Shown here: positions 1 to 64,000 of the stretch, piece by piece
Numbering within the stretch: position 1 is the stretch's first letter
Layout: each line of letters begins with the position of its first letter
DNA from: Chromatiales bacterium (ex Bugula neritina AB1)
Lineage (GTDB): Bacteria; Pseudomonadota; Gammaproteobacteria; Granulosicoccales; Granulosicoccaceae
Length of the DNA: 64,000 nt
Assembly (NCBI GenBank): GCA_001730015.1
Contig: MDLA01000099.1
Span: forward strand, 1 to 64,000
Reading direction: 5' to 3'
Program-made: the position numbers and the translations under genes
Notes under the pieces: generated by a model
Told to the model about the DNA's origin: nothing
Database searches by the model: none
What the model saw: only the letters and a program-made list of their open reading frames with translations

Positions 1-176
1 CGCTTTTCAGGTCGGATTCTGACGATTTTGGATCGCCGACCGCAAATATTGCACCGACATCCGTTTTTGTAGGGCTTGACATGGATCAACAGCACATTAT
101 CGCGTTTAAATTCAAGGTCGCGGATTTTTAGTTCTTTAAATTTGAGTAACTTTGCGATAGCGTTGTGGCCAGCCAT
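1..176 (-). pseudogene. ISL3-family-like transposase, N-terminal part, truncated by window edge
   Basis: Not in the ORF track because it is open at the edge. Reverse-strand reading from the ATG at 176: MAGHNAIAKLLKFKELKIRDLEFKRDNVLLIHVKPYKNGCRCNICGRRSKIVRIRPEK. The Cys-rich CxC..C-G-R motif after a beta-rich segment resembles the ISL3 N-terminal zinc-binding domain. Intactness cannot be judged. Confidence 0.55.
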
Positions 177-353
177 AGATTCGTTGTCCGATATTTGAGA
201 AGTGTGTCAACTCCAAGAGTATAGGGAATCTATGGCTACTCAAACCCTTCAAAATGAGCTGTAGCACAAAAATCTTGAGATTATTCAGTACTCTCCGACG
301 ACTGCTGAGCCAAGACCGCAGCCCAACAACCTGGTTCAGGATATCCTCCAAGC

Positions 354-1090
354 ATGACCTGTAAAGGCCAGGCCCGCTTTGCGGGTCGCTACTCGCGAGC
401 CTTGACAGGACAGGCTTGTAGGATGAGGGTTTACCATGCCGTTATGCTGAGGTCTCGTCTCGACGGAATTTGTACAAAAAACCAGTATAATCATCGTTGC
501 GAAACCCGGATTGACCCATTTTTAAAAAATCTGCACGATCGAGCAGTTCACCTTCAATTTGACCAACCCGACAGCAGGTTCGATGGTGGCGCTATTTCAC
601 TCAAAGCGGCAGACGAACGACTTCAGCTAACGGCATCCCTGGCCAGCTGTCTGCACGACAAACGTAATCCTGCCTATATCACCCATACTTATCAGGATCT
701 GTTGCGACAACGTGTTTATGGTTTAGCCTGTGGATACGAAGACTGCAACGATTCATCGAGGCTCAGAGCCGATCCAATTCATCGATTCGTTCTAGATCGT
801 GATCCAGTTGACGGTGATGAGTTGGCTTCGCAGGCAATCCTTTGTCGATTTGAGAATGCGATTGGTGTGAGATCCTGGATCGAATGTCAACCGAGTTAAC
901 TGAACGTGTAGTGGAGCATCATCGCAAATGTCTCGATGGAAAAGTCCATTAAATTACAATTGATATGAATCCCACTGACGACCCTACATATGGGCAACAG
1001 CGATTGGCTTTCTACAATTTACATTAGGGTAACTGGCGCTATGGGGCGATTGCGATACCGTATCGATACACGAGATAGGAAAGGGATCCG
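354..1090 (+). pseudogene. Decayed IS1380-family transposase (N-terminal part)
   Basis: ORF 354-899 contains FDGGAISLKAADERLQL...DLLRQRVYGLACGYEDCNDSSRLRADPIHRFVLDRDPVDGDELASQ, typical of IS1380 transposases. After the stop, the +1 frame continues with ELTERVVEHHRKCLDGKVH*ITIDMNPTDDPTYGQQRLAFYNLH*GNWRYG, matching the family's D-x-D/N-PTDDPTxGxQQ block but broken by stops. Confidence 0.8.
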
Positions 1091-1188
1091 TCAACCCCAA
1101 CGCCCATCTCTGAAAAAATTTGGCATAGACATATATCCATGAAATCCATTCACGAGCACAGACAGTCTAATCCCAATAGACCTGACCC

Positions 1189-2988
1189 CTAACCCCATCT
1201 CCCAAGCGTATAGTGTTTTTCCTCTTCAACGCTGACAAACTGCTCTGAAATTTCACTCACACCCTGCGCTTTTTCTATAAACCCACAACGAGAAAAGACC
1301 TGTACCAGGCAATTCTCAGCGAGTAAATTATCCATATACCCTTTATCATACTCGACCAGTGCACCATGACTAAAGCGCGCATAGATCTTTGCCGTGTCTC
1401 GATCAGCAAAGGTGACATCATCAATCTTCCTGATGCACCGCAGTAAAAATTCTGCATTGGCACTGGTTTGCTGATCAGAAGCACTGAATATATCCTCAGG
1501 GCGGACGGCGTCTACATTTACCTTGCGATATCGATCTATATCGAGCATCAGGTTTACATCAAGGATAGTCAGGCGATTATTCCAGCCATAGGCCGCGGTT
1601 TTTGGTAACTCTCCCAGCGGAACATCGTTATCCAGAAATTCGAAATGAACCTGCTTTTCATCTGACATGACCCACGAAAAGAACAGTGCAGGCATGCCGG
1701 TAAATGCTTCAACGTTATGGAATAGCAGATCGTCAACGGCTTTATATCTGCCGGTGCTCTTGCCGCGCTTCCAGGCTCTTAGCACTGTCTCGGCCGGTGG
1801 CGTCACCATAAAAAACATGAATATACGATCGCCGAAACGCGACAACAACTTACTGTCGGAACTGCCTCCGCTATCGACACTGAAACTGTCGAAGCGAAAG
1901 CGATCAATCAGCAGGTGCGAAATTTCCCCGCGCGTGGCTTTTTCTGCCACATAGAGATCAAGCTTTTTATCTATGATCTCCAGCTCCTGTCCGGTCAGCA
2001 TGGCTGCGTACTTATAGTCTTCACCGAGTGAGTCGTAGTCTAGAAGATATTTACGCCAATAGTCCGGACTGATGAGTGCAAAGTCTTCCCATGGAACACC
2101 CAGCTTCTCCGCTAGTTGCGTCTGCTTTGGGCGTATTGTGCTTTTTCCAGAGGCTGAAGCACCTTTAACGTTCATAATGACGGGCTTGGCCTGCACCGGC
2201 AGGTATCGATAGCCTTCCTGTTGCACGGCAGTTTCTATAATTGGTTGCAGCTTTCTCCCGAGTTCCGCACTGCCATACTGGTTGCACACCTGATTTGTTG
2301 CGAGCCTTGCGATCAGATCGGGGTCGGGCAATATGCGGCCTCGGTGGGCGACGATTCCACCAACCACAGCGATCAGTGCTTTAAAACAGGATTTATTCAA
2401 ACACGGCTCTAACGCATCGTGCTGTTGCTGCCACTCAGATAAGGCCTGAATTTCTGCCAGCTCCTCGGGCGCTGCCTTTGGCTCTTTTCGTCTGCTATTG
2501 CCAGTCAGGCGCTGCAATAAAATCTGCCAGCTCGACTTACTGACCGGTAGTTCTGTCACCGCGGCTGGTCGGGCGAATATACACGATGATAATTGCGCCG
2601 ATATAAAATTACCGGCTTCGCTTTTAACCCGCTCAAATTCCGCCTGCAGAGACGGCAGTTCGGCTACCACATGGCTATTGTAGATGACGGCAACCATATC
2701 GCGCAGGTTAATACCGAGATCTTCATAGTTGGGACCGTCCGGAACGGAAAGATCAGCGCTCACTCTGACCAGCAATTCGTGTATTAATAATCGTTCCGGG
2801 CGGAAAGAGATCAGGTCACGCGGCTGTAAGCCGCAAAAGCCTGCAATTTCCTGTGCCTCCGGATACTGCACAAAGGCATTTTCCGACCGGTACAATGTAA
2901 CCTCAGGTTTCAGCGATGTTGGAATCGATGAATTAAGGCCGGGGCTCCATGCATTACAACCATCAGTCTGACCGGATGTGTCCTGCAT
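1189..2988 (-). CDS. Large P-loop kinase / zeta-toxin-like protein
   Basis: 599 aa ORF with Walker A GASASGKST, followed by SPDYWRKYLLDY...YKYAAMLTGQE and LLIDRFRFDSF, reminiscent of zeta-toxin/polynucleotide-kinase-like P-loop domains. N-terminal ~250 aa not recognised. Confidence 0.6.
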   Translation of the reverse strand: MQDTSGQTDGCNAWSPGLNSSIPTSLKPEVTLYRSENAFVQYPEAQEIAGFCGLQPRDLISFRPERLLIHELLVRVSADLSVPDGPNYEDLGINLRDMVAVIYNSHVVAELPSLQAEFERVKSEAGNFISAQLSSCIFARPAAVTELPVSKSSWQILLQRLTGNSRRKEPKAAPEELAEIQALSEWQQQHDALEPCLNKSCFKALIAVVGGIVAHRGRILPDPDLIARLATNQVCNQYGSAELGRKLQPIIETAVQQEGYRYLPVQAKPVIMNVKGASASGKSTIRPKQTQLAEKLGVPWEDFALISPDYWRKYLLDYDSLGEDYKYAAMLTGQELEIIDKKLDLYVAEKATRGEISHLLIDRFRFDSFSVDSGGSSDSKLLSRFGDRIFMFFMVTPPAETVLRAWKRGKSTGRYKAVDDLLFHNVEAFTGMPALFFSWVMSDEKQVHFEFLDNDVPLGELPKTAAYGWNNRLTILDVNLMLDIDRYRKVNVDAVRPEDIFSASDQQTSANAEFLLRCIRKIDDVTFADRDTAKIYARFSHGALVEYDKGYMDNLLAENCLVQVFSRCGFIEKAQGVSEISEQFVSVEEEKHYTLGRWG

Positions 2989-3023
2989 CTGGAGCTCCTG
3001 TACTGCCGGTTTGGTCCTGCGTA

Positions 3024-4580
3024 TTAAGCATCTGCCGGCTTACGCCGAAACAGCTTGAGCAACGGTAGAAAAATCAGTATCAGCGCTATAACAGTGATGG
3101 GCCCTGCGATTGGTCTGTTGAAGAAAATAGAAAAACTACCATCTGATAATAGCAGCGACTGGCGTAGCGTTGGCTCGGCAATCGGCCCCAGGACAATCGC
3201 CAGAACAGCCGGTGCGAGTGGGTAATCCAGAATACGCAAGAAATACGCACCCATGCCGAATATCAGCATTAGCCAGACATCAAACATATTCTGGTAGGCC
3301 GCATAAGTTCCTATAACGCTGAGTACAAAAATCATCGGCGCCAGAATGGTGAACGGCATCCGTAACATCCATAGAAAGACGGGGATAAACGCCAGGTTTA
3401 CCAGCACTGCGACAACGTTCGACACATAAAAGCTTCCAATCAGCGGCCAGACAAAATCAGGCTGTTCAGAGAAAAGCAATGGACCCGGTTGCAAACCCCA
3501 GATCACCATCCCGGCTAACAGCACCGCTGTGGTTGGTGACCCCGGGATACCGAGCGTCATCATCGGTAGCATGGCACCGGTAGAGGCGGAGTTATTGGCG
3601 GCCTCGGGAGCGGCTACCCCGTTGACATTGCCCTTGCCGTAGGAGTCTTTATCTTTAGACAGCATTTTGGTTACGCCATAAGACATCAACGAACCGGGTG
3701 TGGCACCCGCTGCTGGCAGAATACCAACAAAAAAGCCCAGCAAAGAACCGATCGTTGTGCCTTTCCAGGCCTTCGGGAAAGCACGTATTGCAGACATAAC
3801 CGATTTAAAATTCACGTTGGCTTCAGTCATTTTGACATCGCCGCGTGTTGAGTTGATTGTCCAGATCATCTCGCCGATACCATACACCCCGATGGCGAGC
3901 ACAAGAAACCGTATACCGTGTGAAAAGCCTGTGGTATCTATCCAGCCTTCGGTAAAGGCGAACAGATCGAGGGGATCACCGAACTGCAGGCGCGGCTCGC
4001 CGGTAATGATATCGAAACCAACGGTTGCCAATACCAGCCCCAGCGCTATAGAAATAATTGTTTTCGGGATATCGTCGCCGCCGAGTCCAATAAATGTTGA
4101 AAACGCGAGCAGCATCAGGGCAAAAATTTCCGGATTGCCGAATTTCAGTGCGACGGAGGCCAGCGGCGGCGCGAATGCAGTGAAAAATATATTCGCGACA
4201 GTGGCCCCGATGAACGATGCAATCGCAGCCGTAACCAATGCGCGCTCAGCGCGCCCCTGAAGGGCGAGCGGGCGGCCGTCGAAGGTTGTTGCTACCGCCG
4301 TTGATGCACCGGGAATACCAAGGGTTATAGACGATATAGCGCCGCCATACATCGCGCCATAATAAATTGCCGCCAGAAAAATCATCGGCGATGTTGCAGA
4401 GCCGGTGATGTCCTGGATTACAAAAGTAAACGGCAACAAAATAGCAACGCCATTAACTGAACCCAAGCCGGGCATGGCCCCGACAAATAAACCCACCACC
4501 ACCCCGACCATACACAAGGCGAGGTTTATCGGCTCCAGCGCCTGGAAGATACCGCCAACTAGAGATGAAATGATTTCCAT
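3024..4580 (-). CDS. tctA: Tripartite tricarboxylate transporter large permease TctA
   Basis: MEIISSLVGGIFQALEPINLALCMVGVVVGLFVGAMPGLGSVNGVAILLPFTF is a typical TctA start; start placed at the internal Met rather than the longest ORF. Confidence 0.93.
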   Translation of the reverse strand: MEIISSLVGGIFQALEPINLALCMVGVVVGLFVGAMPGLGSVNGVAILLPFTFVIQDITGSATSPMIFLAAIYYGAMYGGAISSITLGIPGASTAVATTFDGRPLALQGRAERALVTAAIASFIGATVANIFFTAFAPPLASVALKFGNPEIFALMLLAFSTFIGLGGDDIPKTIISIALGLVLATVGFDIITGEPRLQFGDPLDLFAFTEGWIDTTGFSHGIRFLVLAIGVYGIGEMIWTINSTRGDVKMTEANVNFKSVMSAIRAFPKAWKGTTIGSLLGFFVGILPAAGATPGSLMSYGVTKMLSKDKDSYGKGNVNGVAAPEAANNSASTGAMLPMMTLGIPGSPTTAVLLAGMVIWGLQPGPLLFSEQPDFVWPLIGSFYVSNVVAVLVNLAFIPVFLWMLRMPFTILAPMIFVLSVIGTYAAYQNMFDVWLMLIFGMGAYFLRILDYPLAPAVLAIVLGPIAEPTLRQSLLLSDGSFSIFFNRPIAGPITVIALILIFLPLLKLFRRKPADA

Positions 4581-4590
4581 AACAGCTCCT

Positions 4591-5121
4591 TCAGAGAAAA
4601 ATATCGTAAAGAGGCAGAAACAACGGCTCGCTGATACCTTTCGGTAAAACAATCCGCATTGCTACATCAAAAAAGAAGAAGCAGAACACCGGTGTGCATA
4701 TCGATATGATTAACGTTCTGCGCCAGGCATGCTTACCGAGAAAGCGCAGGTAATAAACCAGAAAGAAAAAAATACCGAAATAAAACCCAAGCCACTCTAT
4801 CAGCCCCAGAAAGGCAAACAGACCACCACCGACCAGCAGCATCATGCGCCAGGCATAGCCGTCCATATAGGGTTCTTTGGATTGCGACGGCGGGGACGTT
4901 CGGCGCCACCAGTTAACCATAATCCAGATACTGGAAAAAAACATGGCCAGAGACAGCCAGAACGGCCAGAAACCGGAACCGGGCGTGCCGGTTTCATCAA
5001 ACCCGATATTATCAAATCGCGCGATATCAGGATCCCACGATGGTCCTTCACCGCTTTTCCACATCAGATACAACGACAATAGCGCAAGCACAAAGGCAGT
5101 GACTAATTCGGCGCGACGCAT
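4591..5121 (-). CDS. tctB: Tripartite tricarboxylate transporter small permease TctB
   Basis: Small multi-TM ORF between TctA and TctC; start MRRAELVTAFVLALLSLYLMWKS. Confidence 0.87.
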   Translation of the reverse strand: MRRAELVTAFVLALLSLYLMWKSGEGPSWDPDIARFDNIGFDETGTPGSGFWPFWLSLAMFFSSIWIMVNWWRRTSPPSQSKEPYMDGYAWRMMLLVGGGLFAFLGLIEWLGFYFGIFFFLVYYLRFLGKHAWRRTLIISICTPVFCFFFFDVAMRIVLPKGISEPLFLPLYDIFL

Positions 5122-5193
5122 CGTACAGGAACCTTTAACTCGGAGTTTGTGACGTAGAAGAGCCACCGGTATCGGGGATTTTTTTTAAAAACA

Positions 5194-5215
5194 CCACGCT
5201 CTCAGCAGAGCGTGG
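5194..5215 (-). terminator. Intercistronic hairpin between tctC and tctB
   Basis: CCACGCTCT-cagc-AGAGCGTGG, a 9 bp perfect stem. On the minus strand it is followed by tgTTTTTaaaaaaaa. Confidence 0.65.
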
Positions 5216-5245
5216 CTTACTTGCTATACAACAGCACTTACCAGA

Positions 5246-6220
5246 CTACTTGATCGCGCCCGATGCTTTCAGAATACCTTCGTGACGAGTACGCTGAGTA
5301 TCCCAGTAACTGGCCAGATCAGAACCGGCCATGAAATCACCCATTAGCGATTTTTTGCTTTTATATTCCTGCCAGTCTGCTGAGTCGTAGACCTTGGTGA
5401 ACAAGTCAGTGAAGTATGCCAGGGCATCATCAGACATACCCGGTGCACCAACAACAGAACGCTGCATGAAGTAGGAGAAGTCGGAACCGGTTTCTTTTAA
5501 GGTGGGTACATCCGGGAACATGGGCAGGCGCTCGTCGGTAAATGCAACCAGCGGGATTACGTCGCCACTTTCGTAGAAACCCAACGCTTCTGAAGGGTTA
5601 TTCACTGAGCTGTCTATTTGCTCACCAGCCAGATCTTTAGCAACCGCTCCACCACCTTTGTACGGAATGTACTTGATCGACAGATCGTATGCGGTATTCA
5701 GATGATCAGTGATGATGTTGTCTTCTGAATTTTTACCGGTACCGCCCATCACCCAGCCTGAGCCGCGCTTCTGTGCTTCGGCTACGAATTCATCAAACGT
5801 ATTAATGCCTTCATTCTTGTGAACCCAAAGTAAAAAGGTATCTTCAGCCATACGCCCGACGGGTGCAAATTTCATGATGTCGACATTGAGGCCCGGTTGA
5901 CGCAACGGTGTGGTGAAAAAAGAGTTCAGCGTTACCATGATGGTGTGATCAGGGTCAGAAACACCATTCATGTGAACCAGCGCTTCTGCACCGGAACCTC
6001 CGGATTTATTAGTTGGAACCAGTGGCCGCGAAGCGAGATCTTCTTTCTCAACAATGGACTGCATCAGTCTGGCCATTTTATCGGCACCACCGCCTTTGCC
6101 TGCCATAATGACAAAGTCGACCGGCTTCACCGGCTCCCATGCCTGCGCTACACCTGTAACCGCTAATGCGGCAACACACATAGCTCCGGCACCTATTAGT
6201 TTTCGAAATGACATTGACAT
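5246..6220 (-). CDS. tctC: Tripartite tricarboxylate transporter substrate-binding protein TctC
   Basis: Signal peptide MSMSFRKLIGAGAMCVAALAVTGVAQAWEPVKPVDFVIMAGKGGGAD; TctC-family body including KYIPYKGGGAVAKDLAGEQID. Confidence 0.93.
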   Translation of the reverse strand: MSMSFRKLIGAGAMCVAALAVTGVAQAWEPVKPVDFVIMAGKGGGADKMARLMQSIVEKEDLASRPLVPTNKSGGSGAEALVHMNGVSDPDHTIMVTLNSFFTTPLRQPGLNVDIMKFAPVGRMAEDTFLLWVHKNEGINTFDEFVAEAQKRGSGWVMGGTGKNSEDNIITDHLNTAYDLSIKYIPYKGGGAVAKDLAGEQIDSSVNNPSEALGFYESGDVIPLVAFTDERLPMFPDVPTLKETGSDFSYFMQRSVVGAPGMSDDALAYFTDLFTKVYDSADWQEYKSKKSLMGDFMAGSDLASYWDTQRTRHEGILKASGAIK

Positions 6221-6356
6221 ATTCCTCTCTGTGTTGTGGAAGTCGCAGGTATTAAGGTATACCAGCGTTACTGTACTGCGCAAATACCTATCGTACTTCA
6301 AATGCAGCTTAAATTCTGTTCGAGCCGGTAGTATCAGTCGAACAGTTCACACATAG

Positions 6357-6546
6357 CCCGCATTATTCATGGAATTGACGGAATCCCACCTGATCTTTGA
6401 TTCCACAGAGAAATTTTTCTCTTGCAAAGATCAGTAAGCATTCGACGCGAGTAGAAAATGCCCTGTGAAAACCCTTGCCCTGAATAAATAAGGCCTACAT
6501 AAATAGGGTCTACAGGATACCCTCGCCGCCCCATGAATAATGCGGG
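6357..6546. mobile_element. MITE-like element, copy 1
   Basis: 190 bp bounded by perfect 16 bp TIRs CCCGCATTATTCATGG...CCATGAATAATGCGGG; interior alignable with 22425-22600; non-coding. Confidence 0.85.
6486..6515. repeat. Internal ~15 bp tandem duplication in MITE copy 1
   Basis: AAATAAGGCCTACAT followed by AAATAGGGTCTACAG; accounts for most of the length difference from copy 2. Confidence 0.6.
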
Positions 6547-6622
6547 TTAGTATTGATCCGGCCCACTGTGCAAAAAAAGAAATATCTGCACGGCGGGCCA
6601 GCCACTGCATTACTTGTTGTCT

Positions 6623-8302
6623 CTAGAACAGTCCGTCGATCTGGCCTTCTTCATTTAAGCGAATAACCTCTGCAGACGGCACTCTTGGAAGGCCGGGCAT
6701 TGTCATTATTGCACCGCAAATCACCACAATAAACCCGGCTCCTGCAGATAGCCGAACTTCCCGGACCGGAATACTGTGGCCAACCGGTGCGCCGCGCTCA
6801 TTCGGATCAGTTGAGAATGAATACTGCGTTTTAGCAATGCAAACGGGCAGATGACCATAGCCGGCTTCTTCCCAGGCTGTGAGCTGATCACGAATAGCCT
6901 GATCAGCCTGCACATCCTCTGCACGGTAGATTTTCCTGGCGATAGCTTCTATTTTTTCCATTAACGGAATGTCATCGCCGTATATTGGTGCAAAGTCAGC
7001 TTTGTCTTCGTCGATAATTTCCACAACGCGGCTGGCAAGATCTTTTGTGCCATCGGAGCCATGTGCCCAGTGCTTGCACACAACGGCCTCAGAACCCTGG
7101 CTGCTCACGTATTCTTTAACTGCAGCAATCTCTGCTTCGGTGTCGAGCGTGAAATGATTTATCGCAACAACCACCGGCACACCATATTGCTTGAGATTTT
7201 CTATATGGCGACCCAGATTCGCGCAGCCGCTGACAACCGCTTCAACGTTTTCTGAATTGAGGTCTTCTTTAGCCACACCGCCGTTCATCTTCATTGCACG
7301 TACTGTTGCAACAAGAACCACAGCTGATGGTGCGATGCCGGCCTTGCGACATTTAATATCGAGAAACTTCTCTGCTCCGAGATCTGCCCCGAAACCCGCT
7401 TCTGTAACAACATAATCGGCAAGCTTCAACGCCGTTTTGGTTGCTATCACTGAATTACAGCCGTGAGCAATATTTGCGAACGGCCCGCCGTGAACAAATG
7501 CCGGGTTATTTTCCAGTGTCTGCACCAGGTTAGGCTGCATCGCATCTTTCAATAGAACAGCCATCGCGCCATCGGCTTTTAAATCGCGGCAGTAGATAGG
7601 AGTCACTTTGTCGCGGCGGTAAGCGACAATAATATCACCGAGTCTTTTTTCAAGGTCTTCGAGGTCTGTCGCAAGACACAGTATTGCCATCACTTCAGAA
7701 GCTACGGTGATATCGAAACCAGCTTCCCGCGGAAAGCCATTGGTAGCGCCACCCAGGCTGGCGGTTATCTGCCGCAGTGCCCGGTCATTCATATCCATTA
7801 CACGCCGCCAGACCACACGTCGTGAATCTATTTCGAGTTCGTTACCCCAATAGATATGGTTGTCTATCATTGCGGCTAATAAATTGTGTGCGGAAGTTAT
7901 GGCATGGAAATCACCGGTGAAGTGCAGATTCATGTCTTCCATAGGTACAACCTGCGCATAGCCACCGCCTGCTGCCCCTCCTTTCATGCCGAAGCAGGGC
8001 CCGAGAGATGCTTCGCGAATACAAATCAAGGCGTTTTTGCCTATGGCATTCAAGCCATCGCCAAGCCCGACAGTTGTTGTTGTTTTACCTTCACCGGCGG
8101 GTGTCGGGTTTATTGCGGTAACCAGAATAAGCTTGCCGTCTTCGCGCCCTGCCTGGTCTTTGATAAAAGCTTCAGATACTTTGGCTTTATCGTGCCCGTA
8201 GGGAACCATTGATGTAGACGGAATACCGAGTTTTTTCCCGATTTCAAGAATCGGGAGCTTGCTCGCCTCGCGGGCGATTTCAATATCTGTTTTGACTGCC
8301 AT
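6623..8302 (-). CDS. fhs: Formate--tetrahydrofolate ligase
   Basis: 559 aa with [28 protein letters not shown] and other highly conserved Fhs blocks. Confidence 0.97.
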
Positions 8303-8357
8303 TTTAAAAAAGCACCTTGTTATTTACGAACCCAGGCTATCTGAGAGCCGAGGTCAT

Positions 8358-9275
8358 CTAAGAACCCAGGGAATCGCCAATAGCCAGGCCACTTGCGACA
8401 ACCCAATCACTTGCCGGCACTTTACCACCTTCCAGTGGCTTAACCCGCTTAACTAATATCCGCCCACCGACACTTTGGATCACAAAACCCTCATCAGTGA
8501 GTTCTACTATTCGCCCGGCAACGCCATCGCCGCTAACACGAGCACAATCGAAGATACCGAGCTTATCGCCGTTGTGGGTGGTCCACGCTCCGGGGGCCGG
8601 ATTGGTTCCCCTGATGAGGTTATAGACCTGCTCGACCGGCTTGTGCCAATCGATGTGCGCGTGCCTGACCGTACAGCGCCGCTCGTAGGTTGCCTGCGAT
8701 TCATCCTGCTTGATATGCGGCGGATTACCAGAGCGGAATAAATCACACACTTCCAGAACAGAGTCGACAGCAGCAGGATATATTTTTTTAAAATACAGGT
8801 TTATCACAGTGTCGTCGTGATCTATCGGACATTGCCATTGCAGCAGCACATCACCTTCATCCAGGCCATCGGTAGGGTAGAACCAGGAAAATCCAGACTC
8901 TTTGCGACCCATTATTATCGGCCAGTTAACCGCCGATGGTCCCCGATGCAAAGGCAGAAGTGACGGGTGAAAGCATATTGAACCCTGTTTCGGTACATCG
9001 CGCGCAGCAGCGGGCACAAAAATATTTACAAAAGCCATTACCATCAGATCTGCACCCAGGGCGGACATTTCATCGATGGTTTTCTGATCTTTGAAGTGCG
9101 CTGGCTGATACACGCTAATGCCTTTTTCGGTAGCAAACTCCTTGATTGGATCAATGCTGCCGCCGTCCCGATCGGGCTCGCAATATACGGCAACCACTTC
9201 ATCCTTGCCGGCTTCGAGAATTCTGGCCAGTGCATCTTTACCAAATGCCTGCTGCCCCATCACTATTAACCGCAT
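8358..9275 (-). CDS. Stand-alone 10-formyltetrahydrofolate hydrolase / formyltransferase-fold protein (ALDH1L1 N-terminal-domain-like)
   Basis: GSICFHPSLLPLHRGPSAVNWPIIMG...GFSWFYPTDGLDEGDVLLQ...DDTVINLYFKKIYPA...HIDWHKPVEQVYNLIRGTNPAPGAWT follows the FDH hydrolase domain more closely than Fmt. Confidence 0.8.
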   Translation of the reverse strand: MRLIVMGQQAFGKDALARILEAGKDEVVAVYCEPDRDGGSIDPIKEFATEKGISVYQPAHFKDQKTIDEMSALGADLMVMAFVNIFVPAAARDVPKQGSICFHPSLLPLHRGPSAVNWPIIMGRKESGFSWFYPTDGLDEGDVLLQWQCPIDHDDTVINLYFKKIYPAAVDSVLEVCDLFRSGNPPHIKQDESQATYERRCTVRHAHIDWHKPVEQVYNLIRGTNPAPGAWTTHNGDKLGIFDCARVSGDGVAGRIVELTDEGFVIQSVGGRILVKRVKPLEGGKVPASDWVVASGLAIGDSLGS

Positions 9276-9635
9276 AGATATTCCTCCATAATTGGTTTTA
9301 CTAGGAACTTCGTTCTACCGGTAAGCTGATGCCGGTAATCCGGGCCGACAGGCTTACCATGAGAAGGTTTTCTCAAATTAGCCAGGTGCATCAGGCCGAT
9401 TGGCTACTGCACAATTCCGGACAACTAACCGGATTTACCACCGGACGGCCGCAGGAAAACAGCCGCCGTACCGCTGGTATACTTTATACAATATACCGTC
9501 ATCTTCCGCTGCATACACCCTTTTTGTTATACAAAGGTTCATCAACCTTCCCGTTCAGACCGGTATAATCCCGTTAATCCCGCATAACAGTTCATAACCT
9601 GTTTCCGTGCAGGTCGGCTAAAACCCACGCAGGCT

Positions 9636-9668
9636 GGACTCGGGCCGGACTCAGGCCGGACTCAGGGC
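9636..9668. repeat. 11 bp tandem repeat x3
   Basis: GGACTCGGGCC GGACTCAGGCC GGACTCAGGGC. Confidence 0.8.
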
Positions 9669-10038
9669 TGGTTCTTGCAGTAAATACGAGGCAGACAGGT
9701 TTGCTTAACCCTTCAGCAGATAGCGCAATGGTTGCCCATGATGTACCGGAAGTGCCAACCGCTGTCCTCTCAGACACCCACTCACGGCCGGAGTCTTACA
9801 GCTCTGCCGCTGTTTACGCAGCTGAGTGGTATCAGACAAACACCACGCGGCATCCAAAGGAGCCTGGAACAACAATGCGTGAGATCAGGAACGCTGGCAG
9901 TGACAACCTCGATTGTTGCAGCACCCGTTTGCGCCGCATTGAAAACCGGGACTTCCGGATCCGCTCAGACCATAAAACTATCCGTCTACCTTTTCGACTA
10001 AACATGAGCTGTCACGCTTTACTGGAGAACGCTTTTAA

Positions 10039-11232
10039 ATGAACATTCACGAGTATCAGGCCAAAAAACTGCTGGCCGGATTCGGTGCACCGGTGTCACA
10101 GGGCGAACCTGTGCTGTCTCTGGACGATATCGACAAAGCCGTTGACGCGCTGCCGGGCCCTGTGTATGTGGTGAAGAGCCAGATACACGCCGGGGGCCGT
10201 GGCAAAGGTAAATTCAAAGAGCTGGCGGACGACGCAAAAGGCGGCGTACGTGTCAGCTTTTCAGCCGAGGAAGCAAAGGCCAACGCCAACGAAATGTTCG
10301 GCAAAACTCTGGTGACACAGCAAACCGGAGCTGCAGGCAAGCAGGTTAACCGGCTCTATATCGAAGATGGTGCAGACATAGAATCCGAGCTGTATTTATC
10401 AATACTGGTGGACCGCGAAACCAGCCAGGTGTCGTTTGTTGCCTCTACCGAAGGTGGCATGGATATCGAAGCTGTTGCACACGATACCCCTGAAAAAATA
10501 CACACTATAGGCATTGATGCTCTGGCCGGTATTACCGATGCAGATGTAGCAAAGCTGAACAGCGCTTTCGAACTCAGCAGCACCGCCGCCGCCGATGGCA
10601 AAACCCTGTTCCCGATTTTATATAACGCTTTTGTCGAAAGTGACATGAGCCTGCTGGAAGTAAACCCGCTGGTTGTGCTGAAAGACGGGCATTTGAAAGT
10701 CCTCGATGCCAAGGTCTCATTCGACAACAACGCGATGTTTCGCCACCCGGATATCGCCGAGCTGCGAGACGAAACTGAAGAAGACGAAAAAGAGATTGAA
10801 GCCTCCAAACATGATCTTGCCTATATAGCACTCGATGGAGATATAGGCTGCATGGTCAATGGCGCCGGTCTGGCGATGGCCACTATGGATATTATCAAGC
10901 TCTATGGTGCGGAACCGGCAAATTTTCTAGATGTCGGCGGTGGCGCAACTACGGAAAAAGTAACAGCCGCGTTCAAGATCATCACCTCTGACCCCAATGT
11001 CAAAGGCATACTGGTGAATATTTTCGGTGGCATTATGCGCTGCGATGTTATCGCCGAAGGCGTGGTACAGGCAATTAAAGAGGTTGGTCTGGAAGTTCCA
11101 CTGGTCGTGCGTCTGGAAGGCACCAAGGTCGCGGAGGGCAAAGCTATTATCAATTCCAGTGGCCTCAACGTTATTGCAGCAGACGATCTCGACGATGCCG
11201 CTCAGAAAATAGTTAACGCGGTAAAGGGATAA
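10039..11232 (+). CDS. sucC: Succinate--CoA ligase (ADP-forming) beta subunit
   Basis: [25 protein letters not shown]...[21 protein letters not shown]...[12 protein letters not shown]. Confidence 0.95.
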
Positions 11233-11237
11233 AGCAC

Positions 11238-12149
11238 ATGTCGATACTGATTAACGAAAACACCAAAATACTGGTACAGGGCTTAACCGGGAAAACCGGA
11301 ACCTTCCATACCGAGCAGGCGCTGGCCTACCACGGCACCCGCATGGTCGGCGGCATACATCCGAAAAAAGGCGGCTCCACGTGGACTTGTGCAAACGGTT
11401 CGGCAGAAGGCCAGCAACTACCGGTTTTTGCCAGCGTTAAGGAAGGCAAAGAAGCAACCGGTGCTGATGCATCAGTAGTGTACGTACCACCGGCCGGTGC
11501 TGCAGCTGCAATTGTCGAAGCTATAGACGCCGAGATACCGTTGATTATCTGCATCACCGAAGGGGTACCGGTTCGCGATATGGTGAATGTAAAAGCGCGA
11601 CTAAACGACTCCAGCTCACGCCTTGTCGGCCCTAACTGCCCGGGCATACTTACCCCGAATGAATGCAAGATCGGCATCATGCCCGGCAGCATTTTCAAAC
11701 AGGGTTCTGTCGGTGTTGTTTCACGTTCGGGCACGCTGACTTATGAAGCGGTGTATCAGACCACTACAGCGGGTCTCGGCCAGACAACCGCTGTTGGCAT
11801 CGGTGGCGACCCGGTGAAGGGTACAGAATTTATAGATGTGCTCGACCTTTTCCTGGACGACGACGAAACAAAGTCGATTATCATGATCGGAGAGATCGGC
11901 GGATCCGCCGAGGAAGACGCTTCTGAGTGGTTGATTGAACAGGCAGCCAATGGTCGCAAAAAGCCTATGGCAGGCTTTATCGCCGGGCGAACCGCACCTC
12001 CAGGGCGCACCATGGGCCATGCCGGCGCTGTCATTTCGGGCGGCAAGGGCGGGGCAGACGATAAAATTGCGGCAATGGAAAGCGCAGGGATTGTGGTATC
12101 ACCGTCGCCTGCAAAACTTGGCGAGACACTGCTCAAAGCAATCGGCTAA
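11238..12149 (+). CDS. sucD: Succinate--CoA ligase alpha subunit
   Basis: [46 protein letters not shown]...[10 protein letters not shown]...[15 protein letters not shown]. Confidence 0.96.
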
Positions 12150-12189
12150 CACGCCCGTCATCGGGCAATTGTAAAACCCGCAAACCAGC

Positions 12190-12213
12190 GCTGCAGGTCA
12201 TTCGACCTGCAGC
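12190..12213 (+). terminator. Hairpin downstream of sucD
   Basis: GCTGCAGGTC-attc-GACCTGCAGC, perfect 10 bp stem. No T-tract follows, so the termination mechanism is uncertain. Confidence 0.5.
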
Positions 12214-12256
12214 CCGTCGCATCCACGCTGACTTCGTATTATTCTTGTAGCTCTTA

Positions 12257-14299
12257 ATGCTCAAGACTCCGGTACCAGCAATGATCGACGACAATTCCCT
12301 GCCCTGCCAGATCACCGAGCAACCGCATGTCATTATCCCGATGCCCGACGGTTGCCGGCTTTCAGCACGCATATGGATGCCGGTCGATGCCAGCGATGAC
12401 CCGGTTCCGGCAATTCTTGAACACCTGCCCTACCGCAAACGCGACGGCACGGTACACCGCGATGAACTCGGCCACCCGTGGATGGCAGCCCATCGTTACG
12501 CTTGCATACGGGTTGATATGCGCGGCAGTGGTGAATCCGAAGGCTTACTCGATGACGAATACACCGAACAGGAACTTCAGGACGCCTGCGACGTAATCGC
12601 CTGGGCACGAGCGCAGCCCTGGTGTGACGGCAGCGTTGGCATGATGGGTATTTCCTGGGGCGGCTTTAACAGCCTGCAGGTTGCAGCCCTGCGGCCACCG
12701 GGGCTGAACGCTATTATCACTGTCTGCTCTACGGTCGACCGCTTTGCCGATGATATCCACTATAAAGGCGGCTGCCTGCTAAATGAAAACGTTGGCTGGG
12801 CAGGGAATATGCTGTCGTATGCATCACCACCACCCGACCCGCTTCTGGTCGGTGAAGGCTGGCGTAAACTATGGCTTGAACGGCTTGAGCAACAGCCATT
12901 TCTTGCATCAACCTGGTTGCGACACCAGACACGGGATCACTACTGGCAACATGGTTCGGTCTGCGAAAACTACAGCGCAATTAACGCTGCCGTTCTTACG
13001 GTGGGCGGCTGGCATGACGGTTACCGCAATACAATAAGCCATCTGGTTGAGAATTTGTCTTCTCCTGTTAAGGGCATTGTCGGTCCCTGGATTCATAAAT
13101 ACCCGCATTACGCCGAACCGCAGCCTGCCATTGGCTTTCTGCAGGAATCTTTGCGCTGGTGGAATCACTGGCTGAAGGAAAAAGACAACGATATAGAAAA
13201 CGAACCCGACTACCGTGTGTGGTTAATGGATAGCGTTGCGCCCGAGCGCTGGCTGCCTGAACGCCCCGGTCGATGGATCGCCGAAAACTCACTGCCTTCA
13301 GCCAATATATCCTCAAAAAAGCTTCATCTGAGTTCGCGCGCCAATAGCGAAAACGGCCTGCTGTCGGAACAGCAAGCGGCTGTATTGCAGGTAGAGATAG
13401 CCACTCCACAAGACCTTGGATGCAACACCGGAGAGTACTTTCCCTTTACCTTCGGCCCGGAGCTGCCCGACCGACAGAACACCGACGACGATAAATCAAT
13501 CTGCTTTGACTCGGCAATTCTTGACTCGGCTATCGATATCGTCGGTGCACCTGAGTTATCGATTAAGGCCAGCTCAGATCAGACTACCGGATTGCTTGTA
13601 GCCCGACTGTGCGACCTCAGGCCCGATGGATCATCTGCTTTGATCACAATGGGTTTGCTGAATCTAACCCATAGACAATCATCTGAAAACCCGCAGCTGC
13701 TAACACCAGGCGAACAGTTCACCGCCACGTTGGTGCTGGACCAGATAGCCTATCGTCTACCGGCGGGTCATCAATTACGCATTGCTCTTTCCACCAGTTA
13801 CTGGCCGTTTATCTGGCCATCGCCAAAAGCCACCGTGATCAGCCTGCATTCGGCTTCTGTGAATCTACCGGTAAGGAAAAACCATACAACCCAGGCTGTT
13901 GAATTCGAGCCTCCGGTTAGCGCACCTGGCTGGCAGGCAGAGCAACTACGGCCAACATCTTCCGAGCGCATGGTCACCACCGATGAATCAGGCGTTGTTA
14001 CTACAACAATCGAGAATGATTTCGGCGAGAACCGCGATCTGGCACATGGCCTGGTTAGCGGAAGCCTTGCTAAAGAGCAGTGGTCAATCCACCCGAATGA
14101 TCCGCTTTCGGCAGAGGCAATAATCTATTGGCAGCAAACCGGCGGTCGTGAAGCGTGGCACTGGAAGACCGAAGCAAAAGTTAGAATGCACAGCGACGAG
14201 CAGTCATTCTACCTGCAGGCCACATTGAATGTCTTCGAAAACGATGAGCTGATTTTCGATCGACAATACGACGATATAATTGCCCGGAAGTTTGTTTGA
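12257..14299 (+). CDS. CocE/NonD-family (X-Pro dipeptidyl-peptidase S15) hydrolase
   Basis: RDGTVHRDELGHPWMAAHRYACIRVDMRGSGESEG...GMMGISWGGFNSLQVAALRPPGL; C-terminal beta-sandwich with LPAGHQLRIALSTSYWPFIWPSP. Confidence 0.9.
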   Translation: MLKTPVPAMIDDNSLPCQITEQPHVIIPMPDGCRLSARIWMPVDASDDPVPAILEHLPYRKRDGTVHRDELGHPWMAAHRYACIRVDMRGSGESEGLLDDEYTEQELQDACDVIAWARAQPWCDGSVGMMGISWGGFNSLQVAALRPPGLNAIITVCSTVDRFADDIHYKGGCLLNENVGWAGNMLSYASPPPDPLLVGEGWRKLWLERLEQQPFLASTWLRHQTRDHYWQHGSVCENYSAINAAVLTVGGWHDGYRNTISHLVENLSSPVKGIVGPWIHKYPHYAEPQPAIGFLQESLRWWNHWLKEKDNDIENEPDYRVWLMDSVAPERWLPERPGRWIAENSLPSANISSKKLHLSSRANSENGLLSEQQAAVLQVEIATPQDLGCNTGEYFPFTFGPELPDRQNTDDDKSICFDSAILDSAIDIVGAPELSIKASSDQTTGLLVARLCDLRPDGSSALITMGLLNLTHRQSSENPQLLTPGEQFTATLVLDQIAYRLPAGHQLRIALSTSYWPFIWPSPKATVISLHSASVNLPVRKNHTTQAVEFEPPVSAPGWQAEQLRPTSSERMVTTDESGVVTTTIENDFGENRDLAHGLVSGSLAKEQWSIHPNDPLSAEAIIYWQQTGGREAWHWKTEAKVRMHSDEQSFYLQATLNVFENDELIFDRQYDDIIARKFV

Positions 14300-14304
14300 T
14301 CCAG

Positions 14305-15264
14305 TTAAAAATGCCACTGCCGGTTGCCAAGCATGGTAATAGCCTGAAGTATCCGCTCAAAGCTTTGCCTGGCACGCGCCACCATTGAGCGCGCGCGCAG
14401 GTATCCATGCACCAGCCCCGTTTCACTAACCCAGACCGATTTACCGCCTGCCGACAGAATCGCTTCGCTATAATTTTTACCATCATCAGCCAGCGGATCA
14501 CACTCTGCGCTGATAATAACGCTAGGCGGCAGACTACTGAAATCTGTATCGTGTAGAGGTGCAAACGTCGGATCCCCTGTTATAACTGATCCGCCGGTTC
14601 TCACCGACGCATAAAATTCTACATCGCGAGTGGTCAGCATGGGCGCTTGTGCGTGCTGAATATAGGACCCACGACTGGTATCCCCGCCTAGCCCCGGGTA
14701 AATAAGCACCTGCCCTGCTATATCCAGATTCTGCCCGCGGGTATGGTGAGCAACAGCTGCAGCCAGATTACCTCCGGCGCTATCGCCGCACAATATAATT
14801 GGCATAGCGCGCTCTCGCGCCACATGCCTAGTTATCGCCAGCGCGTCATCAAATGCAGCGGGGTGTACGTGGTCCGGTGCCAGGCGGTAATCAACGGAAT
14901 AGACATCAAATCCCGAGTTATCACAAATCTCACTGCATATATCGTCATGGCTGGAGAGACCGCCAACCACAAAACCTCCACCGTGCAGATAGACCACGAC
15001 AGCAGCGGCTGAACTGCTTTCTTTGGTGTAGTGTCGCAGCGCAATAGTATGACTGCCCGTAGCAACCGGTACAGCATGATCTACGGCTTCTATACCATCA
15101 GGGTAACCCTGATGAAACTGCCGGCACATGGCATTGTAGATCTGCCGCTGGTGTGCGATTGTGCTATCAATCGTTTCAGGGGGATACCATCGGTCGGTAA
15201 GTTCTATAAACGCCCACGTCTCGGCATCGATAAATTCTTTATAGTACTCCGGCATTTGCTCCAT
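14305..15264 (-). CDS. HSL-type alpha/beta-hydrolase (esterase/lipase)
   Basis: VVYLHGGGFVVGGLSSHDDIC...CGDSAGGNLAAAVAHHTR...GLVHGYL. Confidence 0.92.
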   Translation of the reverse strand: MEQMPEYYKEFIDAETWAFIELTDRWYPPETIDSTIAHQRQIYNAMCRQFHQGYPDGIEAVDHAVPVATGSHTIALRHYTKESSSAAAVVVYLHGGGFVVGGLSSHDDICSEICDNSGFDVYSVDYRLAPDHVHPAAFDDALAITRHVARERAMPIILCGDSAGGNLAAAVAHHTRGQNLDIAGQVLIYPGLGGDTSRGSYIQHAQAPMLTTRDVEFYASVRTGGSVITGDPTFAPLHDTDFSSLPPSVIISAECDPLADDGKNYSEAILSAGGKSVWVSETGLVHGYLRARSMVARARQSFERILQAITMLGNRQWHF

Positions 15265-15266
15265 TC

Positions 15267-17306
15267 TTATAGATCTTTAGCAAGCCGCAGAGAATCATAA
15301 ATTGCTGCGTGCACGTTGCGGCTTGCCACTGCATCTCCCACACGGTAGAGCTCAAACCGGCCATCGCCACTGTGTTTATGCCCTTGTGGTGAACCATTTA
15401 ATAATGCTGTAGCGTCTGTAATGCCATCATTTACTGAAAGTGCTCGTATATCTTCGAATAAGTCATCCACTGGCAATGTGCCATGCTCTACAACCAGATG
15501 ATCAACCAGCCGCACAATTGACTGGCCGGTAAATTCGTTGTCGAATGTAGCGGATACACGATTTGCATTTTTTTCCATACGCGATAAACGGTAGTCGGCT
15601 GTGACCACCACTCTCTTGTTGTAGAGCCGACGCATGTACTCCGGATAGTTTATACCACCCATCTCTGCTGCGGCGTGCCGATCGGGTGTTACCAGCTCAA
15701 CCCGTGTATCCGGCTGGTCAGATAAATAATCTGCGCACGACACCCCCTGATGCTGGCCATGATCATCGTAGATCAGAATATCGCCGGCAAGAGATGCACC
15801 ATCGAGGGCGTCCCATACACTGATTGCCAGCTCACCACCCGGCACAAAATCGGTGTCCGGTATACCACCACAGGCAACAATAACCACATCGGGCGATAGA
15901 TCTATAACAAAGCTGGCATCGGCAAGGGTATTCCAGATTATAGTTACCCCCAGCAGATTCAGCTCTGCCGCATACCAGTCCACAATGCCGATTAAATCCC
16001 TGCGCCAGCTGGCTCTGGCAGCCAGCCTCAGCTGACCACCCGGTTTATCACTCGCTTCGATCAGCGTTACGCTGTGCCCTCGCAAAGCACAGACACGGGC
16101 CGCCTCCAGTCCTGCGGGACCTGCGCCGATCACTACAATCCTTTTTTTGCGCTGTAACGACGGTTCAATTGTGTGGGGCATTGTTGCTTCCCGCCCGGTG
16201 GACACATTATGCAGACACAACGCTTCACCCTCACCATAGATGCGATCGATGCAGTAACTGGCACCAACACATGGCCGGATTCGATCAGCTTCTCCCGCCA
16301 TTAGCTTGTTCACAATATGAGGGTCTGCAATATGGGCTCGAGTCATGCCGATCAGATCCACTAGATTCGCTTCAATAGCGTGTCGCGCGGAGGAAAGATC
16401 GGCAACCTTACAGGCGTGCAGTATCGGAAGATCCAGCTCCGATTTAAACAGACCGGCCATTGCGACCCACGGTGCCAACGGGCTCCACATGGCAGGCAAA
16501 TGCCGGGACAGCTGGAAATCGCTATCGATTCGGCCCACATTCAACGACAGGTAATCCACCAGACCGCCATGCTGGATTATCTTCAGTGCTTGCAGACATT
16601 CCTGCTGCGCCAACTCATCACTGGTATCCGGAGTCATTTCGATACGAATGCCGATAATGAAATCGTCACCGACTCGTTTTCGTACTGCCTCCAGCAGTTC
16701 CAGTGTATATCGCACACGATTTTCCAGAGAGCCACCATATTTATCAGTGCGATCATTGGAATAGGCCATCAGAAATTGCCCGGGCAGGTGCCCGTGAACC
16801 AGTATTTCACAGCCATCAAGGCCGCCCTCCCGGCAGCGAAGGGCGGCGTCAGCGTATTGCTGAACTGTGCGATCAATTTCGTGCTGATCCATGGCTTTAG
16901 GAAACGCGCGATGAGCGGGCTCCCTGATTCGCGACGGGGCAATTACGGGCAGCCAGTCACCGTTGTTCCAAACGGTACGCCGACCAAGATGCGATATCTG
17001 ACAAATCAACCCGCACTGATGCTTATGGATGCGAGCGGAAAATTCCTGAAAATAAGGGATTACCCGGTCATCACCTACATACAACTGGCCAAACACCGGC
17101 GATGAATCCGATGCAATGCATGATGACCCGCCAAACATGGTCAAGCCAATACCACCACGGGCTTTTTCTTCGTGATAAAGCTGGTACCGTAGCCCCGGCA
17201 TTCCGTCTTCAGCGTAAGCCGGCGCATGCGGTGTGCTGATAATCCGGTTTTTCAGCGCCAGGTGTTTCAGCTGAAAGGGGCGGAGCAAAGGATCATCTTG
17301 GTGCAT
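15267..17306 (-). CDS. NADH:flavin oxidoreductase, OYE/TMADH/N-methylproline-demethylase-like
   Basis: MHQDDPLLRPFQLKHLALKNRIISTPHAPAYAEDGMPGLRYQLYHEEKARGGIGLTMFGGSS; NDRTDKYGGSLENRVRYTLELLEAVR; C-terminal Rossmann KRIVVIGAGPAGLEAARVCALRGH. Confidence 0.85.
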   Translation of the reverse strand: MHQDDPLLRPFQLKHLALKNRIISTPHAPAYAEDGMPGLRYQLYHEEKARGGIGLTMFGGSSCIASDSSPVFGQLYVGDDRVIPYFQEFSARIHKHQCGLICQISHLGRRTVWNNGDWLPVIAPSRIREPAHRAFPKAMDQHEIDRTVQQYADAALRCREGGLDGCEILVHGHLPGQFLMAYSNDRTDKYGGSLENRVRYTLELLEAVRKRVGDDFIIGIRIEMTPDTSDELAQQECLQALKIIQHGGLVDYLSLNVGRIDSDFQLSRHLPAMWSPLAPWVAMAGLFKSELDLPILHACKVADLSSARHAIEANLVDLIGMTRAHIADPHIVNKLMAGEADRIRPCVGASYCIDRIYGEGEALCLHNVSTGREATMPHTIEPSLQRKKRIVVIGAGPAGLEAARVCALRGHSVTLIEASDKPGGQLRLAARASWRRDLIGIVDWYAAELNLLGVTIIWNTLADASFVIDLSPDVVIVACGGIPDTDFVPGGELAISVWDALDGASLAGDILIYDDHGQHQGVSCADYLSDQPDTRVELVTPDRHAAAEMGGINYPEYMRRLYNKRVVVTADYRLSRMEKNANRVSATFDNEFTGQSIVRLVDHLVVEHGTLPVDDLFEDIRALSVNDGITDATALLNGSPQGHKHSGDGRFELYRVGDAVASRNVHAAIYDSLRLAKDL

Positions 17307-17414
17307 GATTTTTTATCGGGATTCTGGAATCTCTATGTTAATTCCAAAGCCTTCGTCAGGGTAGTCTACCCAGTGAATCGGAGGGTCAGGCAGGTTTTAT
17401 GACGTTCCGAAAAC

Positions 17415-17443
17415 AAAAGGCTGCACCTCTAGCGCAGCCTTTT
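17415..17443. terminator. Bidirectional Rho-independent terminator
   Basis: AAAAGGCTGC-acctctagc-GCAGCCTTTT just downstream of the GlcG/HbpS-like gene. Confidence 0.8.
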
Positions 17444-17470
17444 ATGAACACACCGGTCGAAGATTTCGAT

Positions 17471-18289
17471 CTATGGAGCGATACAGCCACCTGATGCACC
17501 GTCATTAAGCGGGCAGTTAGCAATGACATCGTCATTTGCCGCCTGAACGCCCGCACCGCACTCGGCATGCCCGAAGCCATTAGTCAGATCAAAAATAATA
17601 TTATCACCCGGGGCTCCAACACCTGCCATCACGTTGTCGAGACCCAGTCCATCCCTGACTCTCCAGGCAATATTATGGTCCGCGCAGGATGAATCACCAC
17701 TAACCCCGACAGCACCAACCAGCCTGCCACCTTCATTGTAAAGTGCGAGGCCGCCACCAAACACATTAACGCCACCAATGCGACGGCCGACCATTGGATC
17801 GTTTCTCTTGCCAAACCGGCTGGAATTACCGCGGTACGCTACCGATGGATCTACCGGATTACTCAACTGAAGCCCGAACAAAGAATTTCCGGGCTGCACC
17901 GCGGTGAACAGATTTGCCGTCGACAGAGCCAGACCACCGACCCCGGAATTGAGACTAAACGCCACGGCAGTATTTGCCTTCTGTGCAGAAATAACACGAC
18001 TTCCCAGCCACTGATCGTTGATTTTGTCACCGGATCTCGCCACCGCACAGACAGTGCCGTCTTTCGATACAACAGTCGCCCACATATTCAGCTCAAAACC
18101 ACCATTGACTATTTGACCATTGGTAGTAGGCGATATAGCACGCTTTAAAATGTTTCGCAGCATACCGTGTGAAGGCAAATGCTTACAGGGCTGGTGGTGA
18201 TTGTAACCACCGGATAAGGCCGTACCGGATCCCATCAAAAGCGAAAATGAGACGGCAATAGAAGAGGTTACTAACAATAATTTTTTCAT
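17471..18289 (-). CDS. Secreted GlcG/HbpS (DUF336) heme-binding-family protein
   Basis: Signal peptide MKKLLLVTSSIAVSFSLLMGSGTALSGG; GGVNVFGGGLALYNEGGRLVGAVGVSGDSSCADHNIAWRVRDGLGLD. Confidence 0.8.
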   Translation of the reverse strand: MKKLLLVTSSIAVSFSLLMGSGTALSGGYNHHQPCKHLPSHGMLRNILKRAISPTTNGQIVNGGFELNMWATVVSKDGTVCAVARSGDKINDQWLGSRVISAQKANTAVAFSLNSGVGGLALSTANLFTAVQPGNSLFGLQLSNPVDPSVAYRGNSSRFGKRNDPMVGRRIGGVNVFGGGLALYNEGGRLVGAVGVSGDSSCADHNIAWRVRDGLGLDNVMAGVGAPGDNIIFDLTNGFGHAECGAGVQAANDDVIANCPLNDGASGGCIAP

Positions 18290-18534
18290 CAGGCACTGTT
18301 CCTTCAAATTTCAGTGATCGACGGTTTTACAACCGCCACAAATTGGTCGACTGAAATTGCCCACATCCAAATGGTGCCATCCTGGCGCTACCCTGGTTCC
18401 ACAACACAACGGCACAATGCAAAATCCAGATCTGGTTACCACCCGGCAGGTCAATTCCTTCTAACCTTGAAGAGCAGGCATGGCACTGCTGCCGTGCGTA
18501 CTCGAAGCCTAGTTCAGCACCGTTTTTTTCTGCT

Positions 18535-18560
18535 GTCAATCATCCAAAAGAGTGATTGAC
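18535..18560. promoter_or_regulatory. Perfect 8 bp inverted repeat upstream of the GNAT gene
   Basis: GTCAATCA-tccaaaagag-TGATTGAC located ~45 bp upstream of the ATG at 18606. Confidence 0.4.
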
Positions 18561-18605
18561 GATTCTGATAAACTGAATTTTATCGAATAAAAACGGGGCA
18601 TCGAC

Positions 18606-19049
18606 ATGAAAATAATCAAAGCCACACTGGAGCACGCTGATGATGTCTCACGTTTATTCGACCTCTACCGCCAGTTCTATGAATGCGAGCCGGATCTTGA
18701 TCTCTCCATCCGGTTTATAAAGAATCGCCTGAAAAATAATGAGTCAGATATATTCATCGCCATAGACACAGACAAGGTTCATGGCTTTACCCAGCTATAC
18801 CCGTCATTTTGCTCGATAGCGGCAGCGAAAATATACATTCTGCACGACTTATACATCGACGAAGTGAGTCGAAAATCCGGACTCGGGGAGCAGCTTGTAA
18901 CTACCGGGCTGGAATGGGCGCGAGAAAACGGTGCTTCACGCATCGATCTGCTCACAGAATACAGCAATAAAAACGCTCAGAGCCTCTATGAAAAACTGGG
19001 GTTTCAAAAAACCCTTGAAGATTTTCATGCCTACTCACGGAACATATAA
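18606..19049 (+). CDS. GNAT family N-acetyltransferase
   Basis: YILHDLYIDEVSRKSGLGEQLVTTGLEWARENGASRIDLLTEYSNKNAQSLYEKLGFQ. Confidence 0.92.
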   Translation: MKIIKATLEHADDVSRLFDLYRQFYECEPDLDLSIRFIKNRLKNNESDIFIAIDTDKVHGFTQLYPSFCSIAAAKIYILHDLYIDEVSRKSGLGEQLVTTGLEWARENGASRIDLLTEYSNKNAQSLYEKLGFQKTLEDFHAYSRNI

Positions 19050-19087
19050 ACATAAATCTTCAACAGACTAGTTTTATGGAGAAAATC

Positions 19088-20149
19088 ATGAAAACAACGC
19101 AACAGCAGACTTTCCCGGCAATCGATATCTCACTGGCCCTCAGCAACAGAACAGATAAGCAGGAACTGTGTAGCACCATTAAAAAAATCTGCCACGAAGT
19201 GGGCTTTTTTATCGTCAGGAATCACCAGGTCGACAACGAACTGAGTAAAAATGCATTCCATTACTGCCAACAGTTTTTTGATCTGCCACTGGAAAATAAA
19301 TCCCTTATAGACAAAACGAACTCTCGTCACTTCAGAGGGTGGGAAGCTGTAGGCAGCGAATACACCAATAACAGGCCCGATATCCGCGAGCAAATAGATT
19401 TATGGAGCGAGCATTCACCCGCCACTGTATCCAACCCGCACTATCTTAATCTGCTGGGCCCCAATCAATGGCTGCCCGATGAAATTCTCCCCGGCTTTAA
19501 AGACTCCATTACCAGTTATATCAATGCAATGGAGTCGTTAGCAAACCAGTTACTCGAATTGCTTGCAATTGGTCTTGGCCTGCCCGAAAACTATTTCGAC
19601 GACTACTTCGGGGCCCAGCGTATGAGCCTGACAAAACTAATAAACTACCCAGAGACTCCTGCAGGACAATTCGGTGTGAACGCGCATCACGACACCGGTT
19701 TTCTGACAATCCTTAATCCCGGAGAAACGCCCGGCCTTGAAATAGAAATGGCCGACGGAACCTGGCAACCGGTTCCCGTTATTGCCGACACTTTTGTTGT
19801 CAATCTGGGGGAAATGCTTCAAGCGGTTACCGGCAACTATTACATTGCGACGCCACATCGCGTGTGCACCAATAAAAAAAGGTTATCGATAGGTTATTTC
19901 CATGGCCCTTCTCTGACAACACCAATCAATCGACTGCCTTTATCGCCTGAGTATGCGAAAGCCGTGAACAATAGCCCACGCCATAAAAACGCAGGTTTTA
20001 TGGCACCGATCTCAGACACAGAATCGGGTGTCGGTGACATGCAAGGCACCCTGCAGGCCAGCACCTTTGGCGATCAGCTATGGAATTATTTTTGTAGAAG
20101 CTATCCGAACAACGTGAAACAGTATTACCCTGAGCTGGTTACTCAGTAA
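19088..20149 (+). CDS. 2-oxoglutarate/Fe(II)-dependent oxygenase, isopenicillin-N-synthase-like
   Basis: N-terminal EVGFFIVRNHQVD; HHDTGFLTIL, TPHRV and RLSIGYF form the Hx(D)...H...RxS site. Confidence 0.92.
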   Translation: MKTTQQQTFPAIDISLALSNRTDKQELCSTIKKICHEVGFFIVRNHQVDNELSKNAFHYCQQFFDLPLENKSLIDKTNSRHFRGWEAVGSEYTNNRPDIREQIDLWSEHSPATVSNPHYLNLLGPNQWLPDEILPGFKDSITSYINAMESLANQLLELLAIGLGLPENYFDDYFGAQRMSLTKLINYPETPAGQFGVNAHHDTGFLTILNPGETPGLEIEMADGTWQPVPVIADTFVVNLGEMLQAVTGNYYIATPHRVCTNKKRLSIGYFHGPSLTTPINRLPLSPEYAKAVNNSPRHKNAGFMAPISDTESGVGDMQGTLQASTFGDQLWNYFCRSYPNNVKQYYPELVTQ

Positions 20150-20197
20150 AATATATGTTCTAGAGAGAATTTATCGCGGGCATAAGGATGACATCAA

Positions 20198-20857
20198 GTG
20201 GCTGAAAAGCAATTCGTACTCAACACCAGCACTGGCGAATTGTCTGCCACACTCAATGCATCAAGCAACGCCACCCACACCTTGCTGTTAGCGCATGGCG
20301 CCGGTGCTGATCACCGCCATGCACACATGGCATCGCTCGCATGCGCCTTTGAAGAAAACAATATTGCAACTCTGCGCTTCAACTTCCCTTTCAAACAAGC
20401 GGGCCGTAACCGGGTTGATTCGAAATCCGTAGCCACTGCCTGTGTTATAGAAGCCGCAGATTATTTAAAAAAAAACCTGGCCCTGCCAGTATTGATTGGC
20501 GGGCACAGTTTTGGCGGCAGAATGGCAACCCACGCCGTCGCCGAATATGCCCTCAAATGTAAGGCAATGATTCTATGCTCATTTCCGCTTCACCCTGCGG
20601 GAAAACCTGCCACCGACCGGGCAGATCATCTGAAAGATGTCTCAACCCCCATGCTTTTTTTAAGTGGCACGCGCGATAAGCTGGGCAGTCAGCCACTGCT
20701 GGACGAACAAGTGCGCAAGCTCGGCTCACCACACCAGATACACTGGCTCGATACGGGTGATCATTCGTTTAAAATTCTAAAGAGATCCCGCCATTCAGAA
20801 ATTGACATCTACACAGAAGCGGCAGAAATTGCCAGGCAATTTATTGATGCGCTATAG
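20198..20857 (+). CDS. Alpha/beta-hydrolase, KANL3/Tex30-type
   Basis: LLLAHGAGADHRHAHMASLA...NIATLRFNFPFKQAGR...GGHSFGGRMATHAVAE; GTG start. Confidence 0.85.
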   Translation: MAEKQFVLNTSTGELSATLNASSNATHTLLLAHGAGADHRHAHMASLACAFEENNIATLRFNFPFKQAGRNRVDSKSVATACVIEAADYLKKNLALPVLIGGHSFGGRMATHAVAEYALKCKAMILCSFPLHPAGKPATDRADHLKDVSTPMLFLSGTRDKLGSQPLLDEQVRKLGSPHQIHWLDTGDHSFKILKRSRHSEIDIYTEAAEIARQFIDAL

Positions 20858-21017
20858 CAATACAGAAACACTACACAATTGCCACATGAAGACGCCCCTG
20901 AGTCACCACGGCGCCTCAATTCGCTGATAAAAAATCTAAAGTTGCACCCGAGCCTCCCGATACAGTGGCCTATTAAAATCCACACCTTCTACACGTGGAT
21001 TATATTAGGGCCAGCTA

Positions 21018-22412
21018 ATGAGTTTTTATCTTTGCAAAGGGGGGCGAATTCTCTTGCTCTCTGCAGTTTCCGCCAGTCTGTTATCAATAGAGGCTGCGTC
21101 TGCCGCAACCCCAGTCTGCCAATTTCCTGAAAGTGACGAAAGCGGTGACGGCTGGGGCTGGGAAAATAACCGCAGCTGCCGAATCACATCTGCTGCTCTG
21201 AGTGCTTCCGGTACCGCGAAGTCCAGGCCCAGCGCTAAAGCAGGTCTCGTTGCTAATACTAAGCCTGCTGTAAACTACTGCACTAATCGCGATTCTGATC
21301 TGGATGGAGATGGCTGGGGCTGGGAAAACAATCGAAGTTGCCGTGTCTCAACCAATTCTCTTAGTGTTTTCGATACCAAAAAATCTACATCCAGCACTAT
21401 ACCAGGTCCTGTAGTTAGTGCAAACCGGGCAGTTAATTACTGCGATAACCGTGATTCTGACCCGGATGGAGACGGCTGGGGCTGGGAAAACAACCGAAGC
21501 TGCCTTGTTAACGAAGCAGGGGAAGATCCGGCAACTGGTCGCAACAACAGCAGCCTCTATGCCGCTAAAGCGATTAATTCTACCAAGGTTGGCACACCCG
21601 AAGTCAAAACAATTAAAAGCAAACCGGTCGACCCCGGCAGTGTCATATATTCACAGGATTTCAGCTCAGCGTCCCAGGGTTTGTACCAGGGCGATCAGCT
21701 ACATGAACAATGGGATTCTCCCGTGTGGCACATGGGCTTTGACGAGGGACGGGTGAAGATCATCACAGATGATGCAGCTCACGGTAATGTTATGCAGGTC
21801 ACCTACCCCGCTGGTGCCTACGGCTCGGCCGGCGCCACAGCCTTCCTTGTCGATGTGCAATTTGATTCGAATTCCCCCAAGAGCTACGACGAACTGTATC
21901 TTTCCTACGATATAAAATTCGCTGACAATTTTGAATTTGTACACGGCGGAAAACTACCCGGACTGTGCGGTGCCAGCATAGATCAGGCTCCGGAAACAGG
22001 ATGCAACACTGGCGGTGGATACCCGAGCGGCTACGATGGCTGGAGTACACGTGGTATGTGGCGCCAGAACGGCGCACTGGAGAACTACGTCTACCACGCC
22101 GGACAAACAAACTACTACGGAGACGATCTGTTCTGGGGATCTAACGGGAGCCGCGGTCAGTGGCATAGAATTCAGCAACGCGTGGTGCTCAATACCCCCG
22201 GTGTGGCCGACGGAATAATTGAAACCTGGCTGGACGGCAAAAAGGTTTTATCCGTCACCGATATGCTCTACCGAAAAACCGGGGCTATTGGCATTAACCT
22301 GTTTTATTTCAGCACTTTCTATGGCGGCAATGACCCCAGCTGGGCTCCCTCTTCCGACCAGACTGCATTTTTTGATAACTTCCGGATTTCAACACAACCG
22401 GCCGGGTTTTGA
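21018..22412 (+). CDS. Secreted polysaccharide lyase (PL14/alginate-lyase-like) with three N-terminal CBM10-like GWGWEN repeats
   Basis: Signal peptide to ASAATP; three C..(D)DGDGWGWENNRSC modules; PL14-like core LSYDIKFADNFEFVHGGKLPGLCG...TRGMWRQNG...WHRIQQRVVLNTPGVADGIIETWLDGKKVL...FDNFRI. Confidence 0.8.
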   Translation: MSFYLCKGGRILLLSAVSASLLSIEAASAATPVCQFPESDESGDGWGWENNRSCRITSAALSASGTAKSRPSAKAGLVANTKPAVNYCTNRDSDLDGDGWGWENNRSCRVSTNSLSVFDTKKSTSSTIPGPVVSANRAVNYCDNRDSDPDGDGWGWENNRSCLVNEAGEDPATGRNNSSLYAAKAINSTKVGTPEVKTIKSKPVDPGSVIYSQDFSSASQGLYQGDQLHEQWDSPVWHMGFDEGRVKIITDDAAHGNVMQVTYPAGAYGSAGATAFLVDVQFDSNSPKSYDELYLSYDIKFADNFEFVHGGKLPGLCGASIDQAPETGCNTGGGYPSGYDGWSTRGMWRQNGALENYVYHAGQTNYYGDDLFWGSNGSRGQWHRIQQRVVLNTPGVADGIIETWLDGKKVLSVTDMLYRKTGAIGINLFYFSTFYGGNDPSWAPSSDQTAFFDNFRISTQPAGF

Positions 22413-22424
22413 TACAGTGGACAA

Positions 22425-22600
22425 ACCCGCATTATTCATCGGGTTGACGGGATCTCACTGGATCTTTGATTCCACAGAGAGTTTTTTCTCTTGCAGATAT
22501 CAGTAAATATTCGACGCGAGAAAAAAATCCACTGTGAAAGCCCTTGCCGTGAATAAAAAAGTCTGCGCGATATCCTCGCCACTCCATGAATTATGCGGGT
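22425..22600. mobile_element. MITE-like element, copy 2
   Basis: ACCCGCATTATTCAT...ATGAATTATGCGGGT TIRs with one mismatch; interior alignable with 6357-6546 (GATCTTTGATTCCACAGAGA, TTCGACGCGAG, CTGTGAAA, CCTCGCC). Confidence 0.85.
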
Positions 22601-22632
22601 AAACTCCGAATCAGCAGAAGCCCGAGATCGTT

Positions 22633-23250
22633 ATGCACTTGCCGAACGCGATTGCGTTAATCGCAGCCCTGATACTGGGATTATTCCTGCCGTTATCTGA
22701 ATCGACTGTATCAGCTCAAGATACAACGACCCGGGATACAGCAACCATTGAGATTCAGAAATTCAAGCTATTCAGGGATCTTTCCAGCGCGCAGACTGAA
22801 GCGGCAGGCCGCGCTGCCGAGAATGCCATCTGGCAATTCTGGTTCGCTCAAGCGCCGACACCTGAAGTTCGAAAACTGCTGGATGCCGGTATAGAACGGC
22901 GCGAAGCCTATGATTTCGAAGCAGCAGAGAAGCACCTTGATAAGGTCGTTGAAGCTGCTCCCGACTACGCCGAAGGTTTCAATCAGCGAGCGTTTGTACG
23001 ATTTCTACGGGAAAACTTTTCCGATGCCAGTGACGATCTCGAACGCGCACTGGCTCTGGAACCCGATCACTTCGGCGCGATGGCGGGGCAGTACCAGATT
23101 CTTCGAATTGAAAACCGGCATCAGGCGGCATTCACCTTTCTGCAGGAGGCGGTAACCCTGCACCCATGGCTCAGGGAACGCGGGGCCCTGCCCAGAGAAA
23201 TGTGGCCGGACGCCTATCGTGACCTGCACGACAAAAAATCATCGATCTGA
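22633..23250 (+). CDS. Secreted TPR-repeat protein
   Basis: Signal-like N-terminus IALIAALILGLFLPLSESTVSA; RREAYDFEAAEKHLDKVVEAAPDYAEGFNQRAFVRFLRENFSDASDDLERALALEPDHFGAM. Confidence 0.8.
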   Translation: MHLPNAIALIAALILGLFLPLSESTVSAQDTTTRDTATIEIQKFKLFRDLSSAQTEAAGRAAENAIWQFWFAQAPTPEVRKLLDAGIERREAYDFEAAEKHLDKVVEAAPDYAEGFNQRAFVRFLRENFSDASDDLERALALEPDHFGAMAGQYQILRIENRHQAAFTFLQEAVTLHPWLRERGALPREMWPDAYRDLHDKKSSI

Positions 23251-23255
23251 ATTAT

Positions 23256-24899
23256 CTATAGATAACCGCCTTTCTCATCGGCGAGGCGATCATTTTCGGC
23301 ACGCGCTCCGGGCTCGCCCCAGCCACCACCACCCGAAGTCTCCAGACGAACGTGATCACCTCGCTGTAATTCAACGCCCGATATCTTCGATGGCAGCTCG
23401 ATTACCTGATCCCCTCGCCTGTGCAAAAATCGTCCTTTCGAGCCAGGCTTTCCACCTTTAAGGCCATACGGTGGATGACGAAAACGTTCGAAGTTCCCCG
23501 ACAAGGATCCCCAGTCTGCATCGAGACGCCATTCCCGCGCCAAGCCGAGCCCACCCCGAAACTGACCATCACCGCCGCTGCCTTCAATAAACCCGTACTC
23601 TGTAAATACCACTGGAAACAGCGACTCACACATCTCGACCGGTGAATTGGCCAGGTTGTGAAAACCCGCAGAAAATCCGTTAGCACCATCCCCTTGAGGA
23701 TGCGCCCCCCATCCGCCAACTTCTATTTCAAAATACACGCGTCGCTCACCCTCAATAAACCGGTCAGGCGCAGACAACGCGGCGACATAGGACACACCGT
23801 AATAAGCGGCAGGAATTAACCCGGGCAATGGATCCGACAATGCTCCAAGCACCGTGGTAACAATTCGATGACCGGTTGCCATGCGGTTCGCCACGGGTGC
23901 AGGCTCCAGGCAATTAACGATAGAACCCGGGCGGCAGATTACCTCGATCGGACGATAAGCACCGGAGTTTGCCATCGCCCTGCCCTCTGCAACACTCAGC
24001 AAAGCGCAATAAACGCCCGAGCGCGCCATATTCAGGGTGCAGTTAACGGGACCGGGTGCCTGATCAGCTGACTCCGATAAATCTACCGTGCAGCTGTCGC
24101 CATGAATTTCAACACTGGCAATTACCTTTAGATCAACAGCCTGTTGTCCGTCGTCATCGACAAAGTCCTCAAAGCGATACGTGCCGTCGGGGATAGAATG
24201 AATAGTGTCTCGCATTGCCGTTTCTGATTGCGCCAGTATTGCATCCATCGCTGCCGCTATTACTGTGGTGTCATAGCGCCTGGCAAGCCGCTCTATAGAA
24301 CGCGCACCAACAGCAAGTGAGGCGATTTGTGCCTGTATATCACCCCCTATTTTTTCCGGCTCACGACTGTTCTGTCTGACAATAGCGACAATCGCCTGAT
24401 TGGTTTTTCCGGACTCGACCAGTTTTAAAGGCGGAATTCGCAGCCCCTCGTGATAAACCTCTCTGGCACCGGCAAAATAACTGCCGGCAGCACCGCCACT
24501 GACATCAATATGGTGAACAATCGCGGCCGCTATAGCCACCCGCTGGCCGTTAACGAATAACGGTTGGAACACGACAAAATCGGGCAGATGCTGCCCGCCA
24601 CAGTAGGGATCGTTGGTGAGTATGACATCACCTTCATTCCACTCACTTAACGGTATATGATGCTGCACTATATCTGCCAGGCAAACCGACATGCTGTTCA
24701 GGTGCACAGGTATTCGCGTAGACTGGGCGACCGAATTTCCTTTTCCATCAAAAAGTGCGGTGGAATAATCCAGTGTTTCCCGCACTACGGTGGATCGCGC
24801 TGTACGCCATATAGAAATATTCATTTCTTCAGCACCTGCGATTAACGCGTTGCGTATCACCTCAAGGCGAATCGGATCAACTACCATTGCATCACTCAC
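23256..24899 (-). CDS. Hydantoinase B/oxoprolinase family protein
   Basis: MVVDPIRLEVIRNALIAGAEEMNISIWRTARSTVVRETLDYSTALFD...GDVILTNDPYCGGQHLPDFVV. Confidence 0.95.
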   Translation of the reverse strand: MSDAMVVDPIRLEVIRNALIAGAEEMNISIWRTARSTVVRETLDYSTALFDGKGNSVAQSTRIPVHLNSMSVCLADIVQHHIPLSEWNEGDVILTNDPYCGGQHLPDFVVFQPLFVNGQRVAIAAAIVHHIDVSGGAAGSYFAGAREVYHEGLRIPPLKLVESGKTNQAIVAIVRQNSREPEKIGGDIQAQIASLAVGARSIERLARRYDTTVIAAAMDAILAQSETAMRDTIHSIPDGTYRFEDFVDDDGQQAVDLKVIASVEIHGDSCTVDLSESADQAPGPVNCTLNMARSGVYCALLSVAEGRAMANSGAYRPIEVICRPGSIVNCLEPAPVANRMATGHRIVTTVLGALSDPLPGLIPAAYYGVSYVAALSAPDRFIEGERRVYFEIEVGGWGAHPQGDGANGFSAGFHNLANSPVEMCESLFPVVFTEYGFIEGSGGDGQFRGGLGLAREWRLDADWGSLSGNFERFRHPPYGLKGGKPGSKGRFLHRRGDQVIELPSKISGVELQRGDHVRLETSGGGGWGEPGARAENDRLADEKGGYL

Positions 24900-26998
24900 T
24901 TTATCTCTCCACTGCGCTCACACAACAGATCACCATTATCAATAACTCTAACCGTCCAGCCCGTCTCTAACAGCAGTACCGTATAGCTTTCTTCGATAAT
25001 CAACGGTCCAGTCAATGGATCAGCTCCACGCCGAAGATCATCGCGTAAAATACACGGCACTGAATGTTCCTGATCGTGTAAATACAGCTTACGGTGGCGG
25101 TTAGTTTCAGTGATCGATATTCCCGCCACGGGAGTGATCGGTTCAGGCTCAATCGGTTCCGCTGAATCTGTTTTGCCAAGCAGCCCGACACCAACAGCCC
25201 TGACAGTAACAATTTCGGCGGCATCGTCGGGTGAGGCATGCGCAAAGCGCTCCTCGTGTAAGGTATGGAAATTATCTACCAATTGCTGCAAGTCTTCGCT
25301 ACTGACAACAGTGTCACCCTCTATCTGTGGCCAAGGGGTAGATAACTCGAAGGCCTGACCGCGATAGCGCATATCACAGCTGAATTCAATTCGCCGTTGG
25401 GTGTCGTCAAAACCATTTTCCACCAGCAACTCTATAGCCTGTTGATTCAGGCCACTGACGGCTTTAGCCAGTGCAGAGACTGACTCTATACTTGCCGGCA
25501 TCAGTAGAGACTCTGATAGATCATAACGCAGATCAGCCTGCAGAATCCCCAGCGCTGACAGAGTAGAAGCATTCGCCGGGAACACTATTTTATCAATTCC
25601 GAGCTCCTGAGCAACTGCACAGGCATGCAAGCCCGCAGCACCACCAAAGGGAGCCAGAGCAAAATCGGCAGGATCTGCTCCTTTCTCGAACAGGCTCAGA
25701 CGAATCGCACCTGCCATGTTGGCAGTAGCAACGTCTAGTACACCTGAAGCTGCCTGACCGGTGCCATAACCAAGAGGCTGCGCTATTCGAATATCTATAG
25801 CGTGGTTAGAAGCATGAACGTCGAGCTCCATACCACCCGTTTTAAAAGCTGCTGCATCTATGCGGCCCAATGCAGCATTGGCATCGGTGACAGTAGGTTC
25901 CTGTCCTCCACGCTGATAACAAACCGGACCCGGTTCCGCTCCGGCACTCTCCGGCCCGACCCGCAATGCGCCCGACTCCAGTCGGGCTATGCTGCCACCG
26001 CCAGCACCAATGGTACGTATTTCTATCATCGGCAGTCTGACTGGCAGTCCATCTATACTCGATTCAGCAGTCTCTCCAATCTGGCCATCGCGCACAACCG
26101 AAATATCAGAACTGGTGCCCCCCATATCAAAGCCAACCAGATTACCCATAGCGTGTCGCTTCGACAGTGCTGCCATAGCCATTGCCCCGCCTGCAGGACC
26201 GCTTAGCAATAATTTTGCTGGTAATCTGGCAGCAGCATCAGGAGTTGCCAGACCACCATTGGATTGCACCAGATAAAGCGATGCATCGATACCGGTTTTC
26301 TCCAACCTGCCAGACAAACGCTCAAGATAGCCGGAGATAACCGGTCGCAGCATGGCATTAAGTACCGTTGTTGATGTGCGCTCAAACTCTCGTATTTCAG
26401 GACTTGAAAGGTAGGATGTTGTCACCGACAACTGTGGCGCACGCTCGTTTATTATCTGTGCCGCACGTTGCTCATGCACAGGATTTCTATAACCGTGCAG
26501 AAAAACAATGGCCACGGCTTCAATTTGTTCCTCTATAAGATTATCTATAATCCGGTGCAGTGCCTCCTCGTCGAGGGCCTTGTAAATCGATCCATCTGCG
26601 GTGATACGCTCAGGCACGCCATAACGCCATTGTCGTGGCACCAACAGTGAACGATCCTCCGCACTCAAGGTGTAGACATCACGTCGGATATGCCGGCCAA
26701 TTTCGAGTACATCCCGAAATCCTTCGGTTGTCACAAGTGCGCCACGCGGCAGTTTGCGTTCAAGCACCGCATTAGTGGCAATCGTCGAACCGTGCAAAAT
26801 AAGATCGATATCGGTTAGCGACAGACCAGCCAGTTCTGCGATGCCCTGCAATCCATTGATCAGACCGATAGACGGATCCGACGGGGTGCTTGGCGTTTTA
26901 AATGCCAGCGTGCGATTCGTAGCTGGGTCGTAGAGGTGTAAATCGGTAAAGGTGCCGCCTATATCAACAGATACGCGAACGCTTGCTTCAGATTGCAT
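24896..26998 (-). CDS. Hydantoinase A/oxoprolinase family protein
   Basis: VSVDIGGTFTDLHLYD...HGSTIATNAVLERKLPRGALVTTEGFRDVLEIGRH...GNLVGFDMGGTSSDISVV; 4 nt overlap with the hydantoinase B gene. Confidence 0.96.
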   Translation of the reverse strand: MQSEASVRVSVDIGGTFTDLHLYDPATNRTLAFKTPSTPSDPSIGLINGLQGIAELAGLSLTDIDLILHGSTIATNAVLERKLPRGALVTTEGFRDVLEIGRHIRRDVYTLSAEDRSLLVPRQWRYGVPERITADGSIYKALDEEALHRIIDNLIEEQIEAVAIVFLHGYRNPVHEQRAAQIINERAPQLSVTTSYLSSPEIREFERTSTTVLNAMLRPVISGYLERLSGRLEKTGIDASLYLVQSNGGLATPDAAARLPAKLLLSGPAGGAMAMAALSKRHAMGNLVGFDMGGTSSDISVVRDGQIGETAESSIDGLPVRLPMIEIRTIGAGGGSIARLESGALRVGPESAGAEPGPVCYQRGGQEPTVTDANAALGRIDAAAFKTGGMELDVHASNHAIDIRIAQPLGYGTGQAASGVLDVATANMAGAIRLSLFEKGADPADFALAPFGGAAGLHACAVAQELGIDKIVFPANASTLSALGILQADLRYDLSESLLMPASIESVSALAKAVSGLNQQAIELLVENGFDDTQRRIEFSCDMRYRGQAFELSTPWPQIEGDTVVSSEDLQQLVDNFHTLHEERFAHASPDDAAEIVTVRAVGVGLLGKTDSAEPIEPEPITPVAGISITETNRHRKLYLHDQEHSVPCILRDDLRRGADPLTGPLIIEESYTVLLLETGWTVRVIDNGDLLCERSGEIK

Positions 26999-27027
26999 TT
27001 ACTCTTGGTCTCAGTAATCACCAATAC

Positions 27028-28317
27028 TCATCGATAGACAAGTTCAGGCAGGTATAGCGCAATTTGAGGAAACACCATCAGCAGAGTCAGTAACACCAGC
27101 ATCATCAATACAAATGGAATTGCACCATAAGCGACATCATTAAACGGACCGCCGTTGGTTCGTACCCCTTGCACCACATAAAGATTTACCCCGATCGGTG
27201 GCGTGATCAGTGCCGCTTCCATTAATACCGTAACAAGAATGCCGAACCACACCGGATCGTAGCCAAGGCCCTGAACAATTGGAAAGACAATAGGAACGGT
27301 AGTTAAAAGCATGGAAAGTGTTTCCATGAACATGCCCAGAATGAGATAAAAAACAATGATAATAATCATTGTTTCAGTAGCTGTCAGGCCCAGCGATTCT
27401 ATGGCATCGAGGATATCCTGTGTCACCCCCATAAAACCCAGTACAAAGTTCAGGAACACGGCAGCCATAATGATAATCATAATCATTGCCGTCGTTCGCA
27501 TGGTGCCCTCGAATGCCTCCTTGAGCATTTGCACCGATAACATGCGTCGCCAGGCGGCCAGTATCAGCGCGAACACAACGCCCACCGATGCCGCTTCTGT
27601 GGGCGTAGCAATGCCTGCGTATATAGAACCGACAACCACGCCAAATAACAGGATAGGAGGCACCAGATCCGGCAAGGTCCGGATGCGTTCTGCCCAGCTG
27701 GTTTCGGTTTTTACACCATCCCAGCCACGCCAGATCAGACACGAGATAACAATCACCAGCATAAACAAACCGGCCAGCAGTAACCCCGGAAATATTCCCG
27801 CCAGGTAGAGCTCCGGAACAGAGGTGTCGGTGATCAGTCCGTAGATTATCAGGTTAATAGAAGGCGGTATCAGTATGCCCAGGGTACCGCCTGCGGCAAG
27901 CGATCCTAGAAACAACCGTTGATTGTAACTGCGCTTTTCCATTTCAGGAACAGCGACGGTGCCAACGGTTGCCGCGGTGGCCACGCTGGAACCGCTGGAC
28001 GCGGCAAAGATCGCACACGAACCGATGTTGGCGTGCATGAGCCCGCCCGGTAACCACGACAACCACTGCACAACAGCATTGTACATGCGTTGCGCTATAC
28101 CGGCGCGCAGCATGATCTCACCCAGCAGAATAAACATTGGAATGGCTACAAGGACAAAATCTTTACTCTTATCCCAGACAAATTCACCAATTGCGCCCTT
28201 AAGCCGGCCAGCCATATAGAGATCGTCGAGGGTGAACGTCAGAATCCCGAGAACCGCGGCAACCGGAATACTGGCGACAACCAATACCAGTAATATCAGA
28301 ACGATTAAACCGGCCAT
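27028..28317 (-). CDS. TRAP transporter large permease (DctM)
   Basis: FVLVAIPMFILLGEIMLRAGIAQRMYNAVVQWLSWLPGGLMHANIGSCAIFAASSGSSVATAATVG. Confidence 0.95.
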   Translation of the reverse strand: MAGLIVLILLVLVVASIPVAAVLGILTFTLDDLYMAGRLKGAIGEFVWDKSKDFVLVAIPMFILLGEIMLRAGIAQRMYNAVVQWLSWLPGGLMHANIGSCAIFAASSGSSVATAATVGTVAVPEMEKRSYNQRLFLGSLAAGGTLGILIPPSINLIIYGLITDTSVPELYLAGIFPGLLLAGLFMLVIVISCLIWRGWDGVKTETSWAERIRTLPDLVPPILLFGVVVGSIYAGIATPTEAASVGVVFALILAAWRRMLSVQMLKEAFEGTMRTTAMIMIIIMAAVFLNFVLGFMGVTQDILDAIESLGLTATETMIIIIVFYLILGMFMETLSMLLTTVPIVFPIVQGLGYDPVWFGILVTVLMEAALITPPIGVNLYVVQGVRTNGGPFNDVAYGAIPFVLMMLVLLTLLMVFPQIALYLPELVYR

Positions 28318-28949
28318 CAGGGGGTTTTTCCCGGTTGTTCAGACAGTTTAATTGTGTTCACATCAAGGCCGTGGGTCTCCTGTACTATTTCTTCCTGCGC
28401 ACTCATGGCTCCGGCTACACGCCGCACTAGAGAATTATCACGTCTAACAAGTGCCACCAGGGTGTACAGCAAGACAAACGATAACGTAACAACAAATAGC
28501 GCCAGACCCAGAAACCACATCAGTTGCGGTATCCACAGCGGTGTTTGCAATGTCGTAGTAGACATTGAATTGCCAGTCCAGGATGTCCAGAACACATTAA
28601 ACGCCTTACGCATCAGATAAGACATGTAGTAAAGCAACAGCGCAATGCCGACCACGTCGAGAATCGACCGGGCAGATAAAGGTAGAAAATTATAGAGTAC
28701 GTCTATGCGCACATTAGACCGGTTCAGCAGACAGTAGGAATACGCCCAGGTGGTACTGGCCGCAAATACATAACCGGAGACTTCATCCGAACCACTCATG
28801 GTAATGCCGAAAAATTTTCGGCAGAACACATCGACGGTTACCATTACAGCAGACAGCAACAGCGCCAGCCCTGCAATCCACACCGCCCACAACGAGATAC
28901 GTTGCAGCGTGCGATGGATAGAGTCAAGAACTTTCATAGCGCTGGCCAA
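28317..28949 (-). CDS. TRAP transporter small permease (DctQ)
   Basis: VDVFCRKFFGITMSGSDEVSGYVFAASTTWAYSYCLLNRSNVRIDVLYN; overlaps DctM by 1 nt. Confidence 0.92.
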   Translation of the reverse strand: MASAMKVLDSIHRTLQRISLWAVWIAGLALLLSAVMVTVDVFCRKFFGITMSGSDEVSGYVFAASTTWAYSYCLLNRSNVRIDVLYNFLPLSARSILDVVGIALLLYYMSYLMRKAFNVFWTSWTGNSMSTTTLQTPLWIPQLMWFLGLALFVVTLSFVLLYTLVALVRRDNSLVRRVAGAMSAQEEIVQETHGLDVNTIKLSEQPGKTP

Positions 28950-28994
28950 CTCGTGAAAAAGCTCGCGAAAAGAACCCCATCCATCGCCACACTG

Positions 28995-30062
28995 TTACTC
29001 AACCGGTGCTTGTACACCGAGTACTTTTCCAATGGAATCGTTCCACTCCATGGCACATTGCTTACCACAGCGCTTTGCCCAGCGCTTGAGAACAAAATCG
29101 TTCACTGCGACTTTAACCAGTTCTTTGTCTTCATCGTTTAATTCAACGGCAACCATGCCGCCTGGCTCACCTTTTTCACAAGGGCCGGTCGTATTGCAAA
29201 GCGCCGCTTCAGCATTCAATTTTTCAGTGCTTTCCCAGATTGCGTCCTCCACCTTTGCCGCTTCATCTGACATCAGTTGCTGTGTTTCCGGGGTAAGAGA
29301 ATCCCAGGTTTTCTGGTTCACGGCGAGAAAAGTTGCTGCAAAACCTATATTTACCCGGACATTATGTGTGACCACCTGATACCACTTCGCGTTGTATGCC
29401 GGCATGACGCCAGTCGCACCGCAATCAGCGACACCTTTTTGCAATGCTGGCACAACTTCCGCGAAAGGCAGTGTGACTGCACTGCCGCCCAGACCCTCAA
29501 TGAAATCACCAATTGAAGCTGAGTAGGTGCGCAATTTTCGTCCAGCCAGATCTTTCAGGTGCACATCGGTTGCATCGGCTGAACCGAAATTACAAAAAAA
29601 CTGCTGCTTCGGAAAGGTGTACAGCATCAGCATTTTTGCGTTGAATTTCTCTTTGAGCTCACGCTCAATCACGGGTTTATAGGCCGCCATCGCTTCACGA
29701 TATTTACCAAAATCCTGTATCACACCGGCCAGATCTATTCCCTCCAGAGCCGGTGCATCCTGAGCAGTATAGGAAGTGAGTGCGTGGACAGCATCAAAGG
29801 TACCCAGCTTAAGCAGCCGCATGGTCTCAAAGCCGGACATACCCACATTGGTGTAGTCCTTCATGTTGGCAGTGATCGCTCCTCCGGATAATTCCGAAAG
29901 CGTTTTGGTCCAGTAGGGATTTTCGTGCTGCTTGTAGTTCTCCAGACTGGCCCAGGTACCCACCACCTGCCATTCTTTTTTGGTGTAATCTGCTGCATGT
30001 GACAAGCCCGCCAGCGAACTCAGCAAGGCGGTGATGGCACCGACTGTTTTCAGTCTCTTCAT
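28995..30062 (-). CDS. TRAP transporter solute-binding protein (DctP)
   Basis: Signal peptide MKRLKTVGAITALLSSLAGLSHAADY; DctP body with FAEVVPALQKGVADCGATG. Confidence 0.92.
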   Translation of the reverse strand: MKRLKTVGAITALLSSLAGLSHAADYTKKEWQVVGTWASLENYKQHENPYWTKTLSELSGGAITANMKDYTNVGMSGFETMRLLKLGTFDAVHALTSYTAQDAPALEGIDLAGVIQDFGKYREAMAAYKPVIERELKEKFNAKMLMLYTFPKQQFFCNFGSADATDVHLKDLAGRKLRTYSASIGDFIEGLGGSAVTLPFAEVVPALQKGVADCGATGVMPAYNAKWYQVVTHNVRVNIGFAATFLAVNQKTWDSLTPETQQLMSDEAAKVEDAIWESTEKLNAEAALCNTTGPCEKGEPGGMVAVELNDEDKELVKVAVNDFVLKRWAKRCGKQCAMEWNDSIGKVLGVQAPVE

Positions 30063-30144
30063 TGTACTTTCTCCTCCGGTTAGGGGCTTTATAATCGCAT
30101 AAATTGGAAACAATGACTAATAGCCAGGCCCGGGTTATTCTTCG

Positions 30145-30933
30145 CTACGCTGTAAACGCTTCAAGGTGGCCATCCACATTCATGACCTGCCCGGTGACTT
30201 TCCCGGCCGATGGAGAACTAAGAAACAACGCCATATCTGCGATATCTTCACCTTTTATCAGCTCCCGCATAGAGCAGGCGCGGCGGTAACTATCGAGTAT
30301 TTCTTCTTTGTCTCTTCCTGTTTGCTTAGCCTCGTCAGCAACAACGCGCAGCATGCGATCACCTTCAACAGTGCCGGGGCAAATAACGTTGGCCCGTACT
30401 CCACTTTCACCAAGCTCCATAGCTATACTTTTTGTCAGGCCGATAACAGCCCACTTGGCAGAGGAATACGCCGATCGCATTGGATAGCCATGCCAGCCTG
30501 CGGTAGAAGACATATTGACAATTGAAGGACTGGCCCCCGATTCAGCGCTGCGGCAAAGCATGGGAACAGCGCGGCGACAGCACAGAAAAGTGGCGTCCAG
30601 ATTTACCTCGATACAGCGACGCCATTCTGGCAGCTCTATTTTCTCGACAGACGCGGTCGGCCCTTTAATGCCAGCGCAGTTGATTAATGTATCGAGACCG
30701 CCAGCCCGCTGTTGCTGAGCCTCAAATACGGAGTCAACCATTGCTTCATCCGAGACATCTGCACAACTAACAGACACGTCGGGATGGTCTTGCTGCATGG
30801 CATCAATAGCAGCGCGGTCTATATCGACAATATGGACATTGGCTTTTTCACGGATAAACGCTTCGGCAATACATCGGCCAATACCACTGGCGCCCGCCGT
30901 AACAATTACACGACGGGATAGGAACAAAGTCAT
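30145..30933 (-). CDS. SDR family oxidoreductase
   Basis: RRVIVTAGASGIGRCIAEAF...NCAGIKGP...SAYSSAKWAVIGLTKSIAMELGESGVRANVICPGTV. Confidence 0.93.
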   Translation of the reverse strand: MTLFLSRRVIVTAGASGIGRCIAEAFIREKANVHIVDIDRAAIDAMQQDHPDVSVSCADVSDEAMVDSVFEAQQQRAGGLDTLINCAGIKGPTASVEKIELPEWRRCIEVNLDATFLCCRRAVPMLCRSAESGASPSIVNMSSTAGWHGYPMRSAYSSAKWAVIGLTKSIAMELGESGVRANVICPGTVEGDRMLRVVADEAKQTGRDKEEILDSYRRACSMRELIKGEDIADMALFLSSPSAGKVTGQVMNVDGHLEAFTA

Positions 30934-31028
30934 TTTATAGTGCGGCCATGTATTATTTATTCAGTTGTCCGGCTAAATTTAAGCGTATTGCACCGCAAGA
31001 CACAGTCACTCAGGCAAACCTGTCTCAG

Positions 31029-31940
31029 TTATTCTGGCCTTGCTGACGCCGCAACGCGGAGCACGGCATCCTGGTAGTTTCCACTCCCTTCATCTTTCTT
31101 ACTGAAAATGCCACGCTCACGCACCCATTGCTGAGTCGCCTCATACAGGCTTTCTGAATAAGGCTCAAAGACCAGTCGCTCTCCCGGGCCGAAACGCCTC
31201 ACATCGACCAGTGCAGCATGGCGCTCGGGCAGTTCTTCAAGATAATAATGCACGTAGTTCTGGTGCATTGTATCGATGTCGGTTTGAGCCAGACGCAACG
31301 CTTCGTAATAACGCGATACCTGGTCTTCAGTTACGCCTTCAGGCACCATCGCCGCAATCATGAAGGTGCAATCAAGTATTTTTCGATAGCCCAGCTGCTC
31401 AAGCATATAGAGCTGCGGGCCGAACACAGTCACTGCAGATGCCTGCCCACTCAGTATTTGATCGACGCGGTCGGCTGGCGTGCCGCCGAATACCAGCTTG
31501 ATCTGGCTTTCATCGAGGAACGGCTCCAGTGCCTGTATTGTTGTGTAATGACTGCCTGACTGATAACCGACATGGATTTCCGTATCGGCAAGCTCTTCAG
31601 GTTTAGTCACTTTCGAATCGGCAGGGACTAAAATAGCAGAAGGAGAGACAGAGTAGCACTCCCCCCAGAGTTTTCCGTGACTCGCCGATGCCGCCATGTT
31701 TACCGTCCAGTGGCAGGCACAGCTGATAGACGCATCACGACCCGCTTCATAAGTCTGATAGGCTCCTTGCTTATTCGACAATTGCCCGGCTTCAGCTACA
31801 AATTCAGGCGCTTGCCGGGTTAGCAGGTTATGAGCTCGCAATTCGTAGTTCTCAAGGCCCGCAGTCGCGAAATAACCTTTCTCATGCGCAACCCACTCTT
31901 GCAGTCGTCCGTGTGGATTAATCACAAACTGATCCATCAT
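31029..31940 (-). CDS. Orphan SsuA/THI5-like substrate-binding-fold protein without signal peptide
   Basis: LVPADSKVTKPEELADTEIHVGYQSGSHYTTIQALEPFLDESQIKLVFGGTPADRVDQILSGQASAVTVFGPQ; starts MMDQFVINPHGRLQEW with no hydrophobic leader; no ABC permease or ATPase nearby. Confidence 0.55.
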   Translation of the reverse strand: MMDQFVINPHGRLQEWVAHEKGYFATAGLENYELRAHNLLTRQAPEFVAEAGQLSNKQGAYQTYEAGRDASISCACHWTVNMAASASHGKLWGECYSVSPSAILVPADSKVTKPEELADTEIHVGYQSGSHYTTIQALEPFLDESQIKLVFGGTPADRVDQILSGQASAVTVFGPQLYMLEQLGYRKILDCTFMIAAMVPEGVTEDQVSRYYEALRLAQTDIDTMHQNYVHYYLEELPERHAALVDVRRFGPGERLVFEPYSESLYEATQQWVRERGIFSKKDEGSGNYQDAVLRVAASARPE

Positions 31941-32243
31941 TTTACCCTTTGCGCCTTTTTTCCGAGTAACTACAGTATACCGAGATCGCTGATTGTTCAA
32001 CTAACACAGCATCGGACCGCAATCTCAAGACCCGCCGCGGATTAATAAACACCTGGTCACACATGTTTCGCAAAGAATAGAAGCACACGACCTTACTCTA
32101 ACCAGACCCACCGCACAGGATAAAAACAAACAGCGTGCAAATAGTGGCCGGCAAAAGGAATTGCACAATATTTGCAGCCGCACGTACGGTAACGACGCAG
32201 CTCCTGAGCCGCTAAAGCCGCAAATAGATATCTGAGAAGCGCC

Positions 32244-35200
32244 TTGAAATTAAGAGTATTACTCGCAAGCATCGCGATGTTTTTTAACTCCATGGCGATT
32301 GCTGCCCCGGACTGGCTGCGCGATGGTCGAATAGGCGGCACCAGTATTAGCAGCAGCATGAATCAGAGCGAACTCATCGCACTGATTGATCAGCGGGCCA
32401 GCGAAAACGTCTCCGTTCTGGAGCTGGACAGCAGACTATCAGAGTACCTGACCGACGCTGAATTCGACGTCGAAGTGGCATTTATTGATCGCGCCGCTGA
32501 ACTCGCACACGAACGCGGGTTAAAAGCAGTTATCTATTACCCCGGCCTTGAGGTACTGACCCAGAACGGTGTCAATCTGGCATCGACAATGTACAAAGAT
32601 CACCCGGAGTGGATACAGAAAGGGATCGGCGGGGCACCAAATGTATTTTACGGGAACCAGGAAGTTTGGGTAGATCCCAATGCGGAAAGCGCATGGCTTT
32701 CGCCAAATACAGGTTACCTCGACTACTTTCTAGAACGAATAGCGAAGCTCGCCGCGACAGACGTTGACGGTGTTTGGGTTGATGTTCCGATCTACCTGGA
32801 AACCGGTGCCGGCTGGGCGGGAGCTGAACCTGAAGCCGCTGCAGATTTTACTGCCTGGACCATTGCCGAAGGGCTTAACCCTCCCAATGGCTATACGGTT
32901 CCCTCCAGTGCGGATTTCAACAGCCCGGCATTTCGTTCCTGGGTTTAAATGGCGCCATGTAAATCTGGCAAATTTCATCGAATCTGTTCGTACCACCGCT
33001 ACATCGATTAACCCTGACTTCGCGGTTATTGTTGAAAACTTCCCGATGGATTATATGGACGCCACCAAAGCCGGCCTGGACGCGACGGCTTTTGCATCAT
33101 CAGAAAATCTGGTACACGTGTGGGAAACAGACAGTGTCTCCAACACCAGGGCAATGTCGTGGTCAACCCCGGAAGATTTTCGCAATAAAATTGCCATGCT
33201 CAAGTGGGGAAAAGGCATTTCGCGTGACAATGCTTCATTAAGCTTTTCCTATGGCTACCAACCTCTGGACGCCGGTTTGTCTATGGCCGCTACAGTTGCC
33301 ACCAACAACGTTCCGTTTGAGGCCAAAACACCCGACATGATTCTAACAGTGGATGAGGCCTTTCGCACTAACTGGTTCGGCTACGTCAAGGATCACACCG
33401 AAGCCCTGCTAAGCACGCCACGCACGCCTAATGTTGGTATCTGGTACAGCGCACCCACCCGTGACTTCCAGGATTTCCCCACAGGCGGCGAATACGGCAT
33501 GTTTGCGAATACCGTTGCACCGACGACCGACCCGGACTGGTGGTCAACAGATAGCAGAGACAGCGTTGTCAGCAAGCCTCACCTCGGCGGTTACCGCGGC
33601 TTATCCGGTGCCCTGATTAACATGAACATTCCCTATAAGGTAGTTGCTGATCCAGGTGATCCAGCAACACAGATAAACGGGCTAGATATACTATTGCTGC
33701 CTAGCGTGTCTGCAATTTCCGATGCCAGCGCCGAAATTATCAGGCAATACATTGATGATGGCGGGGTGGTTCTGGCAACCGGCATTACCCCGGGCTCTAT
33801 GGACGAATTCGGAAACCCCAGAGCAAGCAATGTTTTCGCCGACCTGTTTAATTTTAATGGCGTGTCGGACCGAAGGGTTAATACTCTCGGCAGCGGCCTT
33901 GCCATCTACCGACCGGATATAATCGGTACCACTCTGTTCGGAGACGTCGGTGATCAGGTAATCGCAGATACTGCCTTTTCTGAATTAGAGCAGCTGGTCC
34001 GTATTCATGCCGATGAAGTGGTATCACTCGAAAACGGAGAAAATGTTTTTCTCGACTACGCGGCGAAGGATTCCACACTGCATCACTTGTATCTTGTTAA
34101 CTACAGCGGCCTGCAGCAACCCGTTGTCCCGGCCCCTAAAACAGTGACTGTACACTTTCGCCCGCCCTCTGGAAACCGCCTGTTGACTGCAGAAGTTTCG
34201 TCACCAGACAGCAACGGACAAAACGGTTTTTCCGAAGTTATAGATGAAGGCCACGGAGTTTATCGGTTTGATGTCACGATCGATCAATTCTCCCTGATTA
34301 ACCTGACGCTTGAGCCATTGACTCAGCCCGAGCCGCAACCTTTTGAGGGGCCGGTATTCGCAGATCCGGCACATCAGGAAGCAGCAGAATCAGGGCTGGC
34401 GTTTGTACTCGATTCCATGCGAAATGCATCATTGCCGGAACCGTACAACTTCGGTGTTCACACCAACCTGCTCGATAATACAGACGCAACCGATGTCTAT
34501 ACCAACGGCCATCACGTAACAGCAGAGCACATGGGGCTACTGTTACGAACATCTGCCTGCATGAAAAACGAGACCGCTTTTGATGAAGCGTTCCGCTATG
34601 TGAGTGAAGCGATGTTCTCACCGCTCTATCATGTTCCGAACTGGTCAATCGACAAAAACGCCCAGCGGCCATTTATAGAGTTCAATGACGACCACGAGCT
34701 TTGGCTGAATGCAAACGCACCACTGGATGACATGCGTGTGATCCGGGGCTTAATGGATGGCTATGAAAAACTCGGAAGACAGGACGCCGAAGTACTCGCC
34801 AATACCATGCTGGAAGGCGTCTATTGGACTACTGTCACCGATCGGAAAAAATCGAGTACCCTGTCTTTTCCGGATTATCCGGGCGGGCTACTCGGATTCG
34901 CCTGGGATTGGTCTGAAGTCAGTGACAGCGCTCTAACACCACCATCAGTTGCCACCGGCCAGGGCTTCCTGACGCAGGATCTAATCCCTGTAGATTATCA
35001 GGACCTCGCCACAATCGGCCACGCCGCAGAGCGTGATCATCGCTGGCGCTCCGTACTAAATTCTACTACACAGTTGCTGCTCGATTCCGAAATCAGCCAG
35101 TCCGGTCTTTTCTATAACGGTCTGGAGCAAACAGGTGCGTTTACCGGCGACTTCGAGTACCAGGGTGAAATCCAGGGCCAGCATTTAAAAACAATTCAGG

Positions 35201-38200
35201 TACTTTGGACTGCCATTCATCTGGCTCGCGTTTCAAAGTTCGACGTAACCCTTTTAAATGACACCATGCGGGCACAGGCTCTAGACGCTGCAACTCGCAG
35301 CCTGCAGTTTTTCAAAACGTTTTACAGTACAAACACCCGTGTTCCCGAATACCTGAAATTTGATGGTAGTGATGTTGACGATTGCGTAAATAACCAGCCG
35401 GCAGACTGCCTGGTCCGTGGTGAAACCAATCTGTTTTCAGGCGAAGCCCGAATTTACGCACAAATTTCACGGCTGGCCAAACTACTCGATGACGATACTT
35501 TTGCCAATTCTATAATCGATGAAAAAATCATAACCGATCGCATTAGCAATACCACCGATCCACTATACGGATTGATTGGAAAATCGACCACCGGCACTGG
35601 CGATGCAGAAGCCTGGAATATTCTGGAATCGGTTTTCTCGCTGTGCCTGAACTCGTCTCCGGATAATACAACCCCGCCAACCAACGGTAACAACAGTGTT
35701 CCTGTGGCGGTCGATGATTCAGTGCAAACTAAGGAAGCAACCCCGTTAGTACTCACAGCAAGCCAGCTACTGGCGAATGACACTGACCCGGATAGCGATA
35801 CCCTTTCTGTGGTTTCACTAGCCAGTCGTGGCAGCAACGGCGGTAGGATAATTCGAACCGGCACCACCACCTGGCAATACTTACCGGCCAACGGCTTCAG
35901 TGGTGCGGAATCGCTCGCTTACACTATCAGTGATGGCAATGGCGGGGTATCACACGCAAGCATCAACGCTACCGTTATTGCTATACCCGTAGCAACTTTC
36001 CTTGCTTCCGATATAACCGTGACCAGCGGTACTTTCGATTTTGGTACACTGCAAAGTCTAACCACTGACGACACAGACACCTACGATATCAATTCGACAA
36101 CCACAACAACGGGTACAGAAGTCACCTGGATTGCAAAGCAAACTGCTACTGAACCGGAAAAAGCCACACGATTACAGCTTACCTATTCAGGGCATTACTC
36201 GCAACCCGATGTCACCCAGACAACGTCACTCTACAATTACGCTACCAGTGTCTGGGTTGAATACGACAGCCGTATTGTCGGCGATGAAGTGGATTCAATC
36301 GTTGCACTGGATGTCACGAGCAATGCCCGCGATTTCATCGACAGCAACGGTGAAATGCAAGTTCGCATTCGCGGTGTACGCGCCAGTGGCAATTTTGCGG
36401 TATGGGCCAACTCACTGCAATGGAAAATCTCCTACGAAATCGAGGGATCTAATTCTGCACCGGTAGTCACTAACCAGGCTATTACTACTCGATCCAACAC
36501 GCCGGTTGTAGTCAGTCTGGGCGGATCAGATGCAGATGGAGACAATATTACTCTAGCAGTGGTACGAAGTCCGGCATCCGGTAGTTTATCGGGCACTATT
36601 CCAGATTTAACATACACCCCCAACAACGGGTTTACCGGAGCAGACAGTTTTACCTTCAGCGCAAATGACGGCCAGCTCGACAGTGCAGAAGCGACGGTCG
36701 CAATTACGATTACGGATGGTAACACCAGACCTGTCGTGACCAACGCGAGCTACCGGATTATACAGAACAGCGTTATCGAGATAACCTTGTCAGGCAGCGA
36801 CGCAGACACAGATGCATTGACCTATACAATTGTCAATGCGCCAACAAACGGTACGCTGTCCGGACTGCCACCGGCGATCACCTACACACCTGCGCTGGAC
36901 TTCACCGGTGACGACAGCTTTACCTTCAAAGCGAATGACGGCACCATCGACAGCGAAAACGCAACAGTCCTGATCACCACCGCGCCGACTCCCCCTGACG
37001 GCAGTATCAGCAATACCGGCAATGCACTGACGCTGGACGGCGATCTCACCGATTGGAGGAATTACACTTCATTTGGATCCGATCCCGACGATGTAAGCGG
37101 TACCGGGAATCCGCTCGACTGGCTGGAAGCCTGGCTCGCGCACGACTCAAGCCAGTTTTTTCTCGCTTACCGCAACGACGGCGATGTTTCTATCAGCTGG
37201 GGACAAACCCTCTATATCGACACGGACGGCAATCCCGCAACCGGGTACCAGCAAGGCTTACCGATCGGTGCAGATTATGTCATTCAGGGTCAGTTTATTT
37301 ACCGCTATGCCGGAGCTTCCGACGGCAGTACCTGGCTGTGGACATACATAGCCGAAATGACTGGAGCTTCTTCCGGCGGGCAATTTGAATATCGCTTTGA
37401 TAAATCAGCTCTTGGTAACCCGGCCGCGCTTCAAATTGCATTTGTCGGGTCTAATGAGGCCTACAATGGAGGCACCATAGAAGATACTTACCCCGATGGT
37501 GTTTACAATTCATCCAGTACCAGGCGATTTTTCAGCTACTCTGCACTCAGGCTGGCTAATTCGCCACCAATATCCAGCAATCAGACCACTTCAGTTATAG
37601 AAGGTCAGACAGTAGAGATTCAATTAACTGCGACAGACGCTGATTCCGACCCGGTTACCTATAGTATTATCGACCAGCCGGCTAACGGAACTCTGCAGGG
37701 TACACCACCAACACTGGCCTATACCCCTGACACCAGCTTCACTGGCCCGGATTCCTTTACTTTCCGCGCCACTGATGGCACAGCCAGCAGCGGCCTTGCA
37801 ACTGTCAGTATTATTGTGAGGTCAGCAGCGGTATCGGCTATTCCCTCTAATCCGGTAACGACCATTACACTCGATGGAAATTTACAGGAATGGGCAACAC
37901 TGCAATCATTCGATGATGATCCCGCCGATATCACCGGCAATGATAATCCCGTCGATTACCTGAGCGCCACCATGGCGCACGACCCCAGTAATTTTTATAT
38001 CGCCTACACCAACGACGGTGGCAATCTGTCAACGATGCCGGACTGGGGTTTTAATGTTTATATCGATAGCGACAATAGTACTGCAACAGGCTATAAAATC
38101 AGCAACTCACTTGGTGCAGATTACCTGCAACAGGGTGCATCACTGTACCAATATACTGGCACGGGAACTAGCTGGAGCTGGGCTGATACCGGTTTGGCAC

Positions 38201-38604
38201 AGCGCGCAACAGCTGCTTCATCAGCAGAAGTGGCAATATCACGATCCGCAATGAACAACCCCGAAACACTGAGTATTGCAATCATTGGTGACAACCTGTC
38301 ACTTGGCGGCGGTGTAGAAGATTACTACCCTGACGGCATTTATAATACCACCAGCACAGTACGATTTTTCAACTACACAACCGACGGAATGCCAAGCAGC
38401 CCCGCAACAATTGCTCCCGCATTCGGTGCAAACGCCAGCCCCGAATCGGGCCGTATAGAATTCCTGAGTAATGCCAGGCAGCCATCCCGGCACGCTGACA
38501 ATCAGATTGTTTCAGTAGGCGGCGGCAGTGCCGGCTTAACGCTTATGGCATTGTGGCTTATGGCCCTGCTCGTAAACAGAAGGCTTGCTGCCAGGCGGCG
38601 CTAG
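32244..38604 (+). CDS. Giant secreted multidomain glycoside-hydrolase-like protein, interrupted by a +1 frameshift near 32937-32952
   Basis: ORF 32244-32948 (signal peptide + TIM-barrel-like segment) continues in the frame of ORF 32764-38604 (..FRSWV / KWRHVNLANFIESVRTTATSINPDFAVIVENFPMD). The first ~58 aa of the downstream ORF are out-of-frame. Downstream: trimerisation-like, alpha-toroid-like, four Ig/cadherin-like repeats, two DG.L.(D/E)W modules, GlyGly-CTERM-like tail. Confidence 0.75.
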
Positions 38605-38714
38605 CATTTGCCAGCTCACTAATATATACGGCTGATTCATCGTAATTCGCCGGTCTTCAGGGAAAACACGTTCGATGAAATTCAGGTAACAGCCAGCCCG
38701 AATTCAGAGCTGGA

Positions 38715-39401
38715 TCAGCTCGGTAACTCATGTTGCTCGCGCCAGCATAATCGCAGCTTGTCTCCCTGCCCGGAAAAACTGGCTTCGGTATTTTCGCAGC
38801 TTTGAATTCTATCAACTCGAAAATGTCTAAAACCAGACCTCAACTGACACCAGGCAACCAGTATCAGCGCATCAATATAATAAATCATCGCTATAGGGTA
38901 CAGGGTTCGATCGGTGACATTTCCTGCCGCATCGCGGTAGTCGATCCATAGCGCTTTTTCAGCACGAATAGACTCACGCAGCTGTGCGACATCAATCTGG
39001 TGATCAGGCATCTCCGCAAACGAAGAAACCACCAGGGGAGCGGCATAGGTTTCTTCACTGCGCTGTTCCGGCAGTATTTCATAGAGTTTGTCAGCAACCC
39101 GCTGTGAAGCCGCTATCAAACCCTCATCACCAGTACGTTTTATCAAACGCAGGCCGACAATCAGTGCCTCGATTTCCTCTGCATCGAACATCAGTGGTGG
39201 TAAATCGTAGCCCGCTCGCATCAGATAGCCAATCCCCGCCTCGCCATCTATAGGTACTCCCCGGGACTGCAATACGGCGATATCCCGATATACCGTTCGA
39301 GTCGTCACTTCAAGTTTCTCAGCCAACTGCGATGCTGTCATTACACCTGTAGCGCTGCGCAGTATCTGAATGATTTCAAACAACCGGTTGGATCGACTCA
39401 A
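38715..39401 (-). CDS. YafY-type HTH/WYL transcriptional regulator
   Basis: LSRSNRLFEIIQILRSATGVMTASQLAEKLEVTTRTVYRDIAVLQSRGVPIDGEAGIGYLM; start tentatively at TTG 39401. Confidence 0.88.
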   Translation of the reverse strand: MSRSNRLFEIIQILRSATGVMTASQLAEKLEVTTRTVYRDIAVLQSRGVPIDGEAGIGYLMRAGYDLPPLMFDAEEIEALIVGLRLIKRTGDEGLIAASQRVADKLYEILPEQRSEETYAAPLVVSSFAEMPDHQIDVAQLRESIRAEKALWIDYRDAAGNVTDRTLYPIAMIYYIDALILVAWCQLRSGFRHFRVDRIQSCENTEASFSGQGDKLRLCWREQHELPS

Positions 39402-39532
39402 CGGTACCCCCGCAAGGAAATATAAGACTACTGACAATACGATGTCAGCAGCACCTCTCTATGATTCCATGGTAGCAGCTTCATTCATCGTGATGAGGCG
39501 CTCTCCTTCTGCTCACCACATCGGGTACGCTG

Positions 39533-40411
39533 TTGAAAAGAGACACACACTATCAATTAGGACTAATACTGGTTACCGTATCCGCCATTGTGTGGAGCAC
39601 TACCGGCCTGTTCACCCGCGCAATAACCCTCGACAGCTGGACGACACTCGCGTGGAGGGGATTGTACGGTGGTATCGCCATTTTTATATTGATGCTGGTG
39701 ACCACACCGCGAAAAACCAAACGCGAATTTATAGCAATGGGCTGGGTCGGTTGCTTATTCGCAACGGTATCTGCAGCCGGTATGCTGTGTTTTATTAATG
39801 CTTTTTACTACACCAGTGTCGCCCATGTGGCCATAATTTACGCCACGGTCCCGTTTGTGGCAGCCGCACTCGGCTGGGTTTTCCTGAAAGAACGCCCGGC
39901 AACAACAGCAATCTGTAGCAGTCTGGCCGCATTAGGTGGTGTAGTTATAATGGTTTGGGGCGGATCAGGCGGGGGTTGGTTCGGTGATCTGCTGGCATTC
40001 GCCATGACATTATGCCTTGCCGTAATGATGGTCCTGATACGCTACTACCCCGCCGTACCGGTGATGCCGGCTGCGTGTTTATCTGCCTTATTGAGCGGGC
40101 TTGTCAGCATGCCTATGGCAGACGCAACACTACCGGATACAAAAAACATGCTGCTGTTACTCGCTTTCGGTGTAGTGAATTCAGCCTTGGGATTAAGCCT
40201 GTTCACCTTCGGCTCGCGCCTGCTACCTACGATTGAAACTGCACTGATCGGTGCTCTGGATGCACCACTGGCACCACTGTGGGTGTGGATTTTCTATAGC
40301 GAAACCCCGGATCAGGCAACTCTCACCGGCGGCACTATTGTTTTTATTGCCGTGCTGGCGCACATAATTTTACAGGCTCGATGTCGTCAGACCCAAAACA
40401 TTCGTGGTTGA
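39533..40411 (+). CDS. DMT/EamA family transporter
   Basis: Ten-TM-like hydrophobic protein; AIVWSTTGLFTRAITLDSWTTLAWRGLYGG; VAIIYATVPFVAAALGWVFLKERP. Confidence 0.9.
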   Translation: MKRDTHYQLGLILVTVSAIVWSTTGLFTRAITLDSWTTLAWRGLYGGIAIFILMLVTTPRKTKREFIAMGWVGCLFATVSAAGMLCFINAFYYTSVAHVAIIYATVPFVAAALGWVFLKERPATTAICSSLAALGGVVIMVWGGSGGGWFGDLLAFAMTLCLAVMMVLIRYYPAVPVMPAACLSALLSGLVSMPMADATLPDTKNMLLLLAFGVVNSALGLSLFTFGSRLLPTIETALIGALDAPLAPLWVWIFYSETPDQATLTGGTIVFIAVLAHIILQARCRQTQNIRG

Positions 40412-40419
40412 TAAATCAA

Positions 40420-40484
40420 TCCCTGCTCAATCCATGGTCCACTTCCCTGGACCACATCCTTGTTGAGCTTGTACTAAGTATCGG
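40420..40484. repeat. Structured repeat, copy A
   Basis: TCCCTGCTCAATCCATGGTCCACTTCCCTGGACCACATCCTTGTTGAGCTTGTACTAAGTATCGG; inner stem TGGTCC/GGACCA, outer stem GCTCAA/TTGAGC. Confidence 0.8.
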
Positions 40485-40598
40485 ACTGATCTGCGCCAAC
40501 TGCACAGCTAAAATACCGCATTTATCAGGCAATATTACCGCCTCTGGAAGTAGACCTTAACAACCAGAAAATCAGCAGAAAATCCCCCGGGCTTTGAT

Positions 40599-40627
40599 AA
40601 AAGACCCACGTCCGATGTGAGTCTTTT
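40599..40627. terminator. Bidirectional terminator-like hairpin between convergent genes
   Basis: AAAAGAC-c-CAC-gtccgat-GTG-a-GTCTTTT. Confidence 0.65.
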
Positions 40628-40680
40628 AGTCTTAGCTCGCTTGGCACAAGCCAGGACAATACCAAAATTCCCCTATTTGC

Positions 40681-40743
40681 TCCCTGCTCTTCCATGGTCC
40701 TTCTCCCTGGACCGCTTCCCTGTAGAGCTAGGTACAGTATCGG
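40681..40743. repeat. Structured repeat, copy B
   Basis: TCCCTGCTCTTCCATGGTCCTTCTCCCTGGACCGCTTCCCTGTAGAGCTAGGTACAGTATCGG; inner stem GGTCC/GGACC, outer stem GCTCT/AGAGC. Confidence 0.8.
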
Positions 40744-40815
40744 CTCGCGGGTTGAATAATGCACGCAGGTCATTACCGGTTTCTACCGGTATTTTTACCG
40801 TTACTTTTTTTAAGA

Positions 40816-43593
40816 CTACCCGGCAGCAAATGCTGACTCATCTGTTTTTGCTACACGACAGGCCGAGAATTTAAATTCCGGTATCTTGCCAAACGGATCC
40901 AGGCTGGGGTTAGTCAATACATTCGCTGCTGCTTCAACATAGGCAAACGGCACAAAAATCATATCTTCAGCCACTGCACGGTCTGCACGAGCCATTATAT
41001 TGATTGATCCACGGCGGGTTTCTATGGTGATCATCTCACCGGGCTCAACTCCCATACGTCGCAATGTTTTTGGATGCAGTGAAGCGTTGGCTTCGGGCTC
41101 TGCCCAGTCCAGCACCTTGGTTCGGCGAGTCATAGAACCCGTATGCCAGTGCTCAAGTTGCCGGCCTGTGGTCAGTATCATCGGGTAATCGGCATCCGGG
41201 GTTTCAGCCGGTGCCGTCACATTGGCCGGAGTAAAGCGCGCACGGCCTTCGGCACGAGGGAATCCATCACCGAATACGATCGGCTGACCCGGATCGTCTT
41301 CTGATAACGACGGGTAGGTAACCGCACTTTGCTCCAACCGTTCCCAGGTAATGTTATCGAAGGAATTCATCGATAGCTTCATCTCGGCAAACACCTCACT
41401 GGGGTGCGTGTAGTGCCAGTCGAGACCGATTCGCCTGGCAAGCTCTACCGTTATCCACCAGTCTTCTTTCGCTTCTCCCGGTGGTGCTACCGCTGGCCTG
41501 CCCATCTGCACCTGTCGATTAGTGTTAGTGACGGTACCGGTTTTCTCCGGCCAGGCAGAGGACGGCAGAATCACGTCAGCATAGTTGGCAGTTTCGGTCA
41601 GGAAAATATCCTGCACCACCAGATGATCCAGTTTCGCCAGTGCATCACGCGCGTGTTCTACATCGGGGTCGGACATGGCAGGGTTTTCCCCGAGCACATA
41701 CATGCCTTTTATTCGGCCGTCGTGTACCGCATCCATAATTTCAACAACGGTCAGCCCTTTTTCACTATCAATATCTTCCGAACCCCAGATCGCATTAAAC
41801 GAAGAGCGCACACCTTCATCCGTTACCGATTGATAGTCCGGCAGGAACATCGGGATAAGACCGGCATCTGATGCCCCTTGCACGTTGTTCTGGCCCCGTA
41901 GCGGGTGCAATCCTGAGCCGGGTCGGCCTACCTGGCCACACATGAGCGCGAGCGAAATCAGGCAACGTGAATTGTCTGTACCGTGAATATGCTGTGATAT
42001 TCCCATACCCCAGAAGATCATTGCCGCCTGTGCACCGGCAAAAGTTCGTGCAACTTCTCGCAGGGTGTCCGCATCAATGCCACACAGATCGGCCATTCTC
42101 TCGGGCGAAAAATCGGCCAGATGCGCTTTCATGGCTTCCCAGTTTTCGGTGAAGCCCTTGATGTACTGTTCGTCGTAAAGCTTTTCTTCAACAATTACAT
42201 GCATGATGGCGTTGAGCATAGCGACATCGGTACCGGGCCTGAATTGCAGCATGTGATCAGCGTGTCGCTTCAGCCCCTGGCCACGCGGATCCATCACAAT
42301 CAATTTGCCACCGCGCTTTGAAAACTGCTTGAAGTAGGTCGCCGCTACCGGGTGATTTTCGGTAGGGTTGGCACCGATAACAATCGCTACATCAGCGTTT
42401 TCAATTTCGTTGAATGTTGCCGTAACCGCGCCGGAGCCAACGTTCTCCAGAAGTGCCGCTACCGATGAGGCATGGCACAAGCGGGTACAGTGATCGACAT
42501 TATTGTGCTTGAATCCCTGCCGAATAAATTTTTGAAATAAATAAGCTTCTTCATTAGAGCACTTGGCAGAGCCGAAACCCGCTACTCGCTTGCCGGTATC
42601 GTCACGGAGTGTTTTCATGCCGTTAGCGGCAGCATCAAGTGCTTCTTCCCAGCTGGCTTCACGAAAATGGGTCAGCGGATCCGACGGATCTACGTTGAGA
42701 CCTTTGGCTGGTGCATCATCGCGTCGAATCAGAGGTTTCGTCAGTCGGTGCGGGTGAGCGATGTAGTCAAACCCAAAGCGCCCTTTCACACACAGACGGT
42801 TTTCATTAGCCGGGCCGTCAATACCGTCGACCCAGGCAATCTTTTCATCCTTTATTTTAAATGACAGCTGACAGCCAACACCACAGTAGGGGCAAACGCT
42901 TTTTACTTCGCGATCAAATGCCTGACTGTCGCCGGCACCCTGTTCGTCCAGCACGGCCGCGGGCATCAAAGCGCCTGTCGGGCAGGCTTGCACACATTCA
43001 CCACAAGCCACACACGTTGAAGCGCCCATCGGGTCGTCAAAATCGAAGGTGATTTTGGCATCGTGACCACGCCCTGACATGCCGATCACGTCGTTAACCT
43101 GTACTTCCCGACAGGCTCTGACACACAGGTTGCAGTGGATGCAGGCATCGAGGTTCACGCTCATTGCCAGATGCGATGCATCGAGCAGTGGTACACGGTC
43201 TTTCTCTATACCGGGGAATCGGCTGGTCGTGACATTCTGCATCTCGGCCATATTCCAGAAGTGTGACGACTTATCATGAGCTGTGCTCTGCTCCGGTTGA
43301 TCAGCCAGAAGCATTTCAACGACAATCCGGCGCGCCATCTCCGACCGTTCGTTTTGTGTATTGACGACCATGCCTTCGGCCGGATTGCGAATGCAGGAAG
43401 CAGCCAGCACTCGCTCACCTTCAATCTCGACCATGCAGGCCCGACAGTTTCCGTCTGATCGGTAGCCGTGCGAATCCTTGTGACACAGGTGTGGAATCAG
43501 TGTCCCCTGGCGCTTGGCAACTTCCCAGATCGACTCTCCGGCGTCTGCTGTGACTTGCTTGCCATCCAGTGTAAAAGTAATTGAGTCAGTCAT
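40816..43593 (-). CDS. fdsA: NAD-dependent formate dehydrogenase alpha (molybdopterin) subunit, FdsA/FDH1-alpha type
   Basis: N-terminal 2Fe-2S CHKDSHGYRSDGNCRACMVEIEGERVLAASC; ferredoxin clusters CIHCNLCVRAC, CVACGECVQACPTGAL; CPYCGVGC; DHCTRLCHASSVAALLE. Confidence 0.93.
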   Translation of the reverse strand: MTDSITFTLDGKQVTADAGESIWEVAKRQGTLIPHLCHKDSHGYRSDGNCRACMVEIEGERVLAASCIRNPAEGMVVNTQNERSEMARRIVVEMLLADQPEQSTAHDKSSHFWNMAEMQNVTTSRFPGIEKDRVPLLDASHLAMSVNLDACIHCNLCVRACREVQVNDVIGMSGRGHDAKITFDFDDPMGASTCVACGECVQACPTGALMPAAVLDEQGAGDSQAFDREVKSVCPYCGVGCQLSFKIKDEKIAWVDGIDGPANENRLCVKGRFGFDYIAHPHRLTKPLIRRDDAPAKGLNVDPSDPLTHFREASWEEALDAAANGMKTLRDDTGKRVAGFGSAKCSNEEAYLFQKFIRQGFKHNNVDHCTRLCHASSVAALLENVGSGAVTATFNEIENADVAIVIGANPTENHPVAATYFKQFSKRGGKLIVMDPRGQGLKRHADHMLQFRPGTDVAMLNAIMHVIVEEKLYDEQYIKGFTENWEAMKAHLADFSPERMADLCGIDADTLREVARTFAGAQAAMIFWGMGISQHIHGTDNSRCLISLALMCGQVGRPGSGLHPLRGQNNVQGASDAGLIPMFLPDYQSVTDEGVRSSFNAIWGSEDIDSEKGLTVVEIMDAVHDGRIKGMYVLGENPAMSDPDVEHARDALAKLDHLVVQDIFLTETANYADVILPSSAWPEKTGTVTNTNRQVQMGRPAVAPPGEAKEDWWITVELARRIGLDWHYTHPSEVFAEMKLSMNSFDNITWERLEQSAVTYPSLSEDDPGQPIVFGDGFPRAEGRARFTPANVTAPAETPDADYPMILTTGRQLEHWHTGSMTRRTKVLDWAEPEANASLHPKTLRRMGVEPGEMITIETRRGSINIMARADRAVAEDMIFVPFAYVEAAANVLTNPSLDPFGKIPEFKFSACRVAKTDESAFAAG

Positions 43594-43671
43594 AACGTAC
43601 CCATTGTATTCTTGGTGAATTCAGTCATTGGCAAAGCCGAATGGATAGTCTCCATACGCCGCCAACTTCTA

Positions 43672-45375
43672 TTAAATTTCATCCGGGAAATGCTTCATGG
43701 TAAGAAGTATCGGATTAGGTGCTGCCTGCCCGAGACCACAAATCGAGGCATCAACCATTACGTTACACAGCTCTTGCAGCAACGGCTGATCCCAGGTATC
43801 GCTTTCCATCAACTTAACGGCTTTTTCGCACCCTACTCGACACGGCGTGCACTGGCCGCAGCTCTCATCCTCAAAAAAGCGCAGCATATTCAGCGCTGCG
43901 TCTTTAGCGCTGTCTTTATCCGACAAAACCACAATAGCCGCAGAACCAATAAACGACCCCAGCGGTTGCAGGGTATCGAAGTCCATTGGTACATCATTAA
44001 CAGATGCAGGCAGAAGTCCAGCTGACGGCCCGCCCGGCTGATACGCTTTAAAAGTATGACCATCCAGCATGCCGCCACACGCTTCTATAAGGTCGGTAAT
44101 CGTAGACCCGGCCGGCAGTAAATGCACACCGGGGTTTTTCACCCGACCTGATATAGAAAAAGAGCGCAGCCCGGTTCGACCGTTCTTTTCAATACCACTT
44201 AAAATTTCCGGCCCTTCACGGCAGATTCTAGCGACCCAGTGCAGCGTTTCTACGTTGTGTACCAGAGTCGGCCTGTCAAAAATACCTACCTGTGCAACAT
44301 AGGGCGGGCGATGACGTGGCAGCCCTCGCTTGCCTTCGATCGATTCGATCATGGCACTTTCTTCACCGCAGATATACGCGCCTGCCCCCCGCCGTAAATC
44401 GATATAGCCCGATTCAACAATACCGGCATTTTCCAGTGCGGCTATTTCATCACGCAGTATGGCCAGCACGGCCGGGTATTCATCGCGCATGTAAATAAAA
44501 CACTTTTGCGCTTCAACCGCCCATGCTGCGATCAGCATGCCTTCGAGAAACAGGTGAGGGGTACGCTCCAAGTAGTAGCGATCTTTAAAAGTACCCGGCT
44601 CTCCTTCATCGCCATTGACGGCAAGATATCTGGGGCCCGCTTCGGCGCGCACAAACGACCATTTTTTTCCGGATGGAAATCCTGCACCGCCCAGACCCCG
44701 CAGACCTGAGGCATTTATGGTGTCCTGAACCTGATCAGGAGTCTGCTTGCCACTACGCAGTGCCTGCAGCTCGCTATAACCGCCAGCCCCACTATAGACA
44801 GCATAGTTTTCGTACTCTGGAATATGAGTATGCGTATCGTAGGCGGCAATGGCAGCATCGACTTGTTCAACTGTTGCATGATCAATATGGTTATGGCCAA
44901 TTTCAAGCACCGGCGCGGTATCGCACCGCCCCATACAGGGCGCGCGCAAAACCCGAACCTTCGATGGATCCATACCCTGCTTAAGGCTATCGAGTAATTG
45001 TTGAGCACCTGCCAGCTCACATGCCAGTGAATCGCAGACCCGGATAGTGGTGGCGGCTGGTGCCGGCTGGCCTTCCGCTACCACATCAAAGTGAGCATAG
45101 AACGTGGCTACTTCATGCACTTCTGCTTGCGACAAGCGCATTTCATCTGCCAGCGCATACCGGTGTGCTGCCGACAGATAACCGAATTTATCCTGAATCA
45201 GATGCAGGTATTCAATGAGTAGATCCGCCCGACGGGGCTTGTCACCCAGCAGTTCCCGAACTTCTGCCAACGCCGTATCATCAAGCTGCCGGCCTTTAGG
45301 GGTGGACCTCCCTTTGCCGCGCCCGGATTTCCAGACACCCGGTTTCATTACTGACGTTACCATTAGTTGCTCCAC
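43672..45375 (-). CDS. fdsB: Formate dehydrogenase beta subunit, NuoE-NuoF fusion (FDH1-beta/FdsGB type)
   Basis: NuoE-like N-half ...CDSLACELAGAQQLL...APCMGRCDTAP; NuoF-like C-half GLRGLGGAGFPSGKKW...VNGDEGEPGTFKDR...GAYICGEESAMIES...ESCGQCTPCRVGC. Confidence 0.93.
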   Translation of the reverse strand: MEQLMVTSVMKPGVWKSGRGKGRSTPKGRQLDDTALAEVRELLGDKPRRADLLIEYLHLIQDKFGYLSAAHRYALADEMRLSQAEVHEVATFYAHFDVVAEGQPAPAATTIRVCDSLACELAGAQQLLDSLKQGMDPSKVRVLRAPCMGRCDTAPVLEIGHNHIDHATVEQVDAAIAAYDTHTHIPEYENYAVYSGAGGYSELQALRSGKQTPDQVQDTINASGLRGLGGAGFPSGKKWSFVRAEAGPRYLAVNGDEGEPGTFKDRYYLERTPHLFLEGMLIAAWAVEAQKCFIYMRDEYPAVLAILRDEIAALENAGIVESGYIDLRRGAGAYICGEESAMIESIEGKRGLPRHRPPYVAQVGIFDRPTLVHNVETLHWVARICREGPEILSGIEKNGRTGLRSFSISGRVKNPGVHLLPAGSTITDLIEACGGMLDGHTFKAYQPGGPSAGLLPASVNDVPMDFDTLQPLGSFIGSAAIVVLSDKDSAKDAALNMLRFFEDESCGQCTPCRVGCEKAVKLMESDTWDQPLLQELCNVMVDASICGLGQAAPNPILLTMKHFPDEI

Positions 45376-45475
45376 GCATAATATCCGCTATTTCATAGCG
45401 GTAGTTTGGCCGATAGTTCAACGTAGTCCAGCAATAATAACAAATAGATTTTTTGGATGGCGCAATTTGTTTAGC

Positions 45476-46369
45476 TTATGATGAAATTCCAATGACCTCA
45501 CGAAGCGCCAGAATTGCCGGTAAGCCCGGCTCGACATTAAGAGTTGCCAAGCCAATAGTATTTTCAACCATGGGGTCATTAAGCTGCAAGCTGACTGAAT
45601 TCTGATCAAGAAATAAGCTGTCTACCAGCTTTCTCGGAGCAATAGTCGCCGCAGATCCATTAGTGACCTGCGCCAGTGCAGCAGTAAATGCATTAGTTTC
45701 CATGACCGGTTCGGGCTGTACCCCGGTAACGCTGAACACCTGATCAACAATCTGTCGAAAACGCATATCTTTGCTTAGCAGGCACAATGGCAGCGCAGCC
45801 GCCTCTGCCCAGCTCGCCGATCCGGCTATACGCGGCGCTAGATGTATCGGCGTGAGTAAAACATAGTGCTCCTGGTAGATTGGTTCGAAGCACAGCGGGC
45901 CGATTTCTTTTTCATCCTGGTAGGTGATACCAGCGTGCAGTGCATATTCATTGAGTCCGCGCGCTATTTGCGCCGACGTGAGAGACTGGATCTGAATGGT
46001 GAGCTTTGCAAAGCGCGCCCTTAGCGTGGTGGCAATGGATGCGGCAAACGGCAGTGCCGTCGGCACGACCCCCAAAACCAGAACTCCCTGCAACGCGCCT
46101 TTGGAGACTTCTATATCCTGCCGCAGGCCTTCTGCATCATTAAGAATTTTCCGCGCCCATCTGAGCAATAGCTCTCCGTCTCTGGTAAAGCCCAGAAACT
46201 TGTTGCCGCGGCGCACAATCGGCACACCCAGATCGTCTTCCAGTGCACGAATTCTGGCAGAGAAGGCAGGCTGCGAGATTCCACAATCGGCTGCAGCCTG
46301 GGTAAAGTGCTTTCGTTGAGCAAGCGCAATCAGTAATTGCAGGTCGCGTAGTTCAGGGTAACGATCCAT
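45476..46369 (-). CDS. LysR family transcriptional regulator
   Basis: YPELRDLQLLIALAQRKHFTQAAADCGISQPAFSARIRALEDDLGVPIVRRGNK. Confidence 0.95.
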   Translation of the reverse strand: MDRYPELRDLQLLIALAQRKHFTQAAADCGISQPAFSARIRALEDDLGVPIVRRGNKFLGFTRDGELLLRWARKILNDAEGLRQDIEVSKGALQGVLVLGVVPTALPFAASIATTLRARFAKLTIQIQSLTSAQIARGLNEYALHAGITYQDEKEIGPLCFEPIYQEHYVLLTPIHLAPRIAGSASWAEAAALPLCLLSKDMRFRQIVDQVFSVTGVQPEPVMETNAFTAALAQVTNGSAATIAPRKLVDSLFLDQNSVSLQLNDPMVENTIGLATLNVEPGLPAILALREVIGISS

Positions 46370-46381
46370 CGTTTCAGCTGA

Positions 46382-47362
46382 TTAAAGCATCAGCACAATT
46401 TTTCCAAAATGCTCGCCGTTCTCCATTGCCCGGTGTGCTTCGGCAACTTCTTCAAGGGGGTACTCGTTGCTGATCAGTGGTGTTATTTTTTCAGAGGCGA
46501 AGTGCGGCATAACAGTGGAATTAAAATCAGCAATTATCGCTGCTTTCTCTGCTACCGGACGTGAGCGCAGGACCGAGCCAAGAATCTGCTGACGCTTAAC
46601 CATCATCAGTGCAATATTCAATTCGGCTTTGATTCCACCCATGATACCAATCACAACCAGACGACCGGCAACCGCCAGACTTTTCATATTATCAGCAAGA
46701 TAGGCTGCTCCAATATGATCCAGTATCACGTTAGCCCCTTTACCACCGGTAATCGTTTTTACTTCTTCTGCAAAGGATTGCGTTTTGTAATCAATAACAT
46801 GATCCGCCCCGAGCTGACGCACTCGATCTACTTTGTGGGTAGATGCAGTAACAATGGTGCGCGCATCCGGCAACAGTACCTGACACAATTGCAGTGCAGC
46901 GGTATTTACACCACCCCCACCCCCATGCAGCAGAATAAAATCATCAGATTCCGGCTTCCCCAGCACAAAGGTATTGAGATAAGCCGTTATATAGGTTTCA
47001 CATATACACGCTGCCTGCTGAAATGACAGATTTTCAGGGATTCGCATTACATGATCGGCATAGGCAACGGCATACTCCGCATACCCGCCACCGCCAACCA
47101 ATGCAAACACGCGATCACCCGCTTTAAAGCCAGTTACTTCATCAGCGACGGACTCAATTGTGCCGGCGACTTCCAGCCCGATGATTTCAGAATCGCCTTT
47201 TGGCGGCGGGTAATTTCCCTGTCTCTGGATGATATCGGGCCGGTTAACGGAGGTAGCCGCCACCTTTATCAGTACCTGCCCGGAGGCTGGTGCAGGTTTC
47301 GGAATATCTCCGAGGTATAGTTTTTCGGCACCACCAAACTCTTCTAGTAATACGGCCTTCAT
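46382..47362 (-). CDS. NAD(P)H:quinone oxidoreductase (MDR, PIG3-type)
   Basis: MKAVLLEEFGGAEKLYLGDIPKPAPASGQVLIKVAATSVNRPDIIQRQGNYPPPKGDSEIIGLEVAGTIE. Confidence 0.92.
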   Translation of the reverse strand: MKAVLLEEFGGAEKLYLGDIPKPAPASGQVLIKVAATSVNRPDIIQRQGNYPPPKGDSEIIGLEVAGTIESVADEVTGFKAGDRVFALVGGGGYAEYAVAYADHVMRIPENLSFQQAACICETYITAYLNTFVLGKPESDDFILLHGGGGGVNTAALQLCQVLLPDARTIVTASTHKVDRVRQLGADHVIDYKTQSFAEEVKTITGGKGANVILDHIGAAYLADNMKSLAVAGRLVVIGIMGGIKAELNIALMMVKRQQILGSVLRSRPVAEKAAIIADFNSTVMPHFASEKITPLISNEYPLEEVAEAHRAMENGEHFGKIVLML

Positions 47363-47575
47363 TGTGCTGCGACACCCCGGTAAACGGTAAATTAGTAGGA
47401 AGACGATCATATCTGCCAGCGCCGACGATTGAAACCAGTCGACAACTCTGTACTGCTGTGCCGGATTGCCTTTCCGTCACGGTAAAGAACTCGTTTTACA
47501 GTAGAGTGTGGGGACAGAAACCCAGCTTAACGCTCGCCTGAACCCTCAGATGCAGTCTATCCAACAATATTCAAT

Positions 47576-48853
47576 ATGAACGGGAAAATTCTGCTCGGCT
47601 GCATCGCCGACGATTTTACCGGTGCCAGCGACCTTGCCAACACGCTGGCCAAACAAGGCATGCGAACTACGCAGTATATTGATATTCCACCGCCGCATAC
47701 AGAGTGTGACTGCGATGCAGCAATCATCTCTCTGAAAAGCCGCTCTATAGACAGCGCGGATGCAATCACCCAGTCACTACAAGCGCTGCAATGGCTAAAA
47801 GGTAAAGGTGCCGCACAATACCTGTTCAAGTATTGCTCAACATTTGATTCGACCAGAAACGGCAACATTGGGCCGGTTGCCGAAGCTCTGGCTGACGCAC
47901 TAGGTACTGGAGCTGTTGTTGATTGCCCGGCATTTCCCACCACGGGGCGCACGGTCTATCAGGGTCATTTGTTTGTTTTCGACAAACTTCTAAACGAGTC
48001 AGGACTTGAAAACCATCCGCTTAACCCGATGACCGATGCAGACCTCAGACGCTGGTTGGCACTGCAGTGTAAATACCGAGTCGGCCACGTTGCTCATCAG
48101 ACAGTAGCCCGGGGCTCAGCCGCCGTCAGGCAGGCACTTGAAAAAGCAGATTCCGCCAATGAAAAGCTGGTTATTGTGGATGCTACAGCGGATGAAGATT
48201 TACGTTGCGTCGGTAAAGCCGTGGCAGATGCACCGCTGGTTACAGGAGGCTCTGGTATTGCGCTCGGCCTACCACAGAACTTTCGCGAGCGCGGTGAATT
48301 ATCCGATCAATCCAGTGGATTCAGCCCGCAGAATGGGCCGGCCGCGATACTCGCCGGTAGCTGCTCAGCCACCACGCGCAAGCAAATAACCCACAATAAC
48401 CACGGTCCGCGAATCTCATTAGATGTGCTGAAAATACTGAACGGTTCAGTCACTGCTGATACTTTATTATATGAAATAGCGGGCAATTCAGAACCGTTAA
48501 TCTATTCCTCCGCTGACCCGGAATCGGTGAACGAACTGCAGCTTACACATGGCACGATACAAGTAGCCGAAGCAATTGAATCATTTTTCGGCAACCTGGC
48601 AGTTGCACTGATTTCACGTGGCTTCAATCGCCTGGTAGTAGCCGGTGGTGAAACTTCCGGCGCGGTTATCAGCGCACTGCAATTATCAGCCTTTCATATC
48701 GGTCCGGAAATAGACCCCGGGGTTCCAGCGCTGAGTACAACCGGAAGTTCTCCTATAGCCGTGGCGCTGAAGTCGGGAAACTTTGGAGGTGATAATTTTT
48801 TCTATAATGCGCTAACCGCACTTGGATCAGCAGATGCCACCACCGATGAATGA
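47576..48853 (+). CDS. otnK: 3-oxo-tetronate kinase (DUF1537 family)
   Basis: LLGCIADDFTGASDLANTLAKQGMRTTQYI...LFKYCSTFDSTRNGNIGPVAEAL...PAFPTTGRTVYQGHLFV...GGETSGAVISAL. Confidence 0.92.
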   Translation: MNGKILLGCIADDFTGASDLANTLAKQGMRTTQYIDIPPPHTECDCDAAIISLKSRSIDSADAITQSLQALQWLKGKGAAQYLFKYCSTFDSTRNGNIGPVAEALADALGTGAVVDCPAFPTTGRTVYQGHLFVFDKLLNESGLENHPLNPMTDADLRRWLALQCKYRVGHVAHQTVARGSAAVRQALEKADSANEKLVIVDATADEDLRCVGKAVADAPLVTGGSGIALGLPQNFRERGELSDQSSGFSPQNGPAAILAGSCSATTRKQITHNNHGPRISLDVLKILNGSVTADTLLYEIAGNSEPLIYSSADPESVNELQLTHGTIQVAEAIESFFGNLAVALISRGFNRLVVAGGETSGAVISALQLSAFHIGPEIDPGVPALSTTGSSPIAVALKSGNFGGDNFFYNALTALGSADATTDE

Positions 48854-49003
48854 ACCCCGCCACTGTGGAATCTACGCTGGCTACAAATACGGAAAAAACT
48901 TTTCAATACATTGCTGACCAAAACCTGCCTTTTCTGGTATAGGCACAAATAAAAAAACCTGCATAAATGCTTACCAGCCATTAGTTTATACACGGATTCA
49001 ACC

Positions 49004-49795
49004 ATGCCACTGTTCGCCGCCAATCTTACCATGATGTTCAACGAACACCCGTTTCTCGAACGCTTCGAAGCCGCATCAAAAGCAGGTTTTACAGCTGTTG
49101 AATATCTATTCCCGTACGACTATCCAGCAGCAGATCTGGCCATGGAACTGGAAAAACACCAGCTAACACAAGTACTATTTAACACACCGGCAGGAGACTG
49201 GGATGCCGGTGAGCGCGGGCTGGCCAGCATCCCCGGTCGCGAACAGGAATTTATAGACGGGATTGGCATGGCGTTGGAATATGCCGAAACCCTAAACTGC
49301 CCCAGAATCCATGCAATGGCAGGAATACTACCCGCTAATGCCAACCGCACACAACGACATAATCTTTATCTGCGCAACCTCGAAGCGGCTGCCCGCTTAT
49401 GCGCTGAAGCTGGCAGGGAACTTCTTATCGAACCAATTAACCCGATTAACATGCCCGGTTACTTCCTGAACGACTTCAGGCAATCTTGTGAGGTAATCGA
49501 TTCGCTGCGTCAATTGAATGTTACAGTGATGTTGCAGTTTGATCTATTTCATTGCGCCAGAATTCACGGCGACGTAGCCACCTGGCTCACCCGCTGCAAA
49601 GACTACACCGGTCATTTTCAGATTGCCGGGATACCTGATCGCCACGAACCGGATGTTGGTGAACTTGCCTACCTGGATATACTGAACGAAATAGTCGAGC
49701 TGGGACAAGGCAATTTTGCCATCGGCTGTGAATATATACCCCAGGGCTTAACCACAGACGGTCTTCAGTGGTTATCCACTGCACGGTCGATCTAA
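49004..49795 (+). CDS. otnI: 2-oxo-tetronate isomerase / hydroxypyruvate-isomerase-like
   Basis: MPLFAANLTMMFNEHPFLERFEAASKAGFTAVEYLFPYDYPA...LLIEPINPINMPGYFL...HFQIAGIPDRHEPD. Confidence 0.92.
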   Translation: MPLFAANLTMMFNEHPFLERFEAASKAGFTAVEYLFPYDYPAADLAMELEKHQLTQVLFNTPAGDWDAGERGLASIPGREQEFIDGIGMALEYAETLNCPRIHAMAGILPANANRTQRHNLYLRNLEAAARLCAEAGRELLIEPINPINMPGYFLNDFRQSCEVIDSLRQLNVTVMLQFDLFHCARIHGDVATWLTRCKDYTGHFQIAGIPDRHEPDVGELAYLDILNEIVELGQGNFAIGCEYIPQGLTTDGLQWLSTARSI

Positions 49796-49826
49796 CTACA
49801 TACACCTGGCAATCATCGAACACTCT

Positions 49827-50312
49827 ATGCTACTCAAGACTATTGCACTGACGATCTACAAACCTTTGCCAGATTTCATAAGGGACATAATCGTTCGCAT
49901 TCTTTTTCCGACGCACATTCTGGCAGCAAAGGTTTATCTGACTAATGAGCAAGGAAAATTTCTGGTAGTAAAGACCACCTACAATACGGGCTGGGATTTG
50001 CCAAGCGGCCATGTCGATCGCAAAGAGAGCCCCGACAATGCAGCTTCGCGCGAGCTATTCGAAGAGACCGGAATAGTACACAAGCAACTTCAGCAGAAGG
50101 CCGTTGTATTTCAACCGCTGACAGGTACTGTACAGGTACTCTTTGCAGGCACGCTGGACCACACACCCGAGCCAACACCGGATAACGTAGAAATATCTGA
50201 AGCGCGCTGGATCAGCCGCGGAGAAGTCGACTGCAACCCATATGCGTTAGAAGCACTTGAAGTTCTGCTGGATCACAAAACTCACTACTGGGTATCTAAA
50301 CTTCACAAGTAA
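49827..50312 (+). CDS. NUDIX hydrolase
   Basis: Nudix box GHVDRKESPDNAASRELFEETGI. Confidence 0.92.
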   Translation: MLLKTIALTIYKPLPDFIRDIIVRILFPTHILAAKVYLTNEQGKFLVVKTTYNTGWDLPSGHVDRKESPDNAASRELFEETGIVHKQLQQKAVVFQPLTGTVQVLFAGTLDHTPEPTPDNVEISEARWISRGEVDCNPYALEALEVLLDHKTHYWVSKLHK

Positions 50313-50335
50313 GCAACGGACAACTTTTGCCGGGG

Positions 50336-53300
50336 CTATTTTATCTTCGCCAGTTTCTCCAGCATTGATTCCAGTCGAGGGACAGATACCTTATCAGCGG
50401 CACCGAGTTCCTGAGCAAATACCGACACGCGCAACTCCTCGAAAAGCCAGCGAATGTTCGTCGCCTGGGCGAAATTCGGCGCTGTTCTATTAGAAGTGGC
50501 AATTTTAATTCGCTCCCACACCGGCAACAACTCCGCGCGACGTCTGCGATCCCGATCAGGTTCTCTATCGAGGCTATCCAGCCGTTTGTCTATTGCTTTA
50601 AAATATACTGGTAATCTGGGCAATCGCTCTGCCGGTGTTTGCGTTACAAACCCCGGATAAATAAGGCGTTCTACCTGATCTTTAATATCACCCATCGGCT
50701 CAACCCAGCTGAGTGATACTGAACCACTCATACGCTTGGCTATTTTACGGTGTGCTTCCATCGCCTTTTCAAGTATCCCGCATATCGTATTGGCATGACC
50801 GACTAGATCATTTTTGTTTCGCTCGAACGAATCCAGGAACTCTTCACGCGTTGCAGGCGTTTTTTCACTAAGGATGAATGTCACATCGACAGCGGCGTCG
50901 AGAATATCGTTCTTCAGAACGTCACTCTTACCAAATACAGCGAATCGTAAACACAATACATCTATACCGGGTAAATTTCTGCTGAGGTATTTAATCTCTT
51001 TTTGCATATACTTTTTATATAACGCACGCAAACCAGCAGGCATTTCAAGGCTCGCAGCCTGTCGGGTGGCAAATAAACGAAGTGCTACCGAACCCTCTTC
51101 ACAAACAAGAGCAGGGTAACCTTTCATTTGCACACCCTGGGTTTCGATTTCCACCGACTCAGGCAGATCACCAAAATTCCAATCACTTATGTCACTGCGC
51201 TCAAAACTGTTATTCTCAGTTGATGCTAGGTTTTCTTCTATCTGATCTATATAGCGTTTTTGCAGATGTACCAGATTGCGTCCCTCATCAATGCAGGACC
51301 CGGAGGCGTCCAGCACTTCGAATCGCATTTGTAAAAAATCAGGAATCTGATCTGCCTGCCAGTCGTCAGCGGATACCTTGATTGCGGTTAATCGATGCAA
51401 CGCCGTTGCCAGTGCCTCATGCAGCGACAATTGACGATTCGCTTGCAGAAATTCATCGGCTTTTACTGCGTAGTCCGGTGCAGGAACAAAATTCCGCCGT
51501 TGATTTTTAGGAAGCGATTTAATCAACGCGACGACTTTTTCTTTTAACATGCCTGGCACGAGCCACTGACACTGTCCGGGATCTATGCGATTCAACAGAC
51601 TAACCGGAATGCATAATGTTACCCCATCCGTATCACTACCCGGCCTGAAGTTGTATTTGAGCGGCAAAACGACACCGGAATACTCTATTTGATCCGGGTA
51701 GTCGGTACTGCTTATATCCGGCTCTTCATCCTGCAGCAGATATTCACGACTCAGTCGCAAACCGTTGGGGTTGTCTTTTTCAAAGTCTTTTCGCCATTTT
51801 TCAAACAGAGCGCCGGTGTAAATTCCATCGGGAATCATTTTCTCATAGAATCTGTAGAGATGTTCAGGGTCAACGAGAATATCACGCCGTCGACTTTTTT
51901 CTTCCAGAGTAACTACGTCGTCTATCAGCTTCAGGTTATGCCGATAAAAACCGGCCTGAGTATTGTAATCACCCTCAACCAGACCATCGCGGATAAAAAT
52001 CTCTTTGCATTCAAGCGGATCGACCGGGCCATAATGCACACGTTTTTTTTCTACAATAACAAGGCCATACAAGGTAGATTTTCGATTGGCCCCGACCTGT
52101 GCACGTTTGCGTTGCCAACTCGCTCCGGAGTAGCTGTGCCGTAATAGATGCTGACCCAATCGCTCTACCCATTCTGGCTCTATAGCGGCAACACCCCGGG
52201 CATAGAGCCGGGTGGTTTCACTAACCTCTGCTGCCATAATCCACTTAGATCCCTTGCCAAACACACCGGATCCCGGAAACAGCATCATCTTCCGGTTACG
52301 CGTACCCAGATAATTATTGCGATCATCCTTGATGGCTATATTGCCAAGTAATCCGGACAACAGCGCTCGATGGATATTGCCATACCTGGCTTCAGTGGTG
52401 TTTTCACGTACGCCCATTTCACGCAGAACCTGCTGCAGCTGCCTTCGTATATCGCGCCACTCCCGTATTCGCATATAGGACAAATAGCGCTGCCGGCACA
52501 TTTTCCTGAATTGATTACCGGACAATCGATCGTTCTGAACGCGACAGAACTCCCACATATTTAACAGGGCCAGAAAATCCGATTTATCATGGTTAAATTC
52601 AGCATGCAATTCATCTGCGGCCTGTTGTTTGGCCATGGGACGCTCACGTGGATCCTGCACCGACAGCGCACTGACCACCGTTAGCACTTCGGCTACGCTG
52701 TTTTCAACCTGAGATTCAATCAGCATTCTCGCTAGACGTGGGTCGATCGGTAAGCGCGCCAGCTTTTTTCCTAGAGGGGTCAGGCGCCGTTTTTCATCGA
52801 CCGCTCCAAGCTCGGCCAAAAGCAGGTAGCCGTCATTGATTAATCGACCATCGGGCGCCTGCACAAAAGGAAAGTTCTCTACCAGACCAAGACGCGACAC
52901 TTCCATTTGCAGAATTACTGAAGCAAGGTTGGTTCGAAGAATTTCAGGTTCGGTAAACTCTACCCGATCGTTAAAATCCTCTTCGCTGTAGAGACGGATA
53001 CAAACACCCGGTGCTTCCCGGCCACACCGCCCTTTGCGCTGATTGGCTGAGGCACGCGACACCTTCTCAATAGGCAGACGCTGTACTTTGCTGCGAACAC
53101 TATAGCGCGACATCCGCGCGAGACCGGTATCCACAACATAGCGAATACCGGGCACAGTCAGCGAGGTTTCAGCAACATTTGTGGCCAATACAATACGCCG
53201 ACCGGAGTGCGGTGAAAAAATCCGGCCTTGCTCGGCAGCCGAAAGTCTGGCGAGCATGGGCAGAACCTCGACGTTGCGCAAGAGCCGGCTACCCGCCGAT

Positions 53301-54355
53301 GCTTTTGTTATTGCGTCTGCCGCCTCGCGTATATCACGTTCACCGGGTAGAAACACCAGGGTATCACCGGGGCCCAGAGCCGCGAGTTCTTCACAGGCGT
53401 CAAAAATTGCCTGCGGTTGATCGCGTTCGTCAGATTCATCTTCCTGCCAGGGTCGGTACAGCACATCAACCGGATAACTTCTGCCTTCAGCACTGACTAT
53501 AGGTGCATCATTGAAGTGTCGTGAAAAGGTTTCCGGATCTATAGTGGCTGAGGTTATAACCACCTTTAAATCACGACGCTTAGCCAGCAGTTGTTTCAGA
53601 TAACCTAGAATGAAATCTATATTGAGAGATCGCTCGTGAGCTTCGTCGACAATAATTGTGTCGTATTGGCTCAACCAGGGATCGGACTGTATTTCCGCAA
53701 GCAGAATACCGTCAGTCATCAGCTTGATGTAAGTATCATTCGACAACTTGTCACTGAAACGCACTTTAAAACCCACAGCTGCTCCAAGCTCGGTCTTAAG
53801 CTCTTCGGCCAGACGCGTTGAAACGCTGCGTGCGGCAATTCTTCGCGGCTGCGTATGACCGATAAAGCCGTCGCGGCCACGCCCGGCATCCAGACACATT
53901 TTTGGAATCTGGGTAGTTTTCCCTGAACCGGTTTCTCCACAGATTATGGTAACGGGGTGCTCACGAATGGCATCTGTAATCGCCTGCCGGTGACTGACAA
54001 TTGGCAATTCAGCGGGATACGTAGTTTTTGGCAAGCGTTGCAGACGAGTTTCGCGGCGTTGTTGAGCCGCGGCAATCTCCGCTTTCAGCTGTTGCAGCTT
54101 CTGCAGGTCTATTGTCGATGTGTCTGTGGCGGTGTTATGTTGACTGGATGAAACCGAATGTACAGTCTCATGTTCCGGCGCAGGCTTACCCCCGGCCTTT
54201 GCAGCGGAGACTGATTTACTTCGAGACGGCCTGCCCTTTTTCTTGCCTTTTTTCGAACCCCCGGTCAGGTTGCGTAATATTCGTCGCAGCCTGATCTGGT
54301 CAGCGCGCATACATTTGTCGATTTCCCGATGTATGCTGTTAGCATCTATAGACAT
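50336..54355 (-). CDS. hrpA: ATP-dependent RNA helicase HrpA
   Basis: GETGSGKTTQIPKMCLDAGRG...DEAHERSLNIDFILGYLK...SATID...QRKGRCGREAPGVCIRLYSEEDF; 1339 aa. Confidence 0.97.
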   Translation of the reverse strand: MSIDANSIHREIDKCMRADQIRLRRILRNLTGGSKKGKKKGRPSRSKSVSAAKAGGKPAPEHETVHSVSSSQHNTATDTSTIDLQKLQQLKAEIAAAQQRRETRLQRLPKTTYPAELPIVSHRQAITDAIREHPVTIICGETGSGKTTQIPKMCLDAGRGRDGFIGHTQPRRIAARSVSTRLAEELKTELGAAVGFKVRFSDKLSNDTYIKLMTDGILLAEIQSDPWLSQYDTIIVDEAHERSLNIDFILGYLKQLLAKRRDLKVVITSATIDPETFSRHFNDAPIVSAEGRSYPVDVLYRPWQEDESDERDQPQAIFDACEELAALGPGDTLVFLPGERDIREAADAITKASAGSRLLRNVEVLPMLARLSAAEQGRIFSPHSGRRIVLATNVAETSLTVPGIRYVVDTGLARMSRYSVRSKVQRLPIEKVSRASANQRKGRCGREAPGVCIRLYSEEDFNDRVEFTEPEILRTNLASVILQMEVSRLGLVENFPFVQAPDGRLINDGYLLLAELGAVDEKRRLTPLGKKLARLPIDPRLARMLIESQVENSVAEVLTVVSALSVQDPRERPMAKQQAADELHAEFNHDKSDFLALLNMWEFCRVQNDRLSGNQFRKMCRQRYLSYMRIREWRDIRRQLQQVLREMGVRENTTEARYGNIHRALLSGLLGNIAIKDDRNNYLGTRNRKMMLFPGSGVFGKGSKWIMAAEVSETTRLYARGVAAIEPEWVERLGQHLLRHSYSGASWQRKRAQVGANRKSTLYGLVIVEKKRVHYGPVDPLECKEIFIRDGLVEGDYNTQAGFYRHNLKLIDDVVTLEEKSRRRDILVDPEHLYRFYEKMIPDGIYTGALFEKWRKDFEKDNPNGLRLSREYLLQDEEPDISSTDYPDQIEYSGVVLPLKYNFRPGSDTDGVTLCIPVSLLNRIDPGQCQWLVPGMLKEKVVALIKSLPKNQRRNFVPAPDYAVKADEFLQANRQLSLHEALATALHRLTAIKVSADDWQADQIPDFLQMRFEVLDASGSCIDEGRNLVHLQKRYIDQIEENLASTENNSFERSDISDWNFGDLPESVEIETQGVQMKGYPALVCEEGSVALRLFATRQAASLEMPAGLRALYKKYMQKEIKYLSRNLPGIDVLCLRFAVFGKSDVLKNDILDAAVDVTFILSEKTPATREEFLDSFERNKNDLVGHANTICGILEKAMEAHRKIAKRMSGSVSLSWVEPMGDIKDQVERLIYPGFVTQTPAERLPRLPVYFKAIDKRLDSLDREPDRDRRRRAELLPVWERIKIATSNRTAPNFAQATNIRWLFEELRVSVFAQELGAADKVSVPRLESMLEKLAKIK

Positions 54356-54543
54356 TAACGCCAGACCCTGCGGATAAGAAACACGCCGTTCAAACTATTA
54401 CATATTCGCATCACGGGAGCGTGCAATAGCAGAGCCGTTTGAAGTAATTTATAGAAATGAAATCAGACAGTTGTGATTATGCTACTTGAGCTGCTTTGAT
54501 CCCAGACCCCACTCACAGACCCCACCCATAACGGTTCCAATAT

Positions 54544-55296
54544 TCAGCTCTGAACCTTGATCACCAGATAGCTAATGCCGCTTCGACCCAGGCGAGTCTG
54601 CGCATTATAAAGATTATCTGAATCATAGAATGGCCCGATGCGTACACGATGCCATTTTTTTCCTTCGATAGCCACCGTTCGAACAAATGCATCCATTCCC
54701 GAGACCTGCAACTGCTCACGCAGGCGCTGAGCATCACCGCTTGTAGTAAATGCACCCGCCTGCAAATAGTATGAAGTTGAAGGCTTGTTGCGAATTTTCT
54801 TTACAACGGTCGGCTGTTGAATTTCACGGAGTTTGGCTTGCTGCTGCCTGGCCAGGGCCGCGGCCGAAGCCCCTGAAACGGTACCTCCCGTACCCGAGAC
54901 ACCGCCGATAGGCTGCACGCCTTCATCGACGTTAAATCCTTCTGCAATCTGCACTGCCCCGGGCCGTTCGTTGTCATTTGCACCGTATTTGCCTGCGCTT
55001 TGGGTACGGCTAAAGGCCGGCATCTCATCGGCTTTTATATTAGGAACCGCGCTATCGACTTCTGACAAGCGATCGTAAAACGCAAACTGCGAAGCATCCG
55101 ATGGCTTGTATTGCTCGACCGCGCGCTCTGTTTCTACCAATGTGTAATGATCTTCCGGAAGCCGCGACAAAAACAGAACAAACCCGAAGATAAAACCGAC
55201 CATTATGCCAATGGTCAATAACATCCAACCCTGGCTAGCTCCCAGTTGTCTGTGCCTGCTGATCACACTTTGAAATTCATAGTTTGCGTTTTTCAT
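54544..55296 (-). CDS. SPOR-domain (FtsN-like) membrane protein
   Basis: TM segment WMLLTIGIMVGFIFGFVLFL; C-terminal SPOR SYYLQAGAFTTSGDAQRLREQLQVSGMDAFVRTVAIEGKKWHRVRIGPF. Confidence 0.9.
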   Translation of the reverse strand: MKNANYEFQSVISRHRQLGASQGWMLLTIGIMVGFIFGFVLFLSRLPEDHYTLVETERAVEQYKPSDASQFAFYDRLSEVDSAVPNIKADEMPAFSRTQSAGKYGANDNERPGAVQIAEGFNVDEGVQPIGGVSGTGGTVSGASAAALARQQQAKLREIQQPTVVKKIRNKPSTSYYLQAGAFTTSGDAQRLREQLQVSGMDAFVRTVAIEGKKWHRVRIGPFYDSDNLYNAQTRLGRSGISYLVIKVQS

Positions 55297-55674
55297 CTCA
55301 CATCTACTTAAATGTGCTGCTGGTAAAAGCCTCAAGGCATCCCGGGTAGTGGCAATTCGGTCTTCTGCATGCGTTGTTGTGTAAACAGCGCGCAGCATCT
55401 GTACCGTTTTTGCTACAAGCCCTCACTTTTTCACCCGTGACACGTCCATGAGTAGCAATCAGGATGTTATTTTCTCTGCAAAAACCGAAGAGCAACCTGA
55501 TATTTAATTTTATTTTTCAATTATAGGTCAACGATTTATGGAATATATCTATTCTATCGCCTGAAGTTTGGCAACGGAAGGGCCAATTCCCATAAAATAT
55601 CCGGAATGCGGTGGTTTTTTATCGATGGAACGGGTGGGAGAAACACCACAAGGAGTGGTTGAGTATTCCTTTTT

Positions 55675-57894
55675 TTACAACATGTCGTGTGGATCGACAT
55701 CAATTGACCATCGGACTTTTCGTGAAGATGGTAATTTTTCAAGTGTCGGCCTGAGCCATGCCAGCAGTTGATGCAAGGGTTTACGCGCCGCCGCGACAAA
55801 CAACAGCTGCGCCCGGTAACGGCCAGCGAGTCGCTCCATTGGTGCATGTGCCGGGCCGAGCACCAGCACTTCAGACGACTGCGCAACCGGTATGGATCCA
55901 GCCAGTTCTGCAATTTGCCGAAGATAATTCTGCGCGCCACTGGTTTCCTTTGTATCTGCACGCAACAGCGCTACATAAGCAAAAGGCGGCCATCCGGCAT
56001 GCTCACGCTCCTCTAACAGCTGCGCTGCGAACTCGCTGTAGCCCTCGTCAAGAAGTTTGTGCAGTAGCGGATGCTCTGTATTCTGCGACTGAATCAGAAC
56101 AGTGCCTTTTTTTCGAGCCCGACCGGCGCGACCAGCCACTTGCACTATCAACTGGCCCATCTGCTCGATCGAACGGAAATCTGCACCAAACAGCCCGCGA
56201 TCTGCATCCATAATTCCAACCAGCGTCACATTGGGGAAATCATGCCCTTTAGCCAGCATCTGGGTTCCCACTAATATTTGCGCCTCGCCGCTGGCTGCCA
56301 TTTGCAAATGTCGTTGTAACTCCCCCTTGCGGCTAGTGCTGTCACGGTCGATGCGCAGCAGTTTGTAGTCGGGGAATTTTTCCGACAATACTTCATCAAC
56401 CCGCTCTGTACCGGCGCCTACGCGAATTAATTTTGTACCTTCACATACCTTGCATTGCACCGGCACTCTGCGCTCAGCCCCGCAGTGATGGCAGCGCAAC
56501 CTCCCGGAACGGGCGTGAACCGTCATATGTGCATCACAATTTTCGCAGTCTGCAATGCTCGAGCACACCTCGCACATAAGCACGGGCGAATAGCCGCGCC
56601 GATTGATAAAAACAATCACCTGTTCACCGCGGCCCAACACCTCCTGCATCATTGTAAGCAGGCGTTGCGACAGCCCCTGTTCGCCTGCTCCGGTGCGCCC
56701 GTCAACCAGTATCATCTGCGGCTCATTGGCGGGTCCGGCACGAGCCGTTAACCGGTGTAAATGGAAATTGCCACGCTTTGCATTGCGTAGTGATTCAAGT
56801 GATGGTGTCGCAGAGCCAAGCAGTATCGGCAGCTTCAATCGTCTGGCCCGAACAAGCGCTAAATCCCTTGCGTGATAGCGGAAACCATCCTGCTGCTTGA
56901 GTGAACCATCATGTTCTTCATCGACAACAATTAGTGCCAGCCCCGGCATTGGAGTGAAGATCGCCGATCTGGTACCAATCACCACACCGGCATCGCCCGA
57001 AGCTGCCGCCTGCCACGCCAGCAATCGTTCGGTATCATTCATGGCTGAGTGCATTGCCACAACCTGACACGCCAAAGCTGAACGAAAACGCGCCAGAAGC
57101 TGCAGCGTCAGGCCTATTTCCGGCAGTAGCAACAACACCTGCTGGCCACGCTCGATTACTTTTCGAGCCACATCGATATAAACCTCGGTTTTGCCACTAC
57201 CGGTTATGCCGTATAGCAACACCGGATAATAGGAACCAAGCCTGTCAGCTGCCGCAGTCGCCGCTGCTTCTTGTTCGCTATTCAGTTTGAATCCGGCTTT
57301 CGGTTTCAATGTGGAATAGTCGGGCCAGACCTTCTCTGCCAGGCCTTTCTTAAGCAGCTCTTTCATTGGTGCGCTCCATCGGGGATCAAACAGCTGGCAC
57401 TCACCCTCAGTTACCGCAAGCGCGCTACTTGTCAGGAACTGCAGCAAGCGCTTCTGCACCGGTGCACGCGATAACATGTCGGCCTCGGCTTCCTTGCCTT
57501 GCTCAGTAGCCTGATAGCAGCAAGGTGGAACCGGTTTCGCGTTGCTGTTTTTTCGCAACAGACCGGGTAAAGCTGCAGCAAAGCATTCACCCACGGGGTG
57601 ATGGTAATAACCGCTTGCCCACTCGACGAGTTGCACAATTTCCTCGCTCAAAACCGGCTCGGTATCAAGCAACTGCAATACTGGCTTGAGCCTGGCCGGC
57701 GCAAGCTCACTCACACCGGTGCCGAGGACCACACCAACCTTTTTGCCAGGACCGAATGACACCAGCACACGCGCACCAGGCTGGTAGTTTTTCAATTGTC
57801 CGAGGGGCAGATAGTCAAACACCCGCGACAACGGCACAGCAACCGCCACTTTAACCACGGCAAGGCTGCCTGCGGGCAGGGAATCAGCGCTCAC
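55675..57894 (-). CDS. priA: Primosomal protein N' (replication restart helicase PriA)
   Basis: LLYGITGSGKTEVYIDVARKV...VVDEEHDGSLKQQDGFRYHARDLALVRA...Cys clusters CEVCSSIADCENCDAHMTVHARSGRLRCHHCG. Confidence 0.97.
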   Translation of the reverse strand: MSADSLPAGSLAVVKVAVAVPLSRVFDYLPLGQLKNYQPGARVLVSFGPGKKVGVVLGTGVSELAPARLKPVLQLLDTEPVLSEEIVQLVEWASGYYHHPVGECFAAALPGLLRKNSNAKPVPPCCYQATEQGKEAEADMLSRAPVQKRLLQFLTSSALAVTEGECQLFDPRWSAPMKELLKKGLAEKVWPDYSTLKPKAGFKLNSEQEAAATAAADRLGSYYPVLLYGITGSGKTEVYIDVARKVIERGQQVLLLLPEIGLTLQLLARFRSALACQVVAMHSAMNDTERLLAWQAAASGDAGVVIGTRSAIFTPMPGLALIVVDEEHDGSLKQQDGFRYHARDLALVRARRLKLPILLGSATPSLESLRNAKRGNFHLHRLTARAGPANEPQMILVDGRTGAGEQGLSQRLLTMMQEVLGRGEQVIVFINRRGYSPVLMCEVCSSIADCENCDAHMTVHARSGRLRCHHCGAERRVPVQCKVCEGTKLIRVGAGTERVDEVLSEKFPDYKLLRIDRDSTSRKGELQRHLQMAASGEAQILVGTQMLAKGHDFPNVTLVGIMDADRGLFGADFRSIEQMGQLIVQVAGRAGRARKKGTVLIQSQNTEHPLLHKLLDEGYSEFAAQLLEEREHAGWPPFAYVALLRADTKETSGAQNYLRQIAELAGSIPVAQSSEVLVLGPAHAPMERLAGRYRAQLLFVAAARKPLHQLLAWLRPTLEKLPSSRKVRWSIDVDPHDML

Positions 57895-57909
57895 AATTAA
57901 GTGTCATCC

Positions 57910-57930
57910 TGTGGATAACTTTGTGGACAA
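57910..57930. promoter_or_regulatory. Two DnaA-box-like 9-mers, 3 bp apart
   Basis: TGTGGATAA (57910-57918, reverse complement of consensus TTATCCACA) and TGTGGACAA (57922-57930, one mismatch), ~16 bp upstream of the priA start. Confidence 0.6.
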
Positions 57931-58108
57931 AAAAATCAGCACAATTACTGCGCACTGCTTGTTCCACTATAAGTAATCTGGTAGGAATAATTTTATTCAT
58001 AGTATATTTCAATGATTACAGTCAGTTGCACACACATTACAAAAATGTATTGATTTAAATTTCAATTTGGGTTAGACCACTATTACGTTAAAGTCGTATG
58101 TGAATAAG

Positions 58109-58147
58109 TCATTTTTGCAACGACACTGAATGATTCATTTTTGTAAC
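58109..58147. repeat. Direct repeat upstream of hemH
   Basis: TCATTTTTGCAAC (58109-58121) and TCATTTTTGTAAC (58135-58147). Confidence 0.55.
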
Positions 58148-58402
58148 AGTTTGCATGGTATCTTCACTTACATTTTTTATCATGCAACCCGTATTTCTCC
58201 ACGCTCAGAGCCACCAACAGCAAACTTTTCAGGATAAACCACACCAGGTTTTAATCTTTTGTTTCAAGCCAGGCGTCAATTATCGGACTCACTCAGGCTA
58301 TTAGGCATCAGTTTATAATCACCCGGGCACAAGCGATTTACTATCGCATAACGCCCTGCTCAACATTTACACACTCCAGAAAAACAAACGGACCGCTACA
58401 CC

Positions 58403-59512
58403 ATGAAATTTATCGGAGAGCCGGAATACCAGCATGGCTCAAATTCCCGTATGGGCATATTACTGGTGAACCTTGGCACGCCGGATGACACCAGCGTGCC
58501 GTCTGTTCGTCGCTACCTGAAGGAGTTCCTGAGTGATCCGAGGGTGGTCGAAGTCGCCCGTCCGCTTTGGTGGTTAATTCTGAACGGCGTCATTCTACGC
58601 TTTCGACCGGCCAAAACTGCCGAAGCCTACAAAACGGTATGGGACCCGCAAACCGGCTCGCCACTGCTGAGCATTGGAATGAGTCAGCGAGCGGCAATAC
58701 AGGAACAGATAGCTCACTACTTACCGGAAAACACTCCAGTAGCGCTGGCGATGCGGTACGGTAACCCGTCTATCTCCAGCGCTCTGGAAGAATTGCGCGA
58801 GGCGAAAGTTCGCAGATTACTGGTGCTGCCACTGTACCCGCAATATTCCGGGTCTACAGTGGCCTCGGTATTTGACGAAGTCACACGCCAGCTGAGCCGT
58901 ACACGATGGATACCGGAAACACGATTCATCAATCAATACTTCGATTTTCCAGACTACATATCTGCACTGGCCGATTCGGTACGGGAGAGCTGGAAAACCA
59001 ATGGAAAAGCAGAAAAGCTGGTGATGTCGTTTCACGGGATCCCGCAGCGCTACCGCACAGCTGGCGACCCGTACTTTTGCCAGTGTCAGGCCACCGCACG
59101 GTTACTCGCCAAAACGCTGTCCCTGTCGGATTCTGAATATCTGGTGGTATTCCAGTCTCGCTTCGGGCGCGAGCCATGGCTGCAGCCATACTGCGATAAA
59201 ACACTGGAAAAACTACCCGCAGAAGGCACTAAGAGCGTCGATTTAATTTGCCCGGGGTTTTCCGCAGACTGCCTGGAGACTATCGAAGAAATCAATGTTG
59301 AGAATCGGGAAATATTTATGGAAGCCGGGGGTGAGCGCTTCAACTATATAGACGCATTGAACGATTCGCCAAACAACATCGACAGTCTGTGCAAACTACT
59401 ACGGCTACATGCATCCGGTTGGCCAGAGGCTCAACAAGACAACACGCACAACGATGCTACCCGGCTGTCGCAATCGAGGGAGCGCGCACTGGCACTGGGC
59501 GCAAACGCTTAA
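58403..59512 (+). CDS. hemH: Ferrochelatase
   Basis: MGILLVNLGTPDDTSVPSVRRYLKEFLSDPRVVE...LPLYPQYSGSTVASVFDEV...MSFHGIPQRYRTAGDPYFCQC. Confidence 0.97.
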   Translation: MKFIGEPEYQHGSNSRMGILLVNLGTPDDTSVPSVRRYLKEFLSDPRVVEVARPLWWLILNGVILRFRPAKTAEAYKTVWDPQTGSPLLSIGMSQRAAIQEQIAHYLPENTPVALAMRYGNPSISSALEELREAKVRRLLVLPLYPQYSGSTVASVFDEVTRQLSRTRWIPETRFINQYFDFPDYISALADSVRESWKTNGKAEKLVMSFHGIPQRYRTAGDPYFCQCQATARLLAKTLSLSDSEYLVVFQSRFGREPWLQPYCDKTLEKLPAEGTKSVDLICPGFSADCLETIEEINVENREIFMEAGGERFNYIDALNDSPNNIDSLCKLLRLHASGWPEAQQDNTHNDATRLSQSRERALALGANA

Positions 59513-59579
59513 ATTTTCAGTGAGTTATTCAGTGCCCGACTGCTTGTCGGGCACGTGCCGGGTAAATCTACAACCATGA

Positions 59580-60410
59580 TCACCTGATCTGTCGTTTACT
59601 TTTCCATCGGAATACCCGGTAGACAAAAAGCGGATTGCCAATAATGTAGCGACGCCATAGTCTTCCCGGCTCCAGATACAGGCGGTACAGCCACTCAATA
59701 CCGGTTTTTCTCATCCAGATCGGCGCGCGCTTTTTATCACCGGAGTAAAAGTCGAACAGCCCGCCAACTCCGATCAATAAATTTGCATCCAGCTGATCCA
59801 GATGCTGGTAAATCCACTTTTCCTGCCTCGGTGCGCCGAACGCAACCAGAACTATATTGGGTTTGAGAGCATTGATTTTCTCGATTATCTCCGTGGTTTG
59901 TTCGTCGTGATCAAAATAACCATGCTGCTGCCCCACGACTTTCATTCCAGGATAATCTGCTTCAAGGTTTCTCTGCATACGCTCGGCAACTCCGGGCTCC
60001 GCACCGAGCAAAAACATGGAATAGTTGTTCTTCGCCGAGATTTCACACAGCGGTGGCAGTAAATCGGTACCGTTGAGATTCGCCGCGAGGCGCTCGCCTA
60101 TCATGCGGCAGGCAATACTGATTCCGGCGCCATCGGGCAGAACTATCCGCTGCGAATTCAGAATTCGAAGATAGTCGGGATCTTTAACACTAATGTTCAG
60201 GCAATCGGCGTTTATGAAAAATACACTTTCTTTTCTTTGCTCCAGAACGACACGATCCATGATCGCCAGAGCTTCATCCATAGAGATACTCAGGAAATCC
60301 ACATCAAGGACATTGAGCAGATTACGACTGTCCATGGATTCCTTTGGATCTGACAGTAAACGCGACTCCGTTGGTAAATCTTCCGAACGTATCATGTCGA
60401 GCGATAGCAT
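59580..60410 (-). CDS. WecG/TagA/CpsF family glycosyltransferase
   Basis: ILNSQRIVLPDGAGISIACRMIGERLAANLNGTDLLPPLCE...FLLGAEPGVAERM...VLVAFGAPRQEKWI...GVGGLFDFYSGDKKRAPIWMRKTGIEWLYRLYLEPGRLWRRYIIGNPLF. Confidence 0.95.
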   Translation of the reverse strand: MLSLDMIRSEDLPTESRLLSDPKESMDSRNLLNVLDVDFLSISMDEALAIMDRVVLEQRKESVFFINADCLNISVKDPDYLRILNSQRIVLPDGAGISIACRMIGERLAANLNGTDLLPPLCEISAKNNYSMFLLGAEPGVAERMQRNLEADYPGMKVVGQQHGYFDHDEQTTEIIEKINALKPNIVLVAFGAPRQEKWIYQHLDQLDANLLIGVGGLFDFYSGDKKRAPIWMRKTGIEWLYRLYLEPGRLWRRYIIGNPLFVYRVFRWKSKRQIR

Positions 60411-61115
60411 CCTCTTTGTATACAGCGACAGGCCAATGAAATTTCAGCACCCGTGCCAACACACCTGCACGAAATGCCCTTATTATTATTTTTATTCCAG
60501 CCACGCTATCTGCCAGGAAACACTCTGATCGGAGCAACACGCCACGACCTTGCCGCAGTGTTCAGGACAGAACCGGGTTGTCTACTAACGCTAAACTCGT
60601 TTATACCGCTCATCTTGAAGAGACTGATCAAAGTACTGGTCCGGAATTTTCAGCCGGCGTTTGTTCCGACTGCCTGATATGAACACCACAGAATAACACC
60701 GGGTAAGTTCAACCAAGTGAAACAGTATAAATTGTTGCTTCACTCTATTGCCCCGGCAGCCACCTGTGGCGAATGCCGCTAAAGTACACGCTGAGCCTCA
60801 TAGATATTTTCAGTTCCAACGAGAATCTGCTCGATCCTACCTGATATAGCCATCCAGCTCCATTGCATACAGGACAACCATTAAACCTCACACAATAGCG
60901 ACCGTTAGTGGCTCAAGCCTACCCGTTGCAGTCGTCTGATCCCTGACCCGTCCGGAATTCCGCTCAATTTAATTAAAAGACACAATTCAGGATTGCAGTA
61001 GTCCCCACCGCCTCGACTGATACTACGAGGCAGCGAAAATCCGGCGCACCTCGCTACGCTATAACTTACTGGTCTACCACGTTACACTTCAGCTAATTAA
61101 CAACACACGCACGCT

Positions 61116-62189
61116 ATGAAATATTCACCCGATAGCCTTGAAGAAGTCGCACTCCAAATTCTTCTGGGATTTGGCTGTGACGCCAATGAAGCTGCCATTG
61201 TGGCGGATCACCTGATTCGCGCCAACCTCGCCGGCCACGATTCGCACGGAATCGGTATGCTGCCGATGTATGGCCAGCAGATTGAAGATGGCAATCTGAT
61301 CCCCAACCAAACACCCGAATTTTTCCCCGCCGCAGGTGCAATTCGAGTGGTTGATGCGCGGCGGGGCTTTGGCCACCGGATGGCACTTTTGGCGCTTGAT
61401 CATGCATTCGAGGCTGCCCGGGAACACAATGTTGCAGTACTAGGCCTGCGAAATTCCGGGCACGTGTCCCGAACAGGCAACTATTCTGAATACTGCGCGA
61501 GCAAAGGGTTTATCTCTTTGCATTTCGTTAATGTGTGGGGCCATGCGCCGACCGTAGCGCCATTTGGCAGCTGCGACCCAGGATTCTCGACCAACCCGAT
61601 TAGTATTGGCATTCCGGTAAACGGCGAGGCTCGCCCGATGCTCGATCTGGCCACCAGCACTGTTGCACTCGGCAAGGTAAGAGTAGCGCACAACAAAGGG
61701 GAGAAAGTCCCGCACGGCTGGATCATCGACGATGCCGGGAGCCCGACAACAGATCCCGGCCCGATGTGGCTCGAACGCAAAGGAGCACTCACAGCCTTCG
61801 GTGAGCACAAGGGATCAGGGTTAGGTTTATTTGTAGAACTACTGGCAGGGGCTGTAGCTGGTAAAGAAACCGTTGCTACAGGCAATTATATTCCACGCGG
61901 GGTGTTCAATAATATGTTCTCAATTCTAATCAATCCGCAAGGTTTCGATGACCAGGCAGCAATCGAAGCACGTGTTTTAGAGTTCTACCAGGCAATAAAA
62001 GGTGGGAACCCGTTGCCAGCTACCGATGAAATACTCATGCCCGGTGAACCGGAAGAACGAAAAGCAGCAGATCGCACCGCCAACGGAGTCGACGTCGACA
62101 ATGAAACCATCAGTCAGCTGATGCAGACAGCGAGTGACTTCAAACTGGACCCCGTTTCGCTGGGTAATGTACTGGTAGAATGCACCTGA
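61116..62189 (+). CDS. Ldh family (malate/L-lactate/ureidoglycolate-type) dehydrogenase
   Basis: EAAIVADHLIRANLAGHDSHGIGMLPMY...RNSGHVSRTGNYSEYCASKGFISLHFVNVWGHAPTVAPFG...GEHKGSGLGLFVELLAG. Confidence 0.93.
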   Translation: MKYSPDSLEEVALQILLGFGCDANEAAIVADHLIRANLAGHDSHGIGMLPMYGQQIEDGNLIPNQTPEFFPAAGAIRVVDARRGFGHRMALLALDHAFEAAREHNVAVLGLRNSGHVSRTGNYSEYCASKGFISLHFVNVWGHAPTVAPFGSCDPGFSTNPISIGIPVNGEARPMLDLATSTVALGKVRVAHNKGEKVPHGWIIDDAGSPTTDPGPMWLERKGALTAFGEHKGSGLGLFVELLAGAVAGKETVATGNYIPRGVFNNMFSILINPQGFDDQAAIEARVLEFYQAIKGGNPLPATDEILMPGEPEERKAADRTANGVDVDNETISQLMQTASDFKLDPVSLGNVLVECT

Positions 62190-62597
62190 TAAACCGCTGC
62201 AGTGGCTCACTGGCAGAGATTCTTTGGCAAATTGCGGGCGTGTTCTGCCATTGACTAGTTGTGTTGGCAATTAAATTGTCTCCACTTTTACGGTATTTAC
62301 GCTCGAACGGCAGAGACTTCGTCATTAATCGTTATTTCAGATCCGTAATCATGTATATGCTCAGTTGCATATTGTAGGATAATCCTCACGACAACTCGAA
62401 GCCGGCGTTGCAACATTGCCTGCGCTCAGCGTCATTGAACCCGGCACTGCAAACCAACACCGTTTCGGTGCCGGTTTCTACAGGCACAAGACTACAAGAG
62501 AAGAATCAAGGCTTGAATTTGACCATCCACATCAATCCGGCGAACTCGTGACCGACGCGCCGCCCGTAGCCGGATCACATCAGTTCGGGTTCTGTTT

Positions 62598-63539
62598 ATG
62601 ACCACCATGCTGGTGGCCTCTAGCGGTGGTCATTTCACACAGCTGGCCGAACTGTGGCCACGCATTCAGAATGTCGATACCGAGTGTATCTGGGTAACAT
62701 TCGACTCGCCGCAAACCCGTTCCACGCTTCAGGGGCAAACCGTAGAGTACGTCCCCTACATCCGCCCTCGCGGTCTGGGCTCTGTTCTGCGCAATGTACC
62801 TCAGGCGTTCAGATTGATAAGAAAATACAATGTAGAACGCGTAATCAGCACCGGCTCGGCAATTGCGCTGGCCTATCTTCCCTACAGCGCAATCCGCGGA
62901 ATACCCACTCACTACATAGAATCTGCAACACGGGTGGAAGGTCCTTCCGTCACTGGCAAAGCTCTGCGAAGAATTCCGGGCATTAAATTCTACAATCAAC
63001 ATGCCGAGTGGGCCGACGATCAATGGCAGTTTCTGGGTTCAGTTTTTGACGGCTTTGATTCCGTAAAACTCGATAACCCTCCACGGCAGATTAAACGCGC
63101 CGTGGTTTCGGTAGGAACAATGGAAGACTACAGCTTCCGTGAGTTTTTTGTCCGCCTGGCCAGCTACCTCGAAGATGCAGACTCGGTGCTCTGGCAAACC
63201 GGCTCTACAGACGTTTCTGATTTAAATATTGATGGTAAAGAAGTCGTACCCGCCCACGAAATGGAAGAAGCGATGCGTGAGGCAGATGTTGTTATCGCCC
63301 ATGCGGGCACCGGCACTGCATTGACATCACTTCGAATGGGAAAACGTCCGATCCTGGTACCGCGTGATAGTTCACACGGCCAGCACGTTGATGATCACCA
63401 ATTCCAGACAGCAGCATTGCTGGACAAAATGGGGCTGGCACTGAGCCGCAAGGTCGAACATCTGTCTGCCGATGATTTACTCGATGCAGCCAGTTACCGG
63501 GTAGCCAGAAGTGATAAGCCACGTCTGCTATCTCTTTAG
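62598..63539 (+). CDS. Fused Alg14/Alg13-like (PssD-PssE type) glycosyltransferase
   Basis: N-half MLVASSGGHFTQLAELWPRI...RVISTGSAIALAYLPYSAIRGIPTHYIES; C-half VVSVGTMEDYSFREF...ADVVIAHAGTGTALTSLRMGKRPILVPRDSSHGQHVDDHQ. Confidence 0.85.
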   Translation: MTTMLVASSGGHFTQLAELWPRIQNVDTECIWVTFDSPQTRSTLQGQTVEYVPYIRPRGLGSVLRNVPQAFRLIRKYNVERVISTGSAIALAYLPYSAIRGIPTHYIESATRVEGPSVTGKALRRIPGIKFYNQHAEWADDQWQFLGSVFDGFDSVKLDNPPRQIKRAVVSVGTMEDYSFREFFVRLASYLEDADSVLWQTGSTDVSDLNIDGKEVVPAHEMEEAMREADVVIAHAGTGTALTSLRMGKRPILVPRDSSHGQHVDDHQFQTAALLDKMGLALSRKVEHLSADDLLDAASYRVARSDKPRLLSL

Positions 63540-63615
63540 CTTTGGCAAGATGCCTGTTTCTAGCATGCCACGCAGCTAATTACCTGCATGGCAGAGCAAT
63601 TGCACTCCCCGTTCG

Positions 63616-64000
63616 ATGATTCAGCTCTGCCCCCTGAAATTCACTGCATCCTGCTGGCTTGTTGCTTTCGCGATATCTGCAAAGGCTTCAGAACCAGACC
63701 TCGCTACTCTGGCAAGATCTGAATTTGAGCGCGCCCTGTCGTATATTGAAAACACCCAGCTAACTCTGTTTGCGACAACTAAACCGGTAAGTACTACTGC
63801 CATACTCGGTAAACTACAGGAGCGCATAGAAGCTGAAGCCGACACTGCTCCCGACCGTCAGTCGATCGATTGGCAGCTGCCTGTCATGCGCGGCCTTCTT
63901 TCAGAGACGCTGGAAACATTCAATGATCAGTACGCAAATTACATAAGCCCACAGCAACTAGCCCGCTATAACGAACGCCGCAATGGTAACTTTGTCGGTG
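63616..64000 (+). CDS. 5' end of a probable secreted S41 (C-terminal processing) peptidase, truncated by window end
   Basis: Not in ORF track (no stop before window end). ATG 63616: MIQLCPLKFTASCWLVAFAISAKASEPDLATLARSEFERAL...TFNDQYANYISPQQLARYNERRNGNFVG. The segment before G-x-F-x-G resembles the S41 pre-PDZ motif. Confidence 0.5.
   Translation, partial: MIQLCPLKFTASCWLVAFAISAKASEPDLATLARSEFERALSYIENTQLTLFATTKPVSTTAILGKLQERIEAEADTAPDRQSIDWQLPVMRGLLSETLETFNDQYANYISPQQLARYNERRNGNFVG

Follow-up and report, generated by a model that had tools for sequence, protein, structure and literature searches.

A high-copy miniature transposon with IS1380-type tips in a Chromatiales bacterium and related Gammaproteobacteria

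The locus

The window analyzed here is a 64,000-nucleotide stretch of contig MDLA01000099.1 from Chromatiales bacterium (ex Bugula neritina AB1). It contains two copies of a short palindromic repeat (Table 1). Copy 1 is intergenic, with an fhs-like gene (minus strand, 6623–8302) and a tctC-like gene (minus strand, 5246–6301) on either side; 76 bp separate it from the fhs-like stop. A sequence-only reading of the window had described perfect 16-bp inverted ends bounding 190 bp, an internal palindrome, a position between fhs and tctC about 140 bp upstream of tctC, and a second, diverged copy at 22425. These observations hold: the ends are exact reverse complements, the palindrome is AGAGAAATTTTTCTCT, the distance to the likely tctC-like ATG (near 6220) is about 136 bp, and copy 2, which starts at 22426, is 85% identical to copy 1. 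Copy 1 is 190 bp long rather than 175 bp because of a 15-bp tandem duplication. It contains no ORF of at least 100 aa (6357–6546).

Table 1. Positions in the window of the element copies, their parts and a transposase gene fragment
Feature	Position	Strand	Remarks
Decayed IS1380-family transposase gene fragment	552..872	+	Ends not found; start of window
Copy 1, left target-site copy ATAG	6353..6356		Decayed YTAR
Copy 1 of the element	6357..6546	+	190 bp; same orientation as the family consensus
Left terminal inverted repeat, CCCGCATTATTCATGG	6357..6372	+	16 bp; IS1380-type tip by comparison
Inner hairpin stem of copy 1, left arm (TTGATTCCACAGAGAAATTTTTC...)	6397..6420	+	From sequence; stem covariation across genomes
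Inner hairpin stem of copy 1, right arm (AGAAAATGCCCTGTGAAAA)	6453..6471	+	From sequence; stem covariation across genomes
Tandem duplication in copy 1, 15-bp, approximate	6485..6514	+	From alignment
Right terminal inverted repeat	6531..6546	-	Perfect reverse complement of left repeat
Copy 1, right target-site copy TTAG	6547..6550		
Copy 2 of the element	22426..22599	+	174 bp; 94% identity to family consensus; between two + strand genes

The target duplication has decayed at both copies (ATAG/TTAG at copy 1, CAAA/TAAA at copy 2). Searching the 64-kb window for YTAR joined to the tip, with three mismatches allowed, gives four matches, against a mean of 0.04 in shuffles. Upstream of copy 2, a gene at 21018–22412 encodes a 464-aa protein with the repeated motif DSDxDGDGWGWENNRSC; short DNA-level stretches of this gene recur in many congener contigs.

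Copies in the home genome

The home genome is a 7.4-Mb draft. A BLASTN search for further copies, proposed as a check in the sequence-only reading, found a family, with 40 candidate places scored, including the window copy, and further candidates beyond these. Allowing two mismatches, the genome holds 306 matches to the tip (control, 7); allowing three, it holds 124 matches to a core pattern (control, 0). We take the latter as a minimum copy total, at least 124; full-length copies were read at 76 places. These range from 158 to 193 bp, in which a transposase gene could not fit. Most follow consensus lengths of 175 or 159 bp; what sets the longer form apart is a 16-bp insert within its right half. 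Mean identity to the consensus is 93%. The entire element is an imperfect palindrome, as shown by a match between its profile and the reverse complement.

The consensus of the 16-bp insert, TTATTCACGGCAAGGG (about 6470–6490 in the window), resembles the IS1380 tip TTATTCACGGCAAGG from Phaeodactylibacter (L199), and is possibly an extra transposase site or possibly a chance likeness. One copy (L104:1324-1521) has part of its core duplicated internally, and others (L112, L116, L118, L121) are truncated or interrupted; these copies are useful for tracing how subfamilies arise.

Insertion sites

The four bases flanking the 76 full-length copies read YTAR in 60 cases on one side and 61 on the other. 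The two flanking 4-mers are identical in 48 copies, nearly all of them YTAR, whereas re-pairing the sides gives a mean of 16 and a maximum of 27. The duplicated 4-mers are TTAA, CTAA, CTAG and TTAG.

Exact filled and empty sites come from a second miniature repeat in the same genome. Copies at L014, L010 and L128 inserted at one same TTAG inside this repeat. The filled site at L014 reads CAGCGCCTTAG-element-TTAGATGCTGCT, with variants at L010 and L128, while the intact second repeat at L121 reads CAGTGCCTTAGATGCTGCT. The site at L121 is empty (CAGYGCCTTAGATGCTGCT), as are those at L009, L129 and L027, which are one or two bases off L121. Comparison of the filled and empty sites therefore shows a 4-bp duplication, which the sequence-only reading had proposed looking for in this way. 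The second repeat itself is about 179 bp long with ends CCCWGGTGTTGCAT... and ...ATGCAACWCCAGGG, and lies outside the window (L129:2125-2303, L027, L009, L137, L089, L117 and L121:1545-1722). Our element, with its IS1380-type tips, has entered this repeat on at least three occasions at a single TTAG; at L121 the second repeat is instead inserted within a copy of our element.

The tctC and fhs genes are adjacent without the element in two other genomes (G014 and G011), so copy 1 either arose by insertion in the home lineage or disappeared from those two. The exact empty site of copy 1 was not recovered in a congener: the genes keep their order there and the element is missing, but divergence of the spacer prevents alignment.

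The element is a real, high-copy, non-autonomous transposon (MITE), as the sequence-only reading had suggested from inverted repeats and two copies; copy number, target duplication and exact empty sites now bear this out. Most resident copies, including both in the window, have the appearance of intergenic insertions undergoing decay.

Relation to IS1380

IS1380-family transposase genes (NF033539, PF13701) are present in the home genome. In resident IS1380 elements the first bases are CCTGAATAATTCATAAG and the last are the complement of CCTGCATTATTCATCC, adjoining YTAR. A complete IS1380 element of a congener (G018) is flanked on each side by CTAG and carries the tips CCTGGATTATTCATGAG and CCTGATCTATTCATGAG, and IS1380 elements of other phyla have tips CCCGGATTATTCAYGG/GA (CCCGGATTATTCACGG), again adjoining YTAR. 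The element shares this tip pattern (CCYG..ATTATTCAYG, starting with CC) and the 4-bp YTAR target duplication seen in IS1380 elements of the genus. It differs from IS1380 in having no gene and in having only the tips, not the interior, in common.

The resident IS1380 tips are related to those of the element but differ at several positions, and contigs break inside the resident elements. The home draft genome yielded no IS1380 whose tips equal those of the element, CCCGCATTATTCAYGG. Thus, the search for a transposase with the same inverted repeats succeeded in part: it led to the IS1380 family, with tips of the same kind, but not to identical tips. A profile search found no element core in IS1380 elements, with only tips matching, at chance E-values. 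The motif GATTGASGGAA adjoins the left tip in both the element and resident IS1380 (0.045 of shuffles). We rejected origin by deletion from a known IS1380, since only the tips are common and the interior has no counterpart.

In the proposed mechanism, an IS1380-family transposase made elsewhere would recognize the 16-bp tips and would cut out or copy the element. Insertion would then occur at a 4-bp YTAR target (TTAA, CTAA, CTAG or TTAG), which would be duplicated. We infer that the IS1380 transposase itself is the mobilizer because tips and target are common to the element and to IS1380, both in the genus and in other phyla. Overall, the element is very probably a non-autonomous transposon moved in trans into YTAR by an IS1380-family transposase.

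The decayed transposase gene fragment at the start of the window is a possible former helper. Among the 14 genomes of the genus, ten have no IS1380 match and two more (G013, G015) have a weak one; we rejected these two as helpers because the genes are IS4-type by sequence. The copies in G015 look recent, since their cores are nearly identical. No IS1380 was detected in G015, where all 37 tips found seem to belong to copies of the element. Multicopy IS elements are, however, often missing from draft assemblies.

Distribution

Within the genus, 12 of 14 genomes carry the element, as does the single sampled genome of a second genus. Four other genera of the family, Granulosicoccaceae, were covered by 33 genomes, and none of these has it. 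Among 369 sampled Gammaproteobacteria, 11 additional genomes match, no two of them from one family. Five have full-length relatives at 72–77% identity (G099, G178, G310, G398, G410), four have diverged or partial matches (G261, G309, G331, G335) and two have short, weak matches that we do not rely on (G230, G402). All eight far copies that were read have YTAR on both sides, with identical 4-mers in six. No match was found in searches for phage or plasmid carriage of the element, or among viral contigs searched with three core patterns.

Tips differ by lineage: CCCGCATTATTCAYGG in the home genome, CCCGGATTATTCATGA and CCCGGTTTATTCATGA in congeners, and CCCGCATTTCTCAC in most far copies. Changes between lineages affect both ends together. 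Within the genus, core identity between species consensuses is 92–97%, compared with 71–76% for the fhs gene in the same genomes. A tentative reading, which we hold at well below even confidence, is that this is a long-lived gammaproteobacterial element whose hairpin core is the functional part under selection (as a DNA cruciform, single-strand hairpin or RNA required for spreading) and whose tips are exchanged between lineages to suit the local IS1380-type transposase.

Hairpin covariation and decay

Covariation was assessed in 21 copies from the genus, the second genus and several other families. In the inner 22-pair stem, 13 of the 22 pairs have two-sided changes, with 38 such cells; shuffling yields 11.5, and sliding the register never yields more than 8. 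The tips have two-sided changes across lineages in 10 of 17 pairs. RNA folding gives z-scores of -6.4 and -7.6. A stem that covaries across lineages, as in a structured RNA, is present, though a DNA-level cause is also possible.

The home genome gives a different picture. Its stem has 2 two-sided cells versus 1.4 expected, a test whose power is limited by low divergence, and stem and loop decay alike, at about 5%. Concerted tip changes in the home genome are not above chance (2 versus 1.3 expected), and copy picking biases the tips. It is apparently the moving lineage, rather than the resident copies, that is being conserved. From a hairpin kept across distant lineages and not in resident copies, we infer that it matters for propagation (transposition, or host tolerance of the inserted DNA) and not for regulation of neighbors.

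Mispairs in the stem favor A-C over G-T on the plus strand by 42 to 7 in the 21 copies, equivalent to G-U on the minus strand. This weak strand bias would fit RNA made from the minus strand, although much of it is driven by columns 47/114, one ancestral pair counted many times.

Neighboring genes

We classified the context of 87 copies: 42 lie in tandem, 31 in convergent and 14 in divergent gene pairs, compared to 30, 10 and 13 for the remaining junctions of the same loci, a contrast that is indicative only because the classes come from a simple ORF picker. None of the 87 lies inside an ORF of at least 80 aa. Orientation in tandem pairs shows no preference (24 to 18). At 15 genes the 3' end directly meets the element, a consequence of the stop codon (TAA or TAG) being part of the YTAR target.

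Copy 1 has no sigma-70 promoter or intrinsic-terminator match and no match to Rfam at E up to 1; a far locus gave one sub-threshold, unrelated Rfam match. We rejected promoter or intrinsic terminator as the identity of the element, given no match in copy 1. The sequence-only reading had also suggested placement in promoter regions and a regulatory or terminator role. Neither finds support here: convergent gene pairs hold 31 of the 87 copies and divergent pairs 14, and alongside the missing promoter, terminator and Rfam matches, resident copies decay evenly.

Alternative explanations

If the element were instead a regulatory or terminator module that the host has duplicated and retained, this would account for the strong hairpins and for the many copies that closely follow stop codons or lie in convergent gene pairs. 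Against this stand the exact empty sites and target duplications, the relatives that have the gene pair and no element, the even decay of resident copies with uncompensated stems, and the lack of promoter or terminator matches; placement at stop codons follows anyway from TAA and TAG within YTAR. The empty sites and even decay lead us to reject it as the main explanation, and we regard it as extremely improbable. A transposon whose copies, once inserted, also affect mRNA in the manner of ERIC in Yersinia (where a read-through hairpin alters the stability of neighboring transcripts) fares better: the element can fold over its full length, 15 genes end precisely at its border, and the stem mispairs lean to A-C. 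We still consider this unlikely, as tandem copies show no orientation preference, resident stems are not preserved, and the wobble bias is mostly the single ancestral pair.

Two further alternatives concern how the element changes and what moves it. Palindromic DNA is known to undergo quasi-palindrome correction, in which template switching between the arms could produce covariation of tips and stem with no selection. The joint changes of both tips and inner arms between lineages fit this process. However, the arms in the home genome are uncorrected, with tip and stem changes close to expectation, and tips are expected to change together if one transposase binds both; we think correction doubtful as the explanation. 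A transposase of another family with similar tips could also move the element, since no IS1380 with identical tips was found and 12 of the 14 genus genomes have either no IS1380 match or a weak, IS4-type one. Against this, the tip sequence, the CC start and the 4-bp YTAR target agree with IS1380 elements of several phyla, which makes a mover from outside IS1380 very unlikely and mobilization by an IS1380-family transposase the preferred reading.

Comparison with known elements and significance

Several known repeats resemble the element in part. Like ERIC (IRU), the enterobacterial 127-bp palindromic repeat, it is short, intergenic, palindromic, mobile, foldable throughout and present in many copies (PMC2229807). 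ERIC differs in length, and has a 7-bp TIR and TA at its ends (Table 1 of PMC2229807) where the element has 16-bp tips and a 4-bp YTAR target. A query with the relative in L274 found no match in 5,426 Escherichia coli genomes, and on this and the absence of an Rfam match for copy 1 we rejected identity with ERIC. RUP of Streptococcus pneumoniae has about 100 copies, is thought to be mobilized in trans by an IS with like tips (IS630-Spn1) and tends toward other mobile elements (PMC2229807). The element shares a copy number of this order, the putative trans-mobilization by a like-tipped IS and the occurrence inside other mobile elements, while RUP is 107 bp long, has an IS630-type TA target and belongs to another phylum.

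Correia/NEMIS elements of Neisseria are intergenic MITEs of similar size (long form about 155 bp) with terminal inverted repeats, but have TA ends and 24-bp repeats (PMC2229807), and promoter function has been reported for them (PMC4853749), in contrast to none found in the element. Outside bacteria, IS1380 has been used as a distant outgroup for piggyBac (PMC10140906). The element and eukaryotic piggyBac would be related solely via the transposase superfamily. PiggyBac transposons have tips starting with CC and a TTAA-type target, both resembling those of the element. The open literature that we searched contains no description of an IS1380-type MITE and no instance of the tip sequence; an earlier report may exist in subscription papers or ISfinder.

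A bacterial MITE is typically known from a single genus and tied to IS630-like elements with TA targets. The family described here is a high-copy MITE family with exact empty sites whose tips and target tie it to IS1380. It accounts for much of the intergenic repeat DNA and some of the contig breaks in these draft genomes. With relatives in several gammaproteobacterial families and a covarying core, it makes the purpose of a MITE interior directly testable.
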